A stretch of DNA of 64,000 bases, taken from Anaerolineae bacterium. Lineage in GTDB: Bacteria; Chloroflexota; Anaerolineae; Aggregatilineales; UBA3940. Below the pieces are notes generated by a model that was not told where the DNA came from, did not search any database, and saw only the letters and a list, made by a program, of their open reading frames with translations. The position numbers and the translations under genes are program-made. This document shows, piece by piece, positions 1-64,000 of this stretch (positions are counted from its first letter, which is position 1; each line of letters begins with the position of its first letter). Location of the stretch: contig JAFGOY010000018.1 in assembly GCA_016926255.1 (NCBI GenBank), positions 55,541-119,540 of the forward strand. Direction: 5' to 3'.

Positions 1-768
1 AAGGGCGTCGATATTCTCGTCGCCACGCCGGGCCGCCTGCTCGACCTGATGGGACAGGGCTTCATCAAGCTCGACCGGGTCGAAGTGCTGGTGCTCGACG
101 AAGCTGACCGGATGCTCGACATGGGCTTCATCCACGATATGCGGCGGATCGTCAAGGCGGTGCCCGACAAGCGGCAAACGCTGATGTTCTCCGCGACGAT
201 GGTCGGGGAGATCAAGAAGCTGGCGAACGAGTTCCTCCACGATCCCGTCGAGGTGACCGTATCACCCGAACAGCCGACCGTCGAGGCAATCGAGCAGTCG
301 GTGTATTTCACCACCAAGAAGAAAAAGCAGGCGCTCCTCGAACACCTGCTCAAAGACCCGGCGCTGAGCCGCGTGCTGGTCTTTTCCCGCACCAAGCACG
401 GTGCGAACCGGATCGTCAAGAACCTTGTCCAGCGGGGCATCCACGCCGAACCCATTCACGGGAACAAGTCGCAGGGTGCGCGGCAGCAGGCGCTGAAGAA
501 TTTCCGCAAGGGCAAAACCCGCGTGCTGGTCGCCACCGACGTGGCCGCGCGTGGCATCGACGTCGACCTGATCTCGCACGTGATCCAGTTCGACCTGCCC
601 AACGAGCCGGAGACGTATGTCCACCGCATCGGGCGGACAGGCCGCGCGGGTGAAGACGGGATCGCGATCTCCTTCTGCGGCGACGACGAGCGCGCCTACC
701 TGCGCGACATCGAAAAGCTGATCAAGACGCATGTACCGGTGGTGAAGGATCACAACTACAGGGCGTAG
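1..768 (+). CDS. DEAD/DEAH-box RNA helicase (C-terminal part; 5' end outside window)
   Basis: Frame 1 is open from base 1 ([16 protein letters not shown]...[13 protein letters not shown]...FSATM...[12 protein letters not shown]...[10 protein letters not shown]): DEAD, SAT and HRIGRTGR motifs. Confidence 0.95.
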
Positions 769-804
769 CCTTTCGGCGCATCAATCGACCAGTCGAAATG
801 ACAG

Positions 805-833
805 GGCCGCAGCATCGCCTGCGGCCTTTTTTT
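805..833 (+). terminator. Rho-independent terminator after helicase
   Basis: GGCCGCAG-catcgc-CTGCGGCC perfect 8-bp stem followed by T7. Confidence 0.9.
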
Positions 834-850
834 GTTTGGTCGTGGCGGAG

Positions 851-1000
851 CACCCCCTTCGCCGCTTCGCGGCACTTCCCCCTTTCAGGGGGCAGATATG
901 GGGCAGGTGCGGCCAGAATCGTAAGATTCGGTTCAAATAGCCACGTGCCCCACTTGCCCCCTGTGGGGGAAATGTCCCGCAGGGACAAAGGGGGTGGGGG
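851..1000. repeat. Inverted-repeat intergenic element, C5/hairpin family A (full, two-armed copy)
   Basis: Left arm cacccccttcgccgcttcgcggcacttccccctttcagggggcag...ggggcaggtg; right arm is a diverged reverse complement (cacgtgccccacttgccccctgtgggggaaatgtcccgcagggacaaagggggtg). Confidence 0.75.
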
Positions 1001-1122
1001 TTGTCTGGCCGGGATTTCGCCTCGTTTTTTCGTTAAACTCCATTCGAGTTTATACTATCCCTGCTCGATCTTCTTTCCGCGAACGTAAGCAGGTGTCCGA
1101 TTTCACTGTAAGGAACAAAGCC

Positions 1123-2355
1123 ATGACAAAGAAGAAAAGCAAGTCATCCAGCAGCCAATCCAGAACACTGCTGATGGTCGCCGGGTTGCTGATCCTGTTC
1201 ATCATCGCCGGGGTACTGTTTGGCTGGGATCAGGCGTTAAATATGGCCGGACAACTGCTCGGCCTGACCGAAGAACCGCAGACTGCCACTATCAACGAGG
1301 GGCAGCCCGCTCAGGCTGAGGCGCCATCGGATCAGGTTGACGAACCACCCGCCGTCGCCGTCGAGGAAATTGCAGGCGAAGGGGATTACTATCAGGTCTA
1401 CTTCACCAACCCCGTGAACCCCTTCGACGACGTGACCACCGGCGGAGTCGACGATTACCTGGTTGAGCTGATCAACAGTGCGCAGACGAGCATCGTCGCC
1501 GCAATGTTCGAACTCGACCTGCAAAACGTCGCCGATGCGCTGATCGCCGCCCACGATCGCGGCGTGGATGTCCGGATAGTCTACGACGACGAGCACACCG
1601 AGGACGATCCGCAGATGGAAGAGATCATCGACGCGGGCATCCCGGCCACTCCCGACGAGCGCAGCGCGTTCATGCACAACAAGTTCTTCGTCATCGACGG
1701 CAAGACCGTCTGGACGGGGTCGATGAATATCACCATCAACGGCGTCTATCGCAACAACAACAATGTGATCGTCATCCAGTCCCCGGCGCTGGCAGAGAAC
1801 TACACCGCCGAGTTCGAAGAGATGTTCAACGGCGAGTTCGGCCCGCGTTCGCCATCGAATACGCCCAACCCGGTGATTAACCTGGGCAACGTCCAGATCG
1901 AGAACTACTTCGGCCCGGAAGACGAGATCATCCCCCGGCTGGTCGAACTGGTCAGCGGGGCGCAGTCGTCGATCAAGTTCATGACGTTCTCGTTCACCCA
2001 CGACGATCTCGGCGAGGCGATGCGTGAGCGCGCCTATGTAGGGGTAGAGGTAACCGGTATTTTCGAAACGCGCGGCGCGGATACCGAGTACTCGGAATGC
2101 GGGTACTTTATCGACGCCGGGCAGGATGTCCGGCTCGACGGCAACCCGTACACCTTCCATCACAAGGTGATTATCATCGACGACTCGATTGTGGTGATCG
2201 GCTCGTTCAACTTCAGCGAAAACGCCGCCAGTTCCAACGACGAGAACCTGCTGATCGTCCACGACCCGGCGGTCGCAGCGATCTATGTGCAGGAATTCAA
2301 CCGCCGCTTTGCCGAGGCCGTCGTCCCGACCGGCGGCGGCTGCAAAACGGATTGA
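1123..2355 (+). CDS. Phospholipase D-like domain protein with N-terminal TM segment
   Basis: Two HKD-type motifs: HNKFFVIDGKTVWTGSMN and HHKVIIIDDSIVVIGSFNFSENA; internal ATG with aagga upstream. Confidence 0.88.
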   Translation: MTKKKSKSSSSQSRTLLMVAGLLILFIIAGVLFGWDQALNMAGQLLGLTEEPQTATINEGQPAQAEAPSDQVDEPPAVAVEEIAGEGDYYQVYFTNPVNPFDDVTTGGVDDYLVELINSAQTSIVAAMFELDLQNVADALIAAHDRGVDVRIVYDDEHTEDDPQMEEIIDAGIPATPDERSAFMHNKFFVIDGKTVWTGSMNITINGVYRNNNNVIVIQSPALAENYTAEFEEMFNGEFGPRSPSNTPNPVINLGNVQIENYFGPEDEIIPRLVELVSGAQSSIKFMTFSFTHDDLGEAMRERAYVGVEVTGIFETRGADTEYSECGYFIDAGQDVRLDGNPYTFHHKVIIIDDSIVVIGSFNFSENAASSNDENLLIVHDPAVAAIYVQEFNRRFAEAVVPTGGGCKTD

Positions 2356-2356
2356 A

Positions 2357-3061
2357 ATGAACATTCCCGAATGGTATCGTGACGAAAATCTCCCGACCGG
2401 TGTTGATTACACCGACATCACCCAGGTGGAGGTCTATGACCGGCGGCACCAGCGTTTCCGCGATTACGGGGCGTTCGCCAACCACGTGATCGAGGCAGCG
2501 GGCATTCAGCCCGATCACACGCTGATCGATCTCGGCGCGGGGACGGGGGCCTTTGTCCTCCAGGCCGCCTCCCGCTGCCGGATGATCTACGCCGTCGATG
2601 TCTCTAAAACGATGCTCGCCTTCCTGCGGCAGAAGGCCGACTTGCGCGGCATCGACAATGTCGTCTACTGTCACGGCGGATTTCTGACCTACGATCACAC
2701 CACCGCCCCGGTCGACGCGGTCATTTCGTCGGCGGCGCTGCATCACCTCCCCGATTTCTGGAAGCTGGTCGGGCTGCGCCGCGTGGCGCAGATGCTCAAA
2801 CCGGGCGGGCGGCTGTATCTCATGGACGTAATTTTTTCCTTCAAGCCGGAAGAACTCCACGAGCAGGTCGAAGGCTGGATCGATGGGTTCGTAAAAACGG
2901 TCGGAGAGGAGTTCCGCGAGGAGGTCGTCACCCACGTCCGGGACGAGTTCAGCACTTTCGATTGGGTGATGGAAGGCTTCCTTGAGCGCGCCGGTTTCCG
3001 GATCGACTCCATCACTGCCTCTGATACCTTCACCAGCACCTATCTCTGCACAAAGGTGTGA
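2357..3061 (+). CDS. Class I SAM-dependent methyltransferase
   Basis: LIDLGAGTGAFVLQAA motif I; AALHHLPDFWKLVGLRRVAQMLKPGGRLYLMDV. Confidence 0.9.
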   Translation: MNIPEWYRDENLPTGVDYTDITQVEVYDRRHQRFRDYGAFANHVIEAAGIQPDHTLIDLGAGTGAFVLQAASRCRMIYAVDVSKTMLAFLRQKADLRGIDNVVYCHGGFLTYDHTTAPVDAVISSAALHHLPDFWKLVGLRRVAQMLKPGGRLYLMDVIFSFKPEELHEQVEGWIDGFVKTVGEEFREEVVTHVRDEFSTFDWVMEGFLERAGFRIDSITASDTFTSTYLCTKV

Positions 3062-3089
3062 TCCTCAATAAACAGCGATAATCGACAAA

Positions 3090-3125
3090 AGAGCCACCCC
3101 GGATCGGGATGGCTCTCGTTTTGTC
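3090..3125 (+). terminator. Rho-independent terminator
   Basis: AGAGCCAcCCCG-gat-CGGGaTGGCTCT then cgttttgtct. Confidence 0.8.
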
Positions 3126-3228
3126 TGACCATCAAATTCGGACGCAGCACGCCGGCAATTAGCAAAATGCCAATCGCTTTGAGTTTTCGCTTGCAGCGAA
3201 ACTCGCTGCACCCCTACAACATAAATTG

Positions 3229-4005
3229 TTAACCGCTGATCGCCGCCCGTATCTGCTCGTTAAGCTCCGCCGCCCGCCTGCGGAACATCCCCGATACCGT
3301 TTTGCAGGTCAGGAAGCGAACACCCCGCGCGTGCCAGAAGGCGATGTCTTCAGGCGTCTGGTAGAACACCCCGATGGCGATATCGCGCACCTGCGCGGCA
3401 GCGATCACCCTCTCGATGGCCGCGATCACCTGCGGGTGCATCACCTGGCCGGGCACGCCCAGACTGGTTGACAGGTCGAACGGCCCGATGAAAGCCACGT
3501 CGATCCCATCCACCGATAGAATATCCTCTACCCGCTCGACCGCCTTTGCCGTCTCGATCTGGGTGACGATTAACGTTTGCTCGTTCAGGAAGGGGATCGC
3601 ATCGTCGAGGCCCACCGCCTCGTAATCGAGCGGCATAAACGTCCCGAACCCGCGCACGCCGTCGGGCGGGAACTTGGCGTACTGCACGATCTGCGCGGCC
3701 TGTTCGGGGGTTTCGACACGCGGCATGATGATCCCCTGCGCGCCCATGTCGAGCACCCGCGCGATCAGCGGGTACTCTTTGTCGATGGGGCGAACGATGG
3801 GCGTAATCCCGACCATCCGGCAGGCCTGGATCACGTTGATCAGCTCCGAGTTATCCGGGCTGGCGTGCTCGGTATCGAGGAACAGGAAATCGAACCCGGC
3901 GTTTGCCAGCAGTCGAACGGTCACCGGCTGCCAGAACTGGTCGAGCAGGGTGCCGACGACCGCCTGATTCTGTTTGAGTTTCGCTTTTACAGCGTTGGCG
4001 AGCAT
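3229..4005 (-). CDS. HpcH/HpaI aldolase family protein
   Basis: MLANAVKAKLKQNQAVVGTLLDQFWQP...FLFLDTEHASPD...GAQGIIMPRVETPEQA...VDGIDVAFIGPFDLSTSLG; RBS aaggaga. Confidence 0.9.
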   Translation of the reverse strand: MLANAVKAKLKQNQAVVGTLLDQFWQPVTVRLLANAGFDFLFLDTEHASPDNSELINVIQACRMVGITPIVRPIDKEYPLIARVLDMGAQGIIMPRVETPEQAAQIVQYAKFPPDGVRGFGTFMPLDYEAVGLDDAIPFLNEQTLIVTQIETAKAVERVEDILSVDGIDVAFIGPFDLSTSLGVPGQVMHPQVIAAIERVIAAAQVRDIAIGVFYQTPEDIAFWHARGVRFLTCKTVSGMFRRRAAELNEQIRAAISG

Positions 4006-4348
4006 GGATTGTGTCTCCTTTGTGGTGTGTAGCTGGCGCTGATTGTAGCCGATCTCGTAGAGAGGGCGAAATGGAAAACGGCCCACCCCCTGATAGATGT
4101 TTTGACGAAGGTAAAATTCCCAGTAATCAACCTGCGGTTGATTAACGATGGGGTGAAGAAGTCGGCCAGAGGAGGATATTCTCCCCGTCACTTTTCCCGC
4201 CTGTTTTTGTTGTAACAGTTGAATTACGGCCTGCCGCCCAATTTCCCTTTGCGGTTGCCGAAACTTTCAGAATGGCTATACTATTGCGAAGGCGTCCAAT
4301 TTCGGCCAGAAAGACGCCTGTCAAAAGACAAGCCAATAGGAGAATCCA

Positions 4349-5350
4349 TTGTTAACGACCCGCCCCTCCAGCACCGTGTTTGATCCGCGTGAGGCGCTGC
4401 GGCTGGTAAGCCGTACCTTTGCCCTCTCTATCGAACGTCTGCCCGGTTTGCTGGGCGACGCGACCATGTTTGCCTATCTTGTCTTCCGTGTCTCCGATTT
4501 TCTCGAAGACAACGAATCAATGCCCCCGGAGCGAAAAGTCGAACTGCTCAACCTGTGGGTGCAGATTCTCGACGGCGAGGTCGACGTTCACGAACTGACG
4601 GCGAAACTTCAGGATACCGATCCCAATGATCCCGAAGCTGAAGTCGCACGGCAGGCCGATGCTGTCCTGAGCGCCATAGGCGGGCTGCCCGAAGGCATCC
4701 GCGAAATCATTCTTGAAGAAGCCCGCGGGTCAGCGATGGGCATGGCCCGCTGGCAGGCACGCGGCCCGGTTGTCCACGACGAGGAAGACCTCGACGACTA
4801 CATGTTCGAAGTCGCCGGGCGGGTCGGCCACATGCTCACCCACCTGTTCGCCTGGTATCACGAACCCCTCCGCAAGATGAGCGAGGAGTTGATGCCCCTC
4901 GCCTGTGAATTTGGGCTGGCGCTTCAGACCGTCAACGTGATCCGGGGGATGCGCAAGGACTTTGAACGCGGGTGGATATTCGTGCCGGAGAGCTTCTGCC
5001 GCGAAGTCGGCATCAACCCGCCCGACCTGTTCAGGCCGGAAAACCTCGAACCCGCGATGGAGGTCGTCAACCGGCTGGCGACCAAAGCCGAAGGCCACCT
5101 CCGCAACGGGTTGATCTACATCAAACGGATTCCCCGCCGCTATCACTGGCTGCGCGTCGCCTGCCTGTGGCCGCTGTTCTTCGCCGTGCGCACGCTGGCG
5201 ATCAGCCGCAGCAACCGCATGGTGCTCGAATCGGAAGCCAAGATCACCCGTGACGAGGTCAAGCGAATCGTCATGGAAACCCAGGCGATGGGCTGGTCGA
5301 ACCAGTGGCTTGATCTATACTATGATCGACTGAGCCGGTTCGAAGCGTAG
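4349..5350 (+). CDS. Squalene/phytoene synthase family protein
   Basis: SRTFALSIERLPG...AYLVFRVSDFLEDNE; TTG start with ggag upstream. Confidence 0.88.
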   Translation: MLTTRPSSTVFDPREALRLVSRTFALSIERLPGLLGDATMFAYLVFRVSDFLEDNESMPPERKVELLNLWVQILDGEVDVHELTAKLQDTDPNDPEAEVARQADAVLSAIGGLPEGIREIILEEARGSAMGMARWQARGPVVHDEEDLDDYMFEVAGRVGHMLTHLFAWYHEPLRKMSEELMPLACEFGLALQTVNVIRGMRKDFERGWIFVPESFCREVGINPPDLFRPENLEPAMEVVNRLATKAEGHLRNGLIYIKRIPRRYHWLRVACLWPLFFAVRTLAISRSNRMVLESEAKITRDEVKRIVMETQAMGWSNQWLDLYYDRLSRFEA

Positions 5351-5407
5351 ACTCTCCCTACCCCCCGCCAATTCAACACCGTCGATACGCTTACAAGGAG
5401 AAATCCT

Positions 5408-6178
5408 GTGTACGGTAAATCGCCGGATAAAACCGCCCGGCTGGGATACTTCGGCTGGATCGCCAGCGGCATTACCACCGCGCTGATCGTCGTTGGGGCG
5501 GTTGTCGTGTTCGTGTTCGTTCTGCCCAATCGCGGCGAAGAAACCCCGCCGCCTGATCCGGGTGCCGCGCAGACCGCCGCCGCCTATACCCCCGGCCCGC
5601 CCGCTGGCTGGTCGCTGACCTTCACCGACGATTTTTCCGCCAATCAAAACGGCTGGCCCGAAGATACCCTGTCGCAGGATTTCGGCTCGATAGGCTGGCT
5701 GATCGACGCGGGCCGCTACCGGTGGACGGCGCACCCGGTCAGCGAGGCGTCCTGGTGGGCATGGTCGGAAGCAGTCGAGGGCCAGGCCGATTTTTACTAC
5801 TCGGCGGTCGTCACCCAGATCGAGGGTAGCGGCGGGGATGCCGCCTACGGCCTTCTCTACCGCTGGGTCGACGACGACAGCTTTTATGTTTTCATCATCA
5901 CCGGCGAAGGCTACTGCTCGGCCCATCTCAACGACGATGGCGAATGGCGCGAACTCCTCCCCTGGCGAGCCACCGACGCCATCCACCCCGGCGAAGCCAA
6001 CCGCCTGACGGTCAGCGCCGAAGGTGCCGATATGGAATTCCTGATCAACGATTTCCCGGTGGGATACGCCAGCGACGGCACGATCTCAGAAGGGGCGCTC
6101 GGCCTCTACCTGACAATCTACGAGGGCGGACAGGATACTGTCGTCGAGTTTGACAGCATCGAAGTGTATGCACCGTAG
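5408..6178 (+). CDS. Membrane-anchored protein with LamG/DUF1080-like beta-sandwich region
   Basis: N-terminal TM then FTDDFSANQNGWPED...NRLTVSAEGADMEFLINDFPVG. Confidence 0.65.
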   Translation: MYGKSPDKTARLGYFGWIASGITTALIVVGAVVVFVFVLPNRGEETPPPDPGAAQTAAAYTPGPPAGWSLTFTDDFSANQNGWPEDTLSQDFGSIGWLIDAGRYRWTAHPVSEASWWAWSEAVEGQADFYYSAVVTQIEGSGGDAAYGLLYRWVDDDSFYVFIITGEGYCSAHLNDDGEWRELLPWRATDAIHPGEANRLTVSAEGADMEFLINDFPVGYASDGTISEGALGLYLTIYEGGQDTVVEFDSIEVYAP

Positions 6179-6189
6179 GTAGTCCCCGG

Positions 6190-9100
6190 TCACTCCGAGT
6201 GATGATTTCCATTCGCGGGCAACCAGATCGTGAACTCCGCGCCTTTGCCGGGGATTCCGTCGCTCCTGATCTCGATCTTCCCCCGGTGCTGCTCGATGAT
6301 CTCGCAGGCAATCGCCAGTCCCAGCCCGGTGCCCGGTGCCCCTGATGCATAGGCCGCCGATCCCCGGAAGAAGCGTTCGAAAAGATGCGGCATTTCCAGC
6401 GGCGGGATGCCCGGCCCGGTGTCAATCACGCTGATCCCCGACCAGACCCGGTCTTCCTCGTGCCGCACCCTGGTCGTCACTTCGACCAGGCCCCCTTTGG
6501 GCGTGTAGTTCAGCGCATTGGTCAGCAGCACACTCAACGCCTCGCCGATCATGGACGGGTCGGCGCGAACCTGCTTTAACTCGTCGCTGGGATTGAACTC
6601 CATCGTCAGGCCGCGTTCTTCGGCCAGCGAGCGCCGGTCTTCGACATACTGGCGGGCCAGTTCGTTGAGATCGGCATGTGCGGGGGAGAAGATCAGCCGG
6701 TTCTGATCCAGCCGGGAGAGGAACAGCAGCCCCTCGACGATATGTTCCAGGCGCAGCGTCTCCCGATTGAGCGTCTCCAGGTACTGCTTCGACTTGCCGG
6801 GGTTCAGGCTCATCAACTGGTGGTGGAGCTTCAAATTGGTGATCGGCGTCCGCAGTTCGTGGGAAACATTCGAGACGAAGTCGTCCTTGACCTGCGACAG
6901 CGCGGTCAGTTCGCGGTTCGCCTTTTCCAGTTCCGCCGTCCGCTCGGCGACTGCCTGTTCGAGCAGCTCGCTGTACTGCGCCAACTGGTGATACAGTGTC
7001 GCGTTCTGAATGGCGACCGCCAGTTGGTCGGCGATGGTCTGGACGGTATGGACATCCATTTCGGTAAAGGCATTGACCGCTTCACTCTGTACATCGAACA
7101 CACCGATCACAATATCGCGCAGCATGATCGGCACTGCCAGCTCGGATTGGGTGTTGATTTCTCCCTCGTAGCCAGGGATATATCGTTCGTCTCTGGATAT
7201 ATCGGGCACCAGAAGCGGTTCACCCGCTCCTGCAACCCAGCCGGTGATTCCCTCTTTGCCGATTTTGGCCCTCAGCCCATTAAATACCGAATCCTGTCCC
7301 TGATGGACAGAAGCACGCACGACGACTTCGTCGCCCTCAACCATCAGTATCCCGGCACTCGTATAGCCGAAGGTCTTGCACATCAACCGGACTGCCTCCC
7401 GGAGCAGGTCATCGAGGTCAAGAATCGAAGTCGCCCGCCGCCCGATCTGACTGACCAGTTCCAGGCGCGAAGCGCGCTCCTGGGTCAGCTTGTGGAGCCG
7501 GGCATTATGGATCGCCACCGCAGCCTGGTCGGCGAACAGGGTCAGCAGGCGAAGTTCGTGCTTTGTAAATGGTGCCGCCCCTTCCTCCTGCCGGGCCGCG
7601 TTGACTACCCCCAGGAATTCGCCTGCCCAGTAGATCGGCGCGGCCATCACCGAGCGCGGGGAAACCCCAACGCCCTGCTTCGCCGCGCCCTCCCAGGCCA
7701 GGTAATCGTCGACCATCATCGGTTCGCCGGTGTTCCACGCCTTGCCCGACAGTCCCTCGCCGCGCGCGCGCCTCACGCCGAGCAGTTCAGGCTCACCCAG
7801 GCTGACCACCCGCTCCAGGTTGTCCTCGCCCAGATCGTAGAAATAGACGCCCCCCACATTGGCATCGAGCAACCGGAGCGCGCTTTCGGTGATCGACTTG
7901 AGCAGCATATCGAGATTGAGTTCTCCGGTGATATTCAACGTCACCTGGCGCAGTTCCTCTAATTCAACTACCGAACGCTCTGCCTTGGTGCGCATCCGCG
8001 CCTGCTGGATGGTCACCGCAAGCTGGTTCGCCAGGTCCTGAATCAGATCGTTATGTTCAGGCAAAAAGCTCCCCGGCCGATCTGCGCCCAAACTTAACAC
8101 GCCGATCAGATGTTCCTGGTACAACAGCGGTGCGCTGGCACACGCCCTGACGCCTTCTCCACAGAAGATGATTCCGGACTGTCCCGACTCCTGCTGTGTG
8201 TTCACATCATCGACGATGATGATTTTCCCGGAGTTCAGCCGGTCGATGGTCTCCCGGTCGAGTTCGACGGGTGGAATCTCAATCCGGCGCCTGCCCTTCG
8301 CCGTCGACTGTACGGCAAGGGGGGTCAGCATCGAGGTGTTCTCGTTAAAAATCTGGACAACCGCCCGGCTGCTCGGTATCAGGCTGAAAATCCGGCGCAG
8401 CGCGGCCTGGGCGATCTCTTCCGACGACCGGGCAACGATGATCCCCCGGTCGATCTCTCGCAGGATTCGCAGGTGCTCCGCGTGCCGTTCGAGGAGCCGC
8501 TCGGTTTCTTTGCGCAGGCTGATATCGCGGATATAAGCAACGACCCGTGATTCTTCGTCAATCGTGCGCATCATGATGCTGACTTCTACCGGGAATTCGC
8601 TACCGTCTTTTCGAACCCCAAGCGATTCGAAGAAGATGTTTTCCCCGGCTTTAAGCTGCTCAGAGATTTTGTCCTTTACCTCCAGGCGACCTTCGGTAAT
8701 GAAATTGGATATGCTCAGCGAGAGCATTTCGTCACCTGTACAACCGTACATCTCACAGGCAGCCCGGTTGCATTCGAGGATGTGTCCATCAAGGTCCTTG
8801 ATGAATATCCCATCCGTCGATCCCTCGAACAGCGACCGGTATTTGGCTTCGCTTTTCTTGAGGTTTTCCTCAATCTGTTTGACTTCGGTAGCATCGGCGG
8901 CGGCAATCAGTTCGGCGGCTTTCCCGGCTGGATCGACTATCGACGAACGACTGCTGCGAACAAAACGCCGTTTGCCACTCCCGGTGACGATCCACTGCCC
9001 GACAACAGATGCTGTATCGCTGTCCGGGGGAATCAGCGCCGATATATCGGACAGGGAGATTTCGTCAGGGGCGATATCAAGCAGCGAGCAGAGCCGACTG

Positions 9101-9477
9101 CTGGCATACACGATCTCGCCACCCTCGACAATCGCGATTCCGGCCTGCGGGTTTTCGAGCAGTTGACTGAAATACTGATGGTCGATGGCGCGATTGGATT
9201 CCTTTACCAGCGGCGTCTGGATCATCACAAAGCCAGCCACCGCCAGCCCGGAAGACAACATACTGATGATACTGATTGCTATATCGAGAAAGGAGACATC
9301 GGACGAGGAGAGTGTAACCGCAAACCAGGCTGAATATCCCGCGCCCAACAGAAGCGCGGCGCAGCCCAATAAGCCAAACGGGGAAAACCGTCTGGTCTTG
9401 AACGCCCGCTGCCAGAATAAGGAGGTGGCAGCATAATGAAGCAGCGCTGCAAACCCGAGAATGATTGCAATCGGCAT
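6190..9477 (-). CDS. PAS/multi-GAF membrane sensor histidine kinase
   Basis: N-terminal TM helices, PAS (YRSLFEGSTDGIFIKDLDGHILECN), several GAF blocks, VSNVSHELRTPITNLK H-box, DTGPGIPPLEMPHLFERFFRG. Confidence 0.93.
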   Translation of the reverse strand: MPIAIILGFAALLHYAATSLFWQRAFKTRRFSPFGLLGCAALLLGAGYSAWFAVTLSSSDVSFLDIAISIISMLSSGLAVAGFVMIQTPLVKESNRAIDHQYFSQLLENPQAGIAIVEGGEIVYASSRLCSLLDIAPDEISLSDISALIPPDSDTASVVGQWIVTGSGKRRFVRSSRSSIVDPAGKAAELIAAADATEVKQIEENLKKSEAKYRSLFEGSTDGIFIKDLDGHILECNRAACEMYGCTGDEMLSLSISNFITEGRLEVKDKISEQLKAGENIFFESLGVRKDGSEFPVEVSIMMRTIDEESRVVAYIRDISLRKETERLLERHAEHLRILREIDRGIIVARSSEEIAQAALRRIFSLIPSSRAVVQIFNENTSMLTPLAVQSTAKGRRRIEIPPVELDRETIDRLNSGKIIIVDDVNTQQESGQSGIIFCGEGVRACASAPLLYQEHLIGVLSLGADRPGSFLPEHNDLIQDLANQLAVTIQQARMRTKAERSVVELEELRQVTLNITGELNLDMLLKSITESALRLLDANVGGVYFYDLGEDNLERVVSLGEPELLGVRRARGEGLSGKAWNTGEPMMVDDYLAWEGAAKQGVGVSPRSVMAAPIYWAGEFLGVVNAARQEEGAAPFTKHELRLLTLFADQAAVAIHNARLHKLTQERASRLELVSQIGRRATSILDLDDLLREAVRLMCKTFGYTSAGILMVEGDEVVVRASVHQGQDSVFNGLRAKIGKEGITGWVAGAGEPLLVPDISRDERYIPGYEGEINTQSELAVPIMLRDIVIGVFDVQSEAVNAFTEMDVHTVQTIADQLAVAIQNATLYHQLAQYSELLEQAVAERTAELEKANRELTALSQVKDDFVSNVSHELRTPITNLKLHHQLMSLNPGKSKQYLETLNRETLRLEHIVEGLLFLSRLDQNRLIFSPAHADLNELARQYVEDRRSLAEERGLTMEFNPSDELKQVRADPSMIGEALSVLLTNALNYTPKGGLVEVTTRVRHEEDRVWSGISVIDTGPGIPPLEMPHLFERFFRGSAAYASGAPGTGLGLAIACEIIEQHRGKIEIRSDGIPGKGAEFTIWLPANGNHHSE

Positions 9478-9701
9478 AGATGTAATCCTGGTGTGCCGGA
9501 GAATGGTGTACCGACTAGAACAGGTCTATTCACCCCGTTTTTTCCATCTTCACAAACGCAGCTTCCTCACCATTACTAGTCTACAGGAAAATGAGTTTGA
9601 GGCAAGGAGCGTTACAATATCGTAACTTTTTTCACAATGGTTGAGCGCGTGCCAGCCGCTGGCGAATCGGGTAGAATGATGGTCATCATCACCCAAAGGA
9701 T

Positions 9702-10067
9702 ATGACAATGGACGAAGACAAAGCCCAACAGTTGGCAGACCTGGAAGTAAAGCGCAACCGCACACTGGCCGATCTCGAAGCGGTACAGGCTGCCGGGGAA
9801 TCAGTCAGGAAGTCGATGGACGGCGCGGCAGATCGCCAGAAAGAGATCAACGACAGGTATACCGAATGCCTGCAAGCCGACGATCTCAGCGAGGAAGACC
9901 GCAAGAAATTCTACCGCGAATGGCACGAGGCGTTCTGCGAAAGTGTCGACGAATACAACGAAATGGCCGCCGAGCGCGAACGCATCCATGTGCAGGAAAC
10001 CGTCCTCGTGCGGATGGTCGTCGAGCTGGATTACCGGATCAGGGAGGCAAAGAAGGCTCTGTCCTGA
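9702..10067 (+). CDS. Hypothetical charged/coiled-coil protein
   Basis: ORF with charged heptad-like composition; no family recognised. Confidence 0.6.
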   Translation: MTMDEDKAQQLADLEVKRNRTLADLEAVQAAGESVRKSMDGAADRQKEINDRYTECLQADDLSEEDRKKFYREWHEAFCESVDEYNEMAAERERIHVQETVLVRMVVELDYRIREAKKALS

Positions 10068-10116
10068 TGGCGCATTCTGTCCGTCATGATTCAATGAACA
10101 ATATAGAAGTCACATG

Positions 10117-10145
10117 CAGCAGGCAGGGAGTATCCCTGCCTGCTG
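10117..10145. terminator. Bidirectional terminator between convergent genes
   Basis: CAGCAGGCAGGGA-gta-TCCCTGCCTGCTG perfect 13-bp stem. Confidence 0.65.
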
Positions 10146-10180
10146 ATTTGTAATCTACCAGAGTAAGGCAGGAGCTTCAC

Positions 10181-10936
10181 TCACTCCTCGAACCGGATGC
10201 TCCCCAGGAAGTGATTGTAAAGCTCCCAGTCCTCTTTATCGCCGGTATGGAGGATGACGATAACGTACAACTGATCGCCATGAGCCAGGAAGTATTTGTC
10301 GTAGGCGTAGGACTGCGGGCTGCGCTCGAAGCGGGTATGGATGGCGGTCGTTCCGGCAATCTCAACATCTGCCTGCCGGGTTTCAGCCGCAGGGTTCTGA
10401 TCGTCGACCGGCAGCAGGTTGTGATCGGATAACCACTGTACAAGATCGATGCCTTCCGGAGGGCGGAACTCTTCACGGTCACGCGGGCAGCTGATGAAGA
10501 TCATGGGCCAATACTCGTCTGCCACCAGCGGTCCCTGAATAGTCAGGCTTTGCAGCGGATCATCACCCGGATAAATCGTTGCATCTGCCGGATAGAGAAA
10601 AGAGTAGCCCGGCTCCTCGTTCTGGTAGAGCAGCCAGCCTTCCCCCTCAGGCGTGACGGGAACTTCAGGGACAGCCGTTGGGATTACCAGTGAATCTCCC
10701 GGCTGGCATTCGCTGCGGAAATAGGCCCACTCGTCACATTCGCTGCCATCATCGAAGATGCAGACGCCGCGCTGACCACCCTCCTCGTCGCGTATCTCAA
10801 GTTTGCCGCCCTGCTCTTCACAGTAGACAGAGGCCGGGTTCGGCAGGCCGGCTTCCGCTTCTTTTGGCTGGCAGCCCGAAGCGATCAGAGCCAGCAGCGC
10901 CATCACTGCAAACAAAACACCCACTTTGCGATACAT
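10181..10936 (-). CDS. Putative lipoprotein
   Basis: MYRKVGVLFAVMALLALIASGCQPKEAEAG lipobox; DUF333-like N-terminal segment (NPASVYCEEQGGKLEIRDEEGGQRGVCIFDDGSECDEWAYFRSEC). Confidence 0.8.
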   Translation of the reverse strand: MYRKVGVLFAVMALLALIASGCQPKEAEAGLPNPASVYCEEQGGKLEIRDEEGGQRGVCIFDDGSECDEWAYFRSECQPGDSLVIPTAVPEVPVTPEGEGWLLYQNEEPGYSFLYPADATIYPGDDPLQSLTIQGPLVADEYWPMIFISCPRDREEFRPPEGIDLVQWLSDHNLLPVDDQNPAAETRQADVEIAGTTAIHTRFERSPQSYAYDKYFLAHGDQLYVIVILHTGDKEDWELYNHFLGSIRFEE

Positions 10937-11210
10937 CGTATCCTCCTGATTGCCCCTTCTGGGGCAATTTTGTGATGTTTTGCACAATAGACGTTCGGGA
11001 ACTCGCATTTGTTCCACGTTCGCCCGGTATTCCCCGTAACATCCCTGGTTCTGCATACCGGACAATAACTTGCCCCATTTCCTCCTTTTGCACTGATTTT
11101 ATCGTCTCCGAGCAGTTGTTGTATACTGAATACATGCTTACCCCATTCTCCCAATCCCGATCCCGGCACCGGTGGTCATTGAAGCGATAGCACAACACAG
11201 GAAGGGTCAT

Positions 11211-12119
11211 ATGGCTGACATGGACAAAGCCCCGAACGAAACCGTCGACGAAGTGATCTCGGACGATGGCAAGAAGGCCAAAAAGAAAAAGAACAAAGAC
11301 AAAAAGCTCACTTACAAGCAGATCAAAAAGACCTGGCTCGACAAAGATTTCTACGAAGACGAACTTGAACGACTCCAGTTCGAACTGGTCAAGCTCCAGT
11401 ACTGGGTCAAAGACCAGGCGATGCGGGTGGTGATCCTCTTCGAAGGGCGCGACGCCGCCGGGAAGGGCGGGATCATCAAACGGCTGACCGAACCGCTGAA
11501 CCCTCGCGGTGTCCGGCTGGTCGCGCTGGGCGTCCCCTCCGACAAGGAAGCGACGCAGTGGTATTTCCAGCGCTACGTCGCCCATCTCCCGGCTGCGGGC
11601 GAGATCGTCATCTTCGACCGCTCCTGGTACAATCGGGCGGGGGTCGAACGGGTGATGGGATTCTGCACCGACGACCAGTACTGGGAGTTTCTGCGATCCT
11701 GCCCGGAGTTCGAGCGGATGATCACCCGCTCCGGCATCAAGCTGCTGAAATACTGGATATCGGTCAGCGATGACGAGCAGGAGCGACGCTTCCAGTCGCG
11801 GGTCATAGACCCGACCCGCCGCTGGAAGCTCAGCCCGATGGACCTCAAATCGCGCGATATGTGGGTCGAGTACTCGAAGGCCAAAGACATGATGTTCGAG
11901 CACACCGACATCCCCGAAGCACGCTGGTACCAGATCGAAGGCGACGACAAGCACCGCGCCCGGCTCAACTGCTTCCGCCACATGCTGGAGACGATCCCCT
12001 ACGAGGATGTCACCCCGGCGCTGATCAAGTTGCCCGAACGCCCCCCCGACGACGAGAGCTACACCCGTCCTCCGCGTGATGCGCATCTTCTCGTCAAGGA
12101 TTACTACGCGGACAAATAG
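11211..12119 (+). CDS. ppk2: Polyphosphate kinase 2 family protein
   Basis: VVILFEGRDAAGKGGIIKRLTEPLNPRGVR (Walker A), FDRSWYNRAGVERVMGF. Confidence 0.95.
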   Translation: MADMDKAPNETVDEVISDDGKKAKKKKNKDKKLTYKQIKKTWLDKDFYEDELERLQFELVKLQYWVKDQAMRVVILFEGRDAAGKGGIIKRLTEPLNPRGVRLVALGVPSDKEATQWYFQRYVAHLPAAGEIVIFDRSWYNRAGVERVMGFCTDDQYWEFLRSCPEFERMITRSGIKLLKYWISVSDDEQERRFQSRVIDPTRRWKLSPMDLKSRDMWVEYSKAKDMMFEHTDIPEARWYQIEGDDKHRARLNCFRHMLETIPYEDVTPALIKLPERPPDDESYTRPPRDAHLLVKDYYADK

Positions 12120-12150
12120 CCTTCCACAACAGTTCTATCGCATAAAAAGA

Positions 12151-12210
12151 TATGCCGCCCCCCTTGCTAAGGGGGGCTGATTCTCGTGAAGCGAGAATCG
12201 GGGGGTGATC
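12151..12210. repeat. Double-palindrome intergenic repeat
   Basis: CCCCCCttgctaaGGGGGG followed by GATTCTCGtgaaGCGAGAATC. Confidence 0.6.
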
Positions 12211-12302
12211 GACAATTCAACCCAACAAAAAAACAGGAAGTGTGGATGGAACAAATCCTGAATCTTCAATAGCGCCTGGAGAACGATCCAGAATCTAAAC
12301 TC

Positions 12303-12331
12303 CCCACGCTTTCGGGCATGGGGAGTTTCTC
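12303..12331. terminator. Hairpin/possible terminator
   Basis: ACTCCCCAcgctttcgggcaTGGGGAGTttctc. Confidence 0.45.
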
Positions 12332-12355
12332 ATAGATCGACTGCCGCACAGCCAC

Positions 12356-13885
12356 CTACGACTCGCGGGGCCGCCGGAGCGCCCTGGTCACCAGCCCGGT
12401 GCGCAGAGAACCCCAGATCAGGGCGAAGCCGCCACTGATCAGGCCGATCCAGGCGATATCGGGCGTGAAGAGCCGCAGAAATTCGAGCATACCGCTGCTT
12501 ATCAGGTACAGGAACATCCCGGCCAATCCCAGGTTGGGGATCAGCGGCAGTGCGATATTGAGCGCCCACTTTCGCGCACCGGTCGGTCGGCGATCCGGTT
12601 CCTGACGCCAGCGGCGAACCTGCCGCATGGTGAGAGCTGCCCCGCCGATCTGGAGGATCGGGATGAGCAGCAGGCCGCGCAGCGTCCAGGGGACTACGCC
12701 GAGAGTCGGAGGCGCAGACGTCTCCCCGGCCAGCCGCCGGGCGGCATCGATCCCCACTTCCATGAACACCATTTTGTCGATCATCGTGTGGTTGGCGTTG
12801 ACGAGCAGGACGAAGCCTTTGTTCTGATCCGGCAGCAGGGCCATATAAGTGAAAAAGTCAGGGAGGGTGCCGGGGTGGTTGACGATGGTCGTCTGGCCGT
12901 GTTCCTCGACAAACCAGCCCATGCCGTAGTCCCCCATGTCGATTCCCATCGCACCGGCTTCGACCGCCGGGCGGTGCAGCTCGTCGATCCCTGCGTCTGA
13001 AAGAACCTGCACATCACCGTAGCGGCCCCCGTTCAGGTGGGCGATCAGGTAGTGGCCCATGTCTTCCGCGCTGGAAATGAGCTGCCCGGACGGCAGCGAT
13101 CCGGCGGGCATGGGCAGATCGGGTGCAGCGAAGGGGTAACCAAACCAGAACCGGTGACCCACCGCCAGGTTATCCTGCCGCGCTGCGGCCTGCGACGTAT
13201 AGCTGTGGTTCATCTCCAGCGGATCGAAGATGTGATTCTGAACGTAGTCGGCGTAGGATTCCCCGCTGGCGGCCTCAACGATCAGCCCGGCAATATTGTA
13301 GTTCAGGTTGCTGTACTCGAACTCCGATCCGACCGGGCGCGGCAGTTCGAGCGTGGACAGGGCGCGAACCTGACGCTCCAAAGCATCGGGGCTGTTGTCG
13401 AAGTTGGCGAGGTTGAGCATCCCCGGTAGCTGGGGCAGGCCGCTGTTCTGGTTCAGCAGGTGGCGCACGGTGATCTGCGCCGATGCCTGCGGATCGGCCA
13501 CGTGGAACCAGGGCAGGTAATCCTGCACCGGTGCATCGAGATCGACCTGCCCGGCTTCGACAAGCTGCATCACCGCCAGCGCGGTAAAGGACTTGGTGGT
13601 TGATCCAATAAGGAAGGGGGTCTGCGGGGTGGGCGTCTCACCGCCGGGGCGGGCCTGCCCGAAGCCGCGCATGTGGACGATCTCGTCGCCCTCGACAATC
13701 ACCAGCGACGCGCCTGGGACATTGAGGCGGCGCAGCTCCTGCTCGAGGTATGCATCGAACTCGTCGTAAGAGCCGCTTTCGGGTTCGCCCTGCGCCGAAG
13801 CGGTGCGGGGAACGAGCCGAAGGGCAAGGGTCAGCACGGCGCAAACCGCCAGCGATGGAAAAATAAGCTTCTTGATGTTCTTCAT
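12356..13885 (-). CDS. Serine hydrolase, beta-lactamase class C family, with C-terminal TM helices
   Basis: PFLIGSTTKSFTALAVMQLVEAGQVDLDAPVQDYLPWF (SxxK), YSNLNYNIAGLI (YxN). Confidence 0.92.
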   Translation of the reverse strand: MKNIKKLIFPSLAVCAVLTLALRLVPRTASAQGEPESGSYDEFDAYLEQELRRLNVPGASLVIVEGDEIVHMRGFGQARPGGETPTPQTPFLIGSTTKSFTALAVMQLVEAGQVDLDAPVQDYLPWFHVADPQASAQITVRHLLNQNSGLPQLPGMLNLANFDNSPDALERQVRALSTLELPRPVGSEFEYSNLNYNIAGLIVEAASGESYADYVQNHIFDPLEMNHSYTSQAAARQDNLAVGHRFWFGYPFAAPDLPMPAGSLPSGQLISSAEDMGHYLIAHLNGGRYGDVQVLSDAGIDELHRPAVEAGAMGIDMGDYGMGWFVEEHGQTTIVNHPGTLPDFFTYMALLPDQNKGFVLLVNANHTMIDKMVFMEVGIDAARRLAGETSAPPTLGVVPWTLRGLLLIPILQIGGAALTMRQVRRWRQEPDRRPTGARKWALNIALPLIPNLGLAGMFLYLISSGMLEFLRLFTPDIAWIGLISGGFALIWGSLRTGLVTRALRRPRES

Positions 13886-13995
13886 GATTCATAACTCCAT
13901 ATCTATCGTTAAAGTAAAATCTGATTTTTAAATACTCAGTCTGATGATGTTTTTGTGTCTCCCGGTCGTTCTGTCCTCCGCGCCGGGATCGGCGA

Positions 13996-14448
13996 TCAGT
14001 TCAACTGCGCCCGGATCATCACCACCGTCTCGACGGCCTTCTCGACTTCCTCCGGCTTTGGGTTGCCCTGCTCGTCGTAGGTCACGTTGTAAAACTTGGC
14101 GTCGAAGTGCGATTTCGTCAGGTGTTCCGCCAGCACTTCGGCGATGGCGGACTTGTCCTCGGCGACCGCTTCGGCGATCACCCGGTAGTCCCGCCCCCGG
14201 ATGCGCAGGGTGATCGGGGTGTCGCCGTGAATGTTTTTCCACCAGTTTGCATGGGTGAAGATCGCCACCTGGTCGTCGGCCCGGTAATAGCTGACCGGGG
14301 TGGTGTAGGTTTTTCCGCTCTTGCGCCCGGTGAAGGTGATCAGCAGGATGTAGCTGCTGATGATCCCGTGCAAAGGCGAGCGCAGTACGAATTTCATCGT
14401 TTTGTTCATAAGTGGGGGCATTCCGCCGCCCGATGCAGTCGAAGACAT
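13996..14448 (-). CDS. Nitroreductase-family deazaflavin (F420)-dependent oxidoreductase-like protein
   Basis: GIISSYILLITFTGRKSGKTYTTPVSYYRADDQVAIFTHANWWKNI typical Ddn-type. Confidence 0.82.
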   Translation of the reverse strand: MSSTASGGGMPPLMNKTMKFVLRSPLHGIISSYILLITFTGRKSGKTYTTPVSYYRADDQVAIFTHANWWKNIHGDTPITLRIRGRDYRVIAEAVAEDKSAIAEVLAEHLTKSHFDAKFYNVTYDEQGNPKPEEVEKAVETVVMIRAQLN

Positions 14449-14449
14449 C

Positions 14450-15349
14450 TCAGTTTTCTCCTTTTAGATTGGTAGATTTCGTTCCATTGGTTTTGCTGAT
14501 GGCTATTGCAGCGATGCCCCACAGCGCGGCGGTGAATACCAGGTACCAGACCATGAGGGGAGTCCCCGTCGCCGCAGGCATGATGACGAGCGCCACGCCG
14601 CCGGTCAGCCCGGCGTGCATGAGGATCGCCACGAGCAGGCTCGCGGTGTGATCGGTGACCCACACCATCAGCACCCTGTAGGCTGGCAGCACGCCCAGGC
14701 AGAAGATCAGCGCGGGCAGAAAGAGGGACAGAGAGAGCGCGCCGGAAGGAGTGCCGCTCGTCCAGACGAACAGCAGCAGGTGCCACACTCCCCACAGGAC
14801 ACCCACGATCAGCCCGGTGACCAGTGTCCCCTGACGTTCTCTCAGCACCGGAATAGCGAAGCCCGTCCAGCCCGTCTCCTCGAACAAGCCGACCAGCACG
14901 CCCACAATGGCACCGGTCAGCAGCACGGCGGCTTTGTCTTCCGCCACGACTATGCCGGGGAGGAACACCGGGGAGGCCAGCGAAAAGGCGAAGAGTGTCG
15001 CCATCGCCGCGACCGGGGCGATCAGGATCGCCGCCGCGTACCAGCGAGCGCCCACCCGCCACCTGAGCAGCCGGGACAGCAGGTCGCGGAAGCCCGCTTT
15101 CCCGCAGACGAGGCCAATCATCAGGATGCCCGCGATGCCTGGCCCGGCGAGCATCGCCACGTAGATGGGCGGGAGCAGCGCCTCGACCTGCTCCGGGGTG
15201 CCCGGTATTCCGCCCGGCCCGGCCACGATCAGGATGCCACCCCACGAGATGGCAAACGCCAGCGCGAAGTAAATTATCAGCGAGTGCTTTTTGATGAAAG
15301 CCCTGACCGTACCCGTATTCTCGTTCGAACCAACGATTGAAGTCTCCAT
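14450..15349 (-). CDS. CPBP family intramembrane metalloprotease
   Basis: LVGLFEETGWTGFAIPVL (EExxxR-like) and GVLWGVWHLLLF motifs; multiple TM. Confidence 0.88.
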   Translation of the reverse strand: METSIVGSNENTGTVRAFIKKHSLIIYFALAFAISWGGILIVAGPGGIPGTPEQVEALLPPIYVAMLAGPGIAGILMIGLVCGKAGFRDLLSRLLRWRVGARWYAAAILIAPVAAMATLFAFSLASPVFLPGIVVAEDKAAVLLTGAIVGVLVGLFEETGWTGFAIPVLRERQGTLVTGLIVGVLWGVWHLLLFVWTSGTPSGALSLSLFLPALIFCLGVLPAYRVLMVWVTDHTASLLVAILMHAGLTGGVALVIMPAATGTPLMVWYLVFTAALWGIAAIAISKTNGTKSTNLKGEN

Positions 15350-15359
15350 TTTTCTCTCC

Positions 15360-15578
15360 TTAGTTTTCCTTATCTGAATTGCCACAGGTGACCGAGATCA
15401 ACGGCAGGTTGAAATCACGGATGCGCTCAAGCAGGCCGTGGAGCGCCGCCTGATCGGGCAGCAGGCCGGAAAGCAGGGTGATGTTGTCGTCGAGGTGTGT
15501 CAGCTCCAGGTCGGCAAAGCTGTCCGACCAGTATTGATCGAGGTGCCCCCTGATTTTGATCTCGTAGTACTGCGCCAT
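15360..15578 (-). CDS. Small hypothetical protein
   Basis: MAQYYEIKIRGHLDQYWSDSFADLELTHLDDNITLLSGLLPDQAALHGLLERIRDFNLPLISV; first gene of an apparent operon with CPBP and Ddn-like genes. Confidence 0.75.
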   Translation of the reverse strand: MAQYYEIKIRGHLDQYWSDSFADLELTHLDDNITLLSGLLPDQAALHGLLERIRDFNLPLISVTCGNSDKEN

Positions 15579-15591
15579 AACCGTCCTCCTT

Positions 15592-15611
15592 GTCACGTGA
15601 CCCGCGTCACG
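15592..15611. promoter_or_regulatory. Palindromic operator candidate upstream of 15578->13996 operon
   Basis: GTCACGTGACccgcGTCACG: a 10-bp self-palindrome overlapping an inverted pair CGTGAC-ccgc-GTCACG. Confidence 0.45.
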
Positions 15612-15750
15612 TTTCGCGTGTCTGCCAATAACTTACCACGCAGCAGGGAGTCCGCTCATCTGCCAGAGGGTATATTCGAGGGTTTATTTACAGGGTTTAT
15701 CTGCCGGGGAAAACGTGGAGAACTTTAAAAAGCGTGCTGTGTCTGAAAAG

Positions 15751-15824
15751 GTCGACCGCAGGTCGACGTATCGCTTTTAGCCTGGGGATTGATCCCCAGG
15801 CGTGGGCGACAGGAAGTCGCCCAC
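15751..15824. repeat. Cluster of three consecutive perfect hairpins
   Basis: GTCGACC-gca-GGTCGAC; CCTGGGGAT-tg-ATCCCCAGG; GTGGGCGAC-aggaa-GTCGCCCAC. Confidence 0.7.
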
Positions 15825-15873
15825 CTCTATCGACGTTGCATCGGGAGTTGTATTTGTCAGGCTGATTGGGGTT

Positions 15874-18564
15874 TCAGGGCAGGATGCCAAGCTCTCTGGC
15901 CCGTGCTACCGCCTCCGTCCGGTTGGCGACGTCCAGCTTGCGGTAGATGCTGGCCGTGTGCGCCTTGATCGTCCCCCGCGCCACGACAAGCTGCTCGGCG
16001 ATCTCCTGGTTGGTCCTGCCCAGCGCCATGATGTGGAGGACTTCCATCTCGCGCTCGCTCAACGGTTCGATCAGCCCGCCGTCCGGGATGCTTTCTGCCT
16101 GCGCCGCCGAGATCGTCCGCTGCTCGGCCTCGAACTGCGAAAGCAGATCGACGGCATAGTCGCGCAGGGGGCTGTCTCCGGCATGGGCCAGCCACCGGGC
16201 GATCAGCATTTGCACCGGCGATCCTTCATCGAGGAAGACCCGCACATAACCGCCGGGTTCGGCCAGTGCGAGTGCCTGATCCAGGTCGGCCATTGCCGCC
16301 GGTGTATCGCCCTGCTGCGCCAGCGACAGGCTGCGCAGGACGAGCATCTCGATTACCGCGCCCGCCTGTCCGCGATCTTCTGCGTCGACAATCGACCGGG
16401 TCAGCCGTTCGACGGCCTCGCCGAACCTGCCCTGGGCGATCAGCACCCTCAGCGCGGCGAGCGCCGCCATCTGCCCGGTCTGCCCGCGTTCCTCACCGGC
16501 CAGCCGCATCGATTCGTCGGCGCACTTTGCCGCCCCGGTCAGATCGCCCTGAGCGATCAGCGCCCTGACCCTGATCGAGAGCACTTCGGCCCGCGCCAGC
16601 GGGGACGGCGGCTCGCCCAGCGCCCGTTCTGCCTCGTTGGTGGCCGCCAGCGCCCCGGCCACGTCCTGATAGGCCAGCTTCAGGCGCACCAGCGCGTGGA
16701 CGGCGTTGCGGGCCGCGTCGAGACGCCCGCTCCACTTGCCCAGCTCGATGCCCTGCTCAAGGTGTTCCTGCGCGGATTCCAGGTCGTTCTGCTCGACCAG
16801 CACCTCGCTCATCGCCAGGTGCAGGATACCGGCGGCGGGCAGGCGGCCCATTCCCTGCTCCTCGATGTATTCCAGGGCGTCCCGGCACGCCCTGTCCGCT
16901 TCCCGAAGCCGCCCCAGCACCCGCAGAACCCCGGCCAGCCGGTAGGTGATGCCGGTGACCCCGGCAGGGCTGGCCCCGGCGCGGCTCAGGTTGATGACCT
17001 CGGTGTAGGCATCGACCGATTTCTCCAGGTCGCCCGCGCCGTCGTAGGCCGACGCCAGCGCCAGGTAAATCATCGAGAGCAGCGCCGGATCGGCGTCCGG
17101 CGATGAGGCGTCGGGCGTCAGGGCGAGGGCCTGCCCGGCCAGATCGATGGCCGTCTCGTACTCACCGTGATAGCGGGCGACGAACGCACGCAGGGCAGAC
17201 AGCTCCGCGCCCAATCCCTCGTAATCCGATTCGCTTACGGCGCGCTCTGCATCCTCCAGGTGCCCCTCGATCAGGTCGACCTGCCCCCTGAGCCACAGCA
17301 TCCAGCAATAGGTGACACCGAGCGGCGCGCTGTTCCTGATCGTTTCCTCCGGCAGGGCGTTCAGCCATGACCACACCGCCTCGATCTCGCCGTTGGTCGT
17401 CGTGCTCGCCCAGTATTTCAGGATCAACCCGGCGGCCATGTCGTAGTCTTTGGCGGCGAGGGCGTAGCCCACCGACTCGGCGACCAGATCGTTCTGCTCG
17501 CACCACCCGGCAGCGCGTGACAGCAGCTTCGTGATCAGATCGGGTTCCGACCGGTGCAGCCGCGCTTGCAGCAGGTCGGCGAAAAGGTGGTGGTAGCGAT
17601 ACCAGCGCCGGTCGTCGTCGAGGGGGATCACGAAAAGGTTGCGGCTTTCCAGCCTTTCGAGCATCGCCTGCCCGCCCGAAATGCCGGTCACCGCGTCGCA
17701 CAGCGGCCCGCTGAGCCGGGTGAGGATGGACGTCTGGAACAGGAACGCCTGCACCTCCTCCGTTTCGCGGGCCAGCACTTCTTCCAGCAGGTAGTCGAGT
17801 ATGTGGCGATTCGTCCCTGAGAAGCCCTCGATGAAGCCGATCACGTCGTCCCGGTCGCGGATCGAGAGCGCCGCCATCTGCAAGCCGACGATCCAGCCCT
17901 CGGTGCGTTCTTCGAGCACCGCAATCGATCCGGCATCCAGGTGAAGTCCCATGATCTCGTTCAGGAACTTCGCCGCTTCCGCTTCGGTGAAGCTGAGATC
18001 GGCGGCCCGCAGCTCGACCGTCTGGCCGCGCGCGCGCAGCCGGGCCAGCGGGAGCGGGGGATCGGAGCGGCTGGCGATTGCCAGGTGGAAGGTCGTGGGG
18101 CAGTGATCGAGCAGGAAAGTAACCGCCGAATGCACGCCCCGGCTGCTGATGGTGTGATAATCGTCGAGCACCAGGACGATCTCGCTGCCGGTGGCATCCA
18201 GGTCGTTGACCAGGCTGGTCAGGAGCATTTCCGGCGGCACCTGCTGGGATGCCATCATCAACTGCGACGCCTCGCCCCCGATCTCCTGATCGGCCTCACT
18301 CAGAGCGGCGATCAGATAGCGCAGGAAACGCCCCTCCTGATTGTCGTCCTTATCGAGCGAAAGCCATGCGGCCTGTGATTCGTGGTCTGCGATGCACGAT
18401 GCGATCAGGGTGGTCTTGCCGAACCCGGCAGGGGCGGTGATCAGGGTGAGCGGGCCGCGTAATCCCTGCATAATCTGCTCCTGGAGACGTGGGCGCGGGA
18501 CCAGTTTCGACCGGGTGAAGGGCAGGCGCAGCTTTGTGCGGATGAGAGGAGCAGCCATTTGCAT
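15874..18564 (-). CDS. MalT-like ATP-dependent LuxR-family transcriptional regulator
   Basis: TLITAPAGFGKTTLIA P-loop, TPR-like middle, C-terminal LSEREMEVLHIMALGRTNQEIAEQLVVARGTIKAHTASIYRKL. Confidence 0.95.
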   Translation of the reverse strand: MQMAAPLIRTKLRLPFTRSKLVPRPRLQEQIMQGLRGPLTLITAPAGFGKTTLIASCIADHESQAAWLSLDKDDNQEGRFLRYLIAALSEADQEIGGEASQLMMASQQVPPEMLLTSLVNDLDATGSEIVLVLDDYHTISSRGVHSAVTFLLDHCPTTFHLAIASRSDPPLPLARLRARGQTVELRAADLSFTEAEAAKFLNEIMGLHLDAGSIAVLEERTEGWIVGLQMAALSIRDRDDVIGFIEGFSGTNRHILDYLLEEVLARETEEVQAFLFQTSILTRLSGPLCDAVTGISGGQAMLERLESRNLFVIPLDDDRRWYRYHHLFADLLQARLHRSEPDLITKLLSRAAGWCEQNDLVAESVGYALAAKDYDMAAGLILKYWASTTTNGEIEAVWSWLNALPEETIRNSAPLGVTYCWMLWLRGQVDLIEGHLEDAERAVSESDYEGLGAELSALRAFVARYHGEYETAIDLAGQALALTPDASSPDADPALLSMIYLALASAYDGAGDLEKSVDAYTEVINLSRAGASPAGVTGITYRLAGVLRVLGRLREADRACRDALEYIEEQGMGRLPAAGILHLAMSEVLVEQNDLESAQEHLEQGIELGKWSGRLDAARNAVHALVRLKLAYQDVAGALAATNEAERALGEPPSPLARAEVLSIRVRALIAQGDLTGAAKCADESMRLAGEERGQTGQMAALAALRVLIAQGRFGEAVERLTRSIVDAEDRGQAGAVIEMLVLRSLSLAQQGDTPAAMADLDQALALAEPGGYVRVFLDEGSPVQMLIARWLAHAGDSPLRDYAVDLLSQFEAEQRTISAAQAESIPDGGLIEPLSEREMEVLHIMALGRTNQEIAEQLVVARGTIKAHTASIYRKLDVANRTEAVARARELGILP

Positions 18565-18730
18565 ACGGCGATCTCAATTCATATCAGAGATTCGGATATT
18601 GATAACAGGCCACGCCTATTATAACTGTGGGGACTGTTTAAGACACTTCCGGCAACCAATTGTCTCCACCGGAAAAACAGACTAGACTGGATACCGCAGT
18701 TCGAGTGGATAACCGCCGGAGAAGCCGACT

Positions 18731-19030
18731 ATGTCTGAGAAAGAATCGCTGACCCCCCAGGAAGCGTTGAACGTTATCGCTGCCGAGATCACCCACCAGA
18801 CCGCGCTGCTCGAACAGATCGCAAAGCCCGTTCGCTGGGAATACCTGCTCGTGATCGTCGAGGCGAAAAAGGAGCGCTGGTACGAATACTGGGCCAACGG
18901 CAATAAGCTCGACGAGTTCGACAACAAGCCGGTCTACTTCATGCTCAACGCCCTCGGTCGGCAGGGCTGGGAGATGGTCGAGATGCTCGCTTCCGGCGAT
19001 TTCTATTTCAAGCGCCACGTTCGCAGTTAA
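18731..19030 (+). CDS. Small protein, DUF4177-like
   Basis: WEYLLVIVEAKKERW...LNALGRQGWEMVEMLASGDFYFKRH. Confidence 0.6.
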   Translation: MSEKESLTPQEALNVIAAEITHQTALLEQIAKPVRWEYLLVIVEAKKERWYEYWANGNKLDEFDNKPVYFMLNALGRQGWEMVEMLASGDFYFKRHVRS

Positions 19031-19046
19031 ATTCCAGGGGAATAAC

Positions 19047-19300
19047 TTGCAGTACACCTGCAACGGCTACGGCGACCGGGTGGCGCAATCGGTCGATGAA
19101 GTTGAGACGACCTATGTGCTCGACATCGGCACCCCGCTGACGATGGTGCTCGCCGAGACGACCACCGGCGAAGACACGATCTACTATCTACTTCCTCTAC
19201 GATGCGCTGGGATCAGTGCGCCAGTTGGCCGACGATTCGGCGAATCCGCTCCTGACCCAGACCTGCGATTCGGGAGTGTTTCGAGTAAACTCATGGTGAC
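19047..19300 (+). pseudogene. RHS/YD-repeat core domain remnant (frame change, internal loss)
   Basis: NGYGDRVAQSVDEVETTYVLDIGTPLTMVLAETTTGEDTIYYL in frame 3 continues as FLYDALGSVRQLADDSANPLLTQTCDSG in another frame from 19192. Confidence 0.8.
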
Positions 19301-19338
19301 GCTCATCTCGTCATGGATTCAGGTTAAGGAGTATCACC

Positions 19339-20319
19339 ATGCAGTACACCCGGCTTGGCTCTACCGGCACGAAAGTCTCCCGCATCTGCCTGGGAATGAT
19401 GAGCTACGGCAGCCCGAAATGGCGTCCCTGGACACTCGACGAAGACCAGGGCCGTCCCTTCGTCCGGCGGGCCTATGAACTCGGCATCAACTTCTTCGAT
19501 ACCGCCGATATGTACTCGGTGGGTATCAGCGAAGAAGTCACCGGGCGGCTCCTGCGCGAAGTCGCCCCGCGCGATGAGGTCGTCGTTGCGACGAAGGTCT
19601 TCCACCCGATGGGCGACAGGCCCAACCAGCGCGGGCTTTCCCGCAAGCACATCATGGAGGCCATCGACGCCTCATTGAAACGGCTCGGCATGGACTACGT
19701 CGACCTGTATATCATCCATCGCTGGGACTACGAAACACCCATCGAGGAAACGCTCGAAGCCCTCAACGATGTCGTGCGGGCAGGCAAGGCGCTCTATATC
19801 GGCGCGTCGAGTATGTATGCGTGGCAGTTTACAAAGGCGCTCTATACCGCCGATCTTCACGGCTGGACGCGCATGGTATCGATGCAGAATCTCTACAACC
19901 TCGCCTACCGGGAAGAGGAACGCGAGATGATCCCGCTGTGCATCGCCGAGGGAGTCGGAATCACACCCTGGAGTCCGCTGGCACGCGGCTTCCTGACCGG
20001 CAAGTACACCCGCGACAAAATGAGCGACACAAAACGCGCCGAAACCGACGACTATCTCCACGCATCATATGGCCTCCCCGAAGACTACGACGTCGCCGAG
20101 CGGGTGGTCGAGGTCGCCGCGAAGCGTGGAGTCAGCCCGGCGCAGGTCGCGCTGGCCTGGACGCTCAACAAGCCCGGCATCGACAGCCCGATTGTCGGCG
20201 CGACGAAGATGCAGCACCTCGAAGAAGCGGTCGCCGCGGTGGATATCACCCTGTCCGATGAGGAAATCGCCGTGCTGGAGGAACCCTACCAGCCGCATCG
20301 CATTATCGGCTATGAATGA
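19339..20319 (+). CDS. Aldo/keto reductase
   Basis: MQYTRLGSTGTKVSRICLGMMSYG...FFDTADMYSVGISEE...VDLYIIHRWD. Confidence 0.95.
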   Translation: MQYTRLGSTGTKVSRICLGMMSYGSPKWRPWTLDEDQGRPFVRRAYELGINFFDTADMYSVGISEEVTGRLLREVAPRDEVVVATKVFHPMGDRPNQRGLSRKHIMEAIDASLKRLGMDYVDLYIIHRWDYETPIEETLEALNDVVRAGKALYIGASSMYAWQFTKALYTADLHGWTRMVSMQNLYNLAYREEEREMIPLCIAEGVGITPWSPLARGFLTGKYTRDKMSDTKRAETDDYLHASYGLPEDYDVAERVVEVAAKRGVSPAQVALAWTLNKPGIDSPIVGATKMQHLEEAVAAVDITLSDEEIAVLEEPYQPHRIIGYE

Positions 20320-20363
20320 TGCCAGCCTGATTGGTATATAACCGGCACATTGGAGAAAACAGA

Positions 20364-21086
20364 ATGTCGATTGATTTGTTGATTTACGGGATGTTCGGCC
20401 TCGCCGCCGTGCTGATTATCGTGCTGGTCGTCCTGCTGACCAGGCGGTCGGGTGGTGAACCCGAAGCGCCCCACGTGGACGTATCGCCTGCCGTCGACGA
20501 TACACCCGAAATCAGCCAGGCCCCCACGGCCATCGCAGCACCGGGGCTGGTCGAAAAGGCGACACCGCGAAAACTATCGCTCCCCGCAGTTCGATTCGAC
20601 CCGAACGCCCGCTGGGTGACGCCGGTCATCATACTGGTGATTCTCGGCTTTCTCTGCGGCGGTGTGACATCGCTGGGCATCGGCATCTTCAACTTGCAGT
20701 CGGCCAGGGGCAGTACATCCTGGCCCACCGTCGAGGGGACGATCAAGGAGTCGGAGGTATTCGAGTATTATACCGATACTGCCATGTATCAGGCCCTCGT
20801 GTCCTACAGCTACGTGGTCGATAACACACGCTACACCGGTATGACGGTCGGCTATGAGGTGGGCGGCTCCTCGAACCCCGCGCCGCAGCGCGAGATCGTC
20901 GAGCGCTACCCGGTCGGCAGCAAGGTGACCGTTTACTACGATCCCAACGACCCGCAGATCGCCGTGCTGGAGCCGGGTGCAAAAGGCAGCATCTGGGGGC
21001 CGGTGATTCGCGGCACGCTGCTGCTCTTTATCGGGCTGATCGGGGGCGCGGTGGCGGCTGGCCGCCTGCGCGGGGTGATCGGGTAA
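20364..21086 (+). CDS. DUF3592-like membrane protein
   Basis: Two TM regions flanking YTDTAMYQALVSYSYVVDNTRYTGM...YPVGSKVTVYYDPNDPQIAVLEPG. Confidence 0.85.
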   Translation: MSIDLLIYGMFGLAAVLIIVLVVLLTRRSGGEPEAPHVDVSPAVDDTPEISQAPTAIAAPGLVEKATPRKLSLPAVRFDPNARWVTPVIILVILGFLCGGVTSLGIGIFNLQSARGSTSWPTVEGTIKESEVFEYYTDTAMYQALVSYSYVVDNTRYTGMTVGYEVGGSSNPAPQREIVERYPVGSKVTVYYDPNDPQIAVLEPGAKGSIWGPVIRGTLLLFIGLIGGAVAAGRLRGVIG

Positions 21087-21100
21087 AACTACACTCCGCC

Positions 21101-21135
21101 GGTGAGGGTGCAGCGTGCTGCACCCTCACCCGTTT
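21101..21135 (+). terminator. Rho-independent terminator
   Basis: GGTGAGGGTGCAGC-gt-GCTGCACCCTCACC perfect 14-bp stem then cgtttt. Confidence 0.88.
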
Positions 21136-21267
21136 TCTGCGAGCGGCAGCGAGCAGCCCTTAATGAGCGCAATTCGTGGATAAAAAACTACCACTTTTGG
21201 TTGATCCCACGCCCCTACCCCCATGTTATAATACCCGCGTCCGTAACCAATCCATAGGAGTAAGATC

Positions 21268-22437
21268 ATGCCATCCACTGTCTACTGGGGATCGTCCCAA
21301 CAGACCCAGCTCGACCATAACGAAACGCTCCCGGCCAAACTCGACCTGATTCTCGACAGGCTCCACATCCGCGACCGCGTCAAAGACAAGACCGTTGCCA
21401 TCAAGATGCACCTCGGCGGCAACATCGGCTATTCGGTGATCCACCCGGTCTTCGTCCGGCGGGTCGTGCAGGCTGTCCTCGACGGCGGCGGTAAGCCCTT
21501 CGTCACCGATCTCCCCCATGCGACTGCCGACGCCTACACGCGCGGCTACACCGCCGAAACCCTCGGCTGCCCGATCTATCCCAGCACCGGACTCGAAGAG
21601 AAGTGGTACAAAACCGTCCCTTACGAGTACTGCCAGATGACCGAATTCCACCTCGGTGGGGCAATCGTCGAAGCCGACTTCCTGGTCGATCTCGCCCACG
21701 TGAAGGGTCACCCGGCCACTTCCTACGGCGCGGCGATCAAGAACCTGGCGCTCGGCTGTGTCACCGGCACCACCCGCTCGGCGATGCACGATGTCTCCCA
21801 CTTCGACCCCTACTTCTTCAAAGACAAGTGCCCCGACGAGGCCACCCGTGTGGCGATCCGCGAGTCGTGCCCGTTCGGGGCCATCGTCGACGACAAAGAA
21901 GACCCCGACGGCCTGCACCTGCATCACTTCATGTGCAACCAGTGCCTACGCTGTCACGAAGTAGCCAATGGCGCGTTCGTCATCCGGCGCAGTAATTTTA
22001 TGGCTTTTCTTGAAGTTAACGTCATATCGGCCAAACTGGTGCTCGACACCTTCGCGCCGGGCAATGCGACCTATATCAACATTGCCAACCACATGACGCC
22101 GGTCTGTGACTGCTTCGGCTTCACCGGTATGGCGATCCTCCCCGACGCGGGCATCTTCGGCTCGGATGACATCGTCGCCGTCGAGCAGGCCACGCTCGAC
22201 ATGACCGCCAGAACGCCGGTCATCGAGGAGAACCTGCCCCTCTCGATGGAGATACTCTCGCGGGAAGGCCATCCCCTCCAGTGGTTTCAGGGGCCGGACA
22301 AAGACCCCTACGAGCAGATGGAGATCGCCGAAAAGATGGGCCTCGGCTCGCGCGAGTACGAACTGGTCGATGTCCTCCCGGTCAGGGAGCCGGATTACAA
22401 GAAGGTTCACTACATCCCGGCATCGGGCAAGAAGTAG
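21268..22437 (+). CDS. DUF362 domain-containing (ferredoxin-like) protein
   Basis: KTVAIKMHLGGNIGYSVIHPVFVRRVVQAVLDGGGKPFVTD; CPFGA...CNQCLRC cysteine motif. Confidence 0.88.
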   Translation: MPSTVYWGSSQQTQLDHNETLPAKLDLILDRLHIRDRVKDKTVAIKMHLGGNIGYSVIHPVFVRRVVQAVLDGGGKPFVTDLPHATADAYTRGYTAETLGCPIYPSTGLEEKWYKTVPYEYCQMTEFHLGGAIVEADFLVDLAHVKGHPATSYGAAIKNLALGCVTGTTRSAMHDVSHFDPYFFKDKCPDEATRVAIRESCPFGAIVDDKEDPDGLHLHHFMCNQCLRCHEVANGAFVIRRSNFMAFLEVNVISAKLVLDTFAPGNATYINIANHMTPVCDCFGFTGMAILPDAGIFGSDDIVAVEQATLDMTARTPVIEENLPLSMEILSREGHPLQWFQGPDKDPYEQMEIAEKMGLGSREYELVDVLPVREPDYKKVHYIPASGKK

Positions 22438-22474
22438 CCGCCAACCGGGAACAATCGATACCCGCAGCATTCCG

Positions 22475-22520
22475 CCGGGCGACGTGGTTGGATCGAGCCA
22501 CATCGCCCGGTTTTCGTTTT
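22475..22520 (+). terminator. Rho-independent terminator
   Basis: CCGGGCGAcGTGG-loop-CCACaTCGCCCGG then ttttcgtttt. Confidence 0.85.
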
Positions 22521-22613
22521 CTGACAATCTTCATCAGAGACACAGGACTTCTGAACAATTTCCCAACATTTACCGGCTACTATCAGGTAAATCAGTAAAG
22601 ATGGAGACCATTG

Positions 22614-23138
22614 ATGGAACCGGAAAAAAAGAAAATCAGCCTGACGAATGTCAATCTGCTGTTCGATATCGTCATCTTTGTAGCCTTTCTGCTCTCGCTC
22701 GATCCGTATGCGACCGGCCACGCCATCCACGAGTGGCTGGGTATCACCCTGCTGGCGGCGATTGCGATCCACCTGCTGATTCACTGGCGCTGGATCGAAA
22801 AGGTCACCGCCGGATTTTTCCGCAAATCGTCGACGCAGGCGCGACTTAACTACGTTTTGAACGGCCTGTTCTTCATCGACTTCGTGGTGGTCGTCTTCAC
22901 CGGATTGATGATCTCCGAAGCCGCCCTGCCTTCACTCGGCCTCACGATTGGTCACAGCACAGGCATGAAGACACTGCACAGAACTTCAGCCGACCTGCTG
23001 GTAGTGATCCTCGGCCTGCACGCGGCGATCCACTGGAAGTGGATACTGAATGCCATCAGGCGTTTCATCGTGCAGCCGGTTGGACGCCTGTTCAGGAGGA
23101 AAAAGAGCAACGTCGTGACCGTGGAGGTAAAGGCATGA
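22614..23138 (+). CDS. DUF4405-like membrane protein
   Basis: HEWLGITLLAAIAIHLLIHWRWIEKV...TGLMISEAALP...LHRTSADLLVVILGLHAAIHWKWI. Confidence 0.8.
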   Translation: MEPEKKKISLTNVNLLFDIVIFVAFLLSLDPYATGHAIHEWLGITLLAAIAIHLLIHWRWIEKVTAGFFRKSSTQARLNYVLNGLFFIDFVVVVFTGLMISEAALPSLGLTIGHSTGMKTLHRTSADLLVVILGLHAAIHWKWILNAIRRFIVQPVGRLFRRKKSNVVTVEVKA

Positions 23139-23488
23139 AGATCGCTATTCGTATCCTGATAATCCTGCTGGCGGCGGCGCTGATCGCCGGGATCACCTAT
23201 GGCATCACGCAGTTGAGCAGCGGCAGCGGCTCCACAGCCGCCGAAGGCTTCCAGCATTCCGGGGAGGGCGGGCGCGAACGCGCGGAAGGGGGAAACCGGG
23301 GAGCGGGCGAAGGCTTCAACCCCGGTGCCTTCGAAGGCGAGCATTCACACTCGACCGGTGCAAACTTCTCGACCACGCTTGAGAACCTGGGGAAGATCGG
23401 CATCATCACGGCGATAGTCATCGCTATCAGCCTCGGCCTCGATCAGGTCAAACGGGCGCGGCACCGGCGTAAGTCACAGCCCGCCTAA
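23135..23488 (+). CDS. Small membrane protein, translationally coupled to DUF4405 gene
   Basis: ATGA overlap with upstream stop; two TM segments. Confidence 0.75.
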   Translation: MKIAIRILIILLAAALIAGITYGITQLSSGSGSTAAEGFQHSGEGGRERAEGGNRGAGEGFNPGAFEGEHSHSTGANFSTTLENLGKIGIITAIVIAISLGLDQVKRARHRRKSQPA

Positions 23489-23757
23489 TCCTATCGTCAG
23501 ACTCACCGGGAAGCCCGGCCCCGGTTTCAATCGCTGATATGCTGCCGGTCACCGAATCAACTGTCTCCCGCCCGGTTCGGGGAAAAAATAACTTGCATAT
23601 CAATTTTTAAGGTGGCACACTGGTTGCAGCGCGCCACCTTTCGATTCGGTGATCGACCAGAGAGGGCACCGGTGCAACCAGCATTCGACACTTTGCGTAT
23701 TTATCCCTGAGGGGGTTAGCATATGATCATTACCCCTTATAACCGGAGAACAGATTT

Positions 23758-25041
23758 TTGACCGAACAACCTGCTGAACCCACCATCTCGAATGACTCCC
23801 GCCCGATGGCTCCCTTTTTTATCGTGTGGAGCGGACAGGCGATCTCGCTGCTGGGCAGCAATCTCGTCCAGTTCGCGCTGATCTGGTATCTCACCGCAAC
23901 CACCGGCTCCGCCACCGTGCTGGCGATTGCCTCGCTGGTTGGATTGGCCCCCCAGATTGTGCTGGGGCCGTTCGCCGGGGCGCTCGTCGACCGCTGGAAC
24001 CGCAAGCGGGTGATGATCTTCGCCGACGCCGGGATCGCCTTTGCGACGATTATACTGGCCGTCCTGTTCGCCTTCGATGTCGTCGCCTTCTGGCACGTCT
24101 ATATCCTGCTGTTCATTCGATCTCTTGGCGGTACGCTCCACTACACCGCTATGTCAGCCTCCACCGCGCTGATGGTTCCCGAAAAACACCTGACGCGCAT
24201 CTCCGGCCTCAACCAGACGCTCTACGGCGGTGTTACCATCATCGGCCCGGTGCTGGGTGCTTATCTGCTTGAGATACTGCCCATGCAGGGCATCCTGGCG
24301 ATTGATGTCGCTACCGCTGCGCTGGCGATTGCCCCGCTGCTCTTCATCCCCATTCCGCAGCCGAAAAAGGGTGAGCCGACCGGCGAAGAAGCCCCGGCGA
24401 ATATTGGCCGCGACGTCGTCGAGGGGATGCGTTATGTCTGGAAATGGCCGGGGCTGTTCGGTATGCTGGTGATGATCTCGCTGGCGAACCTGCTCCTCCA
24501 GCCCGCCTTCGCCCTCCTGCCGATCCTGGTCACCGAGCATTTTGGCGGCGCGGCCCAGGAGTTGGGCTGGATCGAGGCCGGTGCCGGGCTGGGGATGCTC
24601 GCCGGTGGTCTGCTCCTCAGCGCCTGGGGCGGGTTCAAGCAGCGTGTCTATACCTTTATCATGGGGGCAGCTGGGATTGGAGCCGGCATGGCTGTAATCG
24701 GGTTTACCCCCAAAACGATGCTGCCAATGGCTGTTGGCACGATCTTTTTCGTCGGGCTGATGATCACCGCCATCGACGGCCCGCTCGTCGCCATCCTCCA
24801 GGCCAACGTCGATCCGAATGTCCAGGGGCGGGTGATGACGCTCACTTTCAGCGCCGCCAAGATCATGACCGTGATCAGCCTGCCCATCGCCGGTCCCATC
24901 GCCGATCTGATCGGCGTGCAGCTCTGGTATCGTGCCGCCGGGATTTTCTGCGCGCTGCTCGGAGTCTCCGGCCTACTGATCCCGGCCATCCGCAACCTGG
25001 AGAAGGATCGCCCGGTGCCTGCGACATCCGCCGCCGACTGA
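23758..25041 (+). CDS. MFS transporter
   Basis: MAPFFIVWSGQAISLLGSNLVQFALIWYLTATTGSATVLA...GPFAGALVDRWNRKRVMI. Confidence 0.93.
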   Translation: MTEQPAEPTISNDSRPMAPFFIVWSGQAISLLGSNLVQFALIWYLTATTGSATVLAIASLVGLAPQIVLGPFAGALVDRWNRKRVMIFADAGIAFATIILAVLFAFDVVAFWHVYILLFIRSLGGTLHYTAMSASTALMVPEKHLTRISGLNQTLYGGVTIIGPVLGAYLLEILPMQGILAIDVATAALAIAPLLFIPIPQPKKGEPTGEEAPANIGRDVVEGMRYVWKWPGLFGMLVMISLANLLLQPAFALLPILVTEHFGGAAQELGWIEAGAGLGMLAGGLLLSAWGGFKQRVYTFIMGAAGIGAGMAVIGFTPKTMLPMAVGTIFFVGLMITAIDGPLVAILQANVDPNVQGRVMTLTFSAAKIMTVISLPIAGPIADLIGVQLWYRAAGIFCALLGVSGLLIPAIRNLEKDRPVPATSAAD

Positions 25042-25222
25042 CCCTCGATTCCCTACCCGGTGCTCACCCGCCGGGCAGTTCACTTTCATCTTTTATCCTT
25101 TCATCTTTCTTATTACTTACTTTTTCCTTTCAACTTGTTCCCCCGGCTTTCATCTTGGGCAACTGTTTGCTATCATAGGGGTGGGATATAGAGAGATGTG
25201 GTTGCCTGAGAGTCGATAGGGC

Positions 25223-25720
25223 ATGACGATATTCTGTCCGAACTGCCATCACGAGAACCAGACCAGCGCGCTTTTTTGCTCTGAGTGCGGCTATCGCCTG
25301 GAACGTGATACAAAAGATACGTTGATCATCGAACTGTCACCGGAGCTGGGCAGCGCGGTGCTGACCGGCTGGGGAACCTCTGGCTTTGCCGGGAAGAAAG
25401 AGGTGATCCTCTACGTCAAAGGCAACGATACCCCGATCATCTTTACGCCCGAAGACAGGTTTGTCATCGGTCGCCACAGCCGCACCACCGACGTCGAGAT
25501 CAATCTCGACCTGACGCCGTTTGCCGCCGACAAGTACGGTGTTTCGCGCGTGCATGCCGCTTTCCAGGTCGAGGAGAAAGACCTGTACCTTGTCGATCTG
25601 AACAGCAAGAACGGGACCTTCCTCAACGAAGACCCGGTCCCGGCCAATCAACCGGCCCCGATCCACGATGGGGATACGATCCGCCTCGGCCAGTTGATGA
25701 TGTACATCTATTTCAAGTAG
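25223..25720 (+). CDS. Zinc-ribbon plus FHA domain protein
   Basis: CPNCHHENQTSALFCSECGYRL; FVIGRHSRTTDVEINLDL...VSRVHAAF...LVDLNSKNGTFLNEDPV. Confidence 0.92.
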   Translation: MTIFCPNCHHENQTSALFCSECGYRLERDTKDTLIIELSPELGSAVLTGWGTSGFAGKKEVILYVKGNDTPIIFTPEDRFVIGRHSRTTDVEINLDLTPFAADKYGVSRVHAAFQVEEKDLYLVDLNSKNGTFLNEDPVPANQPAPIHDGDTIRLGQLMMYIYFK

Positions 25721-25865
25721 CCAACCCCCCAAAGCAAAGTGAGATGTTGGATTATTTACCGGGGCTGAAGCCACCGGGCTAAAAATGATGTGTCGCCTGC
25801 GGCGACCGGCAACCGGCTTGTATGGATAACACGATTATGACCCGGCGGTGACCATAGATGGAATG

Positions 25866-27896
25866 CTACTCCACCGGCCAGATGATGACGGTCCCGTCAA
25901 ATAACCCGGTTGCCAGTCGTGTGCCATCTGAGTTGAAATCCACACATAAAATTAGGCGGTTGCCGTCCAACAGAGTCTCTAGCTGCTGCCCGGTCTCGAC
26001 GTCCCAGAGAAGAGCCTGGTACGAAGCAGCAGAGACAAGAAGACTGCCATCGGGAGAGAAATCCAGGTTGCCGACAAGCCCATCATGACCATGCAACACA
26101 TGAACAGGCTGCTGTCCACTGGCAATGTCCCAGAGTATGACCACCACATCGTCACTATCTCGTCCCGGATCTGGAGCGGCTGCAAGGTAGATTCCATCTG
26201 GTGAGCAGGCAATCGTGTAAATAGGATCGGCACATCGAAATTCCCGGATGACCTCTCCACCGGGCAGTTCATATAGAACGACCGAGAGGTCATCTACAAT
26301 TGCCAGCGTTTCTCCATCTGGTAAAAACACCAGATCGCCAGATGGCCCTTCGATCTCAAGCACCGGCTGCCGGGCGGAGATGTCCCAGAGGGTAACACTT
26401 GAACGTTCCGACCGGTAGGCCAGCCACCTTCCATCCGGGGAGAATTCAACATCGGAATAGTATGACAGCCAGGTATTATTTCCCGGAAAGGTCTCGATCA
26501 AATCCCCGGTTGCAGTATCCCACAGGAAGACATCTTCATCGGTAGTTTCGCTGGAGTTTTTAAGACCAACAACTATAAGACTTCCGTCAGGTGAGATATC
26601 GGCATCCTCAATATCTCTATCGGTGAAACCAGTTTGGTCGAAAACAATCTGCCCGCTTTCTACGTCTATCAACCTGACGAACGTCTCTCCAAGCCCCGAA
26701 CCTGCTATGAGCAGTTGCGTGCCATCCGATGAGAAGACAGTTTGTTGAACGATGCTGGTGAATCCGTCGAGGATCAGGGCTGTCTCGCCAGAAGTAGGAT
26801 CGACCCTGTGAATGGCTCCGGTCTGGTAACTGGCAACGAATAGATATCCATCCGGGGAGAAAGCAGTGCCTATCACATCGTCAATAGAATCCAGACGGCG
26901 CAGCAGTTGCCCGCTGCTGACATCCCATATATCAACGAGATAGCCTTCTTCATAGGAACGAGCCGCCAGCAATGTACCGTCCGGCGAGAAGGTTATATCT
27001 CGACTTTCTACAGGCATCGTATACAGCTTTTCACCGGTCAGCGCACCCCAGAGGATAGTCTGCGCATCCGAATACATTGTCCCTTCTGAACCGGTCACAA
27101 GTGTCTGTCCATCCGGTGATACGGCCAGGGAATAGACAGGGCCTTCATGCCCCTCCAGTGCCCGCACTGCTTCGCTCGATGCCAGATTCCACAGGACTAC
27201 TCTCCCGTCTTCGCCCCCCGTAGCAAGAAGATCGTCAGTCACGAATGCCGCCGACTTGACTTCATCGGAATGGCCGACAAGGGAGGTTTCGACAGTTCCG
27301 CTCTGAATATTCCAGACGACGACGCTGTTCCCGGAGCCGTAGGCTACCCGGCTTGAGTCAGGCGAAAAGACGGACGGGTTGAGATTGTGATAGTTATTGG
27401 CTTCGAAGGTATGGAACAGTTCCCCGGTCTCGGCTTCCCACAGCGCAAAAGTCTCTGACCGCCGACCGGCCAGAAATCGGCTGTCAGGAGAGAAAGCCAG
27501 AAAAGCTGCCCGGAGGTCAGTACTCCACACTTCTTCATAGGTGGTAGCATCATACATGAAAGTCCCGATGCTCGTGCTGATAGCCAGAAACCGGCCATCC
27601 GGGGAAGGCACTGCGTGACCGACATAGCCCATTCCATATCGGGCGACTGCGCCTTCGGGTATCTGCGGGGTATACGGCAGGGTGATGACCGGGAATGGTG
27701 TATCGGTCGGTGTTGGAACCGGCGTAGCGGTCGGATGTGGGGTCGATGTGACGGTCGGCGCGGGCGATACGGTCGCGGTGGATGTCGGGGGGACACCGGT
27801 GGGCGTCGATGTCGGCACTTCGGCGGTCTGCGCGCAGGCGCACAGCATCAGCGCTGCGATCAAAATCCCCGGATTGAACAGGCGGCTCGGCTTCAT
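25866..27896 (-). CDS. WD40-repeat lipoprotein
   Basis: MKPSRLFNPGILIAALMLCACAQ lipobox; repeated FSPDGxxLA...LWDxxSGQ units. Confidence 0.9.
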   Translation of the reverse strand: MKPSRLFNPGILIAALMLCACAQTAEVPTSTPTGVPPTSTATVSPAPTVTSTPHPTATPVPTPTDTPFPVITLPYTPQIPEGAVARYGMGYVGHAVPSPDGRFLAISTSIGTFMYDATTYEEVWSTDLRAAFLAFSPDSRFLAGRRSETFALWEAETGELFHTFEANNYHNLNPSVFSPDSSRVAYGSGNSVVVWNIQSGTVETSLVGHSDEVKSAAFVTDDLLATGGEDGRVVLWNLASSEAVRALEGHEGPVYSLAVSPDGQTLVTGSEGTMYSDAQTILWGALTGEKLYTMPVESRDITFSPDGTLLAARSYEEGYLVDIWDVSSGQLLRRLDSIDDVIGTAFSPDGYLFVASYQTGAIHRVDPTSGETALILDGFTSIVQQTVFSSDGTQLLIAGSGLGETFVRLIDVESGQIVFDQTGFTDRDIEDADISPDGSLIVVGLKNSSETTDEDVFLWDTATGDLIETFPGNNTWLSYYSDVEFSPDGRWLAYRSERSSVTLWDISARQPVLEIEGPSGDLVFLPDGETLAIVDDLSVVLYELPGGEVIREFRCADPIYTIACSPDGIYLAAAPDPGRDSDDVVVILWDIASGQQPVHVLHGHDGLVGNLDFSPDGSLLVSAASYQALLWDVETGQQLETLLDGNRLILCVDFNSDGTRLATGLFDGTVIIWPVE

Positions 27897-27970
27897 CGAT
27901 CTGCTCCCTGGTTGTGGGTCTACTCCGGCATAGGGAGAATCGTAGCAGCGATGCGAAGGGGGAGCAAGTC

Positions 27971-28032
27971 TACCCCCTTCGACGGGGCTGCGCCCCGCCA
28001 CTTCCCCCAAGGGGGCAGGTGGGGCACGAATC
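27971..28032. repeat. Family A C5/hairpin intergenic repeat
   Basis: tacccccttcgacggggctgcgccccgccacttcccccaagggggcaggtggggcac. Confidence 0.65.
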
Positions 28033-28184
28033 GTATGAACCGGATCAGAATAACCGGGCCGCTCCTGCGACTTTTCCCCTTACACTTTCGTATTGTAGTT
28101 GAGACATTATATGCTTGACGGTTTGTATTGCTTATGGGATGATACCGGGGTACGGACATGATACTGGAACCAGGAACAACTACA

Positions 28185-29741
28185 ATGACACCCGACGAGA
28201 CAAAAACCCGGATACCCGACAGGATCGGTCGCTACGAAATCAAGACAGAGCTTGGCAAGGGCGGCATGGCGACCGTCTTCCTGGCGCACGATCCGAACTT
28301 CGACCGCGACGTCGCGGTCAAGGTGATGCCCCACGCCCTGCTGCACGACGACACCTTCCGCGCCCGCTTCGACCGCGAGGCGAAGGTGATCGCAAAGTTA
28401 GAGCACGCGGCGATTGTCCCCGTGTACGACTTCGGCGAGGAGGACGGCCAGCCCTACCTCGTGATGCGCTACATGCCCGGCGGCTCGCTCTCCGACCGGC
28501 TTATCGACCGGTCGCTGACGCTTGACGAGTCGCTGAAGATTATCGAACAGCTTGCCCCGGCGCTCGACGAGGCGCACCGCAAGGGCATCGTCCATCGCGA
28601 CCTGAAACCGGGCAACATTTTATTTGACCAGCACGGCTGCGCCGCCATCGCCGACTTCGGGATCGCCAAGATCGCCCAGGAAAGTGTCGCGCTGACCGGC
28701 TCGACGACCATCGGCACGCCCGCCTACATGAGTCCTGAGCAGGCGCGGGGCGATTCGGTGATCGACGGGCGCAGCGACATCTACTCGCTGGGGGCGATCC
28801 TGTTCCAGATGCTCACCGGCAAGCTCCCCTACGACGCCGATACGCCGATGGGGATGGCCGTCCGGCACATCACCGACCCCGTCCCGCAGATATTGGAGGC
28901 CAACCCCGAACTGCCGACCGGCTGCGACGTGCTGATCCGCAAGGCGATGGCGAAAGACCCCGCCGACCGGTTCGCCGATGTCGAGGCGATGGCTAGAGCT
29001 TTGAAAGCGGTCGCCAGCGGCGAATCGCTCGCCGACACCATCGGCGTGCTGCCGCCCGGTATGAGCGAAGACCCGGAGACGGTGCGGCTGGACAAAGTCG
29101 AGGCCCCGCCGAAATCCCCCGGCACGGCGACCACCGCCGGGGCCGATCACACCGAAATGCTCGAACGCGCCCGCACGGCGATCAACACGGCGGTCGGCAA
29201 GATCGACAAGCGGAAGCTGAAACCGATCCAGATCGCGCTGCTGATCGGGATCGGCATCATATTGATGATCGCCGCCCGGTTCGTCGGTCACCTGCTCAAG
29301 CCGGTGGTCTGGCCCGGCTATATCATCCTGCCGGGCGCGATTGTCGTTTACCTGGCCTCACGCGAGCACAACCCGAAGCGGCAGCGGATGATGGCCGTGG
29401 TCGGGATGATCACCACTGTCAGCGGGCTGCTGCTGCTCTACCAGGCGATCTTCAGGCACTATGCAAGCTGGGCCTACGCCTGGGCACTGATCGTCCCCGG
29501 CGCGCTGGGCATCGCCTCGATCCAGATCGGGCGCTGGCAGAACGACGCGAAGCGGATCAACCGGGGGATTTCGGCGGTGCGGATCGCCGCAGCGATCTTC
29601 GTCTTCTTCTGGTTCGTGTTCGACGTGGTGATCAATGTCGCCACTAAACCGTTTGCGGCGGTGCTGTGGGCACCGGTTTTCGCCGGGCTGGGGCTGTATG
29701 CCTTCATGCGAGGCAAGGTGCATGAGGCGGCGGGGGAGTAG
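28185..29741 (+). CDS. Serine/threonine protein kinase with C-terminal TM helices
   Basis: IGRYEIKTELGKGGMATVFLAHD, IVHRDLKPGNILFD, IADFGIAKI, GTPAYMSPEQ. Confidence 0.95.
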   Translation: MTPDETKTRIPDRIGRYEIKTELGKGGMATVFLAHDPNFDRDVAVKVMPHALLHDDTFRARFDREAKVIAKLEHAAIVPVYDFGEEDGQPYLVMRYMPGGSLSDRLIDRSLTLDESLKIIEQLAPALDEAHRKGIVHRDLKPGNILFDQHGCAAIADFGIAKIAQESVALTGSTTIGTPAYMSPEQARGDSVIDGRSDIYSLGAILFQMLTGKLPYDADTPMGMAVRHITDPVPQILEANPELPTGCDVLIRKAMAKDPADRFADVEAMARALKAVASGESLADTIGVLPPGMSEDPETVRLDKVEAPPKSPGTATTAGADHTEMLERARTAINTAVGKIDKRKLKPIQIALLIGIGIILMIAARFVGHLLKPVVWPGYIILPGAIVVYLASREHNPKRQRMMAVVGMITTVSGLLLLYQAIFRHYASWAYAWALIVPGALGIASIQIGRWQNDAKRINRGISAVRIAAAIFVFFWFVFDVVINVATKPFAAVLWAPVFAGLGLYAFMRGKVHEAAGE

Positions 29742-29743
29742 AG

Positions 29744-29885
29744 TAGTTTTACCTCCTTCGACCGACCTGCGGTCGGCCAAGCGACGTTTTCTGTCGTCCA
29801 CTTTCCCCAACCCCCTTCGCCGCTTCGCGGCACTTCCCCCTTTCAGGGGGCAGGTGGGGCACGAATTGTAAGATTCGAATGACAG
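29744..29885. repeat. Extended family A repeat (shares upstream segment with 35498-35625)
   Basis: ccttcgaccgacctgcggtcggcc...gacgttttctgtcgtcca...ccccaacccccttcgccgcttcgcggcacttccccctttcagggggcaggtggggcacgaattgtaagattcgaatga. Confidence 0.65.
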
Positions 29886-29928
29886 AATAATCGGGATGAT
29901 CCAGAGATTCGTCAAAGAGAGTCATCAG

Positions 29929-29957
29929 CCGCACGGGTTTCACCCGGTGCGGTTTTT
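29929..29957 (+). terminator. Rho-independent terminator after kinase
   Basis: CCGCACGGGT-ttc-ACCCgGTGCGG then ttttt. Confidence 0.8.
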
Positions 29958-29971
29958 GTCGTATACTGACC

Positions 29972-30013
29972 GTGGGAGCGTTTCGGTACGATCCAGACGC
30001 ACACTATCGAATT
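29972..30013 (+). repeat. 42-nt module repeat, copy 1
   Basis: GTGGGAGCGTTTCGGTACGATCCAGACGCACACTATCGAATT; 37/42 to copy 2, ungapped. Confidence 0.9.
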
Positions 30014-30047
30014 GCTGGTTAGTGGTAGCCTGAGAGAAAGAATCAAA

Positions 30048-30809
30048 ATGAAATTATCGAAGGTGCAAAAAGTGGTGGTGATCGGTATTGCGGTCATTGC
30101 CATTATCCCACTGGGCATGATTGTCTGGGCCAAGACCGGGACATATGAGGCTGGCGATACGGCGCTGGCCGCTCTTGAATCCAGCGAGACGGTGACGGTC
30201 ACTCAGGATCAGTGGATCGTGTTCGATCCGGCGGATGACCCAGAAATCGGGTTGATATTCTATCCGGGCGGGCTGGTCGAGCCGGGGGCGTATGCACCGG
30301 TCCTGCATCAGATTGCCGAAGAAGGGGTGCTGGTCGTCATCACACCGATGCCGCTTAACCTGGCTATACTCAACACCAATGCCGCCAGCAGCGTCATCGA
30401 CGCATACTCTGATATTTCAAGCTGGATACTTGCCGGTCACTCATTGGGCGGGGCCGCTGCCGCCATCTATGCCGAAAACAACCCTGAATCGATCAGTGCG
30501 CTTGTCTTCTGGGATTCGTACCCTCCTGAAAGTGCCGATTTATCTGACAATGACATCCCGGTGCTGTCTATATATGGCACGATGGATGGCACTCCAAACA
30601 CAGACAATTTCGACGCTCGCCGCCACCTTGTGCCAGGGGATACCATGTTCATCGGCATCGAAGGCGCGAACCATGCCCGGTTCGGTGATTACGGCCCGCA
30701 GAAAGGCGACGTGGCCGCGACGATCAGCATGGATGAACAACACGACATTGTGGTCGACATCATGCTCGACTTTATTGATCGAATCTCGTCAGACACCTCG
30801 GCCCCCTGA
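30048..30809 (+). CDS. Alpha/beta hydrolase
   Basis: LIFYPGGLVEPGAYAPVLHQIAEEGVLVVITPMPLNLAI...WILAGHSLGGAAAAIYAENN (GHSLGG). Confidence 0.88.
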   Translation: MKLSKVQKVVVIGIAVIAIIPLGMIVWAKTGTYEAGDTALAALESSETVTVTQDQWIVFDPADDPEIGLIFYPGGLVEPGAYAPVLHQIAEEGVLVVITPMPLNLAILNTNAASSVIDAYSDISSWILAGHSLGGAAAAIYAENNPESISALVFWDSYPPESADLSDNDIPVLSIYGTMDGTPNTDNFDARRHLVPGDTMFIGIEGANHARFGDYGPQKGDVAATISMDEQHDIVVDIMLDFIDRISSDTSAP

Positions 30810-30843
30810 TTTCACCCCCGCGCCCATTTTGACGTAACTGAGC

Positions 30844-30885
30844 GCGGGAGCGTTTCGATACGATCCAGGCGCACACAATCGATTT
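30844..30885 (+). repeat. 42-nt module repeat, copy 2
   Basis: GCGGGAGCGTTTCGATACGATCCAGGCGCACACAATCGATTT; 39/42 to copy 3. Confidence 0.92.
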
Positions 30886-30905
30886 TCTACACCGGGAAGT
30901 GAAAT

Positions 30906-31550
30906 ATGTACGACCAATCACCATATACACAGAACTTCGTTTCAGTCAGCTTTTTCGAAGCAATCTACGAGACGGATCACGCTAAGCAAGTTCTGCTGTG
31001 GGAATCAAGAACAGATGCACAAGGAAAAACTACGTTATTCACGGTTCTTGATAAACAAGAGGTCCGAGTGGGCTCTCTCCAAGAGTTCTTGTTGTCGCAA
31101 CGGATTAATACGACATTGTCGATCCGGCACAGTGTGAACATTATTTTGAATAGTGTTTCTAAAAAGGCAGAATTGGTGGAATATTTCATGACGACCTCGG
31201 AAACCCCACCACATAAGGTGCAAACCAAACTAACACTGGTTGTTGACGATAGGGAATATAAAACCGAAGAGTGTGACACACTAACTGATGCTATGTGGGA
31301 ACTACATGAAATCGTTGGTGAGGACGTAGAGTGGAGTCTATGTACTTGCTATGATTGTTTCTATTGCTCTCAAGCGTTTAATAGCCCACGGTATGATGAC
31401 CGGGATGGCTATCGCTGCTATCGGGAGGATCAAATAGCGCTTAATGAGGTCCGACAGAAACACAAGTTTGCCAGTGCCGATGCGTTACTGAGCGGACACT
31501 ACTTTGTGCATGCATTTCATACGTGTGCTGCATGGAAAGACAATGACTGA
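30906..31550 (+). CDS. Hypothetical protein, DUF6304-like Cys-rich C-terminal region
   Basis: AT-rich ORF; SLCTCYDCFYCSQAFNSPRYDDRDGYRCYR. Confidence 0.7.
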   Translation: MYDQSPYTQNFVSVSFFEAIYETDHAKQVLLWESRTDAQGKTTLFTVLDKQEVRVGSLQEFLLSQRINTTLSIRHSVNIILNSVSKKAELVEYFMTTSETPPHKVQTKLTLVVDDREYKTEECDTLTDAMWELHEIVGEDVEWSLCTCYDCFYCSQAFNSPRYDDRDGYRCYREDQIALNEVRQKHKFASADALLSGHYFVHAFHTCAAWKDND

Positions 31551-31632
31551 CACCATTTGTCGATAGATTCGAACAATAGCAAATTCTCTCTTAATCAATA
31601 GATCACTGATACGAGTCAGTAGGATCATAACA

Positions 31633-31674
31633 GCGGGAGCGTTCCGATACGATCCATACGCACACAATCGATTT
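31633..31674 (+). repeat. 42-nt module repeat, copy 3
   Basis: GCGGGAGCGTTCCGATACGATCCATACGCACACAATCGATTT. Confidence 0.92.
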
Positions 31675-31730
31675 ACCTTGCGCCTATCCGGGTTTTGGGA
31701 GCACACCGGACGATCAGGAGGGAGCAATTC

Positions 31731-32288
31731 ATGGAACCATTGGAATTGTCGTTAGAACTCGAACGCAAAGACTTCACAAGAATCATACGATGGAACCTGC
31801 TTCGCCTGCGACCCTTACTGGTAGGCTCATTGCTTATGGCGTTTGCGATGGTTGTATGGTATATAGCATTGACCACAGTAGCAGAAAATCACCCAGAGGT
31901 GATTGGTGCCTTCTATTGTTGTCCAACCATTTTGATGTTCCCCGCCGTTCTCTATTGGATTATTCTGCCTATCACTATCGGTATACGATCAAAAAAGATG
32001 CACGATAAAGAAGCGCCAATAACCTGGATTCTGGATGAAGAGCATTTGCAGATTAGTTCAGCCTCGACCGAGGTAAAACACAAGTGGTCGAAATTCAAAA
32101 GAGTTATCGAGACAAAAACCGATTACTGCTTTCTGTCGACTGGAAAGCAGGCTGTTCAGTTCATGCCAAAATCATGTTTCGAATCGGTGGAACAGGAACA
32201 ACGCTTCCGCCACATCATAGAAACCGGGGTTGGAGCTATCAAGCAAAAGGGAATCAAGCGTCCGGCTCAAGGCGATGAAATTCTCTGA
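31731..32288 (+). CDS. YcxB-like membrane protein
   Basis: Two TM helices then WILDEEHLQISSASTEVKHKWSKFKRVIETKTDYCFLSTGKQAVQFMPKSCF. Confidence 0.72.
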   Translation: MEPLELSLELERKDFTRIIRWNLLRLRPLLVGSLLMAFAMVVWYIALTTVAENHPEVIGAFYCCPTILMFPAVLYWIILPITIGIRSKKMHDKEAPITWILDEEHLQISSASTEVKHKWSKFKRVIETKTDYCFLSTGKQAVQFMPKSCFESVEQEQRFRHIIETGVGAIKQKGIKRPAQGDEIL

Positions 32289-32625
32289 ACACACCGCAAG
32301 ACACTTGGAAAAGAATAAACCTGTTGCGGCGATAATCACTCCAAATCGTGATAATCACCGTGCGTGGGTAGCTGTATATAAACTAACTGAGCGTTCTATT
32401 TCCAAAAGATTACATCCAACAAAGAAGTATATTGTCAGAAGAATTGAAGTCAGCGAAGAGTATTTGCAGAAATATGAAGATGGCTTTGATTTAGTGTATA
32501 GCCATTGTACAGAAACGGAAATAGTGTATATCGAAAACGATGAAGAACTCGAAGAGGTTCTTGGAAGATGGGTGCCAGATTTGAATGTATTCAAGCCATC
32601 GTGGCAGGTAGACTATCCGTTTTAA
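32275..32625 (+). CDS. Hypothetical small protein overlapping the upstream gene by 14 nt
   Basis: AT-rich ORF, ATG preceded by aagg; no family recognised. Confidence 0.6.
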   Translation: MKFSEHTARHLEKNKPVAAIITPNRDNHRAWVAVYKLTERSISKRLHPTKKYIVRRIEVSEEYLQKYEDGFDLVYSHCTETEIVYIENDEELEEVLGRWVPDLNVFKPSWQVDYPF

Positions 32626-32655
32626 TAGTTTGTTTAGTATGAAAGGCTGTGATTG

Positions 32656-32674
32656 TTACACACACAATCGATTT
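32656..32674 (+). repeat. 42-nt module repeat, 3' partial copy 4
   Basis: ttACACACACAATCGATTT; CACACAATCGATTT identical to copies 2/3, ending 3 nt before terminase stop. Confidence 0.6.
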
Positions 32675-32676
32675 AG

Positions 32677-33915
32677 CTACACCACCGCAATCCCCAGCAT
32701 CAGCCGCGGCCTCGACGCCGCCTGCCACGCCAGCGCCAGCGCGATCACCGTGTCGTCATGTAATCCCGGCGGCGCGAAATAGCGCGTGTGGCCCGTGTGC
32801 CGCACGATATCGTAGGTATACGATCCCAGCTCCCCGATCAGCACCGGGTCGGGCATCAGGAGGACGTCCTGCTCCTCGATGGCCTTCACCAGGTTCTCGA
32901 TCAGCGGGCCTTTGCTCTTGGGCGTCGTCATAAATGCCTCGACCGGCAGGCCCATATCACGCAGCGCCTCGATGTTCGGCTCACCCATCGCGTTGGCTTC
33001 GGCCAGGATCGTCTCGACCTGCCAGTGCTTCGCCAGCTTTGCGATCCGCTCGCGCTGCGTCACCCAGTTCGACTCGCTGAAGCGGTCGAGCGCCACCAGC
33101 CAGGGCGCGGACGACCGGTCGGCGTCGATCACCGCCAGCGCGGTAAAGTCGACGTAGCGCCCGAAGTCGACGCCCATGTAGGTGCGATGCCCCCGGATCG
33201 GCTGCGGCGGCGGATCGAGGGGGACGGTCGCCGCCTGCTTGACGCCGCGAAAGACCGTCCCGCCGTCCTCGATGAATTCGGCCAGATATTCCTGCTGAAA
33301 CGTCCGCGCCGGGAGAATCGCCTTCATCTGGTCGAGTTCGCCCGGCAGGATGATCGTGTTGGCCGAGGTGGGATATCGCCACGACTGCCAGTGCGGGATC
33401 AGCGGGTCCTGCCCGCGCTGGAAGGCTTCCCAGAACCAGTTGCGACCGCAGGGGGTGGAGATCAGCAGCGCCCGGCCCTGCCGGTCGGAGAGGGCGGGGA
33501 GCAGCACCGCCTCCCAGGTCCGCCGGTCGACGTAGGCCGCCTCGTCGACGATCACGAGGTCGAGGCCGACCCCGCGCAGCAGGTCGGGATTGTCGGCGGT
33601 CTTGACCGTAATCGACCCGCCCCCCGGCAGTTCGATATAGCGTTCCGCTTCGCGCTTCATCTCCCATTGATCTTTGAACGCGGCCTTGAGAATCAGCCAG
33701 GGGTGGAAGGCCAGCGAATACGACGGGGCCACCCACCATACATCCCGATGCCGGTTGGCGGCGGCTAACTGTGCCATCCGCAGCCCCATCGACGTTTTGC
33801 CCCATCGACGCCCGCAGGCGACGACCTTGAACCGCGCCGGGTGCAGGGCAATCGACAGCTGATCGCGGCGCAGGGAGTGGATCAGGCGGTGCGCCGGTTT
33901 CGTTTTTTCGGCCAT
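32677..33915 (-). CDS. Phage terminase large subunit-like ATPase/nuclease (orphan)
   Basis: VVACGRRWGKTS Walker A, GLDLVIVDEAAYV Walker B, LLISTPCGRNWFWE, MGVDFGRYVDFTALAVID, HDDTVIALALAWQ. Confidence 0.92.
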   Translation of the reverse strand: MAEKTKPAHRLIHSLRRDQLSIALHPARFKVVACGRRWGKTSMGLRMAQLAAANRHRDVWWVAPSYSLAFHPWLILKAAFKDQWEMKREAERYIELPGGGSITVKTADNPDLLRGVGLDLVIVDEAAYVDRRTWEAVLLPALSDRQGRALLISTPCGRNWFWEAFQRGQDPLIPHWQSWRYPTSANTIILPGELDQMKAILPARTFQQEYLAEFIEDGGTVFRGVKQAATVPLDPPPQPIRGHRTYMGVDFGRYVDFTALAVIDADRSSAPWLVALDRFSESNWVTQRERIAKLAKHWQVETILAEANAMGEPNIEALRDMGLPVEAFMTTPKSKGPLIENLVKAIEEQDVLLMPDPVLIGELGSYTYDIVRHTGHTRYFAPPGLHDDTVIALALAWQAASRPRLMLGIAVV

Positions 33916-33973
33916 AGGTCTCCTTTGGGACGAATCAAACGATTCCAGAGTCACAAAATAGATGCGACGTTTT

Positions 33974-34028
33974 CACCCCCTCCCAGCAGCCGTAAAACGG
34001 CTGCCCCCTCCCCCTCAAGGGAGAGGGA
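33974..34028. repeat. Family A-like C-rich hairpin intergenic repeat
   Basis: caccccctcccAGCAGCCGTaaaACGGCTGCcccctccccctcaagggagaggg. Confidence 0.55.
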
Positions 34029-34473
34029 ACGGATACCGGTATGGTTGAGGTTGAACATAGAGGTGGTCACCCGGCAACTGGTGAGGGAGAGGACGCGGGC
34101 GGCTCGCCATCCGGCTGATGACCGTGCGATGAAGCCTTTGGCAGATTCGTTTTTCGCGCGGTGCCGCCCACGCCTGTATTCCCGGCCCCAAAAAGCCGAA
34201 CGCCCCACACCCGATCAATCGCTGATCGACTGCGGGGCGCTCATCTCCCGGCGTGCCTGCGGGCCAACAGGCTGCGTAGAACTTACGTTCTATGATTATT
34301 TTACCATGTTTCGATATTAAGTCAATCGCGGGGCGTCGAACGTGTGCTCGACGGATGGTTAGAATGTCCTAACCTATATTCGAAAAAAGTCGCAGAGGCG
34401 GACCTCCCGGCCCGCCTCCGTCTCTTTCCCCCGACAACCGATCTTCTGATTGCCAAACCCGGCCCACCCGGAT

Positions 34474-34890
34474 TCAATGAAAGAGAACCAACGCGATGAT
34501 GCCCAGCATCAGCAGTATTGTCAGCCCGACCAGCACGCCGACCAGGATCGCCGCCTGACTGCCGTAGTCGGTGCGATAGGGGTCGACGTCGTCACCCAGT
34601 TCGTGATCGTGCGCGCACATCGCCACGGGGCGCTTCAAGACGACCCGGTCGCCGTCGAGCTTGGCGGCCATCGACCAGCCTGCGCGGGCTTCCTGTTCGA
34701 GCATCGCCTGGATTTTCCCTTTGCGGTCGAAGCCATAGAGCGCGCTCCTGACGATCTTGTACTCCCAGGCTGCGCCATTCTGATGCTTCAGCATATCAAG
34801 CATTGCGGCTTCTTCTTCCCGCTTTTTTGCGGCGTTGGCGGCAGCAATCGCTGCCGACGTGCCCCCGGTTACCCCACCAATCCAACCCAT
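34474..34890 (-). CDS. Small protein with DUF4177-like region and C-terminal TM
   Basis: WEYKIVRSALYGFDRKGKIQAMLEQEARAGWSMAAKLDGDRVVLKRP then TM. Confidence 0.65.
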   Translation of the reverse strand: MGWIGGVTGGTSAAIAAANAAKKREEEAAMLDMLKHQNGAAWEYKIVRSALYGFDRKGKIQAMLEQEARAGWSMAAKLDGDRVVLKRPVAMCAHDHELGDDVDPYRTDYGSQAAILVGVLVGLTILLMLGIIALVLFH

Positions 34891-35060
34891 GATTTTTCTC
34901 CTGACGACATCCAAATCTGTCCCGATAATCTGCTATGCTTCCAATTATGCCCGATTCGACCGCTGCCCTACCGCACACAGTGTGGGTTTATTGACAGGTG
35001 TATAATGACGGAGACGAATCGACCCGTTTTTACCCAACATCCACCGGAGGAATGACCAAC

Positions 35061-35498
35061 ATGAGACGTAACACACAGCTAATCGCCATCCTGATAATCC
35101 TGTTCCTGGCCGGGTGCGTCGAAGACAGCCCGGCGCCGGGCTGCGCAAAGGGATTCGGGATGGGGGGATGCTTCGGGAAGACGATCATCACCGGTATCCA
35201 GGTCGAGCCAGAGATGGACTGCCTGGAGATCGACGCCAACAACTGCAACGGCGGCGTGCTGGACGTTCGCAACACCTGCGAGGGAACGTTCGTGCTGGAT
35301 GGGAACGAGATCGGACCGGGAGACTCGGCCACGTTCGACATCGAGATTATGCTGGATGGGAGCTACCGGCTGGTGGAAGGCGACAGCAACTTCTCTGCGC
35401 TGGAAGTGAGCGAAGACCTGCCGGTATCGTTCAGCGGGAGTCTGGACGGCCAGCAGGTCGAAATCCGGTATACGCGCACGGCCCCGCTGTGTGAGTAG
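35061..35498 (+). CDS. Putative lipoprotein
   Basis: MRRNTQLIAILIILFLAGCVEDSPAPGC lipobox; ggagg upstream. Confidence 0.75.
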   Translation: MRRNTQLIAILIILFLAGCVEDSPAPGCAKGFGMGGCFGKTIITGIQVEPEMDCLEIDANNCNGGVLDVRNTCEGTFVLDGNEIGPGDSATFDIEIMLDGSYRLVEGDSNFSALEVSEDLPVSFSGSLDGQQVEIRYTRTAPLCE

Positions 35499-35625
35499 AG
35501 GGCTGCCCCCCTTCGACCAACCTGAGGACGACCGACAACGTTCTTTGTTGCCCAACTCCCCCAACCCCCTTCGGCGCTTCGCGCCACTTCCCCCTTTCAG
35601 GAAGCAGATATGGGGCTGGTGGGTT
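35498..35625. repeat. Extended family A repeat, second copy
   Basis: ccttcgaccaacctgaggacgaccgacaacgttctttgttgcccaactcccccaacccccttcggcgcttcgcgccacttccccctttcaggaagcag. Confidence 0.6.
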
Positions 35626-35734
35626 GGCGTGGTTTATTGAACCGGGATTAGCAATTCGGAAGGCTGACGTCCCCCTCTGGGCCTACGGCCCATCTCCCCC
35701 AGTTCTGGGGTAGATCAGGATGGAAAATCTGCGC

Positions 35735-36061
35735 TCAGTCGGGCAGATCGCTCAGCAGATCGAGGAGCGTCTGCCGGTAGTCCTGAAACGCCGCGCGTCC
35801 CGCATCGGTGAGGCTGAGCATCGTATTCGGGCGTTTGCCCTTGAACTGCTTGACCACTTCGATATAACCGCCCTCTTCGAGCTTGCTCATATGTGAGGAG
35901 AGATTCCCATACGTAAGCCCGGTCTGGTTCATCAGGAATCCGAAGTCGGCACTCTCGACCACGTATAACACCGCGAGGATCATCAGGCGGGCCGGTTCGT
36001 GAATCAGCCGGTCGAGGTCGGCGATATGGGCGATCCCGGTCGATTGTTCATCGCTGGTCAT
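35735..36061 (-). CDS. Winged-helix transcriptional regulator (HTH_27/ArsR-MarR-like)
   Basis: IHEPARLMILAVLYVVESADFGFLMNQTGLTYGNLSSHMSKLEEGGYIEVVKQFKGKRPNTMLSLTDAGR. Confidence 0.9.
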   Translation of the reverse strand: MTSDEQSTGIAHIADLDRLIHEPARLMILAVLYVVESADFGFLMNQTGLTYGNLSSHMSKLEEGGYIEVVKQFKGKRPNTMLSLTDAGRAAFQDYRQTLLDLLSDLPD

Positions 36062-36749
36062 GCTGATCCCCCTGCCCGGCGACAGCGCCCTGGTTGTTAT
36101 CACCGGTCAAGTCGATGGGCGGCAGGGGCGGAGTCGAGCGGATGAAGCGCACCAGCATCACCGTCCCGACGATGAGTATCACCAGCGCCGGGATGCCGAA
36201 CGTGTACAGCGCGATATCAATATCGAACGTTTTGGTTACGAACATATCCGACGGGACGGTGATCGCATACATCGCCCCGATCAGGTACAACCGCTTGAAT
36301 TGCAGCCAGTATCCGGCTAACCCGAACACCACCAGAATGTTGGCTAACCACATCAGCGCGATCAGCACTTCGAAGTTGAACCAGGGTGGGCGATACTTGA
36401 GCACATAGAGGGTCACCAGGAAAGCGATCACGCCAACCAGCACCGAGGCGACGAGGATCAGTCGCGTCCGCTTGATCTGGATTTTCCGCCTCTCGCCGAA
36501 CTTCACCCGCCCCAGGCGCGGCACAGTGATAAATCGCTTACCGGCCCACAGCACACCCATCGATACCAGCATCATGCCAATGTAGATACCCATCACCGCC
36601 CCTTCCGACAGCCCCGTCCGGGCAATCCGGGTGTTGATTGCCATCGCCATCAGCAGCAGCCCCAGGTAGATATCCCAAATGCCATCGCTGTATACCGATT
36701 TCCACGCCTTCGCTTCGAGCTGTTTGAGGCTCATCTTTTCAGTCATCAT
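36048..36749 (-). CDS. Multi-TM membrane protein, co-transcribed with regulator
   Basis: Several hydrophobic helices; 14-bp overlap with downstream regulator start. Confidence 0.75.
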   Translation of the reverse strand: MMTEKMSLKQLEAKAWKSVYSDGIWDIYLGLLLMAMAINTRIARTGLSEGAVMGIYIGMMLVSMGVLWAGKRFITVPRLGRVKFGERRKIQIKRTRLILVASVLVGVIAFLVTLYVLKYRPPWFNFEVLIALMWLANILVVFGLAGYWLQFKRLYLIGAMYAITVPSDMFVTKTFDIDIALYTFGIPALVILIVGTVMLVRFIRSTPPLPPIDLTGDNNQGAVAGQGDQHDQR

Positions 36750-36774
36750 TTACTCCGCATATTGGTGCAAATAA

Positions 36775-36817
36775 CTTTGTATTGATAAATCGCTTTGTAT
36801 CGCAAAGTATTTTGTAT
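36775..36817. promoter_or_regulatory. Operator-like repeat cluster upstream of membrane protein/regulator operon
   Basis: Three CTTTGTAT-type direct repeats (36775, 36793, 36810) with CTTTGtatcgCAAAG palindrome. Confidence 0.55.
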
Positions 36818-36923
36818 CATTATATTCAGGAATCCGTAAAATGTCAATTAACTATCGCCTTCTATCGGCAAGTTTTGTTATATACTGGGGATAAATATCC
36901 TTTTTAGCTGAGAGTTGGTAACA

Positions 36924-39908
36924 ATGAGTGGTTATCTGGACACTTATACCGAGTCTCATGCGCTGCTGGTTGGAATTGACGACTACGAACATCCCGTTTT
37001 TCAGCCCCTGGGCAATGCCCAACTCGATGCGACAGATCTGGCCGATCTCCTCGCTGGCAAACCCTACTACTTTTATACTCATCTGCTGCTTGGCAGCGAT
37101 GCAACCAGGCAGGCTGTGCTCGATGCTCTGTATGATCTGCGTAATGTCGATGAAAACAGTCGGGTGATCTTCTACTTTGCCGGACATGGCTACAACATCC
37201 CTGATCGTTTCGGCCATGAGACCGGCTACCTTGCCTGTACTGAAACGATTCCCCAGCGTGACTTCACCGCCCTTGAACTCGAAGAAGTGATGGATTTACG
37301 CCGCTTCTCGGCAGCGAAACATATTGCTTTTATTTTCGATTCCTGTTTTAGCGGGCAGGCTCTTGGTATGACCCGCCTGCGCAGTGCCGCCGATCGATTC
37401 ATCGAGCGCCGCGCATACCAGGTGCTCAGCGCCGGGGCCGGGGATCAGGCGGTTTCTGACCGGCGTTCCATGACTCGATTGCTGCTGCACGCGCTGGACC
37501 CGGAATGCACCTCTGATTGTCTGCGCTTTAATGCTGTTGGCCTGTATGTGCAGGAGCAGATGGCGCTCGATACTAAAAACACGCAGATACCGCAGTTTGG
37601 GCATATCGAAGGCAGTCAGGGCGGCGATCTGGTATTCTACGAACCACCCGAAGTCCAGCCCATCGATCTGCTTCCTGCGCGCCTGCGTCGCGGCCTGACT
37701 CATGGAGACCCCGATACGCGTTACTTTGCTATTGAGCGGGCAGAGAAACTCCTCGATGATCCGCAGTATGGATCGAATATCCGGGCGGTGCTTGACTCCA
37801 TGCACACCGACGATCCCCACCGCGAAGTGCGCCGCCGGGCCTACGAAGCACTGCATCCGCCGCCCCCCGATACGTCGATGCCGCTTGCTATCGGCGCGAA
37901 GCGGCCAGCTGTTGATGTGACGACACCACACGATGATGAGGAACCTTCGCCTGCACCACGCGCAAAGCAGAAGTCGAAAACCCGCTGGCCGCTGATCATC
38001 GGGTTGGGCCTGGGCGGACTTGCTGCGGTGATCTGCGGGATGGTCGGACTGGGGCTGATATTCCCCGGTTTGTGGTCAACTGCTCCACAGGTGGCGTTGA
38101 GTACGGACACCCCGCCGCGGCCAACCGATACACCTGTGCCTTCGATCACACCTATACCAACTTTGAGCGATGCAGAACGTGATCAACTTGCGTTGAGTGG
38201 AGCCGTCGAATCAAACGCTGAATGGACTCCGGTGATCGATGACATGGATGGAGTCGAGATGGTGCTCGTCCCGGCGGGCTGCTTCCCGATGGGCAGCACC
38301 GAGGAAGAGATCGATTATGTGATGGAGTTGTGCATTGCTCTCATGGGTATCGATGAGTGTCATCGCTGGTGGTACGACAACGAGATGCCACAGCATGAAG
38401 TCTGTCTTACGCAGGCATTCTGGATTGACCGGTACGAGGTAACCAACGAGCAGTATCTCCCTGGCGAGGTTGGGGCTGATATTAATTACCCGGTTGATCG
38501 TGTGGTCTGGACTGAAGCTGCCGTCTACTGCCAGGATCGTGGCGCTCGTCTGCCTACGGAAGCTGAGTGGGAATACGCTTCGCGCGGGCCTGATGGATTG
38601 ATGTATCCGTGGGGAAATCTGTTTGACGGTAATCTGACAAATTACTGTGACGTGACCTGCGAGAAAGAATGGCCGGATCCGGCTTTTGACGATGGTTACA
38701 ATCACACCGCCCCGGTTGACGCGTTTCCTGAGAATATCTCCTGGGTAGGGGCCTACAATATGAGTGGTAATGTATGGGAGTGGGTCAGTGACTGGTATGC
38801 TATGAACTACTACTGGACGCTGGCTGATGGAGTTGCCAACCCACAGGGGCCAGACTTAGGCTCCCAGCATTTGCAGCGGGGTGGCTCTTGGGCTTCTGCT
38901 CCTTACTTAGTCCATTCTGCGATGCGGTATGTGCCAGAGGATTACACAACAGCCTATGGAAATGGCTTCCGCTGCGCCCGTACATACAAACCATCCACTG
39001 ACATGCCAATCCCGACTCCGGTACCGACTCCACTCCCAACGCCGACCCTGACGTCGGTCGATGTTCCTGAGGAAATCGAAATGTTCGCTTTTGATGGCGT
39101 CTATGAAAACTACGAGTGGGAGATGTATATCGATATTGTCGACGGTGTCCCGATGGCATTGGTTCCGGCTGGTTGCTTCCGAATGGGCAGCACTGAGGAA
39201 GATATCGACCAGGCAATGCAGTCATGCGTGGAGGCGTTCGGCGAGGACTCATGCGACCTGTATTGGTTCGAAGATGAAATCCCGCAGAACATAATCTGTT
39301 TTGATGATCCATTCTGGATCGACGTGTATGAAGTCACCAATGAGGATTTTGACTACTTTGGTGGCGAGGCTGAATTGAGCAGTTACTGGACAGATGATGA
39401 TCTTCCCCGCGAACGGATTACCTGGGAAGAAGCGGCGGCTTTCTGCGAACTGCGCGGGACCCGTCTGCCCACTGAAGCGGAGTGGATATACGCCGCTCGC
39501 GGGCCTGATGGGTGGCTGTATCCATGGGGAAACGATTTTGACGGGTCATTGACCAATTATTGCGATGCGCAATGCGACTACGAATGGGCAGACCCTGAAT
39601 TTGATGATGAATATAAATATACAGCCCCGGTCGATTCTTACCTGTATGGTTTCTCCTGGGTGGGTGCTTATAATATGAGCGGGAACGTATGGGAGTGGGT
39701 AAACGACTGGTATGCCTATGATTACTACGACTATCTCTGGGACTTTGATGCGAATCCACAGGGTCCGCCAGATGGCGACTATCGGGTCATGATGGGTGGC
39801 TCATGGCGCGATATCGATGTGCACGTTCGCGTTTCTAACCGGGTTGGCCTCGATCCGACCTATGCAGACGATGATATCGGCTTTCGCTGCGCAAGGTCTT
39901 ATCGGTGA
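36924..39908 (+). CDS. Caspase-like (peptidase C14) domain, TM segment, two tandem FGE-sulfatase/SUMF1 domains
   Basis: HALLVGIDDYE, IFYFAGHGYN (His), HIAFIFDSCFSGQA (Cys); TM WPLIIGLGLGGLAAVICGMVGLGLIF; two copies of M(V/A)LVPAGCFxMGSTEE...LPTEAEWxYAxRGPDG...NMSGNVWEWV...GGSW...GFRCAR. Confidence 0.93.
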   Translation: MSGYLDTYTESHALLVGIDDYEHPVFQPLGNAQLDATDLADLLAGKPYYFYTHLLLGSDATRQAVLDALYDLRNVDENSRVIFYFAGHGYNIPDRFGHETGYLACTETIPQRDFTALELEEVMDLRRFSAAKHIAFIFDSCFSGQALGMTRLRSAADRFIERRAYQVLSAGAGDQAVSDRRSMTRLLLHALDPECTSDCLRFNAVGLYVQEQMALDTKNTQIPQFGHIEGSQGGDLVFYEPPEVQPIDLLPARLRRGLTHGDPDTRYFAIERAEKLLDDPQYGSNIRAVLDSMHTDDPHREVRRRAYEALHPPPPDTSMPLAIGAKRPAVDVTTPHDDEEPSPAPRAKQKSKTRWPLIIGLGLGGLAAVICGMVGLGLIFPGLWSTAPQVALSTDTPPRPTDTPVPSITPIPTLSDAERDQLALSGAVESNAEWTPVIDDMDGVEMVLVPAGCFPMGSTEEEIDYVMELCIALMGIDECHRWWYDNEMPQHEVCLTQAFWIDRYEVTNEQYLPGEVGADINYPVDRVVWTEAAVYCQDRGARLPTEAEWEYASRGPDGLMYPWGNLFDGNLTNYCDVTCEKEWPDPAFDDGYNHTAPVDAFPENISWVGAYNMSGNVWEWVSDWYAMNYYWTLADGVANPQGPDLGSQHLQRGGSWASAPYLVHSAMRYVPEDYTTAYGNGFRCARTYKPSTDMPIPTPVPTPLPTPTLTSVDVPEEIEMFAFDGVYENYEWEMYIDIVDGVPMALVPAGCFRMGSTEEDIDQAMQSCVEAFGEDSCDLYWFEDEIPQNIICFDDPFWIDVYEVTNEDFDYFGGEAELSSYWTDDDLPRERITWEEAAAFCELRGTRLPTEAEWIYAARGPDGWLYPWGNDFDGSLTNYCDAQCDYEWADPEFDDEYKYTAPVDSYLYGFSWVGAYNMSGNVWEWVNDWYAYDYYDYLWDFDANPQGPPDGDYRVMMGGSWRDIDVHVRVSNRVGLDPTYADDDIGFRCARSYR

Positions 39909-39913
39909 AGTAT

Positions 39914-39930
39914 GTCGACCTGCGGTCGAC
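39914..39930. repeat. Palindrome GTCGACC-tgc-GGTCGAC just after caspase/FGE stop
   Basis: 7-bp perfect stem; related palindrome at 15751-15767. Confidence 0.6.
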
Positions 39931-39938
39931 TGTCAGGC

Positions 39939-40160
39939 TCAGTGACCCCTCGCCGCGCCGACCTGCTCCATGTCGGGGAGCTTGCAGGCCAGTTCCTTCG
40001 GGTTGTGGAGAAGCAGCGGCAGGTGCCGGTTGCAAATGAAGTGATGTTCCCCCTTGAACACAAACTGGATCAAAGGCACTTCCTCGTCGGTGCGCTCGCA
40101 GTACAGGCATTGAATCCGGTCTTGATTTTCAGGCACTTGTTTCTCCGTCGGGTAGGCCAT
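39939..40160 (-). CDS. Small putative zinc-binding protein
   Basis: IQCLYCERTDEEV...HHFICNRHLPLLL CxxC...CxxH. Confidence 0.65.
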   Translation of the reverse strand: MAYPTEKQVPENQDRIQCLYCERTDEEVPLIQFVFKGEHHFICNRHLPLLLHNPKELACKLPDMEQVGAARGH

Positions 40161-40229
40161 CTGATATAATCCTACTGAAGGTATCTCATACAATCAGTTG
40201 GTATCAACCTCGCATCTTTTCCGCGATTC

Positions 40230-40345
40230 CAGCATCTAAAGAAGTAACAAACCAACCGTTTCTTCTTTAGAATCTCCTTCTTGCACAGCCCGAAAGGGCA
40301 GATCGGGCGAGATGGCTCAGGGGCGGGCCGTCTCGCCTGACTGTT
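40230..40345 (+). ncRNA. Candidate structured 5' leader / cis-regulatory RNA before proline dehydrogenase
   Basis: CTAAAGAAG...CTTCTTTAG (40236-40270), GCCC-GAAA-GGGC (from ~40287), GGCGAGATGGC...GCCGTCTCGCC (40306-40337), plus an alternative GCCCGA/TCGGGC pairing. Confidence 0.35.
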
Positions 40346-40439
40346 TTATAACCAACAGCTTACAAACTCGATCCCCGGCTCAGCGGTTGGTGTATCATGG
40401 AATCAAACCGTTCGATCAGCAGTGAATGGATGAGCCGAT

Positions 40440-41366
40440 ATGCTCCGCGCCCTGTTCCTCACACTTTCAAATGCAAAATGGGCCGAGAAGATCGTCACCA
40501 CCTGGCCGGTCGCCCGCCGGATGGCGCGCCGATTCGTCGCCGGGGAGCGGGCCGAAGAAGCCATCGCAGCGATCCGCGAACTGAACGCGCAGGGCATCCC
40601 CGCCACCGTCGATATTCTCGGCGAAAGCATCGACGATGCGCTCCAATCCGCCGCGATGATGCAGTCCTACCTCAGTTTCATCGACCTGATCGAGCAGGAA
40701 AAGTTAGATGCATGGCTCTCGGTTAAGCTCACCGCGCTGGGAGTCGACATCGACGCCGGGCTGTGCCGCGCCAACCTGCGGACGATCCTCACCCGCGCCC
40801 GCGAAGCCGGAATCCGGGTTGCCATCGACATGGAAGGCAGTCATTATACACAGCGCATCCTCGATACGATCCGCGCCTTTCGCACCGAGGGCTTCGACAA
40901 CATCCGGGCGGTGATCCAGGCGTACCTCTATCGCAGTGATGAGGATATCAGGGCGCTGTGCGATGAGGGAATCGGCGTACGCCTGTGTAAAGGGGCCTAT
41001 AAAGAACCGCCCGACATCGCCTACCCGCGCAAGGCCGATGTCGATGCCGCCTACCATCACCAGATGCTCGCCCTGCTCAACGCCGCGAAAGCAGGCCGGG
41101 GCTATCCGGGTATCGCCACCCACGACGAAAACCTGATCGACGCAGCAAAGCAGCATGCGACAGAGCATCAGATCGCCCTCGACAGGTTCGAGTTCCAGAT
41201 GCTTCACGGCGTGCGCCGCGACTTACAGCACCAGCTTGTCGAGGAAGGGTACCGGATGCGGGTCTACGTGCCGTTCGGGGTGGCGTGGTATGCCTACTTC
41301 ATGCGTCGGCTCGCCGAGCGCCCGGCCAATCTCTGGTTCTTCGTGCGGAACCTGTTCAGGGAGTAG
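40440..41366 (+). CDS. Proline dehydrogenase family protein
   Basis: AAIRELNAQGIPATVDILGES...LSVKLTALGVDID...IDMEGSHYTQRILDTI...RLCKGAYKEP...IATHDENLI...FEFQMLHGVRRDL...RVYVPFGVAWYAYFMRRLAERPAN. Confidence 0.95.
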   Translation: MLRALFLTLSNAKWAEKIVTTWPVARRMARRFVAGERAEEAIAAIRELNAQGIPATVDILGESIDDALQSAAMMQSYLSFIDLIEQEKLDAWLSVKLTALGVDIDAGLCRANLRTILTRAREAGIRVAIDMEGSHYTQRILDTIRAFRTEGFDNIRAVIQAYLYRSDEDIRALCDEGIGVRLCKGAYKEPPDIAYPRKADVDAAYHHQMLALLNAAKAGRGYPGIATHDENLIDAAKQHATEHQIALDRFEFQMLHGVRRDLQHQLVEEGYRMRVYVPFGVAWYAYFMRRLAERPANLWFFVRNLFRE

Positions 41367-42573
41367 CCCTACCCGCAAAGACCGGCTGCTTGATCTCGCC
41401 CGGCACGGCCACGACAGAGTCATCGCGCGGCCTGTACAGGACGAGCGCCAGCCCGATCCCGGCCAGCACCGCCGCCGACATCATCGAATCGCCAAGCCAG
41501 ATGAGGAGGGCGTGCCTGCCCGCGTCGATCATCAGCGGCACCAGCACGCGGGAGATCAGCGCGATGGAGACCGGAAGCAGCAGCCCGATCACCTGTCCGC
41601 GCCATGATCGCGCCCGCAGGAGCAGCAGCGGCCCGACGACCATGAAGGTCAGGAACAGGGCGAGCACATAGAAGGGGTAGACCGGCAGGTCGCGCAGGAG
41701 ATACCCGGCATAGAAATCCGAATCGAAGGTCCAGACGCTGTAGGCCCCGATCACCAGCAGCAGCGCGTGTGAGTGATGTCGGCGCGCCAGCGGCAGACCC
41801 AGCATCACCGGCAGCAGCATCATTCCCGCCAGGTTTGCCAGCCCGGTCAGCGCCCCGACTGCCAGCACGAGCAGTCCTTCTTTGTGGAGAACGGTGTAAT
41901 AATAGAAGCGCCCCATCGATACGAGGATGATCGCCGCGATCAGCCCGGCCAGCGCCACCGCCAGCTTCGGGAAGCGCCGATCCCGTGTGTACTGCCAGCC
42001 CATAAAGCCAATCACCACCCAGACGGGGATCATCAGGAGGAGCAGCGCCGCCTGCCGGTTGACGGCGGTGCGGCTCTCGATCAGATCGGCCACCCGCAGC
42101 CCGATCGTCACCAACCCACCGACTATCAGCAGGCCCAGCACGAACAGTCCCCAGGCGGGCAGTTCCTTCCTGGCAATCATCACGACCAGCACGGCGATCA
42201 GCGCCAGCCCCAGGCCGACCATTGCCGCCGTTCCGAGCGGGTAATAGCTGCGGCTGACCGCCAGCAGGATTCCCGGCACCACCGCCAGCCCGATCTCCCA
42301 CCAGGGTAAGGGTTTGACACCCCGATCTATCGCCATGATACCCCCCTTTATCGCGTCCACGTGCTCGACCGGGGCCGAGCGCAGCAGGTCGATCAGTGTT
42401 TGCAGCCACAGCCGGATCAGCCTGCCCTGCCTGACGGCGTCGCGGCACTGATCGCGGAACAACTGCACCATCGATTCGCCGTACTCGCGGCGGTGAGATC
42501 GCGGGTAGGCAAACAACAGCCGCCGGTAGATCGCCTCCGACCGCCTGACCGGGTCGACCGTTGGCCGCGCCAT
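41356..42573 (-). CDS. Multi-TM membrane protein with permease-prefix-like N-terminus
   Basis: SEAIYRRLLFAYPRSHRREYGESMVQLFRDQCRDA then multiple TM; TGATG junction with PadR gene. Confidence 0.75.
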   Translation of the reverse strand: MARPTVDPVRRSEAIYRRLLFAYPRSHRREYGESMVQLFRDQCRDAVRQGRLIRLWLQTLIDLLRSAPVEHVDAIKGGIMAIDRGVKPLPWWEIGLAVVPGILLAVSRSYYPLGTAAMVGLGLALIAVLVVMIARKELPAWGLFVLGLLIVGGLVTIGLRVADLIESRTAVNRQAALLLLMIPVWVVIGFMGWQYTRDRRFPKLAVALAGLIAAIILVSMGRFYYYTVLHKEGLLVLAVGALTGLANLAGMMLLPVMLGLPLARRHHSHALLLVIGAYSVWTFDSDFYAGYLLRDLPVYPFYVLALFLTFMVVGPLLLLRARSWRGQVIGLLLPVSIALISRVLVPLMIDAGRHALLIWLGDSMMSAAVLAGIGLALVLYRPRDDSVVAVPGEIKQPVFAGRATP

Positions 42574-42938
42574 CAGGCCGTCCCGCCGAGCAGGGGCTTA
42601 GAACGGGCAAGGCTGACCAGATGGGCCAGCCGCTCGACTTCGGCGGCCAGCACCGCCTGCCCGAAAGAGGTCAGCCGGTAGTAGCGCCGCCGCTCGTCGT
42701 CGAGATCGGAGTTGGGCCGTTCCTCGCTCTCCTCGATCAGCCCGGCTTCGAGCATCCGCTTGATCGACCCGTAGAGGGTGCCCGGCCCCATCTTCACCTG
42801 CCCGCCGGAGATCGCCTCGACCGATTTCATGATGCTGTAGCCGTGCTTCTCGCCGTCGGCGAGCGCCAGCAGGATGTGGAATACGGCGGGCGTGAGCGGG
42901 AGCATTTCCTGTGGATTCACCTGGATTGAGCCAGTCAC
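42573..42938 (-). CDS. PadR-family transcriptional regulator
   Basis: LTPAVFHILLALADGEKHGYSIMKSVEAISGGQVKMGPGTLYGSIKRMLEAGLIEES. Confidence 0.95.
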   Translation of the reverse strand: MTGSIQVNPQEMLPLTPAVFHILLALADGEKHGYSIMKSVEAISGGQVKMGPGTLYGSIKRMLEAGLIEESEERPNSDLDDERRRYYRLTSFGQAVLAAEVERLAHLVSLARSKPLLGGTA

Positions 42939-42968
42939 GGGCTATCCCTCCGACTATATCAGCGGTCG

Positions 42969-42999
42969 ATATACTATATCCGTCACCGATATAGTATAT
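42969..42999. promoter_or_regulatory. Probable PadR operator
   Basis: Perfect 12-bp inverted repeat ATATACTATATC-cgtcacc-GATATAGTATAT, 31-61 nt upstream of the PadR ORF. Confidence 0.75.
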
Positions 43000-43146
43000 G
43001 ATTTCGCGGCGGGAGTCAAGGGGCATACAATGATTCCATCACCGGAATATTCCACCCGCATTAGATCGGTGTCAGATTCCGCCTTCCGGTTGCAACGATC
43101 CCCCGACCTGTGCATCCTATATGTATAGGAATCAGGAGGTAATGCT

Positions 43147-44121
43147 ATGGACTTGAACCTGGGTATGACCGGGCTCGGCAGCGAGCCTTACGACGTAATC
43201 ATCATCGGGGGCGGCCCGGCGGGGGCATCCGCTGCGATCTACACCGCCCGCGCCGATTTGAAGACTCTCGTGATCGACAAGGGGCTGACCGCCGGGGCGC
43301 TGGGCGTCACGGCCAAAATCAGCAACTACCCCGGCATCGTCGGCCCGGTGACCGGCGCGGAGATCGTCGAGATCATGCGCCAGCAGGCCGAATCCTTCGG
43401 CGCGGAGTTCCTCGTCGACAAGGTCGTCGGCATCGATCTCTCGTCCGATCCCAAAATGGTGCAGGCCGGGACAGGCGTCTTCTATACAAAAACGCTGATC
43501 CTCGCTACGGGATCGATGGGCCGCACCAATTCGGTGAAAGGCGAAGAAGAATTACTGGGGCGCGGCGTGAGCTACTGCGCCACCTGCGATGGCGCTTTCT
43601 TCCGGGGCCGCGACGTGGCCGTGATCGGCAACAACGACGAGGCGCTCGAAGAAGCATTGTTCCTCACGAAGTTCGTCAACCACATCACGCTGATCGTCCC
43701 GACGACGGAGCTGAAAGCCAGCCCGCATCTGGTCGAGGAGATCGAGGCCAGCGATAAGGTCGACATCCGCATGGGCACCCGCCTGAAGGAAATCCAGGGA
43801 GAGCAGAAAGTCGAGGGGGTGCTGATCCACCCGCGCGGCGGTGACCCGGAGGTGATCCCGGTGACCGGGGCATTCGTCTATCTACAGGGCGGACAGCCGA
43901 TCACCGATTACCTGCTCGGCCAGATGGAAGTCAAAGAGGGCGGCTGCCTGGTCGTCGACCGGGAGATGGAGACCTCGATCCCCGGCGTGTATGCAGTAGG
44001 CGATCTGCTGTGCCAGCACATCAAGCAGGCGGTGATCGCCGCCGCCGATGGCGTTGTCGCCGCGATTGCCATCGAGCGCCGCCTGAGCGGGCGTGAAAAG
44101 TCCCGCGTCGACTGGAGTTAG
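43147..44121 (+). CDS. Thioredoxin reductase-like FAD/NAD(P) oxidoreductase
   Basis: VIIIGGGPAGASAAIYTARADLKTLVID; CATCDGAFFRGRDVAVIGNNDEALEEA. Confidence 0.92.
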   Translation: MDLNLGMTGLGSEPYDVIIIGGGPAGASAAIYTARADLKTLVIDKGLTAGALGVTAKISNYPGIVGPVTGAEIVEIMRQQAESFGAEFLVDKVVGIDLSSDPKMVQAGTGVFYTKTLILATGSMGRTNSVKGEEELLGRGVSYCATCDGAFFRGRDVAVIGNNDEALEEALFLTKFVNHITLIVPTTELKASPHLVEEIEASDKVDIRMGTRLKEIQGEQKVEGVLIHPRGGDPEVIPVTGAFVYLQGGQPITDYLLGQMEVKEGGCLVVDREMETSIPGVYAVGDLLCQHIKQAVIAAADGVVAAIAIERRLSGREKSRVDWS

Positions 44122-44279
44122 GTTGTTCATCCGAAAACAAAGAGCGGAGCACCTCTTTCGAGATGCCCCGTTTTTTCTTGTTTTTCCTTTGCGTCCTCTG
44201 CGCTCTTTGCGGTTCATCTTGCACCCGCCAACCCGCCGATCACTCCTGCTTCGTACGATATCCGGCAGGCCGATGATAA

Positions 44280-44564
44280 TTATGCCCCACAACCCCCGCC
44301 GATTGCCGGGATCACCCGCAGAACAGTCTTATCGTCGACAGGAGTCTCCAATCCGTTCATATAGTGGATATTCTGCTTGCCCATAAAGATACGAAAATAG
44401 CTGCGAAGCCTGCCGCCAACGAGCATCTGCTTTTCCAGTTCAGGATACTGCTGCATGATATTTGACAGCACTTCCTCGACGGTCGCACCGGGAGCCGATA
44501 TCTCCTCATTGCGCCCCGCAAAAGAGCGTAACATCGTTGGGAGAATGATTGTAGCCATCGCCAT
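44280..44564 (-). CDS. MoaD/ThiS-like ubiquitin-fold protein
   Basis: MAMATIILPTMLRSFAGRNEEISAPGATVEEVLSNIMQQYPELEKQML...VLRVIPAIGGGCGA. Confidence 0.85.
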   Translation of the reverse strand: MAMATIILPTMLRSFAGRNEEISAPGATVEEVLSNIMQQYPELEKQMLVGGRLRSYFRIFMGKQNIHYMNGLETPVDDKTVLRVIPAIGGGCGA

Positions 44565-44667
44565 GTTCCTTTCAGTAGTGTATCCTGTCACGATACACCA
44601 CCCTACATAATGAAGATATATCGCCGGTCTGGTGAAATTCAATGTGACGGTAATTTTAATCACTCTC

Positions 44668-44695
44668 TTGACATATCGACAGCGGTCGATATAAT
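44668..44695 (+). promoter_or_regulatory. arsR promoter with operator between -35 and -10
   Basis: TTGACA (44668-44673) - 16 nt - TATAAT (44690-44695); TATCGAC-agcg-GTCGATA inverted repeat at 44674-44691. Confidence 0.8.
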
Positions 44696-44701
44696 AAAGA
44701 T

Positions 44702-45007
44702 ATGCAGAGAGAAGTCGATACCGTAGAATTTGCCAAGGCCATCGCCGACGAGACCCGCCAGCAGATCATGAAGCATCTCTGCTGCGTCTGGCTGACCGTC
44801 GGCGAAGTGGTCGAGAAGCTCGATGGACGGGTCAACCAGCCTACCGTCAGCCACCACCTGAAAAAGCTGGAGGATGTCGGGCTGGTTCACGTCCGGCAGG
44901 AAGGACGCCAGCGGTTCTACACCCTCAACCAGCGCCGGGTGACCTTCTGCTGCGGCAAGCTGATCCGCTCCTTCGCGCCTGACTACCGTGACGAATACGG
45001 CGTGTAA
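44702..45007 (+). CDS. arsR: ArsR-family transcriptional regulator
   Basis: FAKAIADETRQQIMKHLCCVWLTVGEVVEKLDGRVNQPTVSHHLKKLEDVGLVHVRQEGRQRFYTL. Confidence 0.93.
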   Translation: MQREVDTVEFAKAIADETRQQIMKHLCCVWLTVGEVVEKLDGRVNQPTVSHHLKKLEDVGLVHVRQEGRQRFYTLNQRRVTFCCGKLIRSFAPDYRDEYGV

Positions 45008-45031
45008 CAGGATATTTTTTTGTCAAGAAGT

Positions 45032-45047
45032 ATTGATACTTATCAAT
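45032..45047. promoter_or_regulatory. Second operator-like palindrome between arsR and arsM
   Basis: ATTGATA-ct-TATCAAT perfect 7-bp inverted repeat. Confidence 0.5.
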
Positions 45048-45067
45048 GTATTGTGAAGGAGTATTCC

Positions 45068-45832
45068 ATGTCAGACAGTAAAACAGAAATCCGCGACTCC
45101 GTACGCGACTATTACGCCTCGGCAATCAAACTCGCCGGACAGTCATCCTGCTGCGGGGACGGGGAGCAGTATGACGGGGCGCAGTTCTATGACCCATCGG
45201 TGATCGATGTGATGCCGGTCGATGTCGATGTCACCTCGTTTGGCTGCGGCGACCCGGTGACGATTGCTTCGCTCAAGCCCGGCGATACCGTCCTCGATCT
45301 GGGCAGCGGGGCGGGCCTCGACTGCTTCCTCGCGGCTAAACAGGTCGGCGAGACGGGGCACGTGATCGGGGTCGACATGACGCCGGAGATGCTCGAAAAG
45401 GCCAACGCCAACCGGGATAAGCTCGGCGCGGACAACGTCGAGTTCCGGCAGGGGCACATCGAAGCCCTTCCCGTTGATGATGCCACGGTCGACGTGGTGA
45501 TCTCCAACTGCGTGATCAACCTCTCGCCCGACAAAGCCGCCGTATTCGCCGAGACGTTCCGGGTGCTGAAGCCGAGCGGACGCCTTTCGGTCAGCGACAT
45601 CGTCACCGAGGGTGATTTCACCCCGGAGCAGCGCGCCGAAGTCGATGCCTGGGCCGCCTGCATCACCGGGGCGGTCGATGTGGATGAGTATCTCACTTTG
45701 ATCCGCGAGGCCGGGTTCGTCGATATCGAAGTCGTCAGCAAGGTCGAATCCGACAGCACCTTCCTGGGTGAGAAGGCCAGTCTGCCGCGCGTCTACTCGG
45801 CGCGGATCACAGCGACCAAACCCACGAACTGA
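45068..45832 (+). CDS. arsM: Arsenite methyltransferase
   Basis: SFGCGDPVTIASLKPGDTVLDLGSGAGLDCFLAA...VISNCVINLSPDKAAVFAETFRVLKPSGRLSVSDIV. Confidence 0.93.
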   Translation: MSDSKTEIRDSVRDYYASAIKLAGQSSCCGDGEQYDGAQFYDPSVIDVMPVDVDVTSFGCGDPVTIASLKPGDTVLDLGSGAGLDCFLAAKQVGETGHVIGVDMTPEMLEKANANRDKLGADNVEFRQGHIEALPVDDATVDVVISNCVINLSPDKAAVFAETFRVLKPSGRLSVSDIVTEGDFTPEQRAEVDAWAACITGAVDVDEYLTLIREAGFVDIEVVSKVESDSTFLGEKASLPRVYSARITATKPTN

Positions 45833-45846
45833 TGTGTATCGGAAGC

Positions 45847-45876
45847 AAAACGGGCGGCACGATGGCCGCCCGTTTT
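45847..45876. terminator. Bidirectional terminator
   Basis: AAAACGGGCGGC-acgatg-GCCGCCCGTTTT perfect 12-bp stem between convergent genes. Confidence 0.88.
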
Positions 45877-45886
45877 CAATTCGCCA

Positions 45887-46843
45887 CTACCCTGATACCG
45901 GCTCCGGCTCGAAAATGGTGAACCTTACCCCGGTCAGCTCCTCGGAAAGCGCCCACAGCTTACGCGCATCATCGATATTGTGCGAAGCAGCGCTCGATTC
46001 CACCTGTTTCGGATAACCATGCATTTCCAGCATACGGCTCGGCCCATAGTATCCCCCGGCAGCAGCTCCCTCGGCGGCGGCAGCATACAATGTCGGCAGT
46101 GTGCCCATCGGCGGGTGCTGCGCGAAGAAATTGTTGAAAAACCGGAGCCCGGCTGAATACACCTGCAGGTTGGTTTCCGTCCAGCCCGGATGAGCGGCAG
46201 TCGCCAGCGTATCATATCCGGCGGCGGTTAATCGACGCTGAAGCTCGTAGGTAAACAGCAGATTCGCCAGCTTGCTCTGCCCGTAGGCCAGCATACCTGC
46301 ATACCCCCTGCCGCCTTCGAACATCAGGTTGTCGAAATTCATGCGGGCGAATCGATGGCCGCCGCTGCTCACATTGACCACCCGACCGCCGGGCGACCTG
46401 ACGATCAGGTCGATCAGCAGGCCGGTCAGCGCGAAATGGCCCAGGTGATTGACCCCCAGGTGCATCTCGAAACCGTCTTCAGTTTTGCCATAGGGCACGT
46501 TCATGATCCCGGCATTGTTGATCAGCACGTCGAGCCGGTCGACTTTTGCCCTGAACGCGCTGGCGAACTCCCGCACCGAGGCCAGGCTGGCTAAATCGAG
46601 CATAACGAATTCCACCTGGGCATCCGGGATGTCGGCTTTGATGTCATCCAGCGCCGTCTGTGCCCTGTCCATACATCGGCAGGCCAGGATGGTCTGCGCA
46701 CCCTTCCGGGCAAATTCTCGCACCGTCTCCAACCCGATACCGCTGTTGGCCCCGGTGACGATCACCACTCTGCCTGTTTGATCCGGCATGTCGGCGGCTG
46801 TCCAACTCTTCTGTCCGTTATTCTGCTTGCTCATCGATTTCAC
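45887..46843 (-). CDS. Short-chain dehydrogenase/reductase
   Basis: GRVVIVTGANSGIGLETVREFA, LINNAGIMNVPYG, YGQSKLANLLFTYEL. Confidence 0.95.
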   Translation of the reverse strand: MKSMSKQNNGQKSWTAADMPDQTGRVVIVTGANSGIGLETVREFARKGAQTILACRCMDRAQTALDDIKADIPDAQVEFVMLDLASLASVREFASAFRAKVDRLDVLINNAGIMNVPYGKTEDGFEMHLGVNHLGHFALTGLLIDLIVRSPGGRVVNVSSGGHRFARMNFDNLMFEGGRGYAGMLAYGQSKLANLLFTYELQRRLTAAGYDTLATAAHPGWTETNLQVYSAGLRFFNNFFAQHPPMGTLPTLYAAAAEGAAAGGYYGPSRMLEMHGYPKQVESSAASHNIDDARKLWALSEELTGVRFTIFEPEPVSG

Positions 46844-46873
46844 TCCGCGCGGATTGTTAGTATCAGAGGTCTA

Positions 46874-47123
46874 TTATTGCTGCTTCGATGCTGCCAATGC
46901 CCTGGCTTTCAGCGCCAACACCAATCGATCCATCTGCTGCATCTGGGTCAGTTCATCGGGCTCCTGTGGTGTCAGTGTCTCCGCGTCCTGTTTGTCGAGC
47001 AGATCGACGGCCCGCTCACGCAGGTCTGCGGATGTCGAAGGCCAGCACCTCGCGCGGCGTGGCTTTTTCGACCACAAACGAGAGAAAGTGATCGTATACC
47101 GGTGATAGTGGTGCTGCGTCCAT
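46874..47123 (-). pseudogene. Small hypothetical protein gene interrupted by a +1 frameshift
   Basis: MDAAPLSPVYDHFLSFVVEKATPREVLAF (frame A) continues as TSADLRERAVDLLDKQDAETLTPQEPDELTQMQQMDRLVLALKARALAASKQQ (frame B); junction ~47031-47040. Confidence 0.7.
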
Positions 47124-47251
47124 ACTGTCTCCCTGTAACTACACTCTGATTGTACCTGATTTCACCCCGCGCGGCTTTTTCGTTTATACTGGCTGGCGGT
47201 AGTAAATAGAAGCACCGTTGTTCACCGAAAAACTGCCGAGGGACATATAAC

Positions 47252-47794
47252 ATGTCGAAACGTTCGTGGGTCAAAGCCAAAAAAGCACATGATATTATGA
47301 TCTTTGGCGCCGTGGGTCTTTCCCTGGCGATTCTGAGCGAGGTCATTTACCTGCTGTTCGGCGTGAGACTCTTTGCGAAATGGCCTCAAACACGTTTTCT
47401 CATGCTCTTTGCCGGATCGATCCTCTTTGTAGTTGGCCTAGTCGTGTGGCTGAGGAACCGCGTTGGGACAAAGTGGCAGCCCATGTCGATCCGGGTGCTT
47501 GAAGGTCATCAACGCACCGGGCCTATCGCCATCGGGGAGGACGGCGTGCGGATCGGGGCGACCCGCAAAGGGAAGTCGATGTTCTCGGAGCGCGGCAAAA
47601 TCCCCGACAGCTACTGGTATATTATCTTTGATGCCGGGGCATGGGTTCTCAAGAATGTAACCCATGATCTGGATGCCTCGGTCAACGGGCAGCCGGTGCT
47701 GGAAGATCATCAGGTCTTGCAGCCGGGCGATCAGGTGAAGATCGGCGACATCCTCCTGGTATTCGATACCATCAGCAAGAACGAGTCATCGTAA
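47252..47794 (+). CDS. Membrane protein with C-terminal FHA-like domain
   Basis: Two TM segments then WYIIFDAGAWVLKNVTHDLDASVNGQPVLEDHQVLQPGDQVKIGDILLVFD. Confidence 0.72.
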   Translation: MSKRSWVKAKKAHDIMIFGAVGLSLAILSEVIYLLFGVRLFAKWPQTRFLMLFAGSILFVVGLVVWLRNRVGTKWQPMSIRVLEGHQRTGPIAIGEDGVRIGATRKGKSMFSERGKIPDSYWYIIFDAGAWVLKNVTHDLDASVNGQPVLEDHQVLQPGDQVKIGDILLVFDTISKNESS

Positions 47795-47893
47795 ATCGTA
47801 TTTGTAACGGTGCCATTACACCCCACACGGTGTCCATCGACTCTCCCCTCATTCCGTGTATAATGGTCGGCATACTCTATCGAGGAGCCAGCC

Positions 47894-49153
47894 ATGATCG
47901 ATGCTATCCGTACAGCCGAAGACCTCAGCAAGCTCGATACCGACGGCCTGATCACATTTCTCACCAGCGGGCGTGACGATACCGTCGAGATGTGGAACGC
48001 GTGGCGCGAGCTGACCAGCCGCTCGCCGCTCGACTTCTCCGGCGTGGCGATGCGCGGCGTCGATCTGCCCGAAATCGACCTCCGCTGGATGATCCTCTCC
48101 GGCGCTGACCTGTTCGAATCGGATTTGCGCGGGGCGCAGTTCTACGAAGCCGATCTCACCCGCGCCATGCTCGACGGCTGCACGCTCGACAAGGCATCGT
48201 TTCGTAAAGCCAACCTGAGCGGTGCCTGCCTCGACGGTGCCACCCTCCACGATGCCGATCTCTACGACGCGGTGCTGTGTGAAGCCGATCTCAGCGAGGC
48301 CGATCTGGGCGGCGCGCGGCTCGTCCGCGCCCAGCTTTGCAGTGTCGATCTGCGCTGGGCGAACCTCGAAGGGGCCAACCTGCGCTGGGCCAATCTGCGC
48401 GACGTGCAGCTGTCGGGGGTGGGGTCGATGGAAGGGGTCGAGCTGTACGAGGCGTCTTTCTCCGGCATTCTCAGTCTGCGCTACAAGCAGCTTCTCGGCC
48501 CGAACCGCCGGGCGAAAGGGCTGCGTCGATTCTGGCTGCGGCTCACCAACCGGCTCTACGAATCGTCGATCCGCGAGGAGCAGATCGGTCACTTTTCCGA
48601 GGCGATGGATGTGTTCGCCAGTCTGAAAGGATATTTCGAAGATGCGGGCGACTATGAGGCCGCGAACTGGGCCTACATCCGCGAAAAGACGATGCGCAAA
48701 TTGTGGCGCACGCCTAAAGCCTTTCGATGGCTGTACCCGCGCTGGCGCGGCCACAAGGCTTATCGTTATCGTCCCGATCTCTTCGAATGGCTCACGCTGG
48801 AATTCGCTGAAAAGATTGCCAACTATGGCAACAGCCTGCTGCGCCCGGCTTTCTGGCTGATCGTCCTGATCGCCCTTTTCGCCATCGTCTACTGGGCAGG
48901 CGGCATGCTGACCGTCACGCCGGGCTGCTCCTACTCCGAGGTGTCGGGCACTTTCCGGACGATCTGCCGCCCCACCTACAATTTCTTCGATGCACTCCTG
49001 TTTTCGCTTGCGTCAATGTCGACCGTCGAGATCAGTTCTGTACGGCCCTATGTCGCCAATGTGGGCGTTCTTACCAGCCTCGAAGCCCTGCTGGGGATCA
49101 CCCTCACTGGCCTCCTCGGATTTGTCCTGGGGAATAAGCTGCGTTATTCATGA
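47894..49153 (+). CDS. Pentapeptide-repeat protein fused to two-TM ion-channel-like pore domain
   Basis: A(D/N)LxxA-type repeats; C-terminal TM-FFDALLFSLASMSTVEISS...VGVLTSLEALLGITLTGLLGFVLGNKLR. Confidence 0.85.
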   Translation: MIDAIRTAEDLSKLDTDGLITFLTSGRDDTVEMWNAWRELTSRSPLDFSGVAMRGVDLPEIDLRWMILSGADLFESDLRGAQFYEADLTRAMLDGCTLDKASFRKANLSGACLDGATLHDADLYDAVLCEADLSEADLGGARLVRAQLCSVDLRWANLEGANLRWANLRDVQLSGVGSMEGVELYEASFSGILSLRYKQLLGPNRRAKGLRRFWLRLTNRLYESSIREEQIGHFSEAMDVFASLKGYFEDAGDYEAANWAYIREKTMRKLWRTPKAFRWLYPRWRGHKAYRYRPDLFEWLTLEFAEKIANYGNSLLRPAFWLIVLIALFAIVYWAGGMLTVTPGCSYSEVSGTFRTICRPTYNFFDALLFSLASMSTVEISSVRPYVANVGVLTSLEALLGITLTGLLGFVLGNKLRYS

Positions 49154-49193
49154 TCGCCCTCTTGATGGATAGTTACCGGTAGCGATTCGCCAT

Positions 49194-49997
49194 CTACTGG
49201 ATGAGTGACATGGTAAGCCATGTCGCTGAACAGACTCCCCAGATTAGAATCACGCCCGCAAGGAGGGGCTTTCCGTACTTCCCCCGCTGTCCGAACTGAT
49301 CCATTTTGAGTGCCTGCGTCATCCCCAGAAATATCAGGCTGAGTCCCCCGATCAGGCTGACAAAGCGCAGCATTCTGCCGATCCACTGCCCCGGTTCGGC
49401 TCCAACTATTACCCCGAAATACAACCAGGCCATCCACATGCCGAGAAGAACTAACGAGAGCGATTTGAAGGATACCTCGCGCGGGTATTCGTATGTGCGC
49501 CAGACCAGCCACGCAGACTCTTTGCGGGTTTCATCAGCATTCTCATCGACCATAATTCTGGCCAGCGTTGGCGTACAATACATGTCAATCACAATCGCAA
49601 GCAGCATGAAAACACCGCCGATGACGCCGCTCAGCAAGGCTGGAACTGCCAGCGGGTCATTCGGTGTCAGGATCGCATAGAACAGCCCCGGCACGAAGAG
49701 GAGAGCCACCGCCCCGATCAGGAACCAGATATGTGCATCGAACCAGCCCCGGTTTCGATCTCTGTCTCTTCTGTCTTGAGAGGTATATTGAGCGACGAGC
49801 TTCATATAACCGTACACAGAATCATTTTTATAAGAATTCGAATCTCGTGCACCTGGATAATGCCTGACAAACTCCCTCAGTGGCAGGTTATTGATGAACT
49901 TCGCCACGACAAACGGCATCACGATGCAACCAAGGGTTGCTATCAGGATGTCAGCAATTGACACAACAAGAATCACCGGCGAATCCGCGTTATTCAT
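49194..49997 (-). CDS. Multi-TM membrane protein of unknown function
   Basis: Hydrophobic helices throughout; start choice uncertain. Confidence 0.65.
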   Translation of the reverse strand: MNNADSPVILVVSIADILIATLGCIVMPFVVAKFINNLPLREFVRHYPGARDSNSYKNDSVYGYMKLVAQYTSQDRRDRDRNRGWFDAHIWFLIGAVALLFVPGLFYAILTPNDPLAVPALLSGVIGGVFMLLAIVIDMYCTPTLARIMVDENADETRKESAWLVWRTYEYPREVSFKSLSLVLLGMWMAWLYFGVIVGAEPGQWIGRMLRFVSLIGGLSLIFLGMTQALKMDQFGQRGKYGKPLLAGVILIWGVCSATWLTMSLIQ

Positions 49998-50175
49998 CAA
50001 TCGTCTCCTCACAGGTCATGGTGCCTGGTATGTATTCTCTGAATGGATGCCGGACAGGTAGCTTACAGAACATTGATACGGAATGCAATGGCGGTCATTG
50101 ATGGCCTGCTGGACGCCAGGGCAAAACACTCCTACAATTGTCAGATACTTGCTATCAAATCCTCGGAGGTCTCCC

Positions 50176-51306
50176 ATGTCCACCATCGACGTTCGACCCG
50201 TCCGCACAAAGCGCGAAAAGCGCCTCTTCCTGACCTTCCCCTGGTGCATCTACCGCGATGATCCGCTGTGGGTGCCGCCTCTGCTCCCCGAACGCAAAAA
50301 AGTCCTCGATCCGGCAAAGGGGGCTTTTTTACAGCATGGCCGTGCCGATTTCTTCATCGCCTGGCGCGATGGTAAGCCGGTCGGAACGATCTGCGCCGGG
50401 GAGGATTTCGATGCGAACGAGAGCCGGGGTTTGGGCGAATGCGTCTTCGGCTTCTTCGAATACATCGAAGATTACGATGTGTTCTGCGCGCTCGTCGACA
50501 AAGCCGCCGAATGGGGCCGCGAGCGCGGGCTGAAGCGCTTCTTCGGACCTTTCAACCTCGACTATGAAGACAGCTACGGAGTCCTGATCTCAGGTCGCGA
50601 CCGCCCCCCGGTGCTGCTCTGCGGCCATACCCCGACCTATTATCAGGGCTTCATGGAGCGATACGGCTTCGAACCGGCCCGCGCATTCAACGTCGCCTAT
50701 GCCCTCGACATCGTCGACAATCCCGACCTGTCCCGCGTCGAACGCCCCGCCCGGCGATTCCGCGACCGGGAGGCGCTGACCGTTCGCGGTGCCGATCTCG
50801 TACAGTGGGACGCCGAGATCGACAATGTCCACAGGCTGTTGAATACAGTCCTCACCGGGCCGGATGGAATCCCCTGGGCGCGTGAAGCGGTCGAGGCCAT
50901 TTTTTCGCCCTTCCGAGAGATCGCCGATCCTGATCTCGTTCTCTTTGCCGAGATCGACGGCGAGGTCGTGGCGCTGTTCGCCGCCGTCCCCAATCTCAAC
51001 GAGGTGTTCATCCACACCAACGGGCTGCGCTATCCCTGGAACTATGCGGAACTACTGATCCGGCTGCGCAACCCGAAAATCGAATGCCTTGCGCTGAAAA
51101 GCGTCCTGATCATGCCCGAACACCAGGAAACGGGGATCGGCGTCGTGCTGATGGACGAGCTTGTTCGCCGCGCCCGCGAAAAGGGCTACACCTGGATCGA
51201 CTTTTCGATCACCTCCGCCGACAACGCCCACAACACGCCGGGCATGTCGGAAAAGATCGGCGCGGAACTCTACAAGCAGTGGCAGGTCTATACTCGCCCA
51301 CTGTGA
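50176..51306 (+). CDS. GNAT-superfamily N-acetyltransferase-like protein
   Basis: LFLTFPWCIYRDDPLWVPPLLPERKKVLDP...RFFGPFNLDYEDSYGVLI...VLIMPEHQETGIGVVLMDELVRRAREKGYTWIDFSI. Confidence 0.85.
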   Translation: MSTIDVRPVRTKREKRLFLTFPWCIYRDDPLWVPPLLPERKKVLDPAKGAFLQHGRADFFIAWRDGKPVGTICAGEDFDANESRGLGECVFGFFEYIEDYDVFCALVDKAAEWGRERGLKRFFGPFNLDYEDSYGVLISGRDRPPVLLCGHTPTYYQGFMERYGFEPARAFNVAYALDIVDNPDLSRVERPARRFRDREALTVRGADLVQWDAEIDNVHRLLNTVLTGPDGIPWAREAVEAIFSPFREIADPDLVLFAEIDGEVVALFAAVPNLNEVFIHTNGLRYPWNYAELLIRLRNPKIECLALKSVLIMPEHQETGIGVVLMDELVRRAREKGYTWIDFSITSADNAHNTPGMSEKIGAELYKQWQVYTRPL

Positions 51307-51403
51307 CATCCTGATTCTAATCGTATTGTCTGAACCCTATGTGATGTGGTATTGTCCCCAATCGTACTCACTGTCTACGAGTTTTCCATCAGGAGCGATT
51401 CCC

Positions 51404-52930
51404 TTGTCCGATAAAGCCCGGCTGTTCTGGTTCCGTGTTTTTCTCTCCTTTTCGGCGATCTGGATCATCCACTGCCTGTACGCTTACCAGTCGAGCATCA
51501 ACCAGACGGTGCTGGGCCGCTATTCGCTGCGCTATTTCGTCCTGATCACCGCCGCATCGCTTGCCCTGATCGGTGGGGTGGTTTTCGCCTGTGGAAAACG
51601 CGCCGCCGGGTTCGTTGCCGGGGACAATCAGAAAACCAAGGCGATCCTCATCGCTTCATGGCTCCCTGCCGGGATCATCGTCTACGTGGTGATATTCATG
51701 CTGGGGCAGAGCAGCATCCGCCAGATGTGGAACCAACTGTACGGCACGGCCTTTGCTGCCGCCACCCTCGCGGCGATCTTCGCTACGCTCGACGCCCTGC
51801 GGGTGATCGTCAAAAAGCCCGAATTCTGGATGGTTGTTGTCAGCGTAATCGTTTCGCTGCTGCTGGTTGAACTGGGCCTGCGCTACATGATCCACAATTT
51901 CTCAAGGGAATACGACCGGCTCACGCTTTACGATCCTACCCCGATAGACAGATTCACCCTTCGCTACGAACCCCATAATTATGAAGGCTATATCCCGGCA
52001 CGGGGCTGGACTTCGAACGAGTTTGACGATATGAATAACTCGCTGGGCTTTCGCGGCCCGGAAGTCAAGATACCCAAGCCCGACGGCGTCTACCGGATCG
52101 TCGCTGTCGGCGGTTCGACCACTTACGGGACCGAAGTCAACAACTGGTATGAATCCTACCCGGCCCAACTCGAAGAGGTGCTTCGTGAGGATTACGGTTA
52201 TACCAATGTGGAGGTCATCAACGGCGGGGCCGCCGGATATAACTCATGGGAAACCCTGATCAACCTCGCCTTCCGCGCAATGGATGTCGAGCCTGATCTC
52301 GTGATCTTCTACCAGAACACCAACGACGTCCACAGCCGGATCGTCCCCCCCGACCTGTATCGGGGTGATAACTCCGCCCGCCGCACAGTATGGGATCAGG
52401 AGATGGTCGATCAGATGTTCAACGCCTGGTATATCCGGATTCCGAGCGCCCTGTGGCGCTTCCTGGGTGTGAACTTCGAATGGTTCGAAAGCCCACGCGG
52501 GTTTGGCCTGGGCAAAGTCACCAGCCTGCCCTGCTCAGGGAATTCGGCGGATGAAAGCTGCCTGGGCATGACACCCGAGGCGGCATTGGCGGCCAACCCA
52601 CCGATCTATTATGAGCGGAACATTCGCAGTATTGTCGGAATATCAGAGAACAATGGGGCGGACATTTTACTGCTGACCTGGGCGAGCAATCCTGATAAGC
52701 CCGGCTACTCCGAACGAGAAGAATACCGGGTGGCCTATGCCGAACACAACGAAATCGTCGAACGGGTCGCCAGGGAACTCGACACCCATTTCTATGATTT
52801 CGCCTCGGCGATGTCGATGGACCCCGTGCTCTGGGCGGATGGTCGCCACCTGACTGCCGAAGGCAACCGGGTCAAGGCCGAGTTGATCGCCGCCTATATT
52901 GACGAAGCGGGGATCATACCCGCGCCATAG
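51404..52930 (+). CDS. Membrane-anchored SGNH/GDSL hydrolase
   Basis: YRIVAVGGSTTYGTEVNNWYESYPAQLEEVL...VEVINGGAAGYNSWETLI...DGRHLTAEGNRVKAELIA; TTG start with aggag. Confidence 0.88.
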   Translation: MSDKARLFWFRVFLSFSAIWIIHCLYAYQSSINQTVLGRYSLRYFVLITAASLALIGGVVFACGKRAAGFVAGDNQKTKAILIASWLPAGIIVYVVIFMLGQSSIRQMWNQLYGTAFAAATLAAIFATLDALRVIVKKPEFWMVVVSVIVSLLLVELGLRYMIHNFSREYDRLTLYDPTPIDRFTLRYEPHNYEGYIPARGWTSNEFDDMNNSLGFRGPEVKIPKPDGVYRIVAVGGSTTYGTEVNNWYESYPAQLEEVLREDYGYTNVEVINGGAAGYNSWETLINLAFRAMDVEPDLVIFYQNTNDVHSRIVPPDLYRGDNSARRTVWDQEMVDQMFNAWYIRIPSALWRFLGVNFEWFESPRGFGLGKVTSLPCSGNSADESCLGMTPEAALAANPPIYYERNIRSIVGISENNGADILLLTWASNPDKPGYSEREEYRVAYAEHNEIVERVARELDTHFYDFASAMSMDPVLWADGRHLTAEGNRVKAELIAAYIDEAGIIPAP

Positions 52931-52938
52931 ATACGCCC

Positions 52939-54803
52939 CTACTCCACCGGGCAGATCGCTGCCCCGGACAGGTCATCAAGCCGGAACACGATGATATCCT
53001 CGTTTTCGGCAACCGGCTTGATGGCAGCGACGGTATCGAGGAACGGTTCGAGTTCGTCCCTGATATCGTCTTTACCCGGCACATAGCGATGCGCCACAAC
53101 ATAGCGGAACCCGTCTGCCCGAAGCTCTTCGACGGCCCCGGTCAGGTCTTGCGAGCAGTCCGGCACTTCGAGGTTGTACCCCACGCAGCAGTGAGCGCAT
53201 TCCCCTCGATATAGTCGTAGGCGTCAGTCGGCATCCGCGCCGACATCCCCTCAATGATCGGCTGCTCGTGGATCGTTTGCAGCGCCATATAATACTTTGA
53301 ATACCCGCGCCCCATCGGCACGTCGACGATCGCGCCCTCGCCGTACTCATCGATAAAGCGGTAGGCAGCGGTGATCTCCTCTCCATCGAAAGACCACAGG
53401 CCAAAGGGAGTCTGGGCAATCTCGAACAGCATCACGCCGATGACAATCCCGGCGATCCCGGCCAGAGCAGCGGGCGGCAGTTTGAATCTTTTCTCGAACC
53501 ATCCCAGGCTGGCCTCGATGCCGTATCCCACCAGCACCGACCAGGGCAGCAGGAGCGCCAGCGCAAAGCGGTGCGGCTCGCGCAGGGCGGCGAATACTGC
53601 GTTGTTTTCAAGCAGCGCATATGGTGTGATAATGCCCCAGCGGGCCTTGTCGTTGATCCTGAGAGTCGTGCCCAGGCTCAAACTTAAAAAGACGATACAC
53701 AGCACCAGCCACACCCAGATGCCGCGTTTGTTCCTGATCGTATCGATCAGCGCTACGGCCACCAGCCCTACCGTGACCATCCCCAGGTAAAATGGCCTGT
53801 ACTGCCAGTCGGCAAATTCCAGGTGCCGGTAAGTGCCGACGATGCGCGGCGTGAACACGTTCAGCCCTTTGGCCGGGGTAAAGTAAGCCAGCAGATCGAC
53901 ACCATCGCGGAGTTCGGTCTGCTCGATGGCATGATCCAGCCACGTGGAACTGAAATAGGGCATCAGCACCGGCAGGACAAGCAGCAGGTTCAGGACAGCA
54001 ATGATCGCCACCGCCTGCCAGAAGACGCCCCGCCGCCACAGGCCATCACGCAGCGCGACAAGCAGCACGTACCCGCCGACCACAAAAGCCACCAGCACCC
54101 ATATCTTGAGGTTGACGAAGGCGCTCAGCACGCCCACCAGCGACGTGCCCACCAGCAGCCCGATCGTTTTCCCCGGCAGCCAGCGTTGATCCTCCGGCAG
54201 CGCCGCGACCTGTTCGAGTGAAATCACGGTCAGCAGCAGGAACCAGGGCAGCCATTGGATGCTCCCCGTGTTGGGCTGGGCGAAGGCATCGATCAGGTGC
54301 TGGGGATAAAAGGTGAAGAACGCGCCGCCGGTAAACGCCGCGATGTCATGGCCGGTCAGGCGGTGGATCAGCAGAAACGTCCCGTACGCGCCGATCAGCA
54401 GCCCGATCAGGCCGATGAAATTGTATGCGGCGATATCACCGAACAGCGCGGCCAGCGGAATCCAGAGCAGCATACCCGGCCAGCGCCGGGGGATGAAGGT
54501 CGCCACCAGCCCACCCGGGTAGAACAGGTTCGACGTAACCGCGAGTCCGTCCCGCCCGGCGAATACTTCCCGCAGCCACCAGTTCTGCCAGTAGGCCGAA
54601 AAGACATCCCGGCCCGTGCTGGGCAGGCTCGATGCAAGGTGATTCCTCAGCGGGGAGGTCATGATCCCCAGCAGCACGACGTACAGCGCCAGCACGATCA
54701 GGTCACGCCGCAGCCATGACCGGACATACTTCGATTTGACGATCTGGTTGACGACTTTCCGGGGTGATAGTTTCTCCACTGGGGATTCTTCTCCGCATTC
54801 CAC
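52939..54803 (-). pseudogene. Large multi-TM protein (glycosyltransferase/YfhO-like class) split by a 1-nt frameshift
   Basis: ORF 53142-54803 is continued by ORF 52939-53184 (GYNLEVPDCSQDLTGAVEELRADGFRYVVAHRYVPG) if one C is added to CCCC at 53179-53182. Confidence 0.8.
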
Positions 54804-54930
54804 GATTTGACAGCCTGCTTATTATACGCGCCGGAGGCTGTACGTCGAAAAGCGACAGGTGGTTGATCGAGGCGGTGAACCGGGTACAATCAACCAGGTA
54901 AAGTTGAAAACTACGAAAAGAGAACCAACC

Positions 54931-55629
54931 ATGATCGACATAATCGCCTTCGATGCCGACGACACGCTGTGGTTCAGCGAGACGCTGTATATCGACGCGC
55001 ACAAGAAAGCGGCCAAAATCCTGTCGAAGTACCAGCCCCTCGACGTGATCGAGGCGGCAATCAACGAGACAGAGCACCGGAACCTGCCGCTGTTTGGCTA
55101 TGGCGTCAAGGGGTACATACTCTCGTTCATCGAGGTGGCGATTGAACTCTCCGGGGGAAAGATCAAAGCACAGGAGATTCAGGCAATCATCGACATGGGC
55201 CGGGCGATGCTCGAAGAACCGATCCGGCTCTTTGACCACGTCGAAGAAGTGGTGACAGAATTATCGGTCAACTACCCGCTGATGCTGATCACCAAAGGCG
55301 ATCTACTCGACCAGCAAAGCAAGCTCGAACGATCAGGGCTGGCCGATATGTTCACCTATGTCGAGGTGGTCAGCAGCAAGACAGCCGACACCTACGCGGG
55401 TATCTTGCAGAAATACGGCATCAGGCCGAAGCGCTTTCTGATGGTCGGCAACGCGATGAAATCGGACGTCCTCCCGGTGATCGAGGTCGGCGGGCAGGTG
55501 GTCTACATCCCCTATGAATACACCTGGCACCATGAGCAAACGGACGACGACGGCGGCGGACAGTATTACGAGATCGAGCATATCGGGCTACTGCCGGAAC
55601 TGGTCGAAAGATTGAACGGTCAGAGATAA
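54931..55629 (+). CDS. HAD-family hydrolase
   Basis: IIAFDADDTLWFSETLY (DxDxT), LMLITKGD, FLMVGNAMKSDVLPVIEVGGQVVYIP. Confidence 0.93.
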   Translation: MIDIIAFDADDTLWFSETLYIDAHKKAAKILSKYQPLDVIEAAINETEHRNLPLFGYGVKGYILSFIEVAIELSGGKIKAQEIQAIIDMGRAMLEEPIRLFDHVEEVVTELSVNYPLMLITKGDLLDQQSKLERSGLADMFTYVEVVSSKTADTYAGILQKYGIRPKRFLMVGNAMKSDVLPVIEVGGQVVYIPYEYTWHHEQTDDDGGGQYYEIEHIGLLPELVERLNGQR

Positions 55630-55841
55630 TCAACGTCATCGGGAACATATTCGAGCAGATCGCCGGGCTGGCAATCCAGCACCCGGCAGATGGCGTCCAG
55701 CGTCGTAAAGCGGACTGCGCGGGCTTTGTTGGTCTTCAGGATCGACAGGTTCGCCAGCGTGATACCAATCGATTCTGCCAGCTCCGAGAGCGTCATCTCG
55801 CGGCGGATCAGCATCAGGTCCAGGTTTACTCGTATTGGCAT
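55620..55841 (-). CDS. Small XRE-family HTH regulator (YozG-like)
   Basis: MPIRVNLDLMLIRREMTLSELAESIGITLANLSILKTNKARAVRFTTLDAICRVLDCQPGDLLEY. Confidence 0.93.
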   Translation of the reverse strand: MPIRVNLDLMLIRREMTLSELAESIGITLANLSILKTNKARAVRFTTLDAICRVLDCQPGDLLEYVPDDVDYL

Positions 55842-55848
55842 GGCATCC

Positions 55849-56496
55849 TCAAATCGTTAATTCCTGATCGCGTTCAAGCTCCAGGCCGTAGCTCCACACC
55901 TGGGCCACGATCAGGATCAACAGGCTGATCAGGATCATCTCAACCTTGAAGGGGGACGGCAGCAAGATCGATGGGCTTGTGATCGTGAGCTGATTCAGGA
56001 TTTCGTTCGCAGCGAAATATTCGACCGTTGGACGTAAAAAACTGACAAGCAGAACCAGGTAGCCCAGCCTGCGAATCCGAACGGCATTCTCAGGGGCGAA
56101 GGGACTGCCCGCCCTGATAGATCGAAGGACGGTTCGCAGCAGATAGAATATATAGGCCAGCATGAGTGCGGTCAGTAGTTTAGCGATATTGCTGATGATG
56201 ATGTAGCTCCAGGTAGTCGTTTCAAGCTGTAGTGTGCCCTGTGCGTCAGATACAAATGCCGCCCGGATGCCCTTCCCCGTTGCCCCGACGACTTCAACCG
56301 GCAGTTGGGGGTGATCGTTCGCCCCGATCGCGACCGGTATGGAGGCCGTGATAGAGATATCGCTCGTCTTCAGAATCAGCGGCGTGAATATGATCCACAG
56401 GATGAGGAATCCGCTGGCGAAGACCAACCCACCAAAGATCACATCGATGATAATCTGCACCACGCGGATCAGTTTAGACTGCTGTGATGAGGACAT
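55849..56496 (-). CDS. DUF2975-like membrane protein
   Basis: Multi-TM, RSIRAGSPFAPENAVRIRRLGYLVL; adjacent to YozG-like regulator. Confidence 0.85.
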   Translation of the reverse strand: MSSSQQSKLIRVVQIIIDVIFGGLVFASGFLILWIIFTPLILKTSDISITASIPVAIGANDHPQLPVEVVGATGKGIRAAFVSDAQGTLQLETTTWSYIIISNIAKLLTALMLAYIFYLLRTVLRSIRAGSPFAPENAVRIRRLGYLVLLVSFLRPTVEYFAANEILNQLTITSPSILLPSPFKVEMILISLLILIVAQVWSYGLELERDQELTI

Positions 56497-56531
56497 GACT
56501 TTCCCCTCGACAGAGATTCTAGCACCGTTTA

Positions 56532-56598
56532 TATCGAATAACGATATATGCTTATTGTTTTTCGATAATATCTTATTGTTTTTCGATAAATTTGTCAA
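56532..56598 (-). promoter_or_regulatory. Promoter and three-site operator array of DUF2975/XRE operon
   Basis: Minus strand TTGACA (56598-56593), 17 nt, TAAGAT (56575-56570); TATYG-N5-CGATA sites on the plus strand at 56532, 56553, 56574 (21-bp period). Confidence 0.82.
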
Positions 56599-56760
56599 GG
56601 GGGGGGGAGGTGGGGAACGGGGATTTCGGGCTGACAAGCCGGGGAGAGATCAAAAACGGGGCACGGCATATTTCCCTATCTCACCCTCATTCGCATCGCC
56701 GCGCCCCATCACCAATAAACGAAGTTTTCTCCGGCGCTGAAGCACCGGGCGAAGATAGGT

Positions 56761-57123
56761 TCACTTCTTCCGCTTCTTTTGCCATAGAGCCAGCACGTTG
56801 CCCGTCGGGTCGGCGAACAGCGCGATCCAGCTTCCCCCGTCGGGGGTCTCGAATTTAGGCACGACCACCCTGCCCCCCTTCGCCTCGACTGCTGCAAGGT
56901 CGGCGTCGATGTCGGGGCTGTTGATGTAGACGGTTAGCTGGCCGGGCTTGATCTTGTCGTCGACCGGCATGAATCCGCCGAAAACCGGCCCGGCGCGGAA
57001 AAACGTGTAATCCTGGCCGGGGACATCCTTCATCTTCCAGCCGAAAAGCTCACCATAGAAATCTTTCGATTCGCCCATATCCTGGGTGGGCAGATCGACG
57101 TGGACAATCTTACGTCTCGCCAT
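56761..57123 (-). CDS. VOC-family (glyoxalase-like) protein
   Basis: IVHVDLPTQDMGESKDFYGELFGWKMKDVPGQDYTFF...GRVVVPKFETPDGGSWIALFADPTGNVLALWQ. Confidence 0.92.
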   Translation of the reverse strand: MARRKIVHVDLPTQDMGESKDFYGELFGWKMKDVPGQDYTFFRAGPVFGGFMPVDDKIKPGQLTVYINSPDIDADLAAVEAKGGRVVVPKFETPDGGSWIALFADPTGNVLALWQKKRKK

Positions 57124-57314
57124 GACGACTCCCTTTGTATCGAATAGTAAAGAACACTCGTTCTATTATAGCACAAATGGTCGGATATGCAAGGGATTCG
57201 GCCTGCGAATTGCGCGAAAAATCAAATTATATACGCCAATTCACAAGACAGTTTACAAGTTGTGATTTATGTTGGGAACATGATAACACCAAACACGATC
57301 AAGGAGGCTGTGTA

Positions 57315-57722
57315 GTGAAAAACGCTGTTCGCTGGCTCAGGATAAGCTGCTGGTGGGGGATCATCGCCGATGCGGTGGTGGCCTTCCTGATGCTGTTCCC
57401 GGAGCGATTCAAGGCTTTCAACAACATCGACCGCGATCTTTCCGCCGATTTCGGCTATGGACTGCGCTACGGTGCACCCCTGATGATCGGCTGGACGGTT
57501 CTGCTCTCCTGGGCGGATCGGAAGCCGATGGAACGCAAAGACATCCTGCCGATCACACTGGTGGTGGTTGCGGGTCTCGTTATATTCGAGGTCTACAGCA
57601 TCACGGCGGGCTATACGACTTTAATCTCGACGATCCCGACGCTGGTGTTGCAGACCGCGATGAGCGGCATGTTCGTCTTTAGCTATCTGAACGCAAAACG
57701 GCAGGAGTTATCCACGAAATGA
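57315..57722 (+). CDS. Small multi-TM membrane protein
   Basis: GTG start after aaggagg; four hydrophobic segments. Confidence 0.7.
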   Translation: MKNAVRWLRISCWWGIIADAVVAFLMLFPERFKAFNNIDRDLSADFGYGLRYGAPLMIGWTVLLSWADRKPMERKDILPITLVVVAGLVIFEVYSITAGYTTLISTIPTLVLQTAMSGMFVFSYLNAKRQELSTK

Positions 57723-57851
57723 GCGAATGACCCGATTTGCTATACGCACCCTCCCAGTTATAGCATCAACCATATTTTTTAAACTGCCCCTTCCAAAATA
57801 GTGATATAATGTCGGTTACACCATCGTCGGCTTGAATGAGGGGAGCAGTTT

Positions 57852-58235
57852 GTGGGCAGACACTATGCGCTGATTGTGGACGACAACCCGGACTCCCGCC
57901 GGATATTACAGGTAGCGATAAGCCAGTTCGAAATCGATACCGAGCTTGTCGCTGATGGGAAAGAGGCGCTGGAAAGCATCGAAAAACGTGTCCCTGATCT
58001 CATCCTGCTCGATCTCATGATGCCGCGCATGAACGGGTTTCAGGTTCTGCGGCACCTGAGAGAAACCACCAAAACGCGCGACATCCCGGTGATTGTCATT
58101 TCGTCTGTCTCCAATGATTCCATGCTGAAGATTCCCGGTGTGGCCGGGGTGATCTCGAAGACGTCGTTTTCTGTGAAGGAACTCAAAGAGACGGTCGGCA
58201 AGGTGCTGGCCAACCTCGGCGATCCGGAGGCGTGA
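57852..58235 (+). CDS. Single-domain response regulator receiver
   Basis: ALIVDDNPDSRRILQVAI...PDLILLDLMMPRMNGFQVLRHLRE...PVIVISS. Confidence 0.93.
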   Translation: MGRHYALIVDDNPDSRRILQVAISQFEIDTELVADGKEALESIEKRVPDLILLDLMMPRMNGFQVLRHLRETTKTRDIPVIVISSVSNDSMLKIPGVAGVISKTSFSVKELKETVGKVLANLGDPEA

Positions 58236-58272
58236 CGTTCATCTGCCTGCGCATCGAAGCATAGATTTTACT

Positions 58273-58296
58273 ATCCGCGACATTCGCGGATTTTTT
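58273..58296 (+). terminator. Rho-independent terminator
   Basis: ATCCGCGA-cat-TCGCGGAT followed by T-run. Confidence 0.85.
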
Positions 58297-58430
58297 ATTC
58301 CGGCGATGTCGGCGGACCGACTGATTGGCCAGAGGGGACTGCCCCTCTACTCCCCCTTCCCCCGTTTGACAATCCCCGCGATCTCAACCAGACTCATCGA
58401 CACGACAGCGCCGGAAAGCTGAGGTGATCG

Positions 58431-58760
58431 GTGAGCGCCATCATTATTATTACCACTACAGAAACCATCGACGAAGCGAAGCAGATCGCCCGTGGGCTGG
58501 TCGAGGGGCGGCTGGCCGCCTGCGTGCAGATCGTTGGGCCGATCACCAGCATCTATCGCTGGGAAGGGGCGGTCGAGGAGGCGGCGGAAGTCCTGTGCCT
58601 CGTCAAGACCCGCGCCGATCTGTTCGATCAGGTCGAGGCGGCGATCCAGGATCGGCACAGCTACGACGTGCCGGAGATCATCGCCGTTCCCGTCGAGCGC
58701 GGCTCGAAACCCTATCTTGATTGGTTGAATCAGTGCTGCACAGGAGGAAGCGATGATTGA
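58431..58760 (+). CDS. cutA: CutA1 divalent-ion tolerance protein
   Basis: ARGLVEGRLAACVQIVGPITSIYRWEGAVEEAAEVLCLVKTRADLFDQVEAAIQDRHSYDVPEIIAVPV. Confidence 0.95.
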   Translation: MSAIIIITTTETIDEAKQIARGLVEGRLAACVQIVGPITSIYRWEGAVEEAAEVLCLVKTRADLFDQVEAAIQDRHSYDVPEIIAVPVERGSKPYLDWLNQCCTGGSDD

Positions 58761-59298
58761 AGCCACTTTCACGCCAACCGTCGACGATCAGGTGACAATC
58801 TTCCGGCGCTATTCGGTGCGCCAGTATTGGGGCTGCCTTGCCGTCGTTGCTATACTGGTGCTGGCACTGCTCTGCTTTTTCGGACTGGCGATCATCGCCC
58901 TGGTTACCGGCGACAGCGAGGCCGCTTCCGGCTTCGTGATCCCCGGCGTGCTGGTGCTGATCGGCATGCTGGCGACCATCGCCGGGATACTGATCTACAT
59001 TTACTCGATACAGCCCCGCAAGGCCGCGCAGGAATTCGAAAAGTTTGAGCGCCTTCGCGCGGAGAAAACCTGCCGGTTCAGCGAAGAGGGGATCACGATC
59101 AAGACCCCGTTTGGCGAAGACCAGATCAGGTGGGCGATCTATCAAAAGGTGGTCGACATCGACGGCCATTACCTGCTGATCCTCGCCAACGACCGGCAGC
59201 GATTTTTCGCGGTGCCCAAACGCGCCTTCGCGTCTGCCGAGCACGAGGAGATGTTCCGCAGTCTCTCAAAGCAGCGCATCGGAAAGGCAAATTACTGA
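58753..59298 (+). CDS. YcxB-like membrane protein
   Basis: Two TM helices; TCRFSEEGITIKTPFGEDQIRWAIYQKVVDIDGHYLLILANDRQRFFAVPKRAF. Confidence 0.85.
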   Translation: MIEATFTPTVDDQVTIFRRYSVRQYWGCLAVVAILVLALLCFFGLAIIALVTGDSEAASGFVIPGVLVLIGMLATIAGILIYIYSIQPRKAAQEFEKFERLRAEKTCRFSEEGITIKTPFGEDQIRWAIYQKVVDIDGHYLLILANDRQRFFAVPKRAFASAEHEEMFRSLSKQRIGKANY

Positions 59299-59326
59299 TA
59301 GTTGACGGGTATCATCGGAGTGTGTA

Positions 59327-59857
59327 ATGACTAAACTCAGAAGGTCACCGGTGTCGACAGTTTCGATTGTCGTCTTACTGCTTGCCGTGCTGTTTATCGC
59401 CGGTGTGTTTCTGTTTTCAAAGCTCCTGCAGGATAAACAGGATGAAGCACCAGTTGCTCTCCCCATCGCTTCGCCTGTGCAGGAGATTGCCGCCGACGGC
59501 GTCGTCTACGGCATCCTGCTCTATTCACCGACCTGCCCGCACTGCCAGGAGGTGATCACCCAGGTCTGGCCGCAGTTCCGGAATGAGTTCGGCGATCACC
59601 TGGAACTGCTGTTCATCGATACCACTTCGAGCAGCGGGCAAACGCTGACCACCAACATCTATGACTATTACGCCATTCCCCCCGAAGCGCGCGTCGTGCC
59701 GATGATGATGATCGGTGACGCGGTCTTTGTCGGTACCGACCAAATTCCGACGACGGGCCACGAGACGATCCGCGCCGGGATCGCAGCGGGCGGCGTGCCG
59801 CTTCCCCCCGTCCCCGGTCTCGCCGAAGCCTATGAGCAGGCCTCACAGATCGAGTAA
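59327..59857 (+). CDS. Membrane-anchored thioredoxin-fold protein (CPHC)
   Basis: N-terminal TM; GILLYSPTCPHCQEVITQVWPQF. Confidence 0.82.
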   Translation: MTKLRRSPVSTVSIVVLLLAVLFIAGVFLFSKLLQDKQDEAPVALPIASPVQEIAADGVVYGILLYSPTCPHCQEVITQVWPQFRNEFGDHLELLFIDTTSSSGQTLTTNIYDYYAIPPEARVVPMMMIGDAVFVGTDQIPTTGHETIRAGIAAGGVPLPPVPGLAEAYEQASQIE

Positions 59858-59910
59858 ATCGTCGGCTGGCCTAATTCGCGGACTAAAAATTGACCGTTAT
59901 GCAGCGACTA

Positions 59911-60744
59911 TCAAACAATTGATCCGGTGATCGCCAGCACCAGCAGCACATGCAGCACGATATCCGCTGAAAAGTGAGCAATCATCGCGCTTTCCAGCCC
60001 ATACTTCCAGTAAAGCCAGCCACACGCGACTCCCAGCAGCCCGTTCAACACAATCGTGCGAACAATCGTCACCAGATTGATCGGCAGCCCGATGGCGACC
60101 AGTGACGGCAGGTGAGCCAGCCCGAACCCGACCGCGTACAGGACATTGGCCGTCCACAACAGCCACAGCGGCGGACGTCCTTCCTCGTCGTGAAAAATCA
60201 GCGAACCCAGCCAGGCGATCAGCGTCACGCCGAACAGCCGGAACATCGTTTCCTCATTGATCCCTGCTGCCACTGCCGCCATCAATCCCTGCCAGGCCGG
60301 TGGATGGACGGCTTCAGGCGATTCGATGCCCGCATCCGCGACGAACTCGACCATGAACGGCGAGAAAACCAGCGAATCAATGATCAGGATCAGCACACCG
60401 CTCGCCAGCCCGATGCCCGCCGCGATCAATATCACACGCCCGATTTTTCCGCGCACCGGTTCCTTTTTCACCAATCCCTCGATGAACGGCAGCCCAAGCC
60501 CGATGCGACCCGCAAGAAACAGCCCGATCCCTCCCAGCACCAGCGCGATAGCGTAGCTGGAAACAGTACTGATAATCAACAGTTGCAGTGCTGGAACCTC
60601 CGGGGACATCTCGTGCAGCATATCTGCCTGCAGCGTGTACGAGAACGGGATAATCAGCGCATGGCCGATCAGCAGCATCCCGGCCAGGATCAGGAATACC
60701 TTCCAGTTGAAACCCCGTCTGGTTGGCAGTTTAATCGACGACAT
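59911..60744 (-). CDS. CPBP-family intramembrane metalloprotease
   Basis: GINEETMFRLFGVTLIAW, YAVGFGLAHLPSL; multi-TM. Confidence 0.85.
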   Translation of the reverse strand: MSSIKLPTRRGFNWKVFLILAGMLLIGHALIIPFSYTLQADMLHEMSPEVPALQLLIISTVSSYAIALVLGGIGLFLAGRIGLGLPFIEGLVKKEPVRGKIGRVILIAAGIGLASGVLILIIDSLVFSPFMVEFVADAGIESPEAVHPPAWQGLMAAVAAGINEETMFRLFGVTLIAWLGSLIFHDEEGRPPLWLLWTANVLYAVGFGLAHLPSLVAIGLPINLVTIVRTIVLNGLLGVACGWLYWKYGLESAMIAHFSADIVLHVLLVLAITGSIV

Positions 60745-60853
60745 ATCCGTTTCCTTTCTGAGAAGTGACACCGGTCTCCCTGAGTGGGTATTATATATTC
60801 GTGTACCGGCCACCGGTAGGTGCGACATCATGCAATTCCACCAGAGGCAAAAA

Positions 60854-61477
60854 ATGACCAACCTGTTTGACTCATCTGACGAGTTCACTGGCGAAACCTT
60901 CAAAAACCTGGCCCTTGATGCCATCACCGTCGAGGAGAAGGAATTCGTTGGGTGCCGCTTCGTGGGCTGCACCTTCCAGGAAACAATCTTCCGGCGCTGC
61001 CGCTTTGTCGACTGCGAGTTCCGCGCCTGCGATCTGCGCATGATCAACGTAGCCGACAGTTCCTTCCGGGATGTTCGCTTCGAGGAATCGCAGGTGATCG
61101 CCATCGATTGGACGCGGGCGGCATGGGGCAAGGCAGGACTGCTCAACAAGATCGGGTTTGTGCGCTGCGTCCTCAACTACTCGACCTTCGTCGGTCTGTC
61201 CCTCCCGGAACTGACACTGATCGAAAGCGTGGCCCGTGATGTCGATTTCTCCGAGACGGATCTCAGCGGTGCGAAATTCGCCAAAACCGACCTGGAACGC
61301 AGCCGCTTCTGGAACACCAACCTGACCGGCGCTGACTTCAGCGGGGCGTTCAATTACAGCATCGACCCGGCCAACAACACGATCAAACAGGCGCGTTTTT
61401 CGCTGCCTGAAGCGATGGCACTGCTGTACAATCTCGATATCGACCTGGACGATTCATCCGAACCTGCCGGGGGATGA
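60854..61477 (+). CDS. Pentapeptide-repeat protein (Qnr-like architecture)
   Basis: EFVGCRFVGCTFQETIFRRCRFVDCEFRACDLRMINVADSSF...DLSGAKFAKTDLERSRFWNTNLTGADFSGAF. Confidence 0.85.
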   Translation: MTNLFDSSDEFTGETFKNLALDAITVEEKEFVGCRFVGCTFQETIFRRCRFVDCEFRACDLRMINVADSSFRDVRFEESQVIAIDWTRAAWGKAGLLNKIGFVRCVLNYSTFVGLSLPELTLIESVARDVDFSETDLSGAKFAKTDLERSRFWNTNLTGADFSGAFNYSIDPANNTIKQARFSLPEAMALLYNLDIDLDDSSEPAGG

Positions 61478-61598
61478 GATCTCTTAAAATTTATGAATAA
61501 CTCTTGCATCCCGACGAAAACTATACTATCATATTTATCGCACTACTATGGTTATTGCGACCAATTACCAGTGGTCGTTGAAATACCCTCATTCGCTG

Positions 61599-61638
61599 AG
61601 AAGACCCCACCTTCCGCAAGGATGTGCCCCGGGGTCTT
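61599..61638. terminator. Terminator-like hairpin
   Basis: AAGACCCC...GGGGTCTTtt. Confidence 0.6.
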
Positions 61639-61651
61639 TTCAGGTATATGG

Positions 61652-62218
61652 CTAGAAAAACCCCGCCGAGTTTTCTTCGAGCGTTGTGAATAACCACTCC
61701 ATCTGCTGCACCCGCTCTGCGGCGATCTCCTTCGAGCGGTCGAGGACGATCCCCCCGGCTAACAGTTTTTCCTTCCGCTTCTTTATATCATCGTAGGCTT
61801 TGCGCATCTCTTTGGGATTCTTCGAGAAGATTCGCATCACCCCGATCACGCCCAGGAAATCGAGTGCGTCGGCGTCGCTCAGCAGGATCGCCTCAATGCT
61901 CCGGTTCGGGTCGCCGCTGTGATGCGTCCCGATGCATTCCATCACGTGCGCGGTGAAATCCTCCGGGTAATCGTGATCTTTCAGGTAGTCTCCCGCCACG
62001 ACCAGCGACCGCTCGACGTGGTCGACGCCCGGCTGTTTCCATTCGCCGTATGCGCCCCAGTCGTGCAGGTGAGTGGCTACCCACACCACGTCTCGATCAT
62101 AGTCCTGGTCTTCGCCGATGATGTCGATCAGGGCCAGCAGCCGCCGCACGTGGTTGATCCCCCAGTCTTTGCCCTGTGTTTCGGTCAGTTGAATGATCTC
62201 TTCCCTGTTGATGTTCAC
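61652..62218 (-). CDS. HD-domain phosphohydrolase-like protein
   Basis: HVRRLLALIDIIGEDQDYDRDVVWVATHLHDWGAY...CIGTHHSGD...LSDADALDFLG. Confidence 0.9.
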   Translation of the reverse strand: MNINREEIIQLTETQGKDWGINHVRRLLALIDIIGEDQDYDRDVVWVATHLHDWGAYGEWKQPGVDHVERSLVVAGDYLKDHDYPEDFTAHVMECIGTHHSGDPNRSIEAILLSDADALDFLGVIGVMRIFSKNPKEMRKAYDDIKKRKEKLLAGGIVLDRSKEIAAERVQQMEWLFTTLEENSAGFF

Positions 62219-62724
62219 GTTTGCTCCTTTTTACGATTAACCCTTTGCGCTCTCTGCACCCTTTGCGGTTCAATCACCCACCGCTCGATCAGATACCCCG
62301 CCCCGATTCCCAGCGTGTACATGGCGATGTCGCTCCACAGAAAGCCATAGCCCAAGATGATCCCGCCCAGCGGGAACCCGGCTATTGTAAAATGCCGCAC
62401 CGCGTTGATCCAGTCCGCCTGGTAAAGCTGGCTGATCTCCACCGCGTAACAGCCTATCAGCAGGATCACCAGCGCCTTCCAGCTTGTCACCCGTGCAAAG
62501 ATCAGCCCAAACGCGAAGTAGAGCATCAGCGCCCAGAGCGCATCACCGCCATAGACGACCATGAACGTCGGCATCCGATCCGCCATCAGCCGGTTCGGCA
62601 GGCCGACGGCGATCAGGAAGATCACCAGAGCGGCGTAGAGCCAGCGATTGCGGTTGATTGCATCGTGGGATTGATTATCGATCAGACTTACATTGTCCAT
62701 TCTTTGAACCACCTCAGCGCTCAT
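62215..62724 (-). CDS. DUF2809-like membrane protein
   Basis: GLPNRLMADRMPTFMVVYGGDALWALMLYFAFGLIF...CYAVEISQLYQADWINAVRHFTIAGFPLG; ATGA overlap with HD gene. Confidence 0.85.
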   Translation of the reverse strand: MSAEVVQRMDNVSLIDNQSHDAINRNRWLYAALVIFLIAVGLPNRLMADRMPTFMVVYGGDALWALMLYFAFGLIFARVTSWKALVILLIGCYAVEISQLYQADWINAVRHFTIAGFPLGGIILGYGFLWSDIAMYTLGIGAGYLIERWVIEPQRVQRAQRVNRKKEQT

Positions 62725-62816
62725 CGGCCAGAGGGGGCGGCGTTCGATTCAGAGCGTCTCTATCCCCCGGATTAAAATTGTTAAGATTCATTATCCTCAG
62801 GAACTCGGATATCACC

Positions 62817-62844
62817 AAAAATGGGCGACCTCGTGGCCGCCCAT
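62817..62844 (-). terminator. Rho-independent terminator of the minus-strand gene 62912-64000
   Basis: Minus strand ATGGGCGgCC-acga-GGtCGCCCAT then TTTT. Confidence 0.8.
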
Positions 62845-62911
62845 GTATTTCTCTTCCTGTTTGCCAGTTTTACCTATCCGAAATGAACAAAGTGAGTTTG
62901 CGGATAGGTGT

Positions 62912-64000
62912 TCAGTTCACGCTGATCGTATATGTCCCGGTCTGCCAGGGGCGGACGCGGATCACATAAGTACCATCGGCGGGCAGGGTGACGGTCAGCA
63001 GGGCATCGTGGCCATTGCTGCCGCCGCCGCTGTCGTCGTCAAGGCCCAGTTCGTTGCCACCCGGATCGTAGACGGATACCTCCGGGTCCATGTTATCGCT
63101 GCCTCTCACCGATACCGTGATCGACTGTCCGGCGCTCCCTGCGAACATCCAGCTGTGCGCGTCGAACGCCCCATCGAGAGTCTGTGTCTGACTCTGCCCC
63201 AGGCTGATATTACCCGTGTAGGTCGTCGTGTGCATGTCGTCAATCTCGGCAGCACTTCCGGCAGTGGGAAGATTGTAACTGTCCATATTGAAGGTTAACT
63301 GGTCTTTCAGAAACAGCGCATAGGTCATCCCCAGGATCACGCACAGCAGGATCAGCAGCAGCCCGCCGATCAGCCAGCCGCTTACCCCTTTCTCTTCACC
63401 TTCAACTGCTTCTTCGGGCGCAGACCTGTCCCGCTTTTTGCGCCGACGGCCCCGTTTCGGCTCTGGTTCTTCCACCGGTTTCTCGTAGAGCGCTTCGCGC
63501 CAATCCTCGCCGGGCAACCCGGCGTCTTCTTCCTCGCCGACCGGCGTTTCCTCGACCGTTCCCGCGCGGGCATCGGCCCAATCATCTTCGTCGGAGATCG
63601 ACGGCAGCGCTTCCATTGGCGTTGGGTGCGTACGGTTTTGCGATGAAGCCTGGGTCGGCGCATCGGAACTCATCAGCGGTGGAAACGCCGATAAACCTTC
63701 ATGCGGCTCTTCTGTTTTCATCAGTGGAGGCAGCCCAAAATCGTCTGCCGGTGGTTCGGAGCGCATAAAGTCCGGCAGACCCGAATCGGCGGCCCCCTCG
63801 GAACGCATCAGCGGCGGCAGACCTGAGTCCTCGGCAGGTGGTGTAGCTCGCATGAAGTCCGGCAGCCCTGAGTCCTTGGCAGGCGGTTCGGAGCGCATAA
63901 AGTCCGGCAGCCCCGACTCATCAACCGGTGGCGCAGATCGCATGAAGTCCGGCAGCCCTGAGTCCTCGGCGGGCGGCTCGGAGCGCATCAGCGGCGGCAG
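62912..64000 (-). CDS. TM protein with tandem 15-aa repeats and C-terminal PPC (pre-peptidase C)-like domain (N-terminus beyond window)
   Basis: DSGLP(D/P)(F/L)MRSEPPAE repeats; TM; NISLGQSQTQTLDGAFDAHSWMFAGSAGQSITVSV...VSVYDPGGNELG...YVIRVRPWQTGTYTISV. Confidence 0.85.
   Translation of the reverse strand: MPPLMRSEPPAEDSGLPDFMRSAPPVDESGLPDFMRSEPPAKDSGLPDFMRATPPAEDSGLPPLMRSEGAADSGLPDFMRSEPPADDFGLPPLMKTEEPHEGLSAFPPLMSSDAPTQASSQNRTHPTPMEALPSISDEDDWADARAGTVEETPVGEEEDAGLPGEDWREALYEKPVEEPEPKRGRRRKKRDRSAPEEAVEGEEKGVSGWLIGGLLLILLCVILGMTYALFLKDQLTFNMDSYNLPTAGSAAEIDDMHTTTYTGNISLGQSQTQTLDGAFDAHSWMFAGSAGQSITVSVRGSDNMDPEVSVYDPGGNELGLDDDSGGGSNGHDALLTVTLPADGTYVIRVRPWQTGTYTISVN
63661..64000 (-). repeat. Tandem 45-bp coding repeat (15-aa MRSEPPAEDSGLPDF units)
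   Basis: Successive units MRSEPPAEDSGLPDF / MRSAPPVDESGLPDF / MRSEPPAKDSGLPDF / MRATPPAEDSGLPPL / MRSEGAADSGLPDF / MRSEPPADDFGLPPL / degenerate MKTEEPHEGLSAFPPL. Confidence 0.9.

Follow-up and report, generated by a model that had tools for sequence, protein, structure and literature searches.

A promoter-like block followed by a leader occurs at about seven places in this 4.6-Mb genome (82 contigs) of Chloroflexota-like gene content, mostly right before unrelated, foreign-looking genes. Judging from sequence, we think it probable (roughly 0.6) that a promoter together with its 5' leader was copied within the genome in front of unrelated, apparently horizontally acquired genes. The element looks like a case of within-genome promoter copying rather than a new gene-capture machine. 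Three full copies form an array on contig C40, in the 64,000-nt stretch of DNA analysed here (the window).

Repeat copies in the array

An initial sequence-only reading of the window had reported three gap-free 42-nt copies and a 3' partial copy. Our analysis bore this out, with ungapped copies at 29972-30013, 30844-30885 and 31633-31674, all on the + strand, and a 3' fragment of 17-19 nt at about 32656-32674 (Table 1). At best, two ungapped 42-mers of the region agree at 39 of 42 positions; in 30 sequences simulated from a first-order Markov model of it, the maximum was 28 of 42. The 21-nt core GGGAGCGTTTCGATACGATCC occurs three times at ≤3 mismatches against 0.01 occurrences expected by chance. 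The full copies had been placed 21-57 nt before start codons, and we likewise measured about 20-56 nt from the end of a copy to the ATG (30048, 30906 and 31731); the 3' fragment has no gene downstream on the same strand. Similarity between copies 1 and 2 reaches upstream to about 29938 and 30811, respectively, so the repeat unit is longer than 42 nt, at about 65-75 nt.

By eye, a possible second, degenerate repeat core (GGGAGCACACCGGACGATCAGG) lies at 31690-31730, directly before the start codon of the YcxB-like gene; it is absent from the matches of the repeat-model search. A separate REP-like dispersed repeat (CCCCCTCTGACCGACCTACGGTCGGCCATCTCCCCCAGAATTG and variants) was seen in several intergenic regions (window 29750-29870, L003:1440-1500 and the upstream region of L025).

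Table 1. Positions of the element and of the genes behind it. Coordinates without a contig name refer to the window.
Feature	Position	Strand	Remarks
Putative promoter block, copy 1	29938..29979	+	TTCACC-17-TATACT, then GACCGTGGGAGC
Putative promoter block, copy 2	30811..30851	+	E 3.0e-6; -10 is GTAACT, one base shorter
Leader repeat, copy 1	29972..30016	+
Leader repeat, copy 2	30844..30888	+
Leader repeat, copy 3	31633..31677	+	own upstream promoter block diverged
Leader repeat, 3' fragment	32656..32674	+	11.3 bits, E 0.015; CACACAATCGATT exact
Alpha/beta hydrolase (module 1)	30048..30809	+	PF12695, E 1.5e-53; GC3 0.65
214-aa protein, no known family (module 2)	30906..31550	+	GC3 0.45
YcxB-like gene (module 3)	31731..32288	+	PF14317, E 1.4e-11; GC3 0.49
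Hypothetical gene (module 3)	32275..32625	+	overlaps YcxB-like gene; GC3 0.36
5' block alone	C52:3852		just upstream of WD40 lipoprotein ORF
5' block alone	C55:159224		just upstream of AbiP2-like reverse transcriptase ORF
5' block alone	C32:37495		just upstream of second WD40 lipoprotein ORF

A promoter-like block and a putative leader

The element consists of two parts, a 5' promoter-like block of about 42 nt and a 3' leader. The 5' block follows the pattern TTYnCn-17-TATACT-like + G(T/C)GGGAGC, and we read it as a putative promoter because a TT-rich hexamer precedes its TATACT by 17 nt. The 3' part runs from GGGAGCGTTYCGRKACGATCCA to CACACAATCGATT, is restricted to the array and one decayed copy at C32:46268, and would form the transcript's 5' leader.

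With a model of the block, the copy 1 block was recovered before copy 2 and at the three loci on other contigs (Table 1). The sequence-only reading had pointed to -10-like strings just before each copy in favour of a duplicated promoter or leader. This applies to the TATACT of copy 1, which lies within a 42-nt block recurring at three other places, each just upstream of a same-strand ORF. The -10 region of copy 3 has diverged. The duplicated promoter/leader option itself gained support, since the block with TATACT is repeated before three other same-strand ORFs. A consensus scan labelled 29939-29967 as promoter-like. Two points count against a promoter: its -35 hexamers are weak, and scanning the whole region yielded no more promoter calls than shuffled sequences do.

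Other sites in the genome

At six of the seven main sites, a start codon on the same strand follows about 20-100 nt downstream. A genome search with the repeat copies revealed one extra full-length but decayed copy (C32:46268-46321), which is about 9 nt short at the -10 region and begins about 17-20 nt past the stop codon of an ORF for a 204-aa lipoprotein. A TetR gene starts about 190 nt downstream. Read by eye, this gene carries a separate TTGACA-17-TATCAT promoter together with a palindrome resembling an operator, which makes the decayed copy a probable orphan. Its position behind the lipoprotein gene, with no obvious target and a better promoter at the TetR gene, is a further point against the promoter reading.

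Partial matches to the copy model, at C52:3865, C55:159239 and C32:37509, cover only the 5' part (ATTTTGACGTATACTGRCNGTGGGAGC or near). Past GGGAGC these three sites diverge, which is what a promoter with exchangeable leaders would predict. A further model, made from the 5' part of five copies, recovered its five source sites genome-wide at E <= 3e-6 and no further site below E 0.6. With no other site in the genome scoring near these, the block is not a general housekeeping promoter; the earlier reading would have been undermined by repeats upstream of many housekeeping genes, and this was not seen.

The two WD40 lipoproteins that carry the block share 52% protein identity, while their promoter block is almost exact. 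Three WD40 lipoprotein paralogues (L051:3918-5849, L051:8346-10361 and L050:3602-5518) are about 50-54% identical, and two of them share the block, L051:8346 being without it. The AbiP2-like reverse transcriptase (DRT group) is split, with its N-terminal part at L052:11320-11784 (end of C55) and its C-terminal part at L051:96-1139 (start of C52), so these contigs are probably neighbours.

Genes downstream of the element

The alpha/beta hydrolase and YcxB-like labels given from the sequence alone were both supported by Pfam (Table 1). The label "DUF6304-like" for the module 2 protein found no support, as a Pfam search at E <= 10 gave only a non-significant 0.03; NCBIfam, PADLOC and PHROG gave no match either. 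A single homologue of this protein, at 41% identity, turned up among 395 other genomes of the class; it belongs to a different family of the order, and no such array accompanies it. The hypothetical gene of module 3 gave no significant family match. Homologues of the module 1 hydrolase were found in 41 of 100 relatives, and none of the 19 fetched carries the leader.

Modules 2 and 3 are AT-richer than their surroundings, as first noted, with GC of 0.44, 0.45 and 0.39 for their genes against 0.64-0.66 in the kinase and terminase genes on either side. Third-position GC in the genes behind the 5' block is the lowest in the roughly 104 kb sampled (GC3 0.45-0.65; median of the other ORFs, 0.75). 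A one-sided Mann-Whitney test against 72 other ORFs in this sample gave p = 4e-6, a value to be taken only as a guide because the background is a small set of mechanically chosen ORFs that includes the sites themselves.

Next to the array, a large-terminase gene (window 32677-33954, - strand) has homologues in 32 of 60 relatives, several of them followed by a portal-like ORF. The gene after the terminase is missing here, which suggests an old prophage-like remnant that is widespread in the order.

Distribution beyond this genome

The repeat-copy model gave nothing convincing in 153 other genomes of the order, and BLAST of the repeat against 100 relatives gave no match. A weak match to the repeat model in one genome (G058) was rejected as it resembles coding sequence. 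The 5' pattern gave only scattered one-mismatch matches in relatives, the majority reading as coding sequence, and the family itself yielded no counterpart of the 5' block. Six exact-core matches in GTDB contigs and IMG/VR were set aside as chance, having flanks unlike the repeat. Copy 1 had no match in the phage collection, two proteins tried against the plasmid collection had none, and no viral relatives of two module proteins were found. The nearest genomes compared are of different genera; their proteins are about 60% identical and their gene order differs. When synteny was followed through the terminase, its homologues in relatives lay in other surroundings and no empty site was found.

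Alternative explanations

The main rival is a small regulon, in which the block would be the site of a specific regulator or alternative sigma factor and its similarity would be kept by selection rather than reflect recent copying. We regard this as unlikely. It would account for conservation over about 42 nt, including positions past the -10, for an imperfect dyad (GGAGCGT-N6-ACGATCC) in the leader core with the palindromic AATCGATT, and for the likely defence gene, the AbiP2-like reverse transcriptase, in the set. However, the lack of a block counterpart in the same family, and a 3' leader common only to the array and one orphan copy, speak against it. The array also has no linked regulator gene, and the TetR gene on C32 has a separate operator-like palindrome.

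The sequence-only reading had also proposed a modular acquisition site. In this form, a tyrosine recombinase encoded elsewhere would act on the repeat as the site of a small cassette system, in which a module is one site plus one gene. The array does resemble integron cassette arrays (attC/attI) in its head-to-tail single-gene modules of 0.8-1.0 kb, parted by a repeat and holding foreign-looking genes of atypical GC. Its right end carries a partial site, an orphan site lies directly behind another low-GC gene on C32, and the arms of the dyad could serve as core arms. The genome holds seven tyrosine-recombinase matches, with PF00589 on C23, C62, C6 and C48. Yet none lies on C40, and the six recombinases tested all fell below the TIGR02249 cut-off for integron integrases. 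Inspection by eye found no attC core sites (RYYYAAC...GTTRRRY) in the repeat region. DNA and RNA folding of the copies stayed at shuffle level. Checked for covariation, the consensus fold had no pair changed on both sides (0 of 6 predicted pairs), and an Rfam search of the region gave no match; the RNA structure that a covariance check might have revealed was not found. Unlike in integrons, the repeat heads the gene and is promoter-like, and its 5' half also stands alone ahead of other genes, something that a recombination site would leave unexplained. The acquisition-site option thus has no positive support, and we consider a cassette system improbable. Gene modules of the pdif/Xer type also have direct repeats with an imperfect dyad beside small modules. 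The dif consensus is 11-6-11, whereas the dyad here is 7-6-7, and no linkage to Xer is seen.

It is highly unlikely that ordinary tandem segmental duplication, with the genes replaced afterwards, left a repeat with no functional role: three adjacent copies in one orientation with a 3' remnant at the edge fit this, but the likeness ends at the leader, short of the genes, and the 5' block also occurs at three unlinked loci, always before a gene. Equally doubtful is a lineage-specific form of gene capture, in which the 60-70 nt promoter-leader would be both insertion site and expression signal, so that a captured foreign gene would gain a ready promoter and leave a new copy of the site.

Proposed promoter copying and its relation to mobile promoters

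Under the preferred reading, promoter-leader copying, the promoter would span about -35 to +10 and be followed by a 5' untranslated leader, with the host polymerase starting near G(T/C)GGGAGC. Behind the leader, each gene would retain its own ribosome-binding site. Duplication of the unit, as two AT-rich genes settled beside the hydrolase gene, may have given rise to the three adjacent full copies, and deletions would have left the 3' fragment at 32656 and the C32:46268 orphan as remnants. Homologous or illegitimate recombination is the presumed copying route.

Such copying within this lineage is the most economical account, in keeping with the idea of putative mobile promoters, or promoter propagation (Matus-Garcia, Nijveen and van Passel, 2012, as cited in PMC8049555 and PMC9208149). 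Putative mobile promoters are short promoter-like repeats, several per genome, upstream of unrelated genes. The near-identical promoter-like sequence described here likewise precedes genes of unrelated families. It differs from them in its added conserved leader, in its partly head-to-tail array and in that it marks low-GC genes.

Taken alone, a shared promoter block does not demonstrate a new mobile system. Genes that enter a new host must come to be expressed there, and how they do so is an open question. The unrelated low-GC genes that share one rare block here, a likely phage-defence gene among them, offer a concrete case for testing promoter copying.
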